Below, piece by piece: positions 1 to 41,164 of a stretch of 41,164 nucleotides of DNA. How positions within the stretch are numbered: position 1 is the first letter of the stretch; the number at the start of each line of letters is the position of its first letter. The notes below the pieces were generated by a model. The model saw only the letters and a program-made list of their open reading frames with translations. It made no database searches and was not told where the DNA came from. The translations under genes and the position numbers were made by a program. The DNA lies in contig CAJTDE010000037.1 in the NCBI GenBank assembly GCA_910574835.1, positions 1-41,164 of the forward strand, read 5' to 3'. The DNA comes from Clostridia bacterium (GTDB lineage Bacteria; Bacillota; Clostridia; Lachnospirales; Lachnospiraceae).

Positions 1-356
<356 letters not shown>

Positions 357-573
357 AAGTGTTTAATCTTTGGTCAGAACAACTACTAGCTATTCTTCCC
401 GTTCTTACTGTTTTTAGGTCGCTTATCTCTAAGCTGTTCTTGAATGATAATTGCTTTGATTCCTTAGAAACCAAAACCTTTATCCATGATTCTCTTTCAG
501 AATTTTCAAGGTTTTACACTGTTTAGTTATCAAGGTTCGTTTGCTCCTGTTTGTCCAACAGGTCAGCTTAAAC
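357..573 (-). other. Transcribed leader of the rRNA operon
   Basis: This stretch between the rRNA promoter and the 16S 5' end has no gene. It is A/T-rich, as rRNA leaders often are, and holds a short hairpin near 546-562 (CCTGTT pairing with AACAGG). In this family such leaders carry processing and antitermination signals. I cannot assign individual boxes from sequence alone. Confidence 0.6.
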
Positions 574-602
574 ATATTATCACAATTACCAAAGCTTGTC
601 AA
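574..602 (-). promoter_or_regulatory. rRNA operon promoter
   Basis: On the minus strand TTGACA (597-602) and TAATAT (574-579) are separated by exactly 17 bases, a near-consensus sigma-A promoter. It lies between the tRNA-Ser(GGA) gene and the 16S leader, so the rRNA operon has its own start in addition to any read-through from the tRNA genes. Confidence 0.85.
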
Positions 603-621
603 CAATAAATTTTAAGCTTAA

Positions 622-711
622 CGGAGAAGGAGGGATTTGAACCCTCGCGCCGCTATTAACGACCTACTCCCTTTCCAGGGGAGCCCCTTCGGCCAGCTTG
701 GGTACTTCTCC
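622..711 (-). tRNA. tRNA-Ser (anticodon GGA)
   Basis: A 90-base class II tRNA. The acceptor stem pairs GGAGAAG with CTTCTCC, followed by discriminator G. The anticodon stem-loop is CTCCC-CTGGAAA-GGGAG, giving anticodon GGA. There is a long variable arm and a T-arm containing GGGTTCAAATCCC. Acceptor, variable arm and anticodon all say serine. No CCA is encoded. It lies 49 bases downstream of the second tRNA-Ser, in the same orientation. Confidence 0.97.
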
Positions 712-760
712 AAGATGCTCGATTTTTCAAAATCGAATTGTATTTTTTAGTGGTAATAAA

Positions 761-846
761 CGGAGAGGATGGGATTCGAACCCATGCGCCCTTTCGGACA
801 AACGGTTTTCAAGACCGCCTCGTTATGACCACTTCGATACCTCTCC
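761..846 (-). tRNA. tRNA-Ser (anticodon UGA)
   Basis: An 86-base class II tRNA. The acceptor stem pairs GGAGAGG with CCTCTCC, with discriminator G. The anticodon loop CTTGAAA gives UGA. There is a long variable arm and a T-arm with GGGTTCGAATCCC. No CCA is encoded. It is the first gene behind the promoter at 889-917. Confidence 0.97.
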
Positions 847-888
847 ACACTCTGACTTTTGTACCGCCTTTGCGTGGCGACGATTAGT

Positions 889-917
889 ATTGTAGCACCT
901 TTATTTTGCCGTGTCAA
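889..917 (-). promoter_or_regulatory. Promoter of the tRNA-Ser pair
   Basis: TTGACA (912-917) and TACAAT (889-894) on the minus strand are 17 bases apart. The promoter starts directly after the ispD stop codon and points at the two tRNA-Ser genes, then the rRNA operon. Confidence 0.85.
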
Positions 918-925
918 CAGCTTTT

Positions 926-1669
926 TTAAGCTTTTTTAAGTTTTTTCCGTTTTCGCAAAAACACCTCCGCAATCTCCAAATCCTCCGGCGTCGTAATCTT
1001 AATATTCTCATAAGACCCTTCCACCAGCTTCACCTTCACATCCGTAAAGCTCTCCACAATCATAGCATCATCCGTCATATCCGTGCGGCCGCTCTCCATA
1101 GCTGCCTGATAAGCTCCATAAGCAAGCCGAAAGTCAAACACCTGAGGCGTCTGAATCCCCCACACCCGATTTCGGGCCGGGGTGCTCTCCACAAATCCGT
1201 TCTCATCCGCTATCTTGATGGTTTCCTTCACCGGCATAGCCGCAACGCAGGCCCCATAAAGGTAAGCCGCCTCCATAGTCCGAGATAAGATCCCCGCATC
1301 TATAAAGGGCCTCACTCCGTCATGGATAAATACAATCCCCTCCCGATCCGCCTGGGTCATATCGTCCTCAATCACCTGCAGGCCATTCCAAACCGAAATA
1401 TAACGCTCAGAGCCGCCTGTGGTAATGGTATCGACCTTCGTCAGATTGTATTTATGTACTAATTCCTCCTTGCACCAAGCCATCTGTTCCGGCCCCGTTA
1501 CCAGAATAATGCTGTCAATCAGAGGAGAATTTTGAAAAGCCTCCAAAGTATAATAAATAATCGGCTTTCCCGCAAGCTCCAAATACTGCTTAGAAACATT
1601 TCCCCCCATGCGCCTGCCCTGGCCCGCCGCTAAAACAATCGCCGTACAGTGTTTCCCTCGTTTGCCCAT
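926..1669 (-). CDS. ispD: 2-C-methyl-D-erythritol 4-phosphate cytidylyltransferase
   Basis: IspD joins CTP and methylerythritol phosphate in the non-mevalonate isoprenoid pathway, in the cytosol. The 247-residue protein has the nucleotide-binding loop AAGQGRRMG near residues 15-23, the HDGVRPF motif near 115 and TPQVF near 174, all standard for the family, and its length is normal. The start codon lies two bases after the tsaD stop, with a G-rich ribosome-binding site inside the end of tsaD, so the two are co-transcribed. The C-terminus is very lysine-rich (RKRKKLKKA). The coding end runs directly into the tRNA promoter. Confidence 0.95.
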   Translation of the reverse strand: MGKRGKHCTAIVLAAGQGRRMGGNVSKQYLELAGKPIIYYTLEAFQNSPLIDSIILVTGPEQMAWCKEELVHKYNLTKVDTITTGGSERYISVWNGLQVIEDDMTQADREGIVFIHDGVRPFIDAGILSRTMEAAYLYGACVAAMPVKETIKIADENGFVESTPARNRVWGIQTPQVFDFRLAYGAYQAAMESGRTDMTDDAMIVESFTDVKVKLVEGSYENIKITTPEDLEIAEVFLRKRKKLKKA

Positions 1670-1671
1670 AC

Positions 1672-2700
1672 TTACCGCTCCCCCAATTTCAGATTCGGCA
1701 CCGCATTGAGATCCAGCCCATGCCGTACCCCTTTCCGATATTCGTAGTAAGCTGCCGCCCCAATCATAGCCGCATTATCCGTACACAGAATCGGTGAAGG
1801 ATAAAAAAAACGAATCCCCTCCTTCTCACAGGCTTTGGCAAAGGCTGCCCGAAGGGTTGAATTGGACGCCACTCCGCCGGCAATCGCCAGCTTACTGCCC
1901 CCAAGCTCTTTCATCGCCATCATCGCATGCTCCACCAGCACATCACAGACCGCCTTCTGAAAGGAGGCCGCCACATCCGCGCGGTTTACCGCCTCCCCCT
2001 TCATCTGACAGCTGTTCAGATAATTGAGTACCGCTGACTTCACACCGCTGAAGCTGAAATCATAGGGAGAATCCGCTATCTTCGCCCTGGGAAATGCAAT
2101 CGCCTCCGGATTGCCTTCCTTGGAAAGCTTATCAATCTTCGGTCCGCCCGGATAACCAAGGCCGATAGCCCGCGCCACCTTATCAAAAGCTTCCCCGGCC
2201 GCATCGTCACGTGTCCGTCCCAAGATCTCATACTCGCCGTAATCCTTCACTCTCACCAAATGGGTATGTCCCCCGGACACTACCAAGCAGATAAAGGGAG
2301 GCTCCAGATCGGGATTTTCGATATAATTGGCGGAAATATGACCTTCGATGTGGTGCACGCCTACAAGCGGAAGCTTTTTCGCATAACTAATCGCCTTGGC
2401 CTCCGCCACTCCTACAAGAAGCGCTCCCACCAGTCCCGGACCATAAGTCACGCCGACGGCGTCCATATCATCCAAAGTAAGCTCCGCCCGGGAAAGAGCC
2501 TCCTCAATCACCTGATTGATTTTCTCGATATGCTTTCTCGAAGCAATCTCCGGCACCACGCCTCCATAGAGCTTGTGCAGCTCAATCTGGGAAGAAATCA
2601 CGTTAGACAGCACACAGCGGCCGTTCTTCACCACAGAAGCGGCCGTCTCGTCACAGGAGCTTTCAATTGCCAGAATATAAATATCTTTTTGTTCACTCAT
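1672..2700 (-). CDS. tsaD: tRNA N6-threonylcarbamoyladenosine transferase TsaD
   Basis: TsaD transfers the threonylcarbamoyl group to A37 of ANN-decoding tRNAs, working with TsaB and TsaE, both encoded 2-3 kb upstream here. Visible family features are the ASKHA-fold start [12 protein letters not shown], the metal-binding [14 protein letters not shown], and [10 protein letters not shown] near the C-terminus. I chose the ATG at 2700 (MSEQKD, 342 residues) because GGAG sits six bases before it. An in-frame ATG at 2712 has its purine-rich stretch too close. The first two thirds of the t6A set (tsaE, tsaB) are separated from tsaD by rimI, a small gene and rnz. Confidence 0.95.
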
Positions 2701-2787
2701 CTCAGTCTCCATTCCGCCCTTCGCAGGCTTCCTCCTTCATCGTCAGGTCTTCTTATGCAAAGAGAATATGAATCATCACTGTTATCT

Positions 2788-3702
2788 TTATTCTTCTTCA
2801 AAATCCAGCTCTATGGACTTCCGGTCCTTCCCCGCCTCAGCTTGGGGAAAAATCCGGCGCACCTCGTCCATATATTCCTCCGGCCGGTTGAGCGAAGGAC
2901 TGTAATGGGTCAGCCAGAGGGCCTTCACCTCTGCGTCCCGGGCCAGCTTTGCCGCTTCATAAAAGGTCATATGCTTATAAGCCGCAGCCTTGGCTTCCTT
3001 TCCCTTTTCTCCGTACATGCCCTCGCAGATAAAGAGATCCGCATGCTTCGCATTTGCCCCGATGGAAGCTGTGGGACGGGTATCGGTACAGTACACCACC
3101 TTGATTCCCTTTCTCGGGGCGCCCATCACCATATCCGGCGTATAGGTAATGCCCTCCTCCGTGGTGATAATCTCTCCCTTCTGAAGCTTGCTCCAGAAAT
3201 GCTTGGGGATCTGACGCTCAACTGCCTGTTCTACCTGGAACTTTCCGGCACGGTCGATTTCCAGGGAATAACCGTAGCAGGTGATGTTGTGATTCACCCG
3301 AAAAGCCTTGATACGGTAACCGCCCAGGCACAGCTCTTCCTCCGCCTGAGTCAGTTCTATAAATTCTATAGGAAACGGCAGCTCCGGCGCAATCACCCGC
3401 AGGGCGTTTACCACCCGCTCCAGACCCTTCGGTCCAATCAGGGTCAAAGGCTCCGTGCGCTCCGCATTTCCCATAGTCAGCAGAAGCCCCGGAAGTCCGC
3501 TGATGTGATCCCCGTGAAAATGAGTAAAACAGATAATATCAATGGGCTTAAAGCTCCAGCCCTTTTCCTTTATGGCAATCTGGGTGCCCTCCCCGCAGTC
3601 GATCAAAAGGCTGCTTCCGTTATATCTTGTCATCAGCGCTGTGAGCCAGCGGTACGGAAGCGGCATCATTCCCCCGCTTCCCAGCAAACATACATCTAAC
3701 AT
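2788..3702 (-). CDS. rnz: Ribonuclease Z family metallo-beta-lactamase-fold nuclease
   Basis: The 304-residue protein has the two-zinc hydrolase signature THFHGDHISGLPG near residues 60-72, the downstream aspartate in CTDTRP, and LTHYSP near the C-terminus. The segment HMTFYEAAKLA is typical of RNase Z, the tRNA 3'-end endonuclease. The tRNAs in this window lack an encoded CCA, which is the substrate type RNase Z processes. The start has GGAGA six bases upstream. The 85 bases between rnz and tsaD contain no obvious terminator. Confidence 0.93.
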   Translation of the reverse strand: MLDVCLLGSGGMMPLPYRWLTALMTRYNGSSLLIDCGEGTQIAIKEKGWSFKPIDIICFTHFHGDHISGLPGLLLTMGNAERTEPLTLIGPKGLERVVNALRVIAPELPFPIEFIELTQAEEELCLGGYRIKAFRVNHNITCYGYSLEIDRAGKFQVEQAVERQIPKHFWSKLQKGEIITTEEGITYTPDMVMGAPRKGIKVVYCTDTRPTASIGANAKHADLFICEGMYGEKGKEAKAAAYKHMTFYEAAKLARDAEVKALWLTHYSPSLNRPEEYMDEVRRIFPQAEAGKDRKSIELDFEEE

Positions 3703-3825
3703 CTCTAATCTCCATATTTTCCATATTTAAACGCTTATTCGTATAAAATTACAAGAGAACGGCATCATGGAATAAGACAGGTTATTCTCTATGTATGGGG
3801 CCGTTTTCCGGCAGCCCCTTATTTT
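3703..3825. other. Intergenic region with a GC-rich hairpin
   Basis: Between the small CxxC protein gene and rnz. An imperfect hairpin (GGGGC...GCCCC around 3797-3820) lies just after the upstream gene. On the minus strand it lacks a following T-run, so I do not call it a terminator. Nothing else recognisable is seen. Confidence 0.35.
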
Positions 3826-4074
3826 TTAAACAAACTCAATCACTTCGGATGTGGTGGGCGGAATCCGGAACTGCTTCGTCATCCGGTCATAACATTCCTC
3901 GCACAGATCAAAGCTGTCCACCTGTCCGTCCTTGCCGGACATATACTCCCACACCTGCCTCACCCGGAGTACCCCTTCCATAGGCATTCCATGCTTTACA
4001 GCAATCACCTTGCCGCATCCGTTGCAAATAATGTGCTCCGAAGCCTTTGTCTCTTCCTTTTTGCACTCACGCAT
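3826..4074 (-). CDS. Small protein with two CxxC pairs (putative zinc binding)
   Basis: I do not recognise a named family. Using the ATG at 4074 the protein has 82 residues. This start is preceded by GGGAGG at nine bases; longer in-frame starts at 4161 and 4122 have no good site. It contains CNGC near residues 17-20 and CEEC near 57-60, spaced as in a zinc ribbon, with a conserved-looking core VWEYMSGKDGQVDSFDLCEE between. There are no membrane segments. It sits between rimI and rnz in the same direction, but with about 180 bases upstream, so it may have its own promoter. Confidence 0.7.
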   Translation of the reverse strand: MRECKKEETKASEHIICNGCGKVIAVKHGMPMEGVLRVRQVWEYMSGKDGQVDSFDLCEECYDRMTKQFRIPPTTSEVIEFV

Positions 4075-4255
4075 ACTGCCTGTCCTCCCTATCTGTTCTG
4101 CGTACTGCCTGAAGCTCTTCATTCCCGGCTTCTCAATGTAACCTTTGTACCGGGTACACAAGAGATTTCAAATGTATATTTTGTCTGCTGCAATTCTATT
4201 TTACATAAGAAATTCATGTACAGATAGTGGGAATTGCTTACAACCATAAGTTTCC

Positions 4256-4705
4256 TTATGCTTCCCAATGACGCCACATAATCATAGCGTCTTCCCTTGG
4301 CTTTTCATAAAAGTTTTTCCGAATCCCAAAGGATACAAAGCCCAGGCTTTCATATAAATGGATAGCCGCCTGGTTGCTCACCCTCACCTCCAGAGTGTAG
4401 GCAAATGCTCCCTGCTCCTTTCCAAGACGCATCAGCTCCATAAGAAGCCTTCTTCCGATTCCATGACCCCGAAGCTGACGCCTTACCGCTATGTTGGTAA
4501 TCTCCGCTTCCTCCAGACTCTGGTAACAGCCGCAATAGCCTGCGATTTCCCCGTCAAGCTCCGCCACCAGAAACAAGGTATGATAATAGGAAATGGTATC
4601 CTGAAAGGATTTTCTGGACCAGGGCATGGAAAAAGTCTCCTCTTCTATGGCGCATACCTGATCGAGATCTCCTTCTTCCATCCGTCGGATATTCAGCTTA
4701 CACAT
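4256..4705 (-). CDS. rimI: Ribosomal-protein-alanine N-acetyltransferase RimI
   Basis: A GNAT-fold acetyltransferase of 149 residues. RimI acetylates the N-terminal alanine of ribosomal protein S18 in the proteobacterial model. The acetyl-CoA loop reads RRQLRGHGIGRRLL, followed by NQAAIHLYESLGF, which is characteristic. I chose the ATG at 4705 (MCKLNIRR), which overlaps the last eight bases of tsaB. A longer in-frame start would run deep into tsaB. The tsaE-tsaB-rimI order is widely conserved in Bacillota. Confidence 0.93.
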   Translation of the reverse strand: MCKLNIRRMEEGDLDQVCAIEEETFSMPWSRKSFQDTISYYHTLFLVAELDGEIAGYCGCYQSLEEAEITNIAVRRQLRGHGIGRRLLMELMRLGKEQGAFAYTLEVRVSNQAAIHLYESLGFVSFGIRKNFYEKPREDAMIMWRHWEA

Positions 4706-5429
4706 GGCTCTTTGCTTCCTTTTCCGCCCGCTCCCGTTCCGCCTGGGGCAGACGCAGATAGTCGGGAGTGTGCTCCATCGCAGTTTCAATCTTCCCTTCC
4801 CGGATATACTGCACCGCTAACATTCCTACGGCGCCCGCACGCTGACGGCTTACATGGGCCGGCGCAAAGGAAAACTGCTGTCCTGCCATCAATATCTCTG
4901 TCAGTTGATGACGATATACCGGTACCCCGTCTCCCAGGAAGATAACCTCCCGCCCCAGTGCGCAGAGCTTTTCCGCTATCATCTGAATACTGACCGCTGC
5001 CTGAGGCTCCAAAATATGCAGGCGGTTGTTTTGAAATTCATAGATTCCCGTATACACCTGGTTTCTTCTGGCATCCATCAGAGGACAAATAATTCGATCT
5101 GTTCCGTAAAGATTGTAAGCCAGAGCATCCACCGTAGGAATATGCACCAGTGGTTTGTTAAGGGCGAGACCCAGGCCCTTTGCCGTGGCCGAGCCAATAC
5201 GCAGGCCCGTAAAGGAACCCGGTCCGGCCGCTACCGCGATTGCATCCAGGGTGTTTAGATCCAGCTCTATCATGGACACAATCTCATCCAGCATGGGAAG
5301 CAGAGTTTGGGAATGTGTCTTTTTGTAATTAACTGTGTATTCCGCAAGCAGGCTGCTGCCTGTTCCGTCATCCTCCACAACGGCTACCGAAGCCACCAGG
5401 CCGGAGCTGTCCAACGCTAAAACCTTCAT
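4698..5429 (-). CDS. tsaB: t6A biosynthesis protein TsaB
   Basis: TsaB is the partner that dimerises with TsaD for tRNA t6A37 formation. The 243-residue protein begins MKVLALDSSG, the phosphate-binding start of the ASKHA fold, and has the diagnostic AAGPGSFTGLRIG near residues 67-79. It overlaps tsaE by the four bases ATGA and rimI by eight bases, so the three are translationally coupled. Confidence 0.95.
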   Translation of the reverse strand: MKVLALDSSGLVASVAVVEDDGTGSSLLAEYTVNYKKTHSQTLLPMLDEIVSMIELDLNTLDAIAVAAGPGSFTGLRIGSATAKGLGLALNKPLVHIPTVDALAYNLYGTDRIICPLMDARRNQVYTGIYEFQNNRLHILEPQAAVSIQMIAEKLCALGREVIFLGDGVPVYRHQLTEILMAGQQFSFAPAHVSRQRAGAVGMLAVQYIREGKIETAMEHTPDYLRLPQAERERAEKEAKSHV

Positions 5430-5854
5430 AATCGTTCCTCTACAATAATTTTCCGGTAATCAAAGCCTTGATTTAAGTCCTTCTCTATGGTAATGGCAAA
5501 CCGCTCCTCCGGCAAAATCTCCTCTATGAGATTGGCCCACTCTATCAGGCAGACCCCGCCGCCGCAAAAGTAGTCCTCATAGCCGATCTCCTCCATTTCG
5601 TCCACATTTCCGATGCGGTACACATCAAAATGGTAGAAAGGAAGCCTGCCCTCCCCATACTCCTGGACAATGGTGAAGGTAGGGCTGTTCACAGGCTCCT
5701 CCACGCCCAAGCCTCTTGCAAAGCCCTGGGTAAATACGGTTTTGCCCACCCCAAGGTCACCGGTCAGCGTGTAGATGCTTCCCGGCTTTGCCTGAGCGCC
5801 CAGACGCTCTCCGAAGGCTCTCGTTTCCTGTTCTGAAAATGTTTCTATAATCAT
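5426..5854 (-). CDS. tsaE: t6A biosynthesis ATPase TsaE
   Basis: TsaE is the ATPase of the bacterial t6A complex. The Walker A loop GDLGVGKT is near residues 32-39, followed by the family motifs SPTFTIVQEY, FYHFDVYR and LIEWA. I chose the ATG at 5854 (MIIETFSEQ, 142 residues) because AAGGA lies eight bases upstream. An ATG at 5878 and a TTG at 5932 are in frame but have weaker sites. Length matches the family (about 150). Confidence 0.93.
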   Translation of the reverse strand: MIIETFSEQETRAFGERLGAQAKPGSIYTLTGDLGVGKTVFTQGFARGLGVEEPVNSPTFTIVQEYGEGRLPFYHFDVYRIGNVDEMEEIGYEDYFCGGGVCLIEWANLIEEILPEERFAITIEKDLNQGFDYRKIIVEERL

Positions 5855-5988
5855 AGGACCATTCCTTGTTTTCTCCATGTTCCAAATCTGCTTTGTCTTT
5901 AAAGTTATATCATAAACATATCCCTTTTGCAATAAGGCTGCGGCTGCCCTTTTCCAAAGTCAATTCCCTTCGGCCGCTTCTTACCTTT

Positions 5989-6555
5989 TTAAAAAGAAAA
6001 GACTACTCCCGCTGCCGCTGCCGCCACAATAAATGCGATAGGATGCACCTTGGGGAATTTCTGCTTAAGTGCCAGTAAAACCACTAACAGAATGATGCAT
6101 TTCCAGTTAAAAAACTCCGCAATTCCTCCGCTGATCCCCTTTTTTGTATACAGCAGGGTTGAAATAAACAGATTCAGGCAGGCGGCGCCAATAAAAGCTA
6201 CAACAGCGGGCTTTAAGCCTGCAAATATCATCTGAACAATCCTAGCATTTTTAAATTTCTGAAAGTAATTGGCTATGATGCAGATAACCACTATGCTTGG
6301 AGCAACGATACTTAAGGTGGCAAGTACGGCTCCCGCCGGGCCGGCAACGGTATAGCCTACATAGGTCGCCATATTGATTCCGATAGGTCCCGGTGTGGAT
6401 TCCGAAACCGCTATCATAGTTGACAGGGTATCCGTAGTGAACCAGCCGTATTTTACACCCATTTCATTGAGAAACGGAATGGTTGCAAGGCCACCTCCCA
6501 CGGCAAAGAGACCCGTTTTCATAAATTCCGGAATTAACAGCCACAGCTTACTCAT
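5989..6555 (-). CDS. chrA: Chromate transporter, short-chain ChrA subunit (second)
   Basis: A 188-residue membrane protein of the CHR family, with the signature VGGGLATIPFLNEM near the N-terminus, then STPGPIGINMATYVGY and about six hydrophobic segments. It is half the length of long-chain ChrA and pairs with the gene just upstream, overlapping it by eight bases. Such pairs are thought to form a heterodimer. The physiological anion in anaerobes is not established. Confidence 0.88.
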   Translation of the reverse strand: MSKLWLLIPEFMKTGLFAVGGGLATIPFLNEMGVKYGWFTTDTLSTMIAVSESTPGPIGINMATYVGYTVAGPAGAVLATLSIVAPSIVVICIIANYFQKFKNARIVQMIFAGLKPAVVAFIGAACLNLFISTLLYTKKGISGGIAEFFNWKCIILLVVLLALKQKFPKVHPIAFIVAAAAAGVVFSF

Positions 6556-7093
6556 GCTTCATCCACCCCGCTTTGCTTAACAATACGCCAAGGACGCCTG
6601 CAAGTATCACTAACCACACCGTCGATATACCGGTAAAAAGCGACAGCAGCAATGCCGCAGCAAATACACAGAATGCCGCTATGTTTTTAATACTTTTTTT
6701 CCACAGATTGGCGATAGCCTGAATCATCAGCATACACACAGCTACATTGATTCCCATTAGTGCGTGCCGCACAACTTCCAGCTCCGCAAAATTAGAAATC
6801 AGAGAGGCTATCAGTCCAATGATAATAATGGAAGGGCTGACCACGCCGAGAGTAGCCATAATTCCCCCCAGGATTCCTTTCTGGTAGTACCCCACAAAGG
6901 TAGCCGTATTTACTGCAATGATTCCGGGGGTGCATTGTCCGATGGCATAGTAGTCCATGATTTCATCCTCCGTAGCCCAGTGATATTTTTCAATGACCTC
7001 CCGCTGTATCATGGGAAGCATGGCATAACCCCCTCCAAAAGTAAACAGGCCCATTTTAAACCATGCCATGTAAAGCTGCAATAATACTTTCAT
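6548..7093 (-). CDS. chrA: Chromate transporter, short-chain ChrA subunit (first)
   Basis: The partner subunit, 181 residues, with FGGGYAMLPMIQREV near residues 18-32 and QCTPGIIAVNTATFVGYY near 70, the CHR family motifs. Start codon at 7093 is preceded by AAAGGAG at six bases. It lies 27 bases after the folB-folK stop and may be read through from the folate operon, although no functional link is obvious. Confidence 0.88.
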   Translation of the reverse strand: MKVLLQLYMAWFKMGLFTFGGGYAMLPMIQREVIEKYHWATEDEIMDYYAIGQCTPGIIAVNTATFVGYYQKGILGGIMATLGVVSPSIIIIGLIASLISNFAELEVVRHALMGINVAVCMLMIQAIANLWKKSIKNIAAFCVFAAALLLSLFTGISTVWLVILAGVLGVLLSKAGWMKHE

Positions 7094-7120
7094 AATCTTC
7101 TCCTTTTCCGGCGCCGTATC

Positions 7121-7945
7121 TTATTCTTCCAAAGCCTCCAAAAGCTCCTGAACAGTCCGGTTATAAATGGGATGGCGGACATAGGGAGCTATCTGACAAA
7201 GAGGCTTAAGTACAAAATCCCGCTTATACATCTCGATATGAGGGATATGAAGCTCCTCATCATCCAGAATCAAATCATCATATAGCAGAATGTCCAGATC
7301 CAGTGTCCGCGGCCCCCATCGGATGATCCGCTCGCGCCCGGCCTCCTTCTCGATCTCATGGAGGCGCTTAAGAAGCTCAAAAGGCGTCAGAAGGGTGCGG
7401 ATTTTCATAGCTCCGTTTAAAAATTCATCTTGATCCGTGACCCCGTAAGGCTCTGTGGCCAGATAATCGGATACCGCCGAAATCTGACATCCCTTTGTGC
7501 GGCGTAACCCTTCCACGCCAAGATCCAGATACGCCCTCTTATCTCCCATATTGGAGCCAAGGGCTATATAAGCTGTGTGCCAGCTTCGTTCTATCTCTAC
7601 GGAGACCGTCTCCAGGGGCAGACCCACGGGCGCCCACGGCTTTTTAATCTCCAGCCGCACACCCTCCAGGCGTTCTGTCTTAAGAAGCAGTTCTTCTGCC
7701 AGCCTTTCCGCCACGGTTTCAAGAAGCTGATAGGTGTGATCCTCCAGAAAACGGCGTATAAAATGGCTGACCTCTCCGTAATGGATGGATTTTGTCAGAT
7801 CATCGGTTTGCCCGGCTTCCCGCGTAGAGGTATAAAGCACTGCCGAGACGATAAACTTCTGCCCCAGAACATTCTCCTCCGGGAATACGCCGTGCTTTGC
7901 GAAAATCTCCAGATTTTTTATGTGTATCCGATCCCTTTGTTCCAT
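7121..7945 (-). CDS. folBK: Bifunctional dihydroneopterin aldolase / HPPK
   Basis: Two folate enzymes fused in one 274-residue chain. Residues 1 to about 120 are dihydroneopterin aldolase (RIHIKNLEIFAKHGVFPEE and the LLETVAERLAEELL helix). Residues about 125 to 270 are 6-hydroxymethyl-7,8-dihydropterin pyrophosphokinase (AYIALGSNMGDK, then RWGPRTLDLDILLYDD with its metal-binding aspartates). The fusion channels dihydroneopterin to its pyrophosphorylated form, the substrate of FolP encoded just upstream. The ATG has AGGAGG five bases before it. Confidence 0.95.
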   Translation of the reverse strand: MEQRDRIHIKNLEIFAKHGVFPEENVLGQKFIVSAVLYTSTREAGQTDDLTKSIHYGEVSHFIRRFLEDHTYQLLETVAERLAEELLLKTERLEGVRLEIKKPWAPVGLPLETVSVEIERSWHTAYIALGSNMGDKRAYLDLGVEGLRRTKGCQISAVSDYLATEPYGVTDQDEFLNGAMKIRTLLTPFELLKRLHEIEKEAGRERIIRWGPRTLDLDILLYDDLILDDEELHIPHIEMYKRDFVLKPLCQIAPYVRHPIYNRTVQELLEALEE

Positions 7946-7965
7946 ATGTGCCTCCTGTTAGTTTT

Positions 7966-8796
7966 TCACCTGCTGAAACTCTCCTCTGTTCCTGTCCGCA
8001 GTATTGCCTCCGCCATCTGAATTGCCCGCTTATTGGCCTTTACATCGTGGACGCGCACAAAGGCATATTTTTTCATAACCGCCATTACGGTCGTCACCAA
8101 AGTTCCCTCTTCCCTCTGATCCGCCGGCAGATTCAGAGTCAGGCCGATAACAGATTTTCTTGAGGTTCCAAGGAGCATCGGATAACCAAAGGTATGAAAG
8201 CGCTCCATATAGTGCAAAGTTTCCAGATTCATTTCGTAGGTTTTTCCAAAGCCGATTCCCGGGTCGAGAATGATTTTGTTGTCAGGAATCCCCGCTTCTC
8301 TGGCAATCTTAACACATGCCTCCGTCTCGCGCAGCATGTCCTGGTAAAACTCCTCATACTCGGCCTTTTCCTTATTGTGCATCAGACAACAGGCCGCTCC
8401 TGTCTCCGCTATCAGAGCCGCCATCCTGGAATCATACTTCAGTCCCCAGATATCGTTAACCAGATCAGCCCCTGCCTTGAGCGCCGCCTCTGCAACCCGA
8501 GACTTGTAGGTGTCTACGGAAACAGGCACATCAATCCGCGCCTTCACCGCCTCTATCACAGGAACTACCCGCTGAATCTCCTCTTCCTCCGTAATCTGCT
8601 CATGACCGGGCCGTGTGGATTCTCCGCCGATATCCACAATATCCGCTCCGTCCTTCACCATCTGCTCCGCCCGGCCCAGGGCTTCATCCGGTGTATTCCA
8701 TTTGCCGCCGTCGGAAAAGGAATCCGGAGTTACATTGAGGATTCCCATAATATAAGTATGTTCTGCAGTGTCAAAGCTTTTATTTCCAATTTTCAT
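7966..8796 (-). CDS. folP: Dihydropteroate synthase
   Basis: Condenses p-aminobenzoate with hydroxymethyl-dihydropterin pyrophosphate; the target of sulfonamides. The TIM-barrel protein shows MGILNVTPDSFSDGG near residues 17-31, IVDIGGESTRPG, and the late block ILDPGIGFGKT. I chose the ATG at 8796 (MKIGNKSF, 276 residues), which has AGGGAA seven bases upstream. The ATG at 8814 has its purine stretch too close. Twenty bases separate it from folBK. Confidence 0.94.
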   Translation of the reverse strand: MKIGNKSFDTAEHTYIMGILNVTPDSFSDGGKWNTPDEALGRAEQMVKDGADIVDIGGESTRPGHEQITEEEEIQRVVPVIEAVKARIDVPVSVDTYKSRVAEAALKAGADLVNDIWGLKYDSRMAALIAETGAACCLMHNKEKAEYEEFYQDMLRETEACVKIAREAGIPDNKIILDPGIGFGKTYEMNLETLHYMERFHTFGYPMLLGTSRKSVIGLTLNLPADQREEGTLVTTVMAVMKKYAFVRVHDVKANKRAIQMAEAILRTGTEESFSR

Positions 8797-8821
8797 AGAT
8801 AGGTTCCCTTCCATTCTTCCG

Positions 8822-9298
8822 TCAAATGCGGATCTCCAAGTTCTTTTTCTCCTCCGGCCAGTCGCACTTCTCCCTTGCCGGACAGGAAAAGCAGCTCCGG
8901 GACAGCTTGTCGGCCCGGTAAAACAATCCGGCCAGATCTTCCGCCTGTCCCGCGGTCCGATGCTTCCTTATCAGCCTCAATATCTCCTCCTGCTCCTGTT
9001 CCTCAAATCCGCAGTCTTTTAAAATCTGCTCTGCCAGTTCGGCACTTGCCTGCTCATGGGGAATCCCCTCTTCATACTGGCGGAAACGGCCGATATCGTG
9101 AAGCAGCCCCGCCGCATAGACAATCTCTTTGTCAGCTGCAATCCCCGCTTCTAAAGCCAGAATCCAGGTAAGCCGGGCCACATCAAGAAAATGCTCCGGC
9201 GTATGGCGGCAAAATTCCCGCTTTTCCTCCCAATCCCGCAGCTTCGCAAGACAGCTCTGATAGATCTTATGCCGCCAGACAGCATTTACACGGTTCAT
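8822..9298 (-). CDS. HD-domain phosphohydrolase in the folate operon
   Basis: A 158-residue HD-superfamily protein. The first metal-ligand histidine is in [14 protein letters not shown], the HD pair is in [17 protein letters not shown] near residues 66-82, and further histidines are in IPHEQASAE and RKHRTA. The C-terminus has a cysteine cluster, [10 protein letters not shown], that could bind a metal. It overlaps folE by ATGA and lies 25 bases before folP, so it is embedded in the folate operon. Its substrate is unknown. Removing phosphate from dihydroneopterin triphosphate, a step for which no other gene is present here, is an inference from context. Confidence 0.88.
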
Positions 9299-9855
9299 GA
9301 CTGACGCACCAGTGCCAGAAAACGGTTCTGAAGCTCTGCGTTATCCTGGAATACTCCGGTAGCGACTAAGGTCACAGTCTTGCTTCCCGGCTTTTTGATT
9401 CCGCGCATCGTCATACAGGTGTGCTCGGCTTCAATCATCACTATCACACCCTGGGGCTTCAAGTTCTCCTCCAGCGCCTCCGCTATCTGGGCTGTCATTT
9501 TCTCCTGGATCTGAGGTCTTCTTGCAAATACGTCTACGGTTCTGGCAAGCTTGCTCAGGCCCACCACCTTGCCGTTGGGAAGATAACCGATATGCGCCTT
9601 CCCGTAGAAGGGCAGCAGGTGGTGTTCGCAGGTGGAATAGAACGTAATATCCTTCTCCACCACCATATCATTGCGCCCGGCCGTGAATTGTTTCTTCAGA
9701 TGTATAGCCGGATCCTCATAAAGTCCTCCGTAAATCTCGGCGCACATCCGTGCTATTCGATCCGGTGTCTCCAATAATCCTTCCCGGTTCACATCCTCTC
9801 CGATTCCTTCAAGCATCAGTTTGACACCGGCTTTTATCTTCTCGTAATCCATCAT
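9295..9855 (-). CDS. folE: GTP cyclohydrolase I
   Basis: Converts GTP to 7,8-dihydroneopterin triphosphate, the first folate step. Zinc ligands are seen in [10 protein letters not shown] and in EHTCMTMRG, and the GTP site in [21 protein letters not shown] chose the ATG at 9855 (MMDYEK, 186 residues): AGGAGG lies nine bases upstream, and the longer start at 9909 has none. The ribosome-binding site sits in the loop of a small hairpin (AAAGAG pairing with CTCTTT), which could modulate initiation. Confidence 0.95.
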
Positions 9856-10200
9856 AAAAAAGAGCCTCCTCTCTTTGATTTGCCCATACTTTTCAGACTT
9901 GAAATACATGCCTGCAAAATACGGCCGTACATAACTACCGGAGACTGCTTCTTTTGTATCCGTTCCATTATCTGCGGATCAAAAAAGCACCTCCATAGTG
10001 TGACAGAACATATGACGAAATATCCCTTCACAATATGAGATGCGATCTTATATTGTTGCAACGGGTGCGGTAATCATATCGTAAGACTTGCATCCTCTGC
10101 CGGCTTTTCGTTTCGGCGGCAACTCCCCATCCGCTGAACACTTGACGCATGAAAACCTATTTTGCATATTATTCTTTATCCTTTTGCAATGGGTATGGCT
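9856..10200 (-). other. Long structured leader of the folate operon
   Basis: About 345 bases with no convincing gene lie between the terminator of the upstream gene and folE. Visible structures, in minus-strand order: a TGCCG/CGGCA hairpin (about 10096-10121), a longer hairpin of ACAATAT with ATATTGT and an inner AGAT/ATCT pair (about 10030-10057), GCACC pairing with GGTGC followed by TTTTTT (about 9980), and the hairpin around the folE ribosome-binding site. A short frame (start at 9969 or 10061) ends by overlapping the folE start as ATGA and could be a leader peptide. I compared it by memory with known riboswitch consensus motifs, including tetrahydrofolate and ZTP, and saw no match. Confidence 0.5.
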
Positions 10201-10203
10201 GCT

Positions 10204-10253
10204 AAAAAATTACCCTCAGCCAGCAGAGATTCTGTCTCTGCCGGCTGAGGGTA
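10204..10253 (-). terminator. Intrinsic terminator after the CPBP protease gene
   Basis: On the minus strand TACCCTCAGCC pairs with GGCTGAGGGTA, extended by GGCAGAGA/TCTCTGC, giving an almost perfect stem of about 18 pairs followed by ATTTTTT. A textbook Rho-independent terminator that separates this gene from the folate operon leader. Confidence 0.93.
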
Positions 10254-10320
10254 TTATAGCACAGCGCATCAAAAAAATCTATAGCTTTTTGGCCCTCGCA
10301 TGTGTCTTTATTGCTTGGGT

Positions 10321-11349
10321 TTATTGCTTGCCGCTCCGAAACTCCTTAGACAGCAAAAACAGTCCGAACACAACTCCATTCAAAAGCAGCGCCGAAGGAA
10401 TCATGCCCCATGTTACTTGCTGATTTTCAATCACATCGGCGGAATAATCATTGGCAATTACCAGGATCAGATTATTGTTCAGAAAATGCATAATCACAGG
10501 CACCCAGATATTGTTTGTTTTCAGATAAGCCCAGGCAAAAAAGATACCCAGGGTAACACAGGTGATCATCTGGGATATAAGCATAATCACCCCCCGATCC
10601 GGCGTTGTGTAGAAGAAAAAGTCAAGGAACACATGCCACACGCCCCAGGCCGCCCCCAAAATCAGCACGCCGGTACGCATACCGAACCGCTTCTGAAGCA
10701 ATGGCTGCAGGTAATAGCGCCACCCGTATTCCTCTCCAAAAAACGGCGCAAAAGCAAGCAGGAAATTTACCGGGGTAAACAGTATATAATACCATGCGGC
10801 CGGATCTTTCAGAATATCCGCCATAGCTCCCGGCGTTCCCTCCATCACATAAGCTGCCGCGGCACGCCCAAAATAGAGCAGAAAAAATACAAGGATACAA
10901 AAAAGAGAGGCTTTCCATCTCTTCCATCCCAGGCCATAGGCCGCCCTTCTCTTCTTTCCCGACAGCAGCAATGCGATCCAGCAGAAGATACTTCCCGCTA
11001 TGGTCAGATACTGGGAGAGTACTGCCCACAAAGAAACCGGCTGTTCCATAAGGGTTACGGTCTGTTCCGGCATTGCGACGGACAGCACGCAGAGAACTAT
11101 CATTATAAGGGTTACCAGTAAGAAACAGAGATAAAACCACTTGGGAACCAGACTGTCCTTTCCTTCCGTCAGCAGATAGGCCAGCATAACGCCGGCTGCC
11201 GGATAGAACATCTGAGCGCTTGGAAATGCACTCACGTCCACCGGAATCGTGCTCCCGTACCAGGTAAGAATCCCCATCACATAGGTGAGTCCGTAGGCGA
11301 TCAGGAGAAAGATCAGGAACTGTTTTTTGGATTTTGCTGTTTCTGTCAT
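10321..11349 (-). CDS. CPBP family intramembrane metalloprotease
   Basis: A 342-residue multi-pass membrane protein of the CAAX-protease/bacteriocin-processing (CPBP, Abi) family. The glutamate motif EEYGWRYYLQPLLQ is near residues 210-223, GAAWGVWHVFLD supplies the histidine, and HFLNNN the final motif. Six to eight hydrophobic segments surround them. These enzymes cleave within or near membranes; bacteriocin immunity is one described role. It follows the two-component system genes with a hairpin between. A functional link to that system is possible but unproved. Confidence 0.88.
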   Translation of the reverse strand: MTETAKSKKQFLIFLLIAYGLTYVMGILTWYGSTIPVDVSAFPSAQMFYPAAGVMLAYLLTEGKDSLVPKWFYLCFLLVTLIMIVLCVLSVAMPEQTVTLMEQPVSLWAVLSQYLTIAGSIFCWIALLLSGKKRRAAYGLGWKRWKASLFCILVFFLLYFGRAAAAYVMEGTPGAMADILKDPAAWYYILFTPVNFLLAFAPFFGEEYGWRYYLQPLLQKRFGMRTGVLILGAAWGVWHVFLDFFFYTTPDRGVIMLISQMITCVTLGIFFAWAYLKTNNIWVPVIMHFLNNNLILVIANDYSADVIENQQVTWGMIPSALLLNGVVFGLFLLSKEFRSGKQ

Positions 11350-11381
11350 TTTACACCACTTCTTTCCTTTATATAATCATT

Positions 11382-11443
11382 AAAACCATAGGGCAGTTAC
11401 AAAACTTCCGATGGGAAGGTATTTGTCCTGCACCTATGGTTTT
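11382..11443 (-). terminator. Hairpin between response regulator and CPBP gene
   Basis: AAAACCATAGG (from 11443) pairs perfectly with CCTATGGTTTT (to 11382), extended inward by GCAG/CTGC, across a 30-base loop. On the minus strand only four T follow the stem, so termination may be partial. The plus strand has a longer T-rich tail. Confidence 0.5.
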
Positions 11444-11495
11444 ATTTTATCATCTGCTGATTTTAGAAGGGGGAAAAATGCCCGAACGGTTCCTT

Positions 11496-12242
11496 TTACT
11501 GCCTGAACTGAAAACTGTCAAGGAGCCGCTGTCTCATATTTCTGGAAAAAGGACACCGCTCTTTGTTTTTTAATTCAACTTCCTTTGCTTTCAGATCTAT
11601 CCGGGCAATCTGATCCTCCCGCACCAGATAGGCGCGGTGTATCCGGATAAACTGGGGCGCCAGCTTTTCCTCCAATTCCTGGATGCTTCCGATAAAGTCC
11701 AGACGCTCCTGCCTGGCGTGAAGTTCAATCCGATGGGTGCGGCCGGAGGTTGCAAAGTACATAATTTCCTTCAAAGGGATATGCCGCACTATATCCAGGG
11801 TCTTGACGGTAAAATACTCCTGCTGCTCACCCTGTTCCCGGCTGACGCGCTCTGCTATCACCTTCAGACAATGCGAAATCCCCGCGTACATCTTCTCCGG
11901 CTCCTTCTTACAAATATAGTCCAAAGCCTCCAGGTGGTAACGGAAAGTTTCAAAGGCCAAATCCTGAAAGGCCGTTACATAGATAAGAAAGCCTCTGGCA
12001 TCTCTTTTGCGAATCTCCTGACCCAGACGGAAACCATCCATGAAAGAGCCTTTAAGGTCCACATCCAAAAAATAGATTCCCTGTCTTGGTTCCTCAGATA
12101 AGTGATGCAAAAGCTCCTCCGGACTTCCGGTACACAGAGCTATTTCCATGTCCAACCCCTCAATCAGAATCTGCTTTTCCAGCCAGCTGCGTTCCGCATC
12201 TCGGATCTTTTCTTCGTCCTCACATATGTAAACCGGCATCAT
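11496..12242 (-). CDS. LytTR-family response regulator (AgrA-like)
   Basis: A 248-residue two-domain regulator. The receiver domain has the acidic pair ED at residues 8-9 or so, the phosphoacceptor aspartate in YFLDVDL, and the late threonine and lysine (VTAF, CKKEP). The C-terminal LytTR DNA-binding domain begins near 140 (YFTVKTLDIVRHIPLKEIMYF) and includes FIRIHRAYLV. It follows the histidine kinase by six bases, with AGGAGG overlapping the kinase stop region. Confidence 0.92.
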   Translation of the reverse strand: MMPVYICEDEEKIRDAERSWLEKQILIEGLDMEIALCTGSPEELLHHLSEEPRQGIYFLDVDLKGSFMDGFRLGQEIRKRDARGFLIYVTAFQDLAFETFRYHLEALDYICKKEPEKMYAGISHCLKVIAERVSREQGEQQEYFTVKTLDIVRHIPLKEIMYFATSGRTHRIELHARQERLDFIGSIQELEEKLAPQFIRIHRAYLVREDQIARIDLKAKEVELKNKERCPFSRNMRQRLLDSFQFRQ

Positions 12243-12248
12243 ATAGCT

Positions 12249-13613
12249 TTAAACCTCCTGAATTAACAACTCCTGCACAAAATACCCATCCTGAATGGCC
12301 GTAAAAGGAAACACAAAATCATATCGGCCCAGTATCTTCCGATAGCTTTCCAATCCGATTCCGCGGCCCTCGCCTTTGGTGGTATACCCGGCCGTGCCAA
12401 GCCTCTGAAAGTCCACTTTCCCGTACAGGGTATTTTTGACCCGAAAGGTAGTGCACCCATTCTGACTGCTGATCATCAGGTGAATCCTTGCATCCTCTTT
12501 TCCCCGGACCTCATCCGCCGCATTGTCCATGAGAATCCCCAGGCACCGGCACAGATCCGTACTGCGCATTCGGGTTCCCTCAAAGGGGTGCAGTACTTCC
12601 AGATCGCAATGTATCTCCTCCTTCTGCATCCATGCCAGTTTTTCCAGAAGCAGTCCCTTGATCTCTGCCATATGTACATTGGCAAGCTGATTCATAAGGC
12701 GGACCTGTTCCCCCACCTGACGATCAAAGTCCTCCGTCATTTCCTGGATAAAGGACTGGACCGCATCCAAATCCCCCTCCCTCGCCTGAAGATACATGCC
12801 TGCCATCATATTTTTAAAATCATGGCGGAACCGGCGAAGCTCCGCCTGGATGTGTTCCATTTTTTCTATGTAAATCGTCTGCTGCCTTAAGTTGGTCTGC
12901 TGAGCCAGAATGTACTGCTTCTGCTGCCAGTCCCGCCCTACGTAAACGAAAATCATATGAATCACCAAAAGCATAACCAGAGGGAGCAGAAAATATGCCC
13001 GGCTTTTCTCCGGATCATTTACCACATGGTCCAAAGCCTCACTGTAGACCGGGTAGAGTCCCAGGAAAATAAGAGTCCCTCTATGAATCTTCTCCTGCTC
13101 CAGCCACTGACGGTAGATTTTTCCCAAACCAAGCTTCACAATCACCAAGCCGCAGAGCAGAAAGCAGAGCGGCCTTATGCCAAACATCCAGAACAAATAC
13201 TCTCTACGCTCCGACACAACTCTGAGATCAAAAAGTCTCCCATACAGATATAAATTCGAAAGCAAATCTCCGTAAGATCCTAAAATCTCAATCATCATAA
13301 CACTCAGGCAGCAATCCCGAAAGGATGCTCTGTGTACCAGGCACAGCAGCAGCGCCGCACATACAAGATCAAAGTACCTCCATGCAAGTTTGCCGATGCT
13401 ATAAGGCAGGCGCCAGATACCTGTCCGGTAGCAGACCGCTGCAACGGCAGAAAGCAGCGCCGTCAGAAATAAAGTGAACAGAATGCTTGTTATGGCATGC
13501 TTTATCCCCCTGTTTGGAATCCGGCCAAGCAGAATGCCGGACATCCAAAAGAGGAATAGGATTGAAATTGCTGTGCTCAAAAAATTTGCAGATACAATCT
13601 GTAAAAAGCTCAT
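12249..13613 (-). CDS. GHKL-domain sensor histidine kinase (AgrC-like)
   Basis: A 454-residue membrane sensor. The first half, about 220 residues, has roughly six hydrophobic segments. A coiled linker (TNLRQQTIYIEKMEHIQAEL) leads to the phosphoacceptor motif RRFRHDFKNMMAGM and the ATPase motifs LGILMDNAADEV (N box) and GRGIGLESY (G box). This is the HPK10-type architecture of peptide-pheromone receptors. No pheromone precursor (agrD) or processing gene (agrB) is seen beside it, so the ligand is unknown. Confidence 0.92.
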   Translation of the reverse strand: MSFLQIVSANFLSTAISILFLFWMSGILLGRIPNRGIKHAITSILFTLFLTALLSAVAAVCYRTGIWRLPYSIGKLAWRYFDLVCAALLLCLVHRASFRDCCLSVMMIEILGSYGDLLSNLYLYGRLFDLRVVSERREYLFWMFGIRPLCFLLCGLVIVKLGLGKIYRQWLEQEKIHRGTLIFLGLYPVYSEALDHVVNDPEKSRAYFLLPLVMLLVIHMIFVYVGRDWQQKQYILAQQTNLRQQTIYIEKMEHIQAELRRFRHDFKNMMAGMYLQAREGDLDAVQSFIQEMTEDFDRQVGEQVRLMNQLANVHMAEIKGLLLEKLAWMQKEEIHCDLEVLHPFEGTRMRSTDLCRCLGILMDNAADEVRGKEDARIHLMISSQNGCTTFRVKNTLYGKVDFQRLGTAGYTTKGEGRGIGLESYRKILGRYDFVFPFTAIQDGYFVQELLIQEV

Positions 13614-13775
13614 AGCCGGCCCCTTTTACTACTTTTGTATGCAGTAAACCTGCTGATTTCTCACCGCCCTCCTCATACAGATTTCTATAAGACGGCTGTT
13701 ATACAAGTAATCAACACGAATTATAGCACTTTTCGGGATACTTTTGTATAGATTATCTTTAACTTTCCTCAATCC
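13614..13775 (-). promoter_or_regulatory. Control region of the two-component system
   Basis: A TATAAT (13720-13725, minus strand) with a poor -35 is the best promoter candidate for the kinase gene. The 11-base word TACTTTTGTAT occurs twice on the plus strand, at 13630-13640 and 13739-13749, one copy on each side of the start region. These could be sites for the LytTR regulator, but this rests only on the repetition. No terminator for the upstream operon is clear. Confidence 0.4.
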
Positions 13776-15185
13776 TTATATGCAGACACAGTCAAACTCC
13801 ATCTTCTCCGCAAACACTTCAATCTCTTTTGAGAAGTCGCCAAGTCCCAAAGCCGTATGGTGTCCCGGTCCTTCGCAGCACCATGCATTGAAAAATTCCG
13901 GAATCGGTCTCTTTACGCGCACCCGGCAGTTTGGATTTCCGATATTCAGGATATCTCCCCCTATCACCTCCCCTACCGTATAAATGAGTTTATAAGTTTT
14001 ATCCGTTCCAAACTGAGTCAGATTCAGCAAGGTACAGGGACCTTCCTTCATATTAAAATCAATTCCAAGTCCCTCTCCTGTCTTTCCGTGATGGACCGTA
14101 AGATTTTGCAATACCGGCTTTCCGCTGGCTACGCTCACATTACTGGGGCCGTCATGCCCCACCATAATAAAGTTCTCATCAAAATCCGAAGAAAAAAATT
14201 CCAGAAACATTCCGCCTCCGCCCAGAAGATTGAGTATCTTCATTGCCATAGCCGTCTTGATATCTCCTTCTGTCACGCCGGGAATGTCCATCGCCGCCAG
14301 CCTGGAAACTGCTAGGGCAGACTGTGCTCGCAGCTCTGTCATATAAGGCTTCACACCCCACCAATAGAATCCGAAAGCATCTATCTTGTATTTCTTAATT
14401 ATTTTGTCAAATGCAACGGCAATCTTGGCCGACTCATACATATGCGCATCCGTAACCGTATCATCCACCTCATAAAACTCCCGAAATTCCTGATACATGC
14501 CCTGAATCTCTTTTTCCGTAACCGCCTTGTAGACCTCTTCCACTTCTTCTACCTCCGGCCGGCATATGAGTTGTCCCGTTGCCTTCAAAACCCGATGCTC
14601 ATCTGCCGGCATATCACACATATTGGTGTAGGTGTTTCCAATCACCGCAAACCGGCATTTAATATAAGCCGCAGCGGCGGCAGCTCCTAAAACAGTCCTT
14701 CTTACCTCCTCCCAGAAACGCGGTTCTCCAAAATGCCCCGTAATCACCTGAAACTTTCTTCCAAGAGAAACCAGCGTACCGGAATATTCCGGTACACAGC
14801 AGGCGCCTTCGTGGTGAAGATAAGCCTCTGTGTCGGCCGTCTTGTAATCATAGGAGGAGTCCTCATGTGCATTTAAGATGCGGATGGGTACATCCAGGGC
14901 CTTTACCGTAGGTACTATCATCATTCCTGTCGTGTATCCAAAGGGGAAAATCAGTAAAATATCAACCTTGCTCTCGGCCAGCTTTTCGGAAGCCGCCAAT
15001 GCGCTTTCATAAGTATCCACCAGCCCGGGGCTGATAACGGTTCCGAATGTGCCAAGCTTTTCCACCAGCTTATCATACATTTTCAATCCTTTTTCCCGTA
15101 ATGAGGGATACTGCTCCCAGTAAATCTTATGGCCTGTCGGCAGCAGTCCAATCCTTGGCGTAACCTTTGCTTCTAATTTTGACAT
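13776..15185 (-). CDS. L-arabinose/L-fucose isomerase-like protein
   Basis: A 469-residue protein of the fucose/arabinose isomerase fold. Metal-site candidates match the arabinose isomerase pattern: the glutamate in TEGDIKTA near residue 305, the glutamate in FLEFFSSDF near 328, the histidine in VGHDGPSN near 342, and HH in GPGHHTALG near 446. It therefore looks catalytically complete, an aldose-ketose isomerase of unknown substrate. It is the last gene of the catabolic operon, 15 bases after the amidohydrolase, with GAAGGAG seven bases before the start. Confidence 0.85.
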   Translation of the reverse strand: MSKLEAKVTPRIGLLPTGHKIYWEQYPSLREKGLKMYDKLVEKLGTFGTVISPGLVDTYESALAASEKLAESKVDILLIFPFGYTTGMMIVPTVKALDVPIRILNAHEDSSYDYKTADTEAYLHHEGACCVPEYSGTLVSLGRKFQVITGHFGEPRFWEEVRRTVLGAAAAAAYIKCRFAVIGNTYTNMCDMPADEHRVLKATGQLICRPEVEEVEEVYKAVTEKEIQGMYQEFREFYEVDDTVTDAHMYESAKIAVAFDKIIKKYKIDAFGFYWWGVKPYMTELRAQSALAVSRLAAMDIPGVTEGDIKTAMAMKILNLLGGGGMFLEFFSSDFDENFIMVGHDGPSNVSVASGKPVLQNLTVHHGKTGEGLGIDFNMKEGPCTLLNLTQFGTDKTYKLIYTVGEVIGGDILNIGNPNCRVRVKRPIPEFFNAWCCEGPGHHTALGLGDFSKEIEVFAEKMEFDCVCI

Positions 15186-15200
15186 ATGCTTTCTCCTTCT

Positions 15201-15992
15201 CTAGCAGTTGGGACATCCTGCCCTGCGCAATATCCCCAGAGCATTGTCCCTTAATATGTTTCTTTTTTCTTCCTTCGAAATCCGCGCTCCTATCACGGCG
15301 CCCATCTGAAAGTGATAGCCCTGCATAGGCGCGTCTGTTCCAAAGATCACCTTTTCCGATCCGGCCTTTTTCACCATTTTTTCTACCACACCGTTTAAGC
15401 GGCAGGTATCGCACAAATCCAAATAGGCCCCTTTAAAGGTATTGGCTATCTCAATGGCTTCCTCCACCTGTCCCTGAATGGAATGTCCCATCAGGAATGT
15501 AATGTCCGGATATTTCTCCAGAATATCTGCGATCTTATCCGCCGAATTACAGCTTTCCCCATTCATGGAAATTCCCCAGGTATGGCTTAAAACCAGCATT
15601 TTATGCTGATTGGCAAAACGAAATACAGGCTCATAGACTTCGCCGTTCAGATTCGTTCTGTGATAGTCCGGAAGCAGTTTGAGTCCCACATATCCCGGGT
15701 TTTCCTTAAACGCTCTCTCTATCTCATTAATATCCACCCCCAGAAGAGGATTTACGGAATAATATCCCCGGATGCGATCCGGATACCGCTTCATAGCATC
15801 CGTAATCTGCTCTCTTTTACCGGAGCCGTCAAATAGATCTTCACAAGGGGCCGATACTATAAGCTCTATGCCGGACTCATCCATCGCCTTAACCATTCCG
15901 TCCGCATCGTGTTCCGGATAATAGAGGCAGTACTCCAATCCCATATGGTTGTGCATATCAATCACTTTATAGTCCAAATCCCAATTTTTCAT
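15201..15992 (-). CDS. Amidohydrolase family (TIM-barrel) protein, intact metal site
   Basis: A 263-residue enzyme of the amidohydrolase-2 type, a group that includes lactonases and decarboxylases. Metal and catalytic residues are complete: H14 and H16 in DMHNHMG, the lysine-containing strand GLKLLPDY, H137 in LSHTWG, H170 in LMGHS, and D220 in FGTDAP. Its start overlaps the stop of the upstream, degenerate homologue by ATGA. The pair is probably translated together. Reaction unknown; a sugar lactone or acid is an inference from the operon. Confidence 0.88.
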   Translation of the reverse strand: MKNWDLDYKVIDMHNHMGLEYCLYYPEHDADGMVKAMDESGIELIVSAPCEDLFDGSGKREQITDAMKRYPDRIRGYYSVNPLLGVDINEIERAFKENPGYVGLKLLPDYHRTNLNGEVYEPVFRFANQHKMLVLSHTWGISMNGESCNSADKIADILEKYPDITFLMGHSIQGQVEEAIEIANTFKGAYLDLCDTCRLNGVVEKMVKKAGSEKVIFGTDAPMQGYHFQMGAVIGARISKEEKRNILRDNALGILRRAGCPNC

Positions 15993-16774
15993 AGCCTCAC
16001 CTCGCTTAAAATACGCTCCAGATTTTCGTGGGCAATATGTTCTCTCTGCTCCTGCGTAATTCTCGCTTTCATCAAGGCGTAAATACTGCCTGCCATAGTA
16101 TTTGTCGGGAAATTCGTCCCAAACAACAGGCGTTCGCTCCCAAACTTATTACAGACCTCCTCATATCCATGCATCATACTAAAATCGCCTGTCTCAAAAT
16201 ATACGTTCTGGTATCGCGACAGCAGAGGGTAAATCAAACGGGCGCTGGGCCACCACCCAATGTTCACCAGAATTACCGTCAAATCCGGAAATTCCTTCAA
16301 AACCTCATAAATAAATTCAAATCCCGACTGAGGGCTTAAAAACAGCGGAATCCTCTGCTGACTTATATATGATAACTGTTCCCCCATTGTCACACCATTC
16401 AGCAGATATCTGTCCTGTACCGGAAATGCTCTCAGCGCCTTTACCCCATGCTTTTTCATCTCCGGAAACAAACGCTCCGGGCTATATTGTTCGTCTGTAA
16501 TGTCCGGCAGAATCGTCCATGACGGCTTCAGACGTTCCTCAAAACCCTTGATCTCAGACAGCAGCTTCTGATTTCCTGCGGTTGCATCCAGTTCATATTG
16601 GGCTTTGTGCCAGACAAGGCTTTTGGCTATCTCCATTGCTTCCATATACTCCAACAGCTCTTTTGCCGTTTTTGCAAGCTCCACCTTCTCCAGCACAATA
16701 AAATTCTCATGGTTTACGCACTCGTGGTTTATCATTTCATTTCCAAAGCACGCATTGCAGTCAAACAATCTCAT
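15989..16774 (-). CDS. Amidohydrolase-like protein lacking metal ligands
   Basis: A 261-residue homologue of the next gene, with start ATG at 16774 (MRLFDCNACFG) chosen because AAGGAGA precedes it; a longer frame would overlap the permease. Every metal ligand of the family is replaced: the HxH position reads NAC (residues 7-9), the strand-5 histidine position reads LSPQS, the strand-6 histidine position reads VNIGWW, and the final aspartate is asparagine (FGTNFP, N221). The fold is otherwise preserved. It is likely a non-catalytic partner of the neighbouring enzyme, or it has a metal-independent activity; this is inference. Confidence 0.85.
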   Translation of the reverse strand: MRLFDCNACFGNEMINHECVNHENFIVLEKVELAKTAKELLEYMEAMEIAKSLVWHKAQYELDATAGNQKLLSEIKGFEERLKPSWTILPDITDEQYSPERLFPEMKKHGVKALRAFPVQDRYLLNGVTMGEQLSYISQQRIPLFLSPQSGFEFIYEVLKEFPDLTVILVNIGWWPSARLIYPLLSRYQNVYFETGDFSMMHGYEEVCNKFGSERLLFGTNFPTNTMAGSIYALMKARITQEQREHIAHENLERILSEVRL

Positions 16775-16799
16775 TTCGCTTCTCCTTATTTCCGGCCGC

Positions 16800-17765
16800 C
16801 TAGTAAGAGCTTCCCTTTCTTCTGTTCTTAATAATGTCCAAAGTAACAGCAAAAATCAGAACAAATCCGGTAATGACATCCTGCCAGAAGCTGGCAACTC
16901 CAAGCATATTCATGCCATTACTCAAGGTTTCCAGCAAAAGAGCGCCAATTACACTTCCCATCAGAGAGCCTTTTCCTCCGGTCAGACTGACTCCTCCCAG
17001 TACGCAGGCCGAAATAGCCGTAAAATTTGTATTCTGTGCCGCTGCCGGAAGCGCCGCTCCCAACTGAGCCGTAAAGATAACAGTTGCCACGCCTGTCACC
17101 ACTCCATGAATCACAAACAATAGCAAAGTATCTCTTTTCACATTAATCCCTGAAAGATAGGCCACCTTCTGACTTCCGCCAATCACAAAAATTCTTCTTC
17201 CAAAGGCGGTATATTTTGCAACAATGCCGAACAGCAAAAGCAGCAACAGCATAATCCACGCCGCATTGGGCACCCCCATCGTTCTGGCTCGTCCTATAAA
17301 TTTAAACACATTATTTGTAATTGTTATCGATCTGGCATCCGTCAGAAGATAGGCAATACCGCGAAACATCTGCATACCTGCCAATGTGGCAATAAAAGGA
17401 TTCATTCCTACATAGGCGATCATAATTCCGTTATACACGCCTGTCAGAGCAGAAATCAGCATGCACACTGCCATAGCCGCCCATACACTGCTGCCGCCGC
17501 GCATCATAATTCCCATCACGCAGCTCCCCAGCGCAATGACCGATCCGGCCGAAAAATCAATCTGCCCCGCCGCGAGCACCAGACAGGTAGTCAGTGATAA
17601 AATCCCTACAATAGACGCATACAAAATGATGCTCATAAAATTTGTGAAGGACAAAAAGTATGGTGAGCAGACAGAGAAGAATATGATAATCACTGCATAA
17701 GCAAAAATCAGTGGCAGATAATCAATTTTCTTAACCTTTTGTATCCCTTGTTTTAAATTACTCAT
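16800..17765 (-). CDS. ABC sugar transporter permease (RbsC type)
   Basis: A 321-residue multi-pass inner-membrane protein of the ribose/galactose-type ABC importer family. Family motifs include AAGQIDFSAGSVIALGS near residue 65 and ISACVLGGVSLTGGKGS near 255. It lies 36 bases after the ATPase gene and completes a binding protein-ATPase-permease set. A single permease gene suggests a homodimer. Confidence 0.93.
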   Translation of the reverse strand: MSNLKQGIQKVKKIDYLPLIFAYAVIIIFFSVCSPYFLSFTNFMSIILYASIVGILSLTTCLVLAAGQIDFSAGSVIALGSCVMGIMMRGGSSVWAAMAVCMLISALTGVYNGIMIAYVGMNPFIATLAGMQMFRGIAYLLTDARSITITNNVFKFIGRARTMGVPNAAWIMLLLLLLFGIVAKYTAFGRRIFVIGGSQKVAYLSGINVKRDTLLLFVIHGVVTGVATVIFTAQLGAALPAAAQNTNFTAISACVLGGVSLTGGKGSLMGSVIGALLLETLSNGMNMLGVASFWQDVITGFVLIFAVTLDIIKNRRKGSSY

Positions 17766-17801
17766 TTCCTGTCATCCCTTCTATTCCAGTTCCGTAATAT
17801 C

Positions 17802-19295
17802 CTAAAAGTCATTACTGATTGCCGCCGCAACTATATTTGTCTGTGTCATCTCTTCTTTTTCCAATAAGGCGCTTTGTTTTCCCTCGTGAATGACCAAGAC
17901 CCGATCCGACATTGCCAAAAGCTCCGGCATCTCGGAAGTAATCATTATCACGGACACGCCCTTTTCCGTCAATGCATTTAAAAAGTGGTAGATTTCTGCT
18001 TTAGCGCCCACGTCAATTCCACGGGTGGGATCGTTTAGAATAATGATCTTGGGATCTGTCTCCAGGCATTTTGCAAGGACTACCTTCTGCTGATTTCCGC
18101 CGGAGAGCGATTCTGCAATCGTTTCGCCGGAGGGTGTTTTGATCCTCAGCTGCTCCATCCATTTCCGGCTGATGCTCTCTTCCCTTTTGTGATTTACAAT
18201 CCGGCTGTTTTTCCCTGTCTGATAATACAGGTTCATAATGTTGGATTTTACACTGTGCATCAGCACCAGACCTTCTTGCTTTCTGTCACTTGGCAGGAAT
18301 ACGATACCTTTTCGGATACATATCTCCGGGCTTTTCAGCCGAAGAAGCTCCCCTCCAAGGCGCACCTCCCCGGTATATTTGGAATAACATCCAAAAAGAG
18401 CCTGCCCCAATTCCAAATGTCCTGCGCCCATAAGTCCGTAAACGCCTAAAATCTCCCCCTTCTTTACGGTAAAATGAAGATCTGAAAGAAGATCCGTTCC
18501 AAATCCTTCCACAGACAGAAGGGTGCCGCCCGGGCGATTTGTTTTCTTTGGATACATGTCTGTAATCTTACGTCCGACCATCATAGAGATTAGATCATCC
18601 TTTGTTACGGCTCCTACCTGACATTCCCCTACGGTATGCCCGTCCCGCAGCACCACAACACGATCCGCGATCCGCATAATCTCCTCTATCTTATGTGTAA
18701 TAAGGATGATGCTGACACCTTTTTCCCGCAGCCCTTCGATACATTTCATTAACTCTTCGGTCTCTTTGTCATTCAAGGCTGAGGTAGGCTCATCCAGAAT
18801 CAAAACTTGTGCATTTTCATATACGGCCCGGGCTATCTCGATCTGCTGACACTCCGCCACACTGCATTTGCCCACCGGACGCTCCGGCGGAATATGGAGA
18901 TGAATCATATCCATTGCCTCTTTTGCAGCGGCATTTACTTCACTCCAGTTCACCAGCCGATGCCTTTTTTCTGTGTAATGCCTGATATACAGGTTCTCCG
19001 CAACTGACAAGAGAGGCAGAAATGCCAGCTCTTGATGTACTACACTGATTCCTGCCTCCTTTGCATCTACTGGTCCGTGGAATTTGATTGGCTCTCCCTT
19101 ATAATAAATCTCTCCTTCCTCCGGCGAATGGATTCCGGAAAGCACTTTAATCAATGTGGATTTTCCCGCTCCGTTTTCGCCTAAGAGGGCTAGAACTTCT
19201 CCCTTTCTCACCTCCAAGGAAACATCGTCCAATGCCTTCACTCCCGGAAAGATCTTCGTGATATGTTCTACCTTTAGCATTACGTCTTTATCCAA
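17802..19295 (-). CDS. ABC sugar transporter ATPase, two nucleotide-binding domains (RbsA/MglA type)
   Basis: A 497-residue tandem ATPase. The first domain has Walker A GENGAGKST and Walker B LILDEPTSAL. The second domain has the degenerate Walker A typical of this family (GLMGAGHLELG), signature LSGGNQQKVVLAK and NDPTRGIDVG. The start is probably the TTG at 19295, six bases after GAGGGA; an ATG at 19280 has no site. It energises uptake by the neighbouring permease. Confidence 0.93.
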   Translation of the reverse strand: MDKDVMLKVEHITKIFPGVKALDDVSLEVRKGEVLALLGENGAGKSTLIKVLSGIHSPEEGEIYYKGEPIKFHGPVDAKEAGISVVHQELAFLPLLSVAENLYIRHYTEKRHRLVNWSEVNAAAKEAMDMIHLHIPPERPVGKCSVAECQQIEIARAVYENAQVLILDEPTSALNDKETEELMKCIEGLREKGVSIILITHKIEEIMRIADRVVVLRDGHTVGECQVGAVTKDDLISMMVGRKITDMYPKKTNRPGGTLLSVEGFGTDLLSDLHFTVKKGEILGVYGLMGAGHLELGQALFGCYSKYTGEVRLGGELLRLKSPEICIRKGIVFLPSDRKQEGLVLMHSVKSNIMNLYYQTGKNSRIVNHKREESISRKWMEQLRIKTPSGETIAESLSGGNQQKVVLAKCLETDPKIIILNDPTRGIDVGAKAEIYHFLNALTEKGVSVIMITSEMPELLAMSDRVLVIHEGKQSALLEKEEMTQTNIVAAAISNDF

Positions 19296-19323
19296 ATCAA
19301 TTCCCTCTCTTTACAACTGCCGT

Positions 19324-20361
19324 TTACTTAAAATAGTCTCCAAAAGTGTCCATTACATTTGTCCGATCAACCATATAATGCTCCGGATAATACTCGGCCT
19401 CCAATTCTTCTCCTGCTGCAAGCTTGTCCAAAATCTCAAAGCAATATTTTCCGTAATTCTGAAAATCATACACAATGGTAGACTGATATACTTCCCATTC
19501 CGGCGCCTCCGGGGTATTCTCCAGGTAATCCAGATAATCATATTCTCCCTGGGAAACCATCAGGCAGTCGTTTTCTCTCTCCGCAATCTCAATGGCAGCG
19601 GACGCACCCAGACGATAGGTTACATGAGCCGGAGCCACCGCAATATGATGAAGATCCGGATGTGCTGTCAGGAAATCAGCAACCACATCCTGTGCGTCTG
19701 TCGTATCTGCACCTCCATCCACCTTAAATACCTTATCTTCCGGAAAATCCGGGAAAATCTCTTTGTAGCCGTCATAAATATTGTCCGTACGCGCCAGTAC
19801 TGTTTCACCGGAAATTGCATCCTCAATAATCAGAATACAGTCTGCCTCTCCCCATGCTTCCTTTACCCGGTTTGCCAGATCTTTTCCAACAATAGGTCCT
19901 ACACCATAGTTATCCGCCCCAAAATAAGTTGCTCCCTCGTGCTGGATATCCACTGCAACGACCGGCACACCGGCTTCATCCATCATCTCCATAATGGTAG
20001 GCGCCACACTGATATCTACATTATATTCAATCATATAGTCAATCCCCATCTGAAGCATCTGTGTCGCATTGGACACAGCCGTCTGTCCGTCCAGATTATT
20101 GTTCATGTAAACCAGCTCCCAGCCGCGTTTCTTAGCTTCCTTCTCCATACTTTCCTTGATTGCCGTATGCTGATATGCCGTCTCTGCAATATTGGCAAAA
20201 CCTACCACAATCTTTTCTTCCTTTGTCCCGCTGCTCTCTTGAGCCGCCCCGCCGCTTCCTTCTGCTGTCTGTGCCGGCTGCTCTTCTGCCGTGGTATTCC
20301 CGCATGCCGTCATTAAAACTCCCATGATCACGATGAATAAAATTGCTATTTTCTTCTTCAT
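19324..20361 (-). CDS. Sugar-binding lipoprotein of the ABC importer
   Basis: A 345-residue periplasmic-binding-protein homologue of the ribose class, exported as a lipoprotein: MKKKIAILFIVIMGVLMTAC ends in a lipobox cysteine. A Gly/Ser/Glu-rich linker follows, then KIVVGFANIAETAYQHTAIKE, the first strand of the binding fold. I chose the ATG at 20361 because AAGGGA is six bases upstream; an ATG two codons earlier is too close to it. A possible second operator lies 98 bases upstream. Confidence 0.92.
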   Translation of the reverse strand: MKKKIAILFIVIMGVLMTACGNTTAEEQPAQTAEGSGGAAQESSGTKEEKIVVGFANIAETAYQHTAIKESMEKEAKKRGWELVYMNNNLDGQTAVSNATQMLQMGIDYMIEYNVDISVAPTIMEMMDEAGVPVVAVDIQHEGATYFGADNYGVGPIVGKDLANRVKEAWGEADCILIIEDAISGETVLARTDNIYDGYKEIFPDFPEDKVFKVDGGADTTDAQDVVADFLTAHPDLHHIAVAPAHVTYRLGASAAIEIAERENDCLMVSQGEYDYLDYLENTPEAPEWEVYQSTIVYDFQNYGKYCFEILDKLAAGEELEAEYYPEHYMVDRTNVMDTFGDYFK

Positions 20362-20458
20362 AAACATTCCCTTTCTATTTTTGTTTTGTAATATTTCTCC
20401 CTGTACACTTTTTGAATCAATTACCGGTCACAAACACATATACTCTTCATTACCAAAA

Positions 20459-20474
20459 TGTGGTATCGTTCACA
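20459..20474. promoter_or_regulatory. Candidate second operator before the transporter genes
   Basis: The minus strand reads TGTGAACGATACCACA. The left half TGTGAACG is identical to the main operator at 24354-24369 and the right half is a partial mirror. It lies in the only sizeable gap (132 bases) inside the operon, next to TTGACC, a possible -35. It may add local control of the transporter, with low certainty. Confidence 0.4.
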
Positions 20475-20493
20475 CATTGGTCAAAAAATAAAA

Positions 20494-21531
20494 TTACTGA
20501 AAAATAAACGCTTTGGGATTCTCCTCCACAATCGTATGAACGGCTTCCGAAGCTATCCCTTCCTGCCGCATCATAGGCACAATATTGGCAAATACATGAT
20601 CGTATCCCCAACCGCCATATGCATGAAGGCTTGCTTTTAAGCATAGATCATTGGCAAGCAGAAGTTGTCTTGTATATCCCTTCTCCACCAGCTCTTTTAA
20701 CATCCTCACTCTGTCCACATCTGTCTCAAAGGGTCCGCCGGAAAATGCTCCTGGCTGGCGCTCCAGATAAAATTCTTTTCCAAAGTTGTCAAATTCCACA
20801 TATACACCCTTTTCCAATACCTGTAACAAGTATTCCCTGTCAAAGCTTACATCCAAATGACAGATACAGATCTGACCGGGTAAAACCCCTTCTGCTATTA
20901 AAAGCTCTATCGCCTCCAAGCCTGCCCGGCTCCAGGGATAAGTATGAAGATAAATAGGAAGCCCTGACTTTCTATGGGCCTTGGCTGCTGCCAGCAGACT
21001 TTTGCGCTCCGTCTCATAGATAATCTCGCTGGTTCCAACCTCACCAATCACACCAGGCTTGATCCCCGTATCTCCGATTCCGTTTTCAATCTCATCCAAT
21101 ATCTCGTCTGCAATCTCATCTACAGACAAACTTGCAATTCTTCCTATCGTTTCCTGCACAAAAAATCCGCATCCAACTGCTATCCGTATGCTGGTACGTT
21201 CGCTTATCTGCCGAAGCTTTTCTATGTCCCGTCCCAAGCCAACAGAAGTAACATCAATGAGAAGGTCACATTCTTGTTTTTCAAGAAAAGAAAGCTCCTC
21301 CGCGCAGATGTCCACATCGTCCAAAATAAGATTTTTCCGTACAATATAGGGGTTCCTCCTAAGAGCACCTAAGGTCTTCATGGTAATATCCCCATAAAAT
21401 AACAGCTTGTCTTCTTCTTTTACGGGTTCTATCGCCTCATGAGTCATATCCAGAAACAAGTGCTCATGCGGACAGATCAGCCTTACCTCTTCTCTGCAAA
21501 TCACCCCATTGATTGTATTGAGAGACTTCAT
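20494..21531 (-). CDS. Phosphotriesterase-family hydrolase
   Basis: A 345-residue TIM-barrel hydrolase of the phosphotriesterase/PTE-homology-protein family. Metal-site residues: HxH in CPHEHLFLD near residues 22-24, the glutamate in GVIGEVGTSE that replaces the carbamylated lysine in this subgroup, histidines in YLHTYPW and CHLDVS, and the aspartate in LANDLCLK. Related proteins act as lactonases or on acylated sugars. In this operon a sugar-lactone or sugar-ester substrate is plausible, but this is inference. It follows lacI-type regulator gene by 18 bases. Confidence 0.87.
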   Translation of the reverse strand: MKSLNTINGVICREEVRLICPHEHLFLDMTHEAIEPVKEEDKLLFYGDITMKTLGALRRNPYIVRKNLILDDVDICAEELSFLEKQECDLLIDVTSVGLGRDIEKLRQISERTSIRIAVGCGFFVQETIGRIASLSVDEIADEILDEIENGIGDTGIKPGVIGEVGTSEIIYETERKSLLAAAKAHRKSGLPIYLHTYPWSRAGLEAIELLIAEGVLPGQICICHLDVSFDREYLLQVLEKGVYVEFDNFGKEFYLERQPGAFSGGPFETDVDRVRMLKELVEKGYTRQLLLANDLCLKASLHAYGGWGYDHVFANIVPMMRQEGIASEAVHTIVEENPKAFIFQ

Positions 21532-21549
21532 ATCATGCCCCTTTCTCCA

Positions 21550-22590
21550 CTATGTGGTTTCACCCTGCCGTATCTGTGGAAGCAATCGCTCATTTCTTAT
21601 CTGGCCTTTGTTCTCGATTGCATCAATCAAAATCTCGGCGCTTCTTGCCCCCATCTCATACCTTGGCTGCGCCACAGTGGTGATATAAGGATGTATAATA
21701 CTGCATAAATCCAAACCGTCATGTCCAATCAGCGCAAATTCTTCGGGAATCTTGATTCCCTTCTCCTGAAATCTGGCCAGCAATGAAAGAGCCATCAAAT
21801 CATTTTCACAGTACAATGCAGTAGGTCTTACCCTTTGGGATAAGATTTTCTCCACAATCTTTTCCGCATATTCTATAGCATACTCCCATCGGCCGTGGCT
21901 CTGATAAAATGCGGCAGGCTCTAAACCATAACGCTTCACAGCGTCTTGAAAGCCTTTTGTTCTCTGTTTCCATATATCAAACTGAAATGTATCTTCGTAA
22001 GGCACTTTTTCTTTATACAATTCTTTCTGAAAACTCATGCAGCCATGTACACATGCCAATCTCGTATGTCCCTTTTCTATCAAATGCTTTGCCGCCATAT
22101 AGCTTCCCTGATAATTGTCTGTGACAACGGAACTGAATCCCTCAAGCTCCGTCTCATTGTCCATCAATACGCACTTGATTCCGGCCCGCTTCAATTCCAT
22201 CGCCTGTTCCATCGTAATTGCCAGGTGATGAAATACAACGCCGCCTATACAATGGTCCTGAAACATATTAATGTAGTCTCTTGTCCGCTCGTAGGAATGA
22301 GCGTCACACATCATACTGGTGTAGCCTCTGCAAAATGCCACTCTCTCAAAGCCCTGATTTACAAGATTATGAAAAGGATCAGAAATATTTGTCATAACAT
22401 GGGCAATTGTATAGCTGTGCTTTGTCACCAATGCTTTCGCCAGCATATTCGGCCTGTAATCCAATTCCTGAATCGCTTTCGATACTCTTTCTCTTGTTCC
22501 TGTGCCAACATAGCCATTGTTGTTAATTACTCTTGATACTGTTTGTCTGGAAACTCCTGCTCTTTTCGCCACTTCCTCTATGGTTGCCAT
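21550..22590 (-). CDS. LacI-family transcriptional regulator
   Basis: A 346-residue repressor-type protein. The helix-turn-helix is at the N-terminus (TIEEVAKRAGVSRQTVSRVI), with the hinge helix near 45-58 (YRPNMLAKAL) whose leucine inserts at a central CG step in this family. A periplasmic-binding-protein-like effector domain follows. It lies inside the operon it probably controls, 21 bases after the M24 gene. The CG-centred palindrome at 24354-24369 is its likely operator. Confidence 0.93.
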   Translation of the reverse strand: MATIEEVAKRAGVSRQTVSRVINNNGYVGTGTRERVSKAIQELDYRPNMLAKALVTKHSYTIAHVMTNISDPFHNLVNQGFERVAFCRGYTSMMCDAHSYERTRDYINMFQDHCIGGVVFHHLAITMEQAMELKRAGIKCVLMDNETELEGFSSVVTDNYQGSYMAAKHLIEKGHTRLACVHGCMSFQKELYKEKVPYEDTFQFDIWKQRTKGFQDAVKRYGLEPAAFYQSHGRWEYAIEYAEKIVEKILSQRVRPTALYCENDLMALSLLARFQEKGIKIPEEFALIGHDGLDLCSIIHPYITTVAQPRYEMGARSAEILIDAIENKGQIRNERLLPQIRQGETT

Positions 22591-22611
22591 CTGTGTTCAC
22601 CCTGTACTCTT

Positions 22612-23799
22612 CTATTTATTTTCTGTCAGCCATGCCTCAAAATATTCTCGCATAAAGGGAAACAAGGTTTGCGGTCCTTCTTCTGTTATAACAAATGCCT
22701 CTTCTATCCGATTGGAACCGCCCTTCAGTCCAAATAAACTGATATCTGTGTTGCACACCATACCGACTGCAAACGGCGTCTTTGTATGTTCGTCCGGATA
22801 AGGACTCTCTGCCTCCGCACATCCGATTCCGTGCAAAGGGGGATATACGTCATACTCTGAAAGACCTGCCTCACGAAAATAATCCCTGACTGCGCCTACA
22901 AAATTCTTCATAGGCTGACCTGCCTTTAAATAGGGCAATCCGGCTGCGCTGGCGTGTATTAAAACATCAATTACATGCTTGGTCTCCTTACTGTAACGAC
23001 CTACCGCATAGGGTAGTTCACAGGTAGACACATAGCCTTCATACTGAACTGCCAGAGCACACATAATCATGTCGCCATCCTCAATAATCTTATTCTCCGC
23101 TCTTCCTACAATCTTAGCGGAGCGTTCCCCCGAACCAAATACCGTGAAGGTGATATCCTCCGCTCCCGCCTGCCTTGCCGCACCCTCTGCGATACCTGCT
23201 GCATAACGTTCCGTTTTGCCGATAATATCCGCTTCCATCATGGCCCGAAAGCCTGCCTCCGCAATGCGCGCCGCTTCCTTAATGCATGCAATTTCATTTT
23301 CGCTCTTAATCATGCGAAGTTCTATGAGTATCTTTGCGCAGTCTACAAGCTCGCACTCAAATGCATCCTCTATGCTTTGCAGCAGAGCCGCCGACATATC
23401 TCCCATCCCTACGATTCCGAGGCGCTTTAATTCCCCATCTTTTTGCAGCTCCTCTTTCAACTTTCGAAAGCTTGTATAGGAAGCCAGGGGATAGTCAATC
23501 TCATCCGGTACTGTCACACATAGAAAATCCGGTATCAGCCGCACATCCTCCCAGATACTCATCTCTCTGGCTACCTGCTCTCCCTCGGGAGCGCAAAGTA
23601 CAATAGGCTGGCCGCTTCTTCCTAACAGCATGGCGCCCCGTTCAAAAATGGGCCAATAATTAGAGACATAACGCAAATTCTCTTTTCGATATTCATCGCC
23701 GTAAACCAGAATTGCCTCAATATTCTCATTATACATGCAAGCCCTGATTTTCTCAATTCTTTCTTCAAATTCACTTTTTGGTATACAAATCTTGCTCAT
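22612..23799 (-). CDS. M24 (creatinase/prolidase-like) protein lacking most metal ligands
   Basis: A 395-residue pita-bread-fold protein with start ATG 23799 (MSKICIPKSEFEER), chosen for AAGGA upstream; longer frames have no proper site. An N-terminal creatinase-type domain (residues 1-160) precedes the catalytic domain. The metal ligands of Xaa-Pro peptidases are mostly gone: alanine 248 and threonine 259 replace the two aspartates and D352 replaces the first glutamate, while H323 (HGIG) and E366 remain. Creatinase itself is a metal-free member of this fold, so a metal-independent C-N hydrolase or a binding role fits better than a peptidase. Confidence 0.85.
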   Translation of the reverse strand: MSKICIPKSEFEERIEKIRACMYNENIEAILVYGDEYRKENLRYVSNYWPIFERGAMLLGRSGQPIVLCAPEGEQVAREMSIWEDVRLIPDFLCVTVPDEIDYPLASYTSFRKLKEELQKDGELKRLGIVGMGDMSAALLQSIEDAFECELVDCAKILIELRMIKSENEIACIKEAARIAEAGFRAMMEADIIGKTERYAAGIAEGAARQAGAEDITFTVFGSGERSAKIVGRAENKIIEDGDMIMCALAVQYEGYVSTCELPYAVGRYSKETKHVIDVLIHASAAGLPYLKAGQPMKNFVGAVRDYFREAGLSEYDVYPPLHGIGCAEAESPYPDEHTKTPFAVGMVCNTDISLFGLKGGSNRIEEAFVITEEGPQTLFPFMREYFEAWLTENK

Positions 23800-23854
23800 G
23801 TTTTCTTTTTCCTTTCTCCTTCTCATTCCTCCTAATGACAGCTTCGCAATACTG

Positions 23855-24223
23855 CTATTCTCCATAACCAAGGGTTCCGATATAGGACAGGTTCGCCTGG
23901 CTGACATCGCATCGTCCATACTGGACAATCACACCGATATCGCTTCGGATGCGAAGCGAATACTGCTGATTGACGTCCAGCTCCACGCCTTGCAGCACTT
24001 CCTTGTCGTTGGTTCGAAAAGCGCTGATCCTCTGTGCCGGAGCAATGTACTCAATTCCCAGTATGGGTTCCCGATCGCTGAAGTAGATATCCAAGAAGCA
24101 ATGGGCGTCCTGTTCATTGCAGTTCAGAATCATAATCGCTTCATGGCCTTCATAGCTGGCTTCGCCAGGTTTCTCGGGCGGACGGTAGCCATCTACTACA
24201 TACCAGTTCTGTTTCCCTTCCAA
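23855..24223 (-). CDS. ASRT-family small-molecule-binding protein
   Basis: A 122-residue protein matching the family of Anabaena sensory rhodopsin transducer (Pfam ASRT), recognised from the order of conserved blocks: WYVVDGYRPP, SHE-like GHEAIMILN, DAHCFLDIYFSDREP, RISAFRTND, and GVIVQYGRCD. Length equals the family. No rhodopsin gene is present. Aravind and colleagues proposed that the family binds small molecules, probably sugars, which suits this operon. The start is a TTG at 24223 with GGAGG nine bases upstream; the frame is open further upstream but has no site there. First gene of the operon. Confidence 0.85.
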   Translation of the reverse strand: MEGKQNWYVVDGYRPPEKPGEASYEGHEAIMILNCNEQDAHCFLDIYFSDREPILGIEYIAPAQRISAFRTNDKEVLQGVELDVNQQYSLRIRSDIGVIVQYGRCDVSQANLSYIGTLGYGE

Positions 24224-24353
24224 ATATATGCACCTCCTATCTATAGCCGCTGCGCGGCAGCACGAAAGGGTAAAGCAATACATCCTTTTACAATCAATTT
24301 CCAGCTGCAAATGATTACTCCGATAAATTTCCTAGGCTTTACCGGTTTAAAAT

Positions 24354-24369
24354 ATGTGAACGTTCACAT
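24354..24369. promoter_or_regulatory. Palindromic operator of the catabolic operon
   Basis: ATGTGAACGTTCACAT is a perfect 16-base palindrome with a central CG, the form of LacI-family operators. It starts about ten bases downstream of the -10 box, so bound repressor would block initiation or escape. It differs at two or more positions from the CcpA cre consensus. The LacI-family protein at 21550-22590 is the likely ligand. Confidence 0.85.
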
Positions 24370-24379
24370 CTATAACTGT

Positions 24380-24408
24380 ATTATACGCTTTCACAAAATA
24401 GGTGTCAA
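24380..24408 (-). promoter_or_regulatory. Sigma-A promoter of the catabolic operon
   Basis: TTGACA (24403-24408) and TATAAT (24380-24385), both exact consensus, are 17 bases apart on the minus strand. A promoter this strong needs a repressor to be regulated, which fits the operator directly downstream. The leader before the first gene is about 150 bases long and contains a GC hairpin near 24240-24265. Confidence 0.93.
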
Positions 24409-24474
24409 TATATTTTAATTTTTTCGTCACCTTTTACAAATTCTTATATGCATTTTTGGTACTATTGAAAGAAA

Positions 24475-24520
24475 ACATCCTCATAGGATACGATATCTTC
24501 CGTAATTCCTGCAAGGATGT
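24475..24520 (-). terminator. Possible weak terminator after tex
   Basis: On the minus strand ACATCCT pairs with AGGATGT across a 32-base loop and is followed by TTTTCTTTC. The stem is short, so confidence is low. It is the only terminator candidate between tex and the next promoter. Confidence 0.3.
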
Positions 24521-24544
24521 CTCTTCACTGCCATGCAGTATCCA

Positions 24545-26698
24545 TCATTGCCCCAGTCCCTTCATCGTCAGCGCAATCCGCTTCTTCTGAAGGTCCACGC
24601 TCATAACCTTTACTTCCACCACATCCCCCACGCTAAGAACCTCCAGGGGATGCTTGATAAACTTTTTATCCGTAATCTGTGAGATATGCACCAAGCCGTC
24701 CTGGTGTACGCCGATATCCACAAAAACGCCGAAATCAATGACATTGCGGACCGTTCCCTTAAGAACCATACCTGGTGTCAAATCCTTCATTTCCAATACA
24801 TCGGTACGCAGAATGGGCTTCGGCATCTCGTCTCTGGGATCCCGGGCCGGTTTTTCCAGTTCCTTTACAATATCCTGCAAAGTGATCTCACCGATACCAA
24901 GGCTGTCAGATAGCTTCTTCACATTCTTTACCTGCTTTGTCAACCCGGCAAGCCCTCCCTTCCGCAAATCCTCGTCGCTGTAACCCATAGAGGCAAGCAG
25001 CTTCCCGGCAGCCTCGTAGGATTCCGGATGCACGCTGGTTGCATCCAGCGGATTGCTTCCTCCGGTGATGCGCATAAAGCCCGCGCACTGTTCAAACGCC
25101 TTGGGGCCTAATTTTGCCACCTTTAAAAGCTGGCGGCGGTCCGTAAAACGGCCGTTGGCCTCCCGGTAAAGAACAATATTCTTCGCCAGGGTCTTACTGA
25201 TACCGGAAATGTATTCCAACAGGGAGGCAGAGGCTGTGTTCAGATCCACGCCTACCTTATTTACGCAGTCCTCTACCACGCCGGCCAGAGCTTCGCTGAG
25301 CTTCTTTTGATTCATATCATGCTGATATTGTCCGACACCAATAGACTTTGGGTCAATCTTAACCAGCTCCGCCAAAGGGTCCTGAAGACGTCTTGCAATG
25401 GACGCCGCACTTCTCTGCCCTACATCAAAATTAGGAAATTCCTCCGTCGCCAGCTTGCTTGCAGAATAGACGGAGGCGCCGGCCTCATTGACGATTATGT
25501 ACTGAACTCTTACCGGAAGCTCTTTCAGCAGATCCACAATAACCATCTCCGATTCTCTTGAAGCGGTGCCATTGCCTACGGAAATCAGAGTAATATTGTA
25601 CTTGGAAATTAATTTCTTTAAGACTGCTTTTGCTTCCGCCACCTTGTTCTGGGGCGCCGTGGGGTAAATCACCACTGTGTCCAGAACCTTTCCTGTAGCA
25701 TCTACTACCGCCAGCTTGCAACCGGTACGAAAAGCCGGGTCCCATCCAAGGACCACCTGCCCCACAATGGGAGGCTGCATCAAAAGCTGCTCCAGATTCT
25801 TGCCGAATACCTTAATCGCTCCGTCTTCAGCCTTCTCCGTCAGCTCGTTTCGAAGCTCCCGCTCGATGGCCGGGGCAATAAGACGCTTGTAGCTGTCCTC
25901 TATTACCGCTTTGAGAACGGGCGTTGTGTGGGGATTCTCCCTTACAATCACTTTTTTCTCCAGATAACGCAGGATGCGCTCCTCCGGAGCCACAATTTTT
26001 ACCGTGAGAATCTTTTCCGCCTCGCCGCGGTTTAAAGCCAGAATCCGGTGCCCTGCCAGTTTCTTCACCGGCTCCTCAAAGCTGTAATACATCTCGTAGA
26101 CGCTCTCAGCCTTTTCATCCTTGGCCGCAGAGGTTAAAGTTCCCTCCTCAAAGGTGAGCTTCCTGATATAGATACGGTAATCGGCCTCGTCGGAAATGGC
26201 CTCTGCCAGAATATCCCCGGCTCCCTGGATGGCTTCCTCCGGAGTCAGTACGCCCTTTTCCTCCGATACATAGGCTGCCGCCTCCTCGGTAAGCGGACGG
26301 CTTGTCATCTGAAGGCGAATCAGATCCGCCAGGCCGTCAAGTCCTTTTTCCTTGGCAATGGTGGCGCGGGTACGCCGTTTGGGGCGGTAGGGACGATACA
26401 GATCGTCCACCACAACTAAAGTCTCCGCGGCCAAAATCTGCTGCTCCAGCTCTTCCGTCAGTTTTCCCTGTTCCCGGATGCTCCCAAGAACCTGCTCCTT
26501 TTTCTCCTCCAGATTACGGAGATAGGTAAGACGCTCGTTGAGATTGCGCAGAACCTCGTCGTTTAAAGAGCCGGTAGCCTCCTTTCGGTATCTGGAAATA
26601 AAGGGGATGGTGTTGCCCTCGTCAATCAGCTTCACGGCCGCCTCGGTCTGCCACCTCTGCACGCCCAATTCTTCAGTTAATTTTTTCAGAATATCCAT
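24545..26698 (-). CDS. tex: Tex-family RNA-binding transcription factor
   Basis: A 717-residue Tex protein, related to the core of eukaryotic Spt6. In order: N-terminal helical domain (TIPFISRYRKEATG near residues 30-43), YqgF/RNase H-like domain (VVLGWDPAFRTGCKLAVVD near 320), a helix-hairpin-helix region (VGVDLNTASASLLEYISGI and ILYREANGRF), and a C-terminal S1 domain (VLKGTVRNVIDFGVFVDIGVHQDGLVHISQ). The start is ATG 26698 with AAAGGAG seven bases upstream; a longer open frame upstream is not coding-like. Confidence 0.95.
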   Translation of the reverse strand: MDILKKLTEELGVQRWQTEAAVKLIDEGNTIPFISRYRKEATGSLNDEVLRNLNERLTYLRNLEEKKEQVLGSIREQGKLTEELEQQILAAETLVVVDDLYRPYRPKRRTRATIAKEKGLDGLADLIRLQMTSRPLTEEAAAYVSEEKGVLTPEEAIQGAGDILAEAISDEADYRIYIRKLTFEEGTLTSAAKDEKAESVYEMYYSFEEPVKKLAGHRILALNRGEAEKILTVKIVAPEERILRYLEKKVIVRENPHTTPVLKAVIEDSYKRLIAPAIERELRNELTEKAEDGAIKVFGKNLEQLLMQPPIVGQVVLGWDPAFRTGCKLAVVDATGKVLDTVVIYPTAPQNKVAEAKAVLKKLISKYNITLISVGNGTASRESEMVIVDLLKELPVRVQYIIVNEAGASVYSASKLATEEFPNFDVGQRSAASIARRLQDPLAELVKIDPKSIGVGQYQHDMNQKKLSEALAGVVEDCVNKVGVDLNTASASLLEYISGISKTLAKNIVLYREANGRFTDRRQLLKVAKLGPKAFEQCAGFMRITGGSNPLDATSVHPESYEAAGKLLASMGYSDEDLRKGGLAGLTKQVKNVKKLSDSLGIGEITLQDIVKELEKPARDPRDEMPKPILRTDVLEMKDLTPGMVLKGTVRNVIDFGVFVDIGVHQDGLVHISQITDKKFIKHPLEVLSVGDVVEVKVMSVDLQKKRIALTMKGLGQ

Positions 26699-26720
26699 AT
26701 ATGAACTCCTTTGCCCTCTA

Positions 26721-26748
26721 TGTATAATGCTTTTGGGTGTTTTCTCAA
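26721..26748 (-). promoter_or_regulatory. Candidate tex promoter
   Basis: TTGAGA (26743-26748) and TATACA (26721-26726) on the minus strand are 16 bases apart, about 20 bases before the tex ribosome-binding region. Confidence 0.55.
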
Positions 26749-26791
26749 TATTCCTATTATAAACAAAACCGAAAGCCTTCGCAAGAAGCAT

Positions 26792-26820
26792 TTGTTTTTC
26801 CGGGGAAGCTGTGCTATGAT
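26792..26820 (+). promoter_or_regulatory. Candidate promoter of the two plus-strand membrane-protein genes
   Basis: TTGTTT (26792-26797) and TATGAT (26815-26820) are 17 bases apart, pointing to the two-gene plus-strand unit starting at 26927. The gap between tex and this unit holds both divergent promoters. Confidence 0.5.
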
Positions 26821-26926
26821 AAGAAAGAATTAGAAGACTATATTTTTGCTGCAATTGACAAAGATTCATTTCCGGACACGGCTTGAGTCCTTTGATGCAG
26901 CAGTGTGGAAATACAGGAGGTTTACC

Positions 26927-27298
26927 ATGCAACCATTACAACAGGCAAAGCCCAATTCAATGGCTACCGCGTCTCTTATCTTAGGCGGACTTGCCTTTTT
27001 CCTTGCTTTGTCGCCCGGCTATTCTCTTTTTTGCGGCTGTTTAAGTATTCTCTTTGCCATACTTTCCAGAGGCAGCGGTCTGAAAATGCCGGACAAGGCC
27101 ATAATCGGTCTTATTACGTCTGCGATTGCCATTATTATTACCGGACTGCTCTTTTTTGCCGCTTTATATCTACAGCAATACCTGATTCAAAAGTTTGGAG
27201 CAGATGCTCTAAAGGACCCGCAGACACTGCAGAACTTAATATTAGAACAATTCGATCAATTTCTGAATCAGCTACAGACAGGGGGCGGCGGACTATGA
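26927..27298 (+). CDS. DUF4190-like small membrane protein
   Basis: A 123-residue protein with two hydrophobic segments (about residues 13-45 and 55-82, the first with SLILGGLAFFLALS), resembling the DUF4190 group of small membrane proteins. The C-terminal third is polar with a glycine-rich end (GGGGL). The ATG has AGGAGG six bases upstream; the longer frame starting at 26846 has no site. It overlaps the next gene by ATGA. Function unknown. Confidence 0.82.
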   Translation: MQPLQQAKPNSMATASLILGGLAFFLALSPGYSLFCGCLSILFAILSRGSGLKMPDKAIIGLITSAIAIIITGLLFFAALYLQQYLIQKFGADALKDPQTLQNLILEQFDQFLNQLQTGGGGL

Positions 27299-28059
27299 TG
27301 CTTCCATCCAAGGAATTAAAGCGCCGAGCGCGCTGTGTGTTAGAAGGGAAATATTTCTTTGCCGCCAATATGGCCTGTTCTTTGATGCTGTATTCTTTTA
27401 CTGTGACCTTGATTTTACATTATACAGGACTGGGGACTTCGGAAAAAACGGCCGGTATTACCTTTTATTATATTTTATGGGTGATCATGGCCCTCTTAGG
27501 CTCGCTTCTTGAGGTTGGGCTGATCCGCTATGTCTATCTCTTAAGCCGGAAGGAAAAGGAGCCTGTGGCGCCTAAGCTTTCTTATGCCTTTCAAAAGCAG
27601 CCGGATACCTATATTCTGGTCTATGCGTTCCGGTATCTTCTGGCTTTGGTGTGGTTTATTCCCGCCATACTGGAGACACGAAAGCTTCCTGTCAGCTATT
27701 TGGAAGCCCTTTCACTCATAAAAGCCCTTTTGCCCGTCTGCCTGCTGGTTTTGGCCGGGGTACTGCCGGCCCTTATTGTTTCTCTTCCATATGGTTTGGC
27801 CTGCTTTGTTCTTCTGGATCAGCCGTATATTTCTGCCCGTGAAGCTCTGATGAGCAGCCGCCGGCTTATGAAAGGCAATTATCTGCGGCTGTTTAAGCTG
27901 TGGCTCAGCTTTCTTCCTTATGTGCTCTTGATTGGCGGAACCTCCGGTGTGGCGCTTTTGTGGGTGAAGCCTTATTTCCATACGACGATGAGTCAGTTCT
28001 ATATGGAGGTCAGTAAGCAGAAGCTTCCGGAGGAACCGCAGATTTCGATTGTTGTGTGA
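27295..28059 (+). CDS. DUF975 family integral membrane protein
   Basis: A 254-residue multi-pass membrane protein with about five to six hydrophobic segments and the pattern SAREALMSSRRLMKGNYLRLFKLWLSFL near residues 195-222, characteristic of the DUF975 family. Its start overlaps the preceding stop codon (ATGA), so the two proteins are probably made together. Function unknown. It converges with the aspartate kinase gene 21 bases away; a GGCCTG/CAGGCC hairpin spans the junction. Confidence 0.85.
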   Translation: MMLPSKELKRRARCVLEGKYFFAANMACSLMLYSFTVTLILHYTGLGTSEKTAGITFYYILWVIMALLGSLLEVGLIRYVYLLSRKEKEPVAPKLSYAFQKQPDTYILVYAFRYLLALVWFIPAILETRKLPVSYLEALSLIKALLPVCLLVLAGVLPALIVSLPYGLACFVLLDQPYISAREALMSSRRLMKGNYLRLFKLWLSFLPYVLLIGGTSGVALLWVKPYFHTTMSQFYMEVSKQKLPEEPQISIVV

Positions 28060-28080
28060 TTGTTAGGCCTGAGCTATTAG

Positions 28081-29289
28081 TTACTCTTCCAGGCCGAACG
28101 CATCATGTACCGCATTGGCCGCGCGCTCCGCGTCTCTCTCATGAATCAGCACGGTTACGCGGATCTCGGAAGTGGAGATCATGTTGATGTTGATATTCTG
28201 GTTGTAGAGCGCCTCGAACATCTTGGCCGCTACGCCGGGGTTGGACATCATGCCGGCGCCTACGATGGACACCTTCGCCACTTCCTTATTGCAGGAAATG
28301 CTCTTGCCTCCTACCCGGTTTAAGTTGCCCTCCAGAATCCTGACTGCCTCGTCCGCCTCGTCCCTGGATACGGTAAAGGAAATGTCCTTGCTGTTTTCAC
28401 GGCCGATGGACTGCAGAATCACGTCCACATTGATATTTTCCTTTGCAAGCATATTGAAAAGCTTAAATGCCATTCCCGGCTGATCCTTTAATCCGATTAC
28501 GGAAATTCTGGCTGTATTTCTGTCCAGTGCAACTCCACTGATTAACATTCTCTCCACGTTTGTTTCCTCCTTAACAATTGTCCCTTCGTGATCATTCAGA
28601 CTGGAGCGTACCACAAGCTGTACGCCGTATTTTTTTGCCATTTCTACCGAGCGGTTGTGAAGCACGCCTGCGCCCAGAGTTGCCAGGTCGAGCATCTCGT
28701 CGTAGGTGATCTCCTCAAGTTTCCTTGCCTTGGGCACGTAGCGCGGGTCGGCTGTGTATACGCCGTCCACGTCGGTATAGATTTCGCAGGCGTCCGCATG
28801 AAGGGCCGCTGCCAGGGCTACGGCCGTGGTGTCGGAGCCTCCCCGTCCCAGGGTGGTGTAGTTGTCGTATTTGTTCACGCCCTGGAAGCCTGTGACGATG
28901 ACGATTCTCCGGTGCTCCAGTTCGTGCATAATGCGGTCGGTGTCGATGCGCTTTAATCTGGCATTGCCGTGAACACGGGTGGTATGCATGGCTACCTGAA
29001 AGGCGTTTAAGGATACTGCCGGCACGTCCATCGTATCAAAGGCCATAGCCATCAGCGCTGTGGACACCTGTTCTCCTGTGGTCAGCAGCATGTCAAGCTC
29101 CCGCTTGGGGGGATTGGGATTGATGGTCTGTGCCAGGGCTATCAGCTCGTCCGTGGATTTGCCCATAGCGGAAAGAACTACAATGATGTCATTTCCCTTT
29201 CTGTACTCCTCGGCACACCGTCTGGCTACGTTGAATATTCTCTCCTTGTCGCCTACGGAGGTGCCTCCAAATTTTTTCACTATCAGCAT
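28081..29289 (-). CDS. lysC: Aspartate kinase
   Basis: The first enzyme of the aspartate amino-acid family. The 402-residue protein has the kinase start VKKFGGTSVGD, the catalytic GFQGVNKYDNYTTLGRGGSDTTA near residues 150, and two C-terminal ACT domains (ISVIGLKDQPGMAFKLFNML and VSIVGAGMMSNPGVAAKMFEAL), so it is a single-function, feedback-regulated form. It closes the ThrR-hom-apgM-ask operon, pointing to threonine synthesis. Confidence 0.94.
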   Translation of the reverse strand: MLIVKKFGGTSVGDKERIFNVARRCAEEYRKGNDIIVVLSAMGKSTDELIALAQTINPNPPKRELDMLLTTGEQVSTALMAMAFDTMDVPAVSLNAFQVAMHTTRVHGNARLKRIDTDRIMHELEHRRIVIVTGFQGVNKYDNYTTLGRGGSDTTAVALAAALHADACEIYTDVDGVYTADPRYVPKARKLEEITYDEMLDLATLGAGVLHNRSVEMAKKYGVQLVVRSSLNDHEGTIVKEETNVERMLISGVALDRNTARISVIGLKDQPGMAFKLFNMLAKENINVDVILQSIGRENSKDISFTVSRDEADEAVRILEGNLNRVGGKSISCNKEVAKVSIVGAGMMSNPGVAAKMFEALYNQNININMISTSEIRVTVLIHERDAERAANAVHDAFGLEE

Positions 29290-29330
29290 TGCTTTTTCTC
29301 CTCGTTATATATTTATCAGTTTACCAGGTA

Positions 29331-30533
29331 TCATTCTCCGAACAATTTCCGAATCAGCTCGTATCCCTGCTCCACTACGATGCCGCTTTCCTCTGCTTCT
29401 CTTTCATTATATGCACCAATCCTGCGAAGCTCTTTTTCGCTGTTATACAGAAGGTAGGGGACGGGGTCGCTTGTATGGGTCCGTACCCGGATGGGAGTTG
29501 GGTGATCCGGAAGCACCAGAAGCCGGTAAGGTTCCCCTGCCGCATCAAGAGCCTCCCGGATGGGACGTATCACCCGCTCATCCAGGTATTCGATGGCCTG
29601 TATTTTCTTTTCCAGGCTGCCCTGATGACCCATCTCATCCGGAGCCTCCACATGAACATATACAAAGTCAAATCCGTCCTTCAAAAGCGCATCTGCGGCG
29701 GCCTGAGCCTTTCCTTCATAATTGGTGTGAAGGCCGCCGTTGGCTCCCTCCACACAGATATTGGTCATTCCTGTTCCCACGGCAATTCCCTTGAGCAGAT
29801 CCACGGCGGATATCATCGCGCCTTTTTTGTGGTATTTTCCCTCAAAGGAGGACAGGCTCGGGCGTGTTCCGGCTCCCCAGAACCAACAGGAATTGGCCGG
29901 ATTCAGGCCCTTTGCCTTCCGTTCCAGGTTGATTGGGTGCTTTGAGAGGATTTCATAGCTTTTTATCTGCATGGCCCGAAGCTTCTCGTCCGCCGGCAGG
30001 TGATCCCCTGCCCTTTGTCCCAGTACGTCGTGGGGCGGCGTCAGCTCCGCGACGCTGCCTTTTGACCAGATGAGCAGATGGCGGTAGCTTGTTCCTGCAT
30101 AGAAATGGTAAATATCGTCTTCCAGTTCTCTGCGGACCGCATCGAGAAGGACTGCCGCATCCCCGGTGCTTATCTCGTCGGAGCTGTGATCGAGAATCCG
30201 TTTGTCCTCATAGGACTCTTCCTCTTCGGATAAGGTGACAAGGTTGGTCCGAAGGGCGATGTCGTCCTCCTTCATGTCCACGCCGATGCTTAAGGCTTCC
30301 AACGGAGAACGTCCTGTGTAATACTGTCTTGGATTGTAGCCCAGAACCGCAAGGTTGGCGGTGTCGCTTCCGGGCTTCATGCCCTCGGGAATGGTGCGGG
30401 CCAGGCCCACCTCCGAACGGCCCGCCAGGTCGTCCATTACGGGGGTCTTTGCATATTCCAGAGGGGTTTTTCCTCCCAGTTCTTCTATGGGTTCGTCTGC
30501 CATGCCGTCACCCAGAATGATTACGTATTTCAT
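29331..30533 (-). CDS. apgM: ApgM-like phosphoglycerate mutase family protein, putative homoserine kinase
   Basis: A 400-residue metalloenzyme of the alkaline-phosphatase superfamily, archaeal-type cofactor-independent phosphoglycerate mutase branch. It begins YVIILGDGMADEPIEELGGKTPLEYA, carries the phosphoserine-type site in GMKPGSDTANLAVLGYNP (S near residue 56), and a C-terminal metal site in LPDHPTPIRVRTHTSDPVP. A subgroup of this family is annotated as proposed homoserine kinase because it replaces thrB next to hom. Here it lies seven bases after hom and before the aspartate kinase gene, with no thrB in the window, which supports that role. Confidence 0.85.
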   Translation of the reverse strand: MKYVIILGDGMADEPIEELGGKTPLEYAKTPVMDDLAGRSEVGLARTIPEGMKPGSDTANLAVLGYNPRQYYTGRSPLEALSIGVDMKEDDIALRTNLVTLSEEEESYEDKRILDHSSDEISTGDAAVLLDAVRRELEDDIYHFYAGTSYRHLLIWSKGSVAELTPPHDVLGQRAGDHLPADEKLRAMQIKSYEILSKHPINLERKAKGLNPANSCWFWGAGTRPSLSSFEGKYHKKGAMISAVDLLKGIAVGTGMTNICVEGANGGLHTNYEGKAQAAADALLKDGFDFVYVHVEAPDEMGHQGSLEKKIQAIEYLDERVIRPIREALDAAGEPYRLLVLPDHPTPIRVRTHTSDPVPYLLYNSEKELRRIGAYNEREAEESGIVVEQGYELIRKLFGE

Positions 30534-30539
30534 AGCCTT

Positions 30540-31754
30540 CTATCCTTCCACGCGGATCATATGGATCACGGCGTCTGTTTTGGCTGCCCGTTCCTTGTAT
30601 TCCGCCTCTGTGTATTCTCCTGTGATAAAGCCAAATTCACCGGCTATATCTGCTGTCACCACCTCGATAGGTCCGAAGATTTCAGCCATTTTGATCGCAT
30701 CTGTCTTTTTATTTCCCTTAACCCGGACGAAGAAACGGCGTTTGGCGTCGCTTAGGTCAGTCAGCTCCAGCTTCTGACTGCTCCAGAAGGTCATTATGTT
30801 CCGATGCAAATGCTTGGCTGCGTCTACCACATCGGCTACTACCGCACTGGCTGTCGGCAGTTTTCCGGCGCCGCTCCCGTAGAACATCACGTCTCCCAGT
30901 ACGTTTCCTTTGGCGAAAATGGCGTTAAATACGTCGTTGACGCTGTACAGGGGGTGAAGCTCACTGATGAGGAAGGGGGCTACCATTGCGAAGAAGCGGC
31001 CGTTTTCCTTTTTACTGGTGGCTAACAGCTTGATTGCGCGGCCCATTTTCCGGGCATATTTGATGTCCTCGGCCGTTACCTTTGTGATTCCTTCCGTATA
31101 AATGTCCTCGTAGTCTGCCTGGCAGCCGCTGGCTAAGGAAGTGAGGATGGCGATCTTGCGGCAGGCGTCGTAGCCCTCTACGTCGGCTTCGGGGTTGCGC
31201 TCTGCGTAGCCTTTTTCCTGGGCTTCCTTTAAAGCGGTGTCGAAGTCGATGCCCTCGTGGGTCATCTGGCTTAGGATGTAGTTGGTAGTTCCGTTGAGGA
31301 TTCCTGTTATTTCTATAATCTCGTCTGCGGTCAGGGAGGAGTTTAACGGGCGGATAATGGGGATTCCGCCGCCTACACTGGCCTCGAATAAGTAGTTAAG
31401 CTCCCGTTCCCTGGCTATCTCAAGAAGCTCGGCTCCGTGTCGGGCTACCAGTTCTTTGTTGGAGGTGCAGACGCTTTTTCCTGCTTCCAGACAGCGCTTG
31501 GTGAAGGTGTATGCCGGCTCTACGCCGCCCATGACTTCGACGACGATGCGGATCTCGGGATCGTTTACAATTGTTTCGAAGTCGTGTATCAGCTTGGATT
31601 CTACCGGGTCGCCGGGAAATTCGCGGAGATCCAGTACGTATTTGATGTTGATCTCGTCGCCGGCTCTGCGGTTGATGCTTGCCTGGTTGGTGTTTAATAC
31701 TTCTACGACTCCGGACCCTACGGTTCCGTAGCCCATAACTGCTATTTGTACCAT
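30540..31754 (-). CDS. hom: Homoserine dehydrogenase
   Basis: Reduces aspartate semialdehyde to homoserine. The 404-residue protein has the NAD(P)-binding VMGYGTVGSGVVEVL at the N-terminus, EVMGGVEPAYTF, the catalytic-domain signature GILNGTTNYILSQM and GYAERNPEADVEGYDACRK near 195-213, and a C-terminal ACT domain (RFFVRVKGNK onward). Start preceded by AAAGGAG. It follows the ACT regulator gene by six bases. Confidence 0.95.
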   Translation of the reverse strand: MVQIAVMGYGTVGSGVVEVLNTNQASINRRAGDEINIKYVLDLREFPGDPVESKLIHDFETIVNDPEIRIVVEVMGGVEPAYTFTKRCLEAGKSVCTSNKELVARHGAELLEIARERELNYLFEASVGGGIPIIRPLNSSLTADEIIEITGILNGTTNYILSQMTHEGIDFDTALKEAQEKGYAERNPEADVEGYDACRKIAILTSLASGCQADYEDIYTEGITKVTAEDIKYARKMGRAIKLLATSKKENGRFFAMVAPFLISELHPLYSVNDVFNAIFAKGNVLGDVMFYGSGAGKLPTASAVVADVVDAAKHLHRNIMTFWSSQKLELTDLSDAKRRFFVRVKGNKKTDAIKMAEIFGPIEVVTADIAGEFGFITGEYTEAEYKERAAKTDAVIHMIRVEG

Positions 31755-31760
31755 TTTCGC

Positions 31761-32204
31761 TTACTCCTTTGCCAGTATTTTTAGATAGTGGATACCTTCC
31801 TGGCTCTCTATCTGCTCTATCATGGCGGATACGTCCTTGGTGATGGGCAGCAGATCTACGGTGAGGGTGAGGGAGGCTACTCCGTTGATGGGAATGGTCT
31901 GATGGATGGTGAGGACGTTGCCTCTGTAGTCGGCTATGGTTTTCAGGACTAAGGATAACAGGCCCGGCTGATCTTCCATCTGGAGAACGAAGGTGATGCT
32001 TTTTCCCTTGGAGTTGTCGTGGAAGGGGGAGATGTCGTCCTTGTATTTGTAGAAGGAGCTGCGGCTGATGCCTACGCGCTCGGTGGCTTCCTGGATGGTG
32101 ATGGATTTTGAGGAATCCAGGAGGCGTTTGGCTTCTACGACTTTTAGCAAGACTTCTGGTACGGCTTTTTGACTTACTACGAAATATTTTGTTTTTTCTG
32201 ACAT
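31761..32204 (-). CDS. ThrR/PheB-type ACT-domain regulator
   Basis: A 147-residue protein with an N-terminal helix-turn-helix (ITIQEATERVGISRSSFYKYKD near residues 36-57) and a C-terminal ACT domain (SITFVLQMEDQPGLLSLVLK). It matches the UPF0735 family, of which Bacillus subtilis ThrR represses hom-thrCB. Being first in the hom operon, autoregulation by threonine-pathway products is likely. ATG 32204 has GGAGGG seven bases upstream. Confidence 0.9.
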   Translation of the reverse strand: MSEKTKYFVVSQKAVPEVLLKVVEAKRLLDSSKSITIQEATERVGISRSSFYKYKDDISPFHDNSKGKSITFVLQMEDQPGLLSLVLKTIADYRGNVLTIHQTIPINGVASLTLTVDLLPITKDVSAMIEQIESQEGIHYLKILAKE

Positions 32205-32269
32205 CTTTTTGCCCTCCGTGTGCGTGTGTTGAAAACATTTGTTTTTCTGTGATGGATTCAACAAGGGAC

Positions 32270-32298
32270 ATATTATCATAAATTGGGGGGGATTGCAA
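32270..32298 (-). promoter_or_regulatory. Promoter of the threonine-branch operon
   Basis: TTGCAA (32293-32298) and TAATAT (32270-32275) are 17 bases apart on the minus strand. The spacer contains a run of seven C. The leader contains GTTGAA/TTCAAC arms that could pair. Confidence 0.75.
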
Positions 32299-32347
32299 GT
32301 GGGAATGAAGGGGATTTTTTATTTTTTTCTATGGCGGACGGGAATGG

Positions 32348-32397
32348 AGCGAAGGGCGGATGCAGCCATTTCCGATATCAGGTGTCCGCCCTTCGCT
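32348..32397. repeat. Perfect 13-base inverted repeat at the end of the sigma-factor relic
   Basis: AGCGAAGGGCGGA (32348-32360) and its exact complement TCCGCCCTTCGCT (32385-32397) flank 24 bases. The right arm is the point where the sigma-like reading frame stops resembling its family, so the repeat marks the junction between old chromosome and foreign DNA. No T-run follows the stem on the minus strand. Confidence 0.8.
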
Positions 32398-32557
32398 GAA
32401 CGGTCTGCGTTTTATGGTCGATTATGGTTCTTTCTGTTTTCAAGTCATACTCCTGATACTGCATTCTCCGTTCTGTCGTTCTTAAAACAGCAATTACTTC
32501 TTCGCTGGCTTCCGGATATAATTTTCTGAAGTCCGGGATTTTATATGGCTTTGCCAT
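32378..32557 (-). pseudogene. Truncated sigma-factor-like gene (mobile-element relic)
   Basis: The 59-residue frame starts with a good site (AAGGAGG eight bases before ATG 32557) and reads MAKPYKIPDFRKLYPEASEE, which resembles the N-terminus of small sigma-70-like factors carried by integrative elements of Lachnospiraceae. The resemblance ends after KTQTV, and the frame stops seven residues later in the inverted repeat, losing the DNA-binding region. Remembered family length is about 140 residues, so this is a remnant. Identification is by memory of the N-terminal pattern. Confidence 0.6.
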
Positions 32558-32641
32558 AGGCTTGTCCTCCTTTTCGAATTCATGCGAAAACGAAGGACAA
32601 GCGGCGGACTCCGGCAGCGGCATAAAGTTCTGCCGGAACGC

Positions 32642-32681
32642 AAAAAAGCGCCTGCATAGACATAAAAGTCTACACAGACGC
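32642..32681 (-). terminator. Strong hairpin terminator or attenuator upstream of the sigma relic
   Basis: On the minus strand GCGTCTGTGTAGAC pairs with GTCTATGCAGGCGC (14 pairs counting G-U) around a six-base loop, followed by TTTTTT. It lies about 85 bases before the sigma-like start. A short frame (ATG AAA AAT ACG AAT TAA) ends at the stem, as in attenuators of conjugative elements. Confidence 0.85.
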
Positions 32682-32855
32682 TTAATTCGTATTTTTCATG
32701 TTCTAATTGTTCCTCTTGTTGTCCGGAATATCCCAATTGCAGGGAGTCGCTTTTTTTAAGCGATCACCATTACACAGATATCCGGTTTCAATAAATAGTG
32801 CTGCTTCGGATCAGCAGCATAGTTTCCCAACACATAAAAACACCCCTCCTTGCTC

Positions 32856-32887
32856 AAACGGAGGTAAACGGTAGATAGTGAGTACCT
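32856..32887. repeat. IS66 left end: target duplication and terminal inverted repeat
   Basis: The 8-base target duplication AAACGGAG (32856-32863) is followed by the left terminal repeat from 32864, GTAAACGGTAGATAGT and then GAGTACCT. It matches the right end at 22 of 24 positions. An 8-base duplication is the known behaviour of IS66. Confidence 0.93.
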
Positions 32888-32986
32888 CGACTACAGAGGT
32901 AAAGCATGTGACAATAGATTATATTTCTATCACAGGTATAAAAAGTTAAGACTCAACTTTTTATACCTGCATATGGAGGTAAGTCT

Positions 32987-33361
32987 ATGAGTTCTGAAAC
33001 AACCATGATAGCTGAACAGTGCCGTCTCCAGGAATGGGCTGCACAGATCAGGGACTGCCAGAACCGCCCGGATGGCATGAGTATCGTCAGCTGGTGTGCC
33101 TGTCATGGCATCACAAAAGCGAATTATTATTACCGGCTCCGCCGCGTAAGGAAAGCCTGCCTTGAAAACTTTTCCGAAGAAATACCGCTGCGGCAGATTG
33201 TTCCGGTAAAGGCGGGATTCCTGCAGTCGGATGAAAAAAACGGCAGCATCATGCAGACGGGGCTGGATATTTCCATAAAGGGAGTTTCCATCCATGTAAC
33301 AGACTCCACATCCATGCTTCTCTTAACGGAGGTTCTTAAGGCGGTGCGGCATGCTCAATGA
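32987..33361 (+). CDS. tnpA: IS66 accessory protein TnpA
   Basis: A 124-residue IS66 OrfA-type protein: an N-terminal helix-turn-helix-like part (SIVSWCACHGITKANYYYRLRRVRKA near residues 31-56) and a C-terminal ISIKGVSIHVTDSTS stretch with TEVLKAV, typical of the family. TnpA is required with TnpB and TnpC for transposition in IS66-type elements. GGAGG lies seven bases before the ATG. It overlaps tnpB by 11 bases. Confidence 0.9.
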   Translation: MSSETTMIAEQCRLQEWAAQIRDCQNRPDGMSIVSWCACHGITKANYYYRLRRVRKACLENFSEEIPLRQIVPVKAGFLQSDEKNGSIMQTGLDISIKGVSIHVTDSTSMLLLTEVLKAVRHAQ

Positions 33362-33713
33362 CGCTGTCTGTTTTAAAGCCGTGTATATCGTTTGTGGGTA
33401 CACAGATCTGCGTTCAGGAATGGACCGTCTGGCAGCACTGGTGGAAACACAGACCGGTAACAGGCCTTATGTGCCGGATACTCTTTATCTTTTCTGTGGG
33501 CGGAGGGCAGACCGCATAAAGGGGCTTGTATGGGAAGGGGACGGATGGCTTCTGTTATATAAAAGGCTGTCAGAAAGCCGTTTCCAATGGCCGCGCAGTC
33601 CAAAGGAAGTGCGTGCCCTCACGCAGCAGCAGTTCCGCTGGCTGATGGAGGGTCTGACGATAACCCCAAAAAAATCCGTAAGAACGGTGGAACCACCGGA
33701 ATATATGGGATAA
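33351..33713 (+). CDS. tnpB: IS66 Orf2-family protein TnpB
   Basis: A 120-residue protein with the diagnostic IS66 Orf2 blocks GYTDLRSGMDRLAALVE near residues 16-32, LYLFCGRRADRIKGLVWEGDGWLLLYKRL near 45-73, and LTQQQFRWLMEGL. Complete, translationally coupled to tnpA through an 11-base overlap. Its exact biochemical role is not established. Confidence 0.93.
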   Translation: MLNDAVCFKAVYIVCGYTDLRSGMDRLAALVETQTGNRPYVPDTLYLFCGRRADRIKGLVWEGDGWLLLYKRLSESRFQWPRSPKEVRALTQQQFRWLMEGLTITPKKSVRTVEPPEYMG

Positions 33714-33986
33714 TTTTGTGCAAAACAGAGAAATTTCCGGACGGTTTTTGTACCTTTGGCACTGTCGGATTCCAGCAGCATACGGCCAGGCATATGCGTC
33801 TGAAAGACAGCTCCGGCGAATGGTACACAGGCCAGCCTCATAAAAAAGCCGTAAGAATGTCATCTGGCAAAAGCCATATGCCGCGGACAGAAGCGCAGTC
33901 ATTATGACGAATGCCGGAAGCTGTCCGATTGGCAAAAACTGCGGATTTCTGGTATCATAGAAATATAGATACCGGGAGAAAGCGGC

Positions 33987-35057
33987 ATGGAATTAAAATA
34001 CACGGAGGAAGAACTGAACAGCCTTGACAAGGAAATGCTCATCCGATTATTCCTGTTACAGCAGAAGGAGCTGGAAAATATCGACCGTACGCTTCAATTG
34101 GTATTGGAGCAGGTGGCGGACTTAAAGAGGCACCGCTTCGGCAGGTCATCGGAGGCGCATGAGCCGGATGAGCAGATTTCTTTTATGGAAACAGATGGAA
34201 AGATTGTATTCTTTAACGAATCAGAAGCCGTTGCGGCAGAAGACTCCGGTGAATACAAAGAGTCCGTTCCCTGCCGGAAACCAAAGAAGAAGCCGGGAAA
34301 GCGGGAAGAGGATCTGGAGGGACTGCCGGTGGTTGTGGTGGAACACTCCATGACCCGGGAGGAATTGGAAGAGCTGTTTGGTGCGGAAGGATGGAAACAG
34401 CTTCCGGATGAAGTGTATCGCAGATACGGTTTTACCCCGGCAAAAGTTGAAGTGGAGGAGCACCATGTAAAAGTATATGCCGGAAAGAAGACGGATGAGA
34501 TCGTCAGGGCGCCGCATCCGGAGGTCTTGTTAAGGGGCAGCCTTGTGTCTCCTTCGCTGGAAGCAGCCATAATGAATGCCAAATATGTCAACGGAGTGCC
34601 TCTTTACCGTCAGGAACAGGAGTTTGAACGCTGCGGCCTGCACATTTCCAGGCAGAACATGGCTAACTGGACGATCCAGTGTGCGGACCGCTATCTTGCA
34701 GTCCTTTATGATTACCTGCACGAAAAAATGTACGGCTTCCATGTACTGCAGGCAGACGAAACACCTGTGCTGGTAAATAAGGACGGCCGCCCGGCCGGGA
34801 GTAAGAGCTATATGTGGGTATACCGTACCGGCCAAATGTATACGGACCGCCGGATTGTCCTGTATGAATACCAGCGGACACGCAATGCCAGCCACCCGAG
34901 GGAATTTCTGAAGGATTTCAGCGGGATATGCGTCACGGACGGGTATCAGGTCTACCACACAATTGAAAACGAACGGGAAGACTTAAAGATTGCCGGATGC
35001 TGGTCCCATTATCCCAGAAGTATTGTTATTCTAGGAGAACTGCCAACATCAGCGTAA
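33987..35057 (+). pseudogene. tnpC: IS66 transposase TnpC, 5' part (disrupted)
   Basis: Residues 1-341 (to 35009) are genuine TnpC; the following 15 codons are RIT sequence before a stop. It has an N-terminal helical region (LLQQKELENIDRTLQLVLEQ), a zinc-finger-like segment without the usual cysteines (YRRYGFTPAKVEVEEHHVKVY), and two of the DDE residues, in VLQADETPV and CVTDGYQVY. The break falls after GCWSH in the conserved GCWSHARR block. The rest, including the catalytic glutamate, is at 38483-39079. The ATG has GGGAGA seven bases upstream. Confidence 0.93.
35003..35031. repeat. RIT element left inverted repeat
   Basis: The 29 bases starting GTCCCATTATCCCAGAAG and ending TATTGTTATTC are the exact reverse complement of 38427-38455. 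The first seven, GTCCCAT, also belong to tnpC and recur directly at 38476-38482. Confidence 0.95.
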
Positions 35058-35094
35058 ATCTGCAGTTCTCCGATTTAAATCCCGAATAACAATA
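35021..35094. repeat. Nested palindrome at the left end of the RIT element
   Basis: An outer pair TATTGTTATTC (35021-35031) and GAATAACAATA (35084-35094) encloses an inner pair GGAGAACTG (35034-35042) and CAGTTCTCC (35063-35071). The inner arms contain the octamer GAGAACTG, which is also the centre of the symmetric site at the right end. It lies just after the ritC stop codon and has no T-run, so it looks like recombinase binding sites rather than a terminator. Confidence 0.85.
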
Positions 35095-35101
35095 ACTACT
35101 T

Positions 35102-36124
35102 TTACCTTAAGAATTCCGGTATGTTACTTTTGCCATTCGTGTTCTCAAAATGAGAATTATCCTTGAGAAACCATTTGTCATTCCACGATTTAAGCTGTTT
35201 ATTCATGGTATCCTGCGTTATCTCTGTATATATCTGAGTAGTCTGCAAGGATACATGCCCGAGCAAGTTCTTAACCACAATAAGCGGGACCCCTGCTTCA
35301 AGCATATGGGTGGCAGTAGTATGCCTCATGGAATGTGGCGTGTAACTATATCTGAACATTTCAGGATACTCAAGTTTTGCCTTGTCAATGTATTTGGAGT
35401 ATATTTCCTCAATACAGGCAACTGACATCTTCTCATGTGTCTGACTTGAGAACACATGCCGCCCTGTATCATTGATTATTCTACGATGTTCAATATATTT
35501 CTTCAACATATTTGAAGCATCACATGGAATACCTATACGGCGCACCTTTTGACCTTTACCATGTATGTTGATGCCAGCCCGATCAGGATAGAACTGGATG
35601 TCCCCAACTGTTAAATCACATACCTCCTGTGCCCTTGTTCCGCTAGCATACATAAAACACAGCAAAGTCTTATCTCTTAATCCGATTTCATTACTTGAAT
35701 CGGGTAATTCGAATAGAGTCCTGACTTCATCTCTTGTGAATGAACTTCTACCTTTACGGGGCACTTTCTTCTTTGGAACTTTTAGTACACAGTTTCTGAA
35801 AGTAACTGCTGAACCAAAATCTCTATTCTGTGCATATATCGAGAATGCTGCAATAGCAGAGAGCCTCTGGTTTCTGGTGCTGACACTGCAGCTGCGCTCT
35901 GTTTCCAGCCAGCTTAAGAACTCCATGATCAACTTATCATCAAAGGTATTGAACTCTACCTTATCAGAGGGAATACCTTTTACTGTATATAAGAATTCCA
36001 TAAGTATACGGAATGCTGCTTTATACGAAACTATCGTTGATTTTGATAAGCCCTTTACAGTTGGTAAATATATATTGAAATAATACTCAAGATGATCCAT
36101 GAAGGAAATTTTTTTATTCTTCAT
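35102..36124 (-). CDS. ritC: Tyrosine recombinase, third gene of the RIT trio
   Basis: A 340-residue integrase-family recombinase. The N-terminal SAM-like core-binding domain (about residues 8-115) includes STRNQRLSAIAAFSIYA. The catalytic domain is complete: R in ASGTRAQEVCDL, K in HGKGQKVRR, HxxR in PHSMRHTTATHM, H in LLGHVSLQTT, and the nucleophile Y in QIYTEIT. It overlaps the preceding gene by 11 bases, with GGAGG six bases before its ATG. Confidence 0.94.
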   Translation of the reverse strand: MKNKKISFMDHLEYYFNIYLPTVKGLSKSTIVSYKAAFRILMEFLYTVKGIPSDKVEFNTFDDKLIMEFLSWLETERSCSVSTRNQRLSAIAAFSIYAQNRDFGSAVTFRNCVLKVPKKKVPRKGRSSFTRDEVRTLFELPDSSNEIGLRDKTLLCFMYASGTRAQEVCDLTVGDIQFYPDRAGINIHGKGQKVRRIGIPCDASNMLKKYIEHRRIINDTGRHVFSSQTHEKMSVACIEEIYSKYIDKAKLEYPEMFRYSYTPHSMRHTTATHMLEAGVPLIVVKNLLGHVSLQTTQIYTEITQDTMNKQLKSWNDKWFLKDNSHFENTNGKSNIPEFLR

Positions 36125-37091
36125 AGTCTACCTCCGGAAGCAGGTCGCTCATAAATCTTCCAAAGGAATCGATGGACTCCGGAAACAGCTCATTGCTGAA
36201 TTTTAGGTACTTGGCTGTTTCATTAATGCCTGCATGCCCAAGATAAACAGACAAGAATGGGACAGCGTCATCAAGATGCCTTCCTTCCCGTTCGGCCTTT
36301 GCAAACGATTTAAACGCAAACACATGGCGCATACAATGCAGGCATGGGCCACGCTCGTGTTTCTTTCGTTTACAGACTTGAATGCCATTATTACGAACAA
36401 TGTACTCAAATCTGCGTTTTACTGATCTGTCGGATATATGCCCCTCATTTTTAGAGGATGGGAAAAGCCATATGTTGTTCCTGCCGATAAGGTTCATTGC
36501 CATGCAGTACTTGTATAGGATATCTGTCATGGGCGCTGACATCGGGACTAAACGCTGCTTATTGCCTTTTGTGTTTATAAGGCGAAGGATGCCGCCATCC
36601 AGATCTACATCATTCATACTTATTTTGACCGTTTCGCCGATCCGAAGGCCGCAACTGTATAAAAGCCTGAGAATCACCGGAAACTCTATCACCAGATAAG
36701 GATCAGCCTTTGGATCCTTTTGAACGATGTTATCAGCAGACTCAAAAATACAATTCAACTCTATATCACTAAAGATATACGGGACATAGTCATCATGAAC
36801 CCTGGGGATGGATGGCATGGCAACACTTTCTCCGGTATGCTTGAGGGACTCCAGAAACTGTCGTATTACAATGATTTCATTCTCAACAGAACTGCTTTTT
36901 CCCGAAAGGGAACCAACCCATTGGTTGATGAAATCTTCCGTGATGTGTCCGGGGGAATCCAACCGTTCGGAAACATATGAATCAAAGCGACGTAGATAGC
37001 ATAATTCGTGTTTTTCTGCACTTTCACTCAATGTTTCCCGACGAAGACCGTAATACTGTGACAACTGTTCAGAATAAATACTGTCAAACAT
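36114..37091 (-). CDS. ritB: Tyrosine recombinase, second gene of the RIT trio
   Basis: A 325-residue recombinase using the ATG at 37091 (MFDSIYSEQ), which overlaps the first gene's end as ATGTTTGA and has GGGAGG nine bases upstream. An in-frame start at 37124 has no comparable site. Catalytic residues: R in SCGLRIGETVKI, K in NTKGNKQRLVP, HxxR in LHCMRHVFAF, H in YLGHAGINET, Y in AKYLKFSNE. A cysteine/basic insertion (KRKKHERGPCLHCMRH) precedes the HxxR box, which may form a small metal site. Confidence 0.93.
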   Translation of the reverse strand: MFDSIYSEQLSQYYGLRRETLSESAEKHELCYLRRFDSYVSERLDSPGHITEDFINQWVGSLSGKSSSVENEIIVIRQFLESLKHTGESVAMPSIPRVHDDYVPYIFSDIELNCIFESADNIVQKDPKADPYLVIEFPVILRLLYSCGLRIGETVKISMNDVDLDGGILRLINTKGNKQRLVPMSAPMTDILYKYCMAMNLIGRNNIWLFPSSKNEGHISDRSVKRRFEYIVRNNGIQVCKRKKHERGPCLHCMRHVFAFKSFAKAEREGRHLDDAVPFLSVYLGHAGINETAKYLKFSNELFPESIDSFGRFMSDLLPEVDYEE

Positions 37092-38307
37092 GAGTGGCCA
37101 CCTCCCTGCCGGAAAGATAATCACGGAAAATCCCTGTGGGAATCGGAGGATCTATAGAACACATCCTCAGATTTTCAATATCCGCTTTAGCGTAATGCTT
37201 GATAACATCAGGATTTGAATGTCCCAGTATCCTTCTAACCACCTCATAAGATGCATTATCGTTTACCATTGAACTTGCAAGGGATGACCGAAATGCATGT
37301 GGACCATGCTTTTTCCCTGCTGTATTGACATTTGCTGCAGCAAAGCATTCATTTAAAGCGTGTCGTATTATGCTTGTAGTAATACGTCCATACGGAGCCA
37401 CCAGGCTATGAAATACATACCCGTCTTCTAAAGAATATTTGTCATTGCCAAGATGCATCGAAATGGCATTAACAACTTCACAAGGCATTTGCAATGTGAG
37501 AGGTATCCCCGTCTTTTCCTGGGTTATACTAATGTATCCCGTACTAAAGTTGATTTCCGATAGTTTAAGCTTTGCAATGTCGCCTGCACGGAGTCCCATT
37601 CGTGATGCCAGCCGGATGATAGCAAGGTTTCTCTTTCCAATAGTAGTATTGGTATCAACAGAAGCTTCGACCCTGCTGATTTCATCTGGCGTATATGTCG
37701 TGGGAAGCGCCGTACCTCTCTTATAGTGCGGAACAATCCTGGAAAGATCCACTTTTAGGATGCCTTTTTCAGCAAGGTAATTCAGGAACTGACGGATACG
37801 TGCATAGGCATCCTTGTTGGAGAATGTAAGCAAGGCCTGTGATACAATGCCGGTGTTTAATTGAGAAAGGTCAGAACAACCAGCATTTTCCACAAAGTTC
37901 AAAAAAGATATACAGGTCCTTTCTTTTGAGCAGATCGTAGCCGGTTTATTGCCATTATCTATGCATTCTTGAAGATACCCAGACAAAGTGCCCGCAAACA
38001 CCGGAGGAATCTGTTCGTTATAATCACCATGATGGCACCTGTAAGGTTTTCCGTCAATGTAGTCATCTAGCCTTCGTACTGCACAGGCATAAGCTACAAA
38101 GGTGGACTTGCTAACATTTGAATCGGCAAGAAATGCTTTGCCTAATTCATGAGTGTATATGTCCGTGCCATGATGATTCAGAAAAATGTGAATGCGATTG
38201 TAGGTTCGTCGATATACGGTCAACGTTGAATCCATATATTTCTGAGATTTTAATTGCTCCAGAGCTGCTTTCATCAGTTCATCGAATGGTAAGATTGTAT
38301 TTCTCAT
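37084..38307 (-). CDS. ritA: Tyrosine recombinase, first gene of the RIT trio
   Basis: A 407-residue recombinase, the largest of the three. The N-terminal part (residues 1-190) contains two helical DNA-binding segments (STLTVYRRTYNRIHIFL and TFVAYACAVRRLDDYI). Catalytic residues: R in MGLRAGDIAKLKL, K in TQEKTGIPL, HxxR in GPHAFRSSLAS, H in ILGHSNPDV, Y in KHYAKADIE. The ATG has AAAGGAGG six bases upstream. It begins 120 bases inside the right inverted repeat. Confidence 0.94.
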   Translation of the reverse strand: MRNTILPFDELMKAALEQLKSQKYMDSTLTVYRRTYNRIHIFLNHHGTDIYTHELGKAFLADSNVSKSTFVAYACAVRRLDDYIDGKPYRCHHGDYNEQIPPVFAGTLSGYLQECIDNGNKPATICSKERTCISFLNFVENAGCSDLSQLNTGIVSQALLTFSNKDAYARIRQFLNYLAEKGILKVDLSRIVPHYKRGTALPTTYTPDEISRVEASVDTNTTIGKRNLAIIRLASRMGLRAGDIAKLKLSEINFSTGYISITQEKTGIPLTLQMPCEVVNAISMHLGNDKYSLEDGYVFHSLVAPYGRITTSIIRHALNECFAAANVNTAGKKHGPHAFRSSLASSMVNDNASYEVVRRILGHSNPDVIKHYAKADIENLRMCSIDPPIPTGIFRDYLSGREVATHV

Positions 38308-38426
38308 ATGAGACCTCCTTTATAATGAGATGAATTAGTTACATCTTCATTGTAAAAGAGCACTATCATTATTCAAGAAATATGCTGTAAAAAACAACAT
38401 TTATGCCACATGTAGACTTGCTTCTG

Positions 38427-38482
38427 GAATAACAATACTTCTGGGATAATGGGACTTATTCGAGAACTGGAATAAGTCCCAT
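38427..38482. repeat. RIT element right end: inverted repeat plus 13-8-13 symmetric site
   Basis: 38427-38455 is the exact complement of the left inverted repeat. It continues as ATGGGACTTATTC (38449-38461), spacer GAGAACTG (38462-38469), GAATAAGTCCCAT (38470-38482), two perfectly complementary 13-base arms around eight bases, the same layout as loxP. The left end lacks this extension, because there the tnpC sequence begins directly outside GTCCCAT. Confidence 0.94.
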
Positions 38483-39079
38483 GCAAGGAGGCGCTTCGAT
38501 GAAGCAGTAAAGGCGCTGCCCAAAGCAAGGCAGAAGGAGAGCCGTGCTTACCTTGCGCTGACTATGATCCAGGCAGTATACCGGGAAGAAAAACAGCTGA
38601 AGGAACTTTCCGCACAGGAGAGACAGAACCGCCGCCGGTTAAGCGTCCGCCCTCTGGTGGAGGCTTATTTTACATGGGTGCGTGAAAACCTTCTGAAAGT
38701 ACCACAGAAAAGCAAAACATGGGAGGGTTTCAATTATTCACTTAACCAGGAAAAATACCTGAAAGTATTCTTGGATGACGGCGAGGTGCCGATGGACAAC
38801 AATGCTGCGGAGCAGTCGATCCGTGGTTTTTGTATCGGGAAGAAGAACTGGGTGATGATTGATACGATTGCCGGTGCCGAGTCCAGTGCGGTTATTTACA
38901 GTATTGCAGAGACAGCCAAAGCAAACCAGCTGAAGCCATATAATTATTTTGAGCATCTGCTCACGGAGATACCAAAGCATCTGGATGATACGGACCGCAC
39001 ATTTTTAGAAGACGTACTCCCCTGGTCGCCGAACCTGCCTGCGAATTGTCGCAAGCCCGGTAAAGATGAAGTGAACTAA
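38483..39079 (+). pseudogene. tnpC: IS66 transposase TnpC, 3' part (disrupted)
   Basis: Continues the TnpC frame with ARRRFDEAVKALPKARQ directly after the GTCCCAT repeat. It holds the third catalytic residue in NNAAEQSIRGFCIGKKNW and the family C-terminus with YFEHLLTEIPKHL and LPWS. 198 codons remain; with the 341 of the 5' part the restored protein has 539 residues, normal for the family. No start codon of its own with a ribosome-binding site is evident. Confidence 0.93.
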
Positions 39080-39084
39080 TAAGA

Positions 39085-39128
39085 CTGGAGCAAATCTGTT
39101 TCTATCATACAGGTTTGCTCCAGCTTTG
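39085..39128 (+). terminator. Hairpin after tnpC
   Basis: CTGGAGCAAA (39085-39094) pairs with TTTGCTCCAG (39114-39123), followed by CTTTGTAT. The stem is strong but the T-run is short. It lies inside the IS, before the right terminal repeat. Confidence 0.6.
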
Positions 39129-39131
39129 TAT

Positions 39132-39163
39132 AGGTACGGACTATCTACCGTTTACAAACGGAG
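39132..39163. repeat. IS66 right end: terminal inverted repeat and target duplication
   Basis: The right terminal repeat (39132-39155) ends CTATCTACCGTTTAC and is followed by AAACGGAG (39156-39163), the second copy of the target duplication at 32856-32863. Confidence 0.93.
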
Positions 39164-39319
39164 CTTGAAGGGGAACAGGTATGGGCGTGTCTTTATAGCC
39201 CGTCAAGATACCGTTTTTTTTGACGGGCTTCGTTAGCTTTTCTTATCCATTATAACAGGTAGCTATCGAATTTCTCTGTAAAACTGCTGTAATGACATAC
39301 TAATTTTCAGTTTTTTTGC
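39164..39319. other. Gene-free stretch right of the IS66 element
   Basis: No gene is seen. It contains the right half of the hairpin split by the IS (to 39173) and a second hairpin, AGCCCGTCAA (39197-39206) with TTGACGGGCT (39220-39229). The T-run sits inside the loop, so this is not a normal terminator. It may belong to the older element that also left the sigma relic. Confidence 0.5.
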
Positions 39320-39355
39320 AAAAAACAGTCATGTCAAGACACCATGACTGTTTTT
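39320..39355 (-). terminator. Intrinsic terminator after the winged-helix gene
   Basis: ACAGTCATG (39325-39333) pairs with CATGACTGT (39343-39351) around nine bases, flanked by A-run and T-run, so it can work on both strands. It starts at the stop codon of the minus-strand winged-helix gene. Confidence 0.88.
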
Positions 39356-39778
39356 CTATAATGGTTTGACAGCAAAGATATACCCTAAGCTGGAAACCGT
39401 TTGTATATAAATGGGATGTTCCTTATCCGGTTCAATTTTTTGCCGAATTCTACTAATCGTATTAGCGATTGCTACCAAAGAGCTTTCACTATCCTCATGC
39501 CATACATTTTCAAAAATTTGCTCTTTGCTACATAACCAACCAGGTCGTTGCGCCAGAAATACCAGAACTCCGTATTCATATCTTGATAGTTTCACATCCT
39601 TACCATTACGTAGTACCCGCCGCTGATGTAATCTAATTTCCAACCCTGGGTATGTCAGTGTAGAAGATAGGAACGGATAACGTTCATGGTCACCATCATC
39701 ATGCCAAACCATCAACGGATTCTCAGTTGTTGCTCCGCTATCCTCGGTAATTCTGGCAATAATTTCAATTTTCTTCAC
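39356..39778 (-). CDS. OmpR-type winged-helix DNA-binding protein without receiver domain
   Basis: A 140-residue protein. Residues about 45-138 form a Trans_reg_C winged helix: LEIRLHQRRVLRNGKDVKLSRYEYGVLVFLAQRPGW is followed by SKEQIFENVWHED, a recognition-helix segment VAIANTISRIRQKIEPD, and YIQTVSSLGYIF. The first 45 residues replace the usual phosphorylatable receiver and contain NPLMVWHDDGDHE. The start is a GTG at 39778 with GGAGGG upstream. It is followed by a clear terminator, so it is a single-gene unit or the end of the argD-like unit. Target unknown. Confidence 0.85.
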   Translation of the reverse strand: MKKIEIIARITEDSGATTENPLMVWHDDGDHERYPFLSSTLTYPGLEIRLHQRRVLRNGKDVKLSRYEYGVLVFLAQRPGWLCSKEQIFENVWHEDSESSLVAIANTISRIRQKIEPDKEHPIYIQTVSSLGYIFAVKPL

Positions 39779-39860
39779 AGCTATCCCTCCTTTTGTGCCG
39801 AATTATCAAAATATCGCTCATTATTGGAATTCACGTTGATTCAGCATATATGTACTCTAG

Positions 39861-41036
39861 TTATAATATTTTCTTAAGCACATACAGTAACGCATCAATA
39901 TGCTCTTTCTCTAAAATCAACGGAGGCAACAGGCGAATCACATGTGAACCTGAAGGAATTACGATAATTCCCGCTTCTTGTAAAGCATTTATATAGTATG
40001 CGGCAGGTACAGACAGTTCAATTCCTTTCATAAGCCCCAGTCCGCGCACCTCTTTGATCACAACTTTTTGAGCGGCCAATTCGGACAATGCCTTATCTAA
40101 ATAGGTCGTCATAGCCCTGACATTCGCCAATATGTTATACTGTTGATAAAGCTGGAATACAGCAGTAACGGCTGCAGCGGCCAGAGGATTGGAGCCGTAA
40201 GTTGTGCCATGATCTCCTGCACACAATACACCGGTTGCTGCCCCTCTGGTTCCAATTGCACCTATCGGAATTCCGCATCCCAAAGCCTTTGCCGAAACCA
40301 CAATGTCGGGAGCAACGTCGTACAGCTGATACGCAAACATATTTCCGCTTCTGCCCATACCACATTGAATCTCATCCAAAACCATCAAAATTTTGTTCTC
40401 ATCGCAAAGCTTTCGGACTCCTTTGATAAAGTACTCAGTGGTAGGATAAATTCCGCTCTCACCTTGTACTGTTTCCATAAAAATTGCACAGGTATTTTTT
40501 GTAATCAAGCGTTTAACGCTGTCCAGATCATTGAAATCGGCAAATTTAACATGAGCAAGCATAGGAGCAAAAGGTTCCTGATAGGTTGCTTTCCCTGTTA
40601 TGGATAACGCCCCCATAGATCTGCCATGAAAGGATTTTTTCATGGCAATGATCTCTCCATTATGATTATTATGCTTCAAAAAATGATATTTCTTAGCAAT
40701 TTTAACCGCACCTTCGATTGCTTCCGTTCCAGAATTGGTGAAAAACACCTGCTCCATGCCAGATGCCTGATTGAACAGCTTTGCAGCTTCAATCGCAGGA
40801 ACATTATAAAAAAGATTAGAGGTGTGTAGCAGCTTCTCCATCTGTTCTTGCAGTGTACGTGTGTAATTCTGATCGTGATATCCCAAAGCACACACACCGA
40901 TTCCAGACCCGAAATCCAAATACCGTTTTCCCTCTGTATCATAAAGGTACATACCTTCGCCATGATCCCATACAATGGGATAACGATTATATACAGGAAC
41001 AAACTGCTGATTTGCTTGTTTGATATAAGGATTCAT
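39861..41036 (-). CDS. argD: Class III aminotransferase, acetylornithine aminotransferase-like
   Basis: A 391-residue PLP enzyme of the ArgD/ornithine aminotransferase group. Visible: YLDFGSGIGVCALGYHD near residues 40-56, the cofactor-phosphate loop NSGTEAIEGAVKIA, FHGRSMGALSITG, the aspartate in VLDEIQCGMGRSG, and the PLP lysine in SAKALGCGIPIGA near 250. Full length. No other arginine-synthesis gene is nearby, and its base composition is more A/T-rich than the core genes, so it may have arrived with the accessory region. Acetylornithine or succinyl-diaminopimelate are likely substrates by family. Confidence 0.88.
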   Translation of the reverse strand: MNPYIKQANQQFVPVYNRYPIVWDHGEGMYLYDTEGKRYLDFGSGIGVCALGYHDQNYTRTLQEQMEKLLHTSNLFYNVPAIEAAKLFNQASGMEQVFFTNSGTEAIEGAVKIAKKYHFLKHNNHNGEIIAMKKSFHGRSMGALSITGKATYQEPFAPMLAHVKFADFNDLDSVKRLITKNTCAIFMETVQGESGIYPTTEYFIKGVRKLCDENKILMVLDEIQCGMGRSGNMFAYQLYDVAPDIVVSAKALGCGIPIGAIGTRGAATGVLCAGDHGTTYGSNPLAAAAVTAVFQLYQQYNILANVRAMTTYLDKALSELAAQKVVIKEVRGLGLMKGIELSVPAAYYINALQEAGIIVIPSGSHVIRLLPPLILEKEHIDALLYVLKKIL

Positions 41037-41164
41037 TTCAGTTCTTTTCCTCCCTATATTGTCAAGTGATTTTCCTTAAAAATTCAAGGAATTTTTATTG
41101 TTACTCTCAGATAAATGAGCCAAGGAAATGGACATTTCTCTGTATCTGGTACGAAAATAGAGGA
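41037..41164 (-). promoter_or_regulatory. Upstream region of the aminotransferase gene
   Basis: Contains the ribosome-binding stretch GGGAGGAAAAG 9-15 bases before the ATG, and a small inverted repeat TTCCTTGAA/TTAAGGAA near 41075-41095. TTGACA lies near 41060 with no -10 at the right distance, so no promoter is assigned. Confidence 0.4.

Follow-up and report, generated by a model that had tools for sequence, protein, structure and literature searches.

The closest described systems to the locus studied here are the RIT elements, on which the work of Ricker is reportedly the main paper of 2013. Van Houdt in 2012 described a RIT as a run of three tyrosine recombinase genes that overlap and are ordered A-B-C, about 3,500 bp in all, with ends that carry an inverted repeat and an overlapping palindrome; the cited sections leave this palindrome unexplained, offer no joining-site model and note that the ends depart from the core and arm sites usually seen (PMC3414803). 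RitA has been described with two successive core-binding domains and RitC with an additional C-terminal helix (PMC8138268), and one RIT of C. metallidurans is known to lie within a tnpA gene of IS66 (PMC2864759). The target specificity, empty sites and movement of RITs are listed as not tested in a table of 2023 (PMC10214605).

We analysed a stretch of 41,164 nucleotides, hereafter the window (positions 1 to 41,164 of contig CAJTDE010000037.1, assembly GCA_910574835.1), from a Clostridia bacterium of the Lachnospiraceae. A 3.4-kb element sits within an IS66 tnpC gene of this window (Table 1); the genome of origin holds 1 copy, and 15 other genomes of the genus gave just two short matches of 66-72%. 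Its three adjacent, overlapping genes encode tyrosine recombinases of 407, 336 and 340 aa, the gene arrangement by which RITs are recognized. Gene trio, size and inverted repeat with overlapping palindrome are common to published RITs, and the distance from plain core to inner core, 3,441 bp, fits the reported length of about 3.5 kb (PMC3414803). Each protein was most similar to its positional counterpart in the RIT of Cupriavidus pHG1 (RitA, RitB and RitC each pairing with their namesake, 27-30% identity), in line with the earlier note on this DNA, which had called the element a RIT. The same positional matching was obtained with the Marinobacter and Bacteroides ovatus trios. The full catalytic set is present in all three proteins: a motif scan located the Arg and HxxR in each and the Tyr in two of them, RitA and RitC, while the Tyr of RitB was read by eye from the translation. 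An AlphaFold2 model of RitA, of modest confidence (mean pLDDT 70.0, pTM 0.40), placed two four-helix groups N-terminal to the catalytic domain.

All three genes inside the ends belong to the tyrosine recombinase family, and the intA-tfp-intB-srap set by which SE elements differ from RITs was absent from between them. Likewise, the TnpA/TnpB/TnpC set of Tn554, in which TnpB is long and TnpC is not a recombinase, was absent from the window element, which has three recombinases instead; with these and its perfect arms, the element also lacks the features of an integron cassette. Tn554 differs further in having no terminal repeats and in inserting in radC (PMC3261861). GInts resemble RITs in their tyrosine recombinase genes, circles and proposed 6-nt staggered cuts, but carry four gin genes with cargo and direct imperfect repeats of 10-17 nt, and the main text of their description contains neither 'palindrom' nor 'inverted repeat' (PMC5385486). 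Judged from its genes and ends, the window element is a RIT.

Table 1. Features of the RIT element and its IS66 target (window positions).
Feature	Position	Strand	Remarks
IS66 tnpC 5' part, target left half	33987..35002	+	NCBIfam transpos_IS66, Pfam DDE_Tnp_IS66; in frame with 3' part once element removed
Outer core N, GTCCCA, 6-bp core at plain (RitC) end	35003..35008	+	
Terminal inverted repeat, RitC end, TTATCCCAGAAGTATTGTTATTC	35009..35031	+	
ritC, tyrosine recombinase	35102..36124	-	Pfam Phage_integrase; best match pHG1 RitC (nine Rit proteins compared)
ritB, tyrosine recombinase	36114..37124	-	Pfam Phage_integrase; best match pHG1 RitB (nine Rit proteins compared)
ritA, tyrosine recombinase	37084..38307	-	Pfam Phage_integrase; best match pHG1 RitA (nine Rit proteins compared)
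Terminal inverted repeat, RitA end, GAATAACAATACTTCTGGGATAA	38427..38449	+	
Inner core I, TGGGAC, reverse complement of GTCCCA	38450..38455	+	
20-bp palindromic module TTATTCGAGAACTGGAATAA = TTATTC-GAGAACTG-GAATAA, one end only	38456..38475	+	8/10 pairs
Outer core O, GTCCCA, module-side core	38476..38481	+	
IS66 tnpC 3' part, target right half	38482..39079	+	NCBIfam/Pfam matches; frame across removed element

Joining the window ends at the outer repeat by computation gave perfect 35-bp arms around the octamer GAGAACTG. This 35-8-35 palindrome, divided between the two ends in the integrated form, had been predicted in the earlier note, and both statements proved correct, the former letter for letter. 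Since 20-mers with at least 8 of 10 positions paired occur in RIT loci at a frequency of only 0.002, folding of the joined strand scores z = -16.75 relative to shuffles, and the pattern was found again in relatives, the end palindrome is not due to chance. A full hairpin was predicted from the joined strand of the window element and of two relatives. The 6-bp core lies between inverted half-sites, CTGGAATAA-GTCCCA-TTATCCCAG. The proposal that GTCCCAT is both element-borne and target-borne held as to its dual origin but not as to its length: judged from relatives the repeat is 6 bp (GTCCCA), and 7 bp was rejected because the seventh base varies among them. In the window this base is T at both ends, once as part of the inverted repeat and once as target DNA, and its target-side counterpart is C in some relatives (L006, L014, L096). 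Circles, tandem junctions and empty-site reads were not seen in assemblies, and the window-type module pattern, searched in 397 genomes of the family, matched in 7 of them, the seven places being integrated ends or remnants.

Among 36 loci with a RitA-like match, both ends could be read in 27 (9/36 were not scorable), with end positions anchored by strings chosen by eye. A search with longer flanks recovered the two ends of L077 and of L085 and a single end of L074, all missed with short flanks; L075 (record edge), L079 (no trio) and L084 (RitA end truncated) were not placed. The 20-bp palindromic module was present at exactly one end in 21 of the 27 elements (RitA end 10, RitC end 11), at both ends in 4 and at neither in 2, the module position thus being palindromic at one or both ends in 25/27. 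When the ends of the 21 single-module elements were joined, 32 to 40 of 40 pairs formed if the module-side core was used for the joint and 31 to 40 of 40 if the plain-end core was. Related elements whose joined ends gave no palindrome had been named beforehand as evidence against the claim; because the joined relatives gave near-palindromes, the claim survived this comparison. The idea of the octamer as a site of its own did not: it is the overlap of two inverted half-sites, and 6/27 scored elements have a fully palindromic module without a distinct octamer.

The one-sided module occurs in Lachnospiraceae and Eubacterium records, Ruminococcus, Cupriavidus, Paraburkholderia, Sinorhizobium, Sphingobium, Marinobacter, Rhodococcus and Bacteroides, the same end design being spread over several bacterial phyla. 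No RitA relatives were found in viral contigs, where pattern scans gave one, then two contigs. Relative to the genes, the module of the window element is inverted compared with its orientation in seven near relatives that have the identical 20-mer (L005, L006, L007, L009, L010, L011, L015). In COE1, identical IS66 flanks (20 bp read per side) surround two copies, L009 and L011, that lie in opposite orientations, and in each the module is on the tnpC 3' side. L012 carries no module, and both of its flanks continue directly into tnpC. Homologous recombination between oppositely oriented copies is a candidate cause that would explain elements with a module at both ends or at neither.

Removal of the window element restores the reading frame of IS66 tnpC, the target core corresponding to its Trp-Ser-His codons. 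When flanks were joined in 20 cases, 19 gave a frame that stays open through the insertion site; for L046 and L086, the proteins encoded by the joined flanks matched no Pfam family at E 0.001. Intact single-core IS66 sites were present in the genomes of L006 (L050, L060) and L008 (L051, L058, L063). We examined six plasmid elements in which the plain-end and module-side cores differ (N not equal to O). L078 was uninformative because its flanks resemble two different IS3 copies, as was L082, for which the plasmid collection held no intact relative. In 4/4 informative cases (L077, L080, L081, L085), comparison with intact relatives identified the plain-end core as the target's own and the module-side core as foreign; for L081 the intact copy lay in the same plasmid and was 98.5% identical to the query (6/406 bases masked). 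This inheritance of cores favours an arm over the palindrome centre as the place of exchange.

We therefore propose, with a probability of roughly 0.78, that the circle site of RITs is a palindrome of two head-to-head tyrosine-recombinase cores, either of them usable, with the module on a fixed target side. From features read in the sequence (anatomy, insertion site, the rule for the module and, in four relatives, retention of the target core) we infer a circle, the strand exchanged and the Rit proteins as agents. In the circular form the 20-bp module would have a core on either side and an inverted repeat beyond each core, every 6-bp core lying between a pair of inverted half-sites. Since two inverted cores flank the module, either arm could meet the target, and one of the two would recombine with a similar 6-bp target core. 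Because the arms are equivalent, entry would be possible in either orientation (in only one if a core were lost), and the module would come to lie on one fixed side of the target; the integrated form would thus be asymmetric and the palindrome hidden. The plain end would keep the core of the target and the module end would receive that of the element, so that a single strand would be exchanged or inherited, with a cut between core and inverted repeat. The joining itself would be carried out by the three Rit proteins. Strand exchange in an arm, as the earlier note had suggested, fits 21/21 single-module elements, the palindrome centre being whole in each. Points against the proposal are that no circle, tandem junction or empty site was seen, that four elements have the module at both ends and two at neither, that the window element has its module inverted relative to that of near relatives, and that some arm cores disagree between copies.

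Compared with the 2012 account (PMC3414803), the palindrome is thus read as two head-to-head cores. For RITs with readable ends, the resulting module and core rule predicts the circle junction, cut position, exchanged strand, target core and both insertion orientations, and it would explain the varying palindromic ends seen by earlier authors. Such a split joining site, shared by relatives from several phyla, opens the movement of these little-studied elements to direct tests. The predicted strand polarity would resemble that of Tn554 and SE elements. The SE circle likewise has a 6-bp spacer between imperfect inverted repeats, and its 6 bp go to the new attR, whereas a double-core palindrome is unmentioned for SE elements in the cited sections (PMC10214605).

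A palindromic site foldable from one strand is shared with integron attC, which is imperfect, has bulges that choose the strand and is acted on by a single integrase; the RIT palindrome, in contrast, is nearly perfect and both orientations occur. Insertion might nevertheless follow a cassette-like route, in which a circle strand folds to a hairpin at the palindrome, a Rit protein joins the duplex core to the target as IntI does with attC, and replication completes the insertion. We consider this unlikely. The hairpin fold would suit it, one-sided core inheritance in 4/4 cases is what single-strand exchange would give, and joining of SE elements is reported to be strand-biased; however, SE circles are described as mainly nicked double-stranded DNA (PMC10214605), a fold alone is little proof because any long inverted repeat folds, and mismatch repair or one-strand inheritance could bias a double-strand reaction too. 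We also think it improbable that RITs form a separate transposon class, defined by a bivalent self-complementary site whose two equivalent cores come together only in the circle, either being usable; in this view the site may work as a hairpin folded from a single strand, so that one strand would by itself hold a functional duplex site and insert by copying. The 13-8-13 geometry of loxP-type sites is present around the octamer GAGAACTG, but crossover within it is very improbable and was rejected because the module remains whole, at one end in 21/27 elements and at both in 4; moreover, the module-less L012 runs directly into tnpC on both flanks, target homology lies in the arm cores, and the integrated forms contradict a central exchange. 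Element-border palindromes can act as terminators, and the hardly credible reading that those of RITs are only regulatory hairpins or terminators, with no recombination role, draws on this capacity. It was rejected as the whole explanation because the module side follows the target: the side switches with element orientation (L009 versus L011), target DNA starts right after the module-adjacent core, and the module's cores match the target.

Within the model of two head-to-head cores, a further question is whether, in a Tn554-like manner, the excising circle takes the target core and drops its own, so that module-side cores would record the previous target; we regard this as possible, somewhat short of an even chance. 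The Tn554 circular intermediate had the target-side hexanucleotide, and one end of Tn554 carries that of a former target (PMC3261861). In the tnpC group, most RIT arm cores resemble real target codons. On the other hand, the arm cores in the genomes of the Lachnospiraceae strains COE1 and A4 are constant, which would equally fit permanent element-borne cores. By our own reading of the table of ends, and with the module rule applied, 12/12 readings of each arm's core agree between copies there, in support of the two-core model, although the outer cores differ in two COE1 copies (L010, L011). Evidence against that model comes from Eubacterium ruminantium (L013, L014), where 1/6 readings of arm cores disagreed, and from L006, with disagreement in 1/2 arm comparisons.

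Joining the window's recombinase-in-trio (RIT) element at its outer repeat gave perfect 35-bp arms around GAGAACTG, as the earlier note had predicted, and a script confirmed both this palindrome and the element ends described there. The element interrupts an IS66 tnpC gene; an extract of PMC2864759 already places a RIT in a gene of IS66. Viewed as binding sites, both arms contain a core with the layout typical of tyrosine recombinases, CTGGAATAA - GTCCCA - TTATCCCAG, and the octamer is the point at which their inner half-sites meet. We found no joining-site model for RIT elements in the literature searched, which covered few subscription papers and did not extend to Ricker 2013. By eye, a second, inner inverted pair is present at the RitC end (35032-35091), GGAGAACTG with CAGTTCTCC, then GAATAACAATA; it echoes the sequence of the module, the 20-bp palindromic stretch beyond the 6-bp core, and may provide extra binding sites.

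Recombinase genes of the window element
Gene	Position	Strand	Description
ritA	37084-38307	minus	one of three recombinase genes
ritB	36114-37124	minus	one of three recombinase genes
ritC	35102-36124	minus	one of three recombinase genes

Thirty-six loci (L-numbers), window included, were assembled from a scan of genome contigs (13, from Lachnospiraceae and related records), 397 family genomes searched at E 1e-60 (7 further), 391 class genomes searched at E 1e-45 (2 further) and 13 plasmid records picked for genus variety among the 543 with a match. Partial loci from pattern searches (L042, L095, L096, L097) were left out of the 36. To fix the element ends, inverted-repeat strings were hand-picked for each element after a blind scan; a module was called when the 20 bp outside the 6-bp core showed symmetry at 6 or more of its 10 pairs (background frequency 0.026). 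Twenty-seven loci were scored. The nine others were cut by contig ends (L008, L038, L039), at a record edge (L075), truncated at the RitA end (L084), without the trio (L079), reduced to a plain RitA end with no intact trio (L035), represented by a single end (L074) or, with a module at the RitA end, left with a candidate other end scoring at chance level (L087); a module was visible in five of them (L008, L038, L039, L074, L087). Because several Lachnospiraceae copies are nearly identical (eight loci at 94-99% in RitA), the scored set amounts to fewer than 27 independent cases.

The module was found at one end in 21 of the 27 elements, at both ends in four (L006, L014, L015, L041) and at neither in two (L012 and L017, the contig of the latter stopping at the RitA side). 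Single modules lay at the RitA end in 10 elements and at the RitC end in 11. All 10 pairs matched in six scored elements (L046, L077, L080, L083, L085, L086) and likewise in unscored L074. In the predicted junctions of the 21 single-module elements, 32-40 of 40 positions paired using the module-side core and 31-40 using that of the plain end, which lacks the module. The two outer cores within an element shared 4.95 of 6 bases, vs a mean of 2.32 (maximum 3.52) when shuffled between elements.

Outer cores differed in 10 of these 21 elements, and intact target relatives were sought for six of the 10; L078 and L082 proved uninformative. In the other four the intact gene bears the plain-end core: L081 (intact istA on the same plasmid, 98.5% identical, six masked bases being the whole difference), L080 (two relatives at 90-94% across a portion of the query), L077 (two, 86%) and L085 (two, 97-98%). 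L006 gives partial agreement, the module core on its RitC side differing from an intact copy of that IS66 in the same genome while the adjoining printed flank is identical, and L016 agrees at the protein level, its plain-end core encoding Trp-Ala-His and its module-side core Trp-Ile-His. Together these comparisons indicate that the plain end retains the target's own core and that the element's passes to the module end; four cases are a small sample, and an unbiased process would place four of four on one side 1 time in 8. The inherited cut would fall between core and inverted repeat, on the strand reading from module to repeat. Extracts of the relevant papers describe similar behavior in other elements: this polarity matches that of SEs, in which the circle's 6 bp turn up in the new attR (PMC10214605), and resembles that of Tn554 (PMC3261861).

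Each arm's core was constant among the three copies in strain COE1 and the two in A4 (12/12 readings). Such constancy would fit cores borne permanently by the element, and also a single donor shared by the copies and acting as in Tn554. Readings agreed in 5 of 6 cases in E. ruminantium and in 1 of 2 arm comparisons for L006.

Single-module elements of the IS66 tnpC group have their module next to the 3' part of tnpC regardless of element direction; COE1 copies L009 and L011, which share their IS66 flanks and lie in opposite orientations, both do so. This would be expected of a symmetric site either arm of which can recombine with a directional target core. By eye, both flanks of two-module L006, L014 and L015 are tnpC 3' and both flanks of module-less L012 are tnpC 5', which we infer to be the product pair expected of homologous recombination between oppositely oriented copies. 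The window's module is reversed relative to its genes vs seven near relatives, a difference that a putative inversion bounded by the plain-end and inner cores would explain. Separately, the two flanks of the Rhodococcus element L078 resemble two different IS3 copies, suggesting recombination between RIT copies.

Of 20 elements tried (L010 lying outside the 20), 19 gave a reading frame spanning the insertion site when their flanks were joined, a count with no baseline from unrelated flanks; L036, with its left flank missing, gave none. Three frames were short (L080, 76; L037, 126; L040, 133 codons), and that picked in L080 is not the IS66 frame, which was identified by eye. The window target was recognized from its two halves. 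Joined proteins matched ArdC (L077) and DUF4314 (L040) in Pfam, where those of L046 and L086 had no match. Annotated relatives identified istA (L081), a zincin-like metallopeptidase (L085) and IS3 (L078), the L082 target carries a transposase annotation adjoining IS66 TnpB, and the remaining IS66 TnpC cases, as well as L037 (TnpB) and L076 (IstA), were recognized by eye. Marinobacter L083 occupies the tnpC site used in the window, despite a RitA only 26% identical. Intact single-core IS66 sites occur in the L006 and L008 genomes; one (L051) sits on the 3-kb L008 contig itself, in a second tnpC copy past an N near the RIT 3' flank, an arrangement that suggests a scaffolding join. In L096 (G341:C1 near 2155740), an isolated 20-bp module lies within an IS66 tnpC together with both cores and a short inverted-repeat stub, the RIT body being absent; this is probably what remains of an element that was lost, perhaps through deletion at a CTGG microhomology.

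Among nine proteins compared, each Rit protein of the window came closest to its positional counterpart in the published RIT on Cupriavidus plasmid pHG1. In a RitA model of modest confidence, two four-helix groups precede the catalytic domain, in line with the RitA description in an extract of PMC8138268; speculatively, a pair of core-binding domains could fit the presence of two tandem motifs per inverted repeat. Measured core to core, longer RITs were L077 (2584-7695; 5.1 kb), with an annotated PAS histidine kinase and response regulator inside its ends, L085 (2757-7373; 4.6 kb), with two annotated hypothetical proteins, and L083 (3563-7631; 4.1 kb), with zero extra genes annotated. L095, a 7964-base IMG/VR contig binned as viral, carries a RIT-like trio and symmetric module, the trio adjoining genes that by eye resemble phage structural genes.
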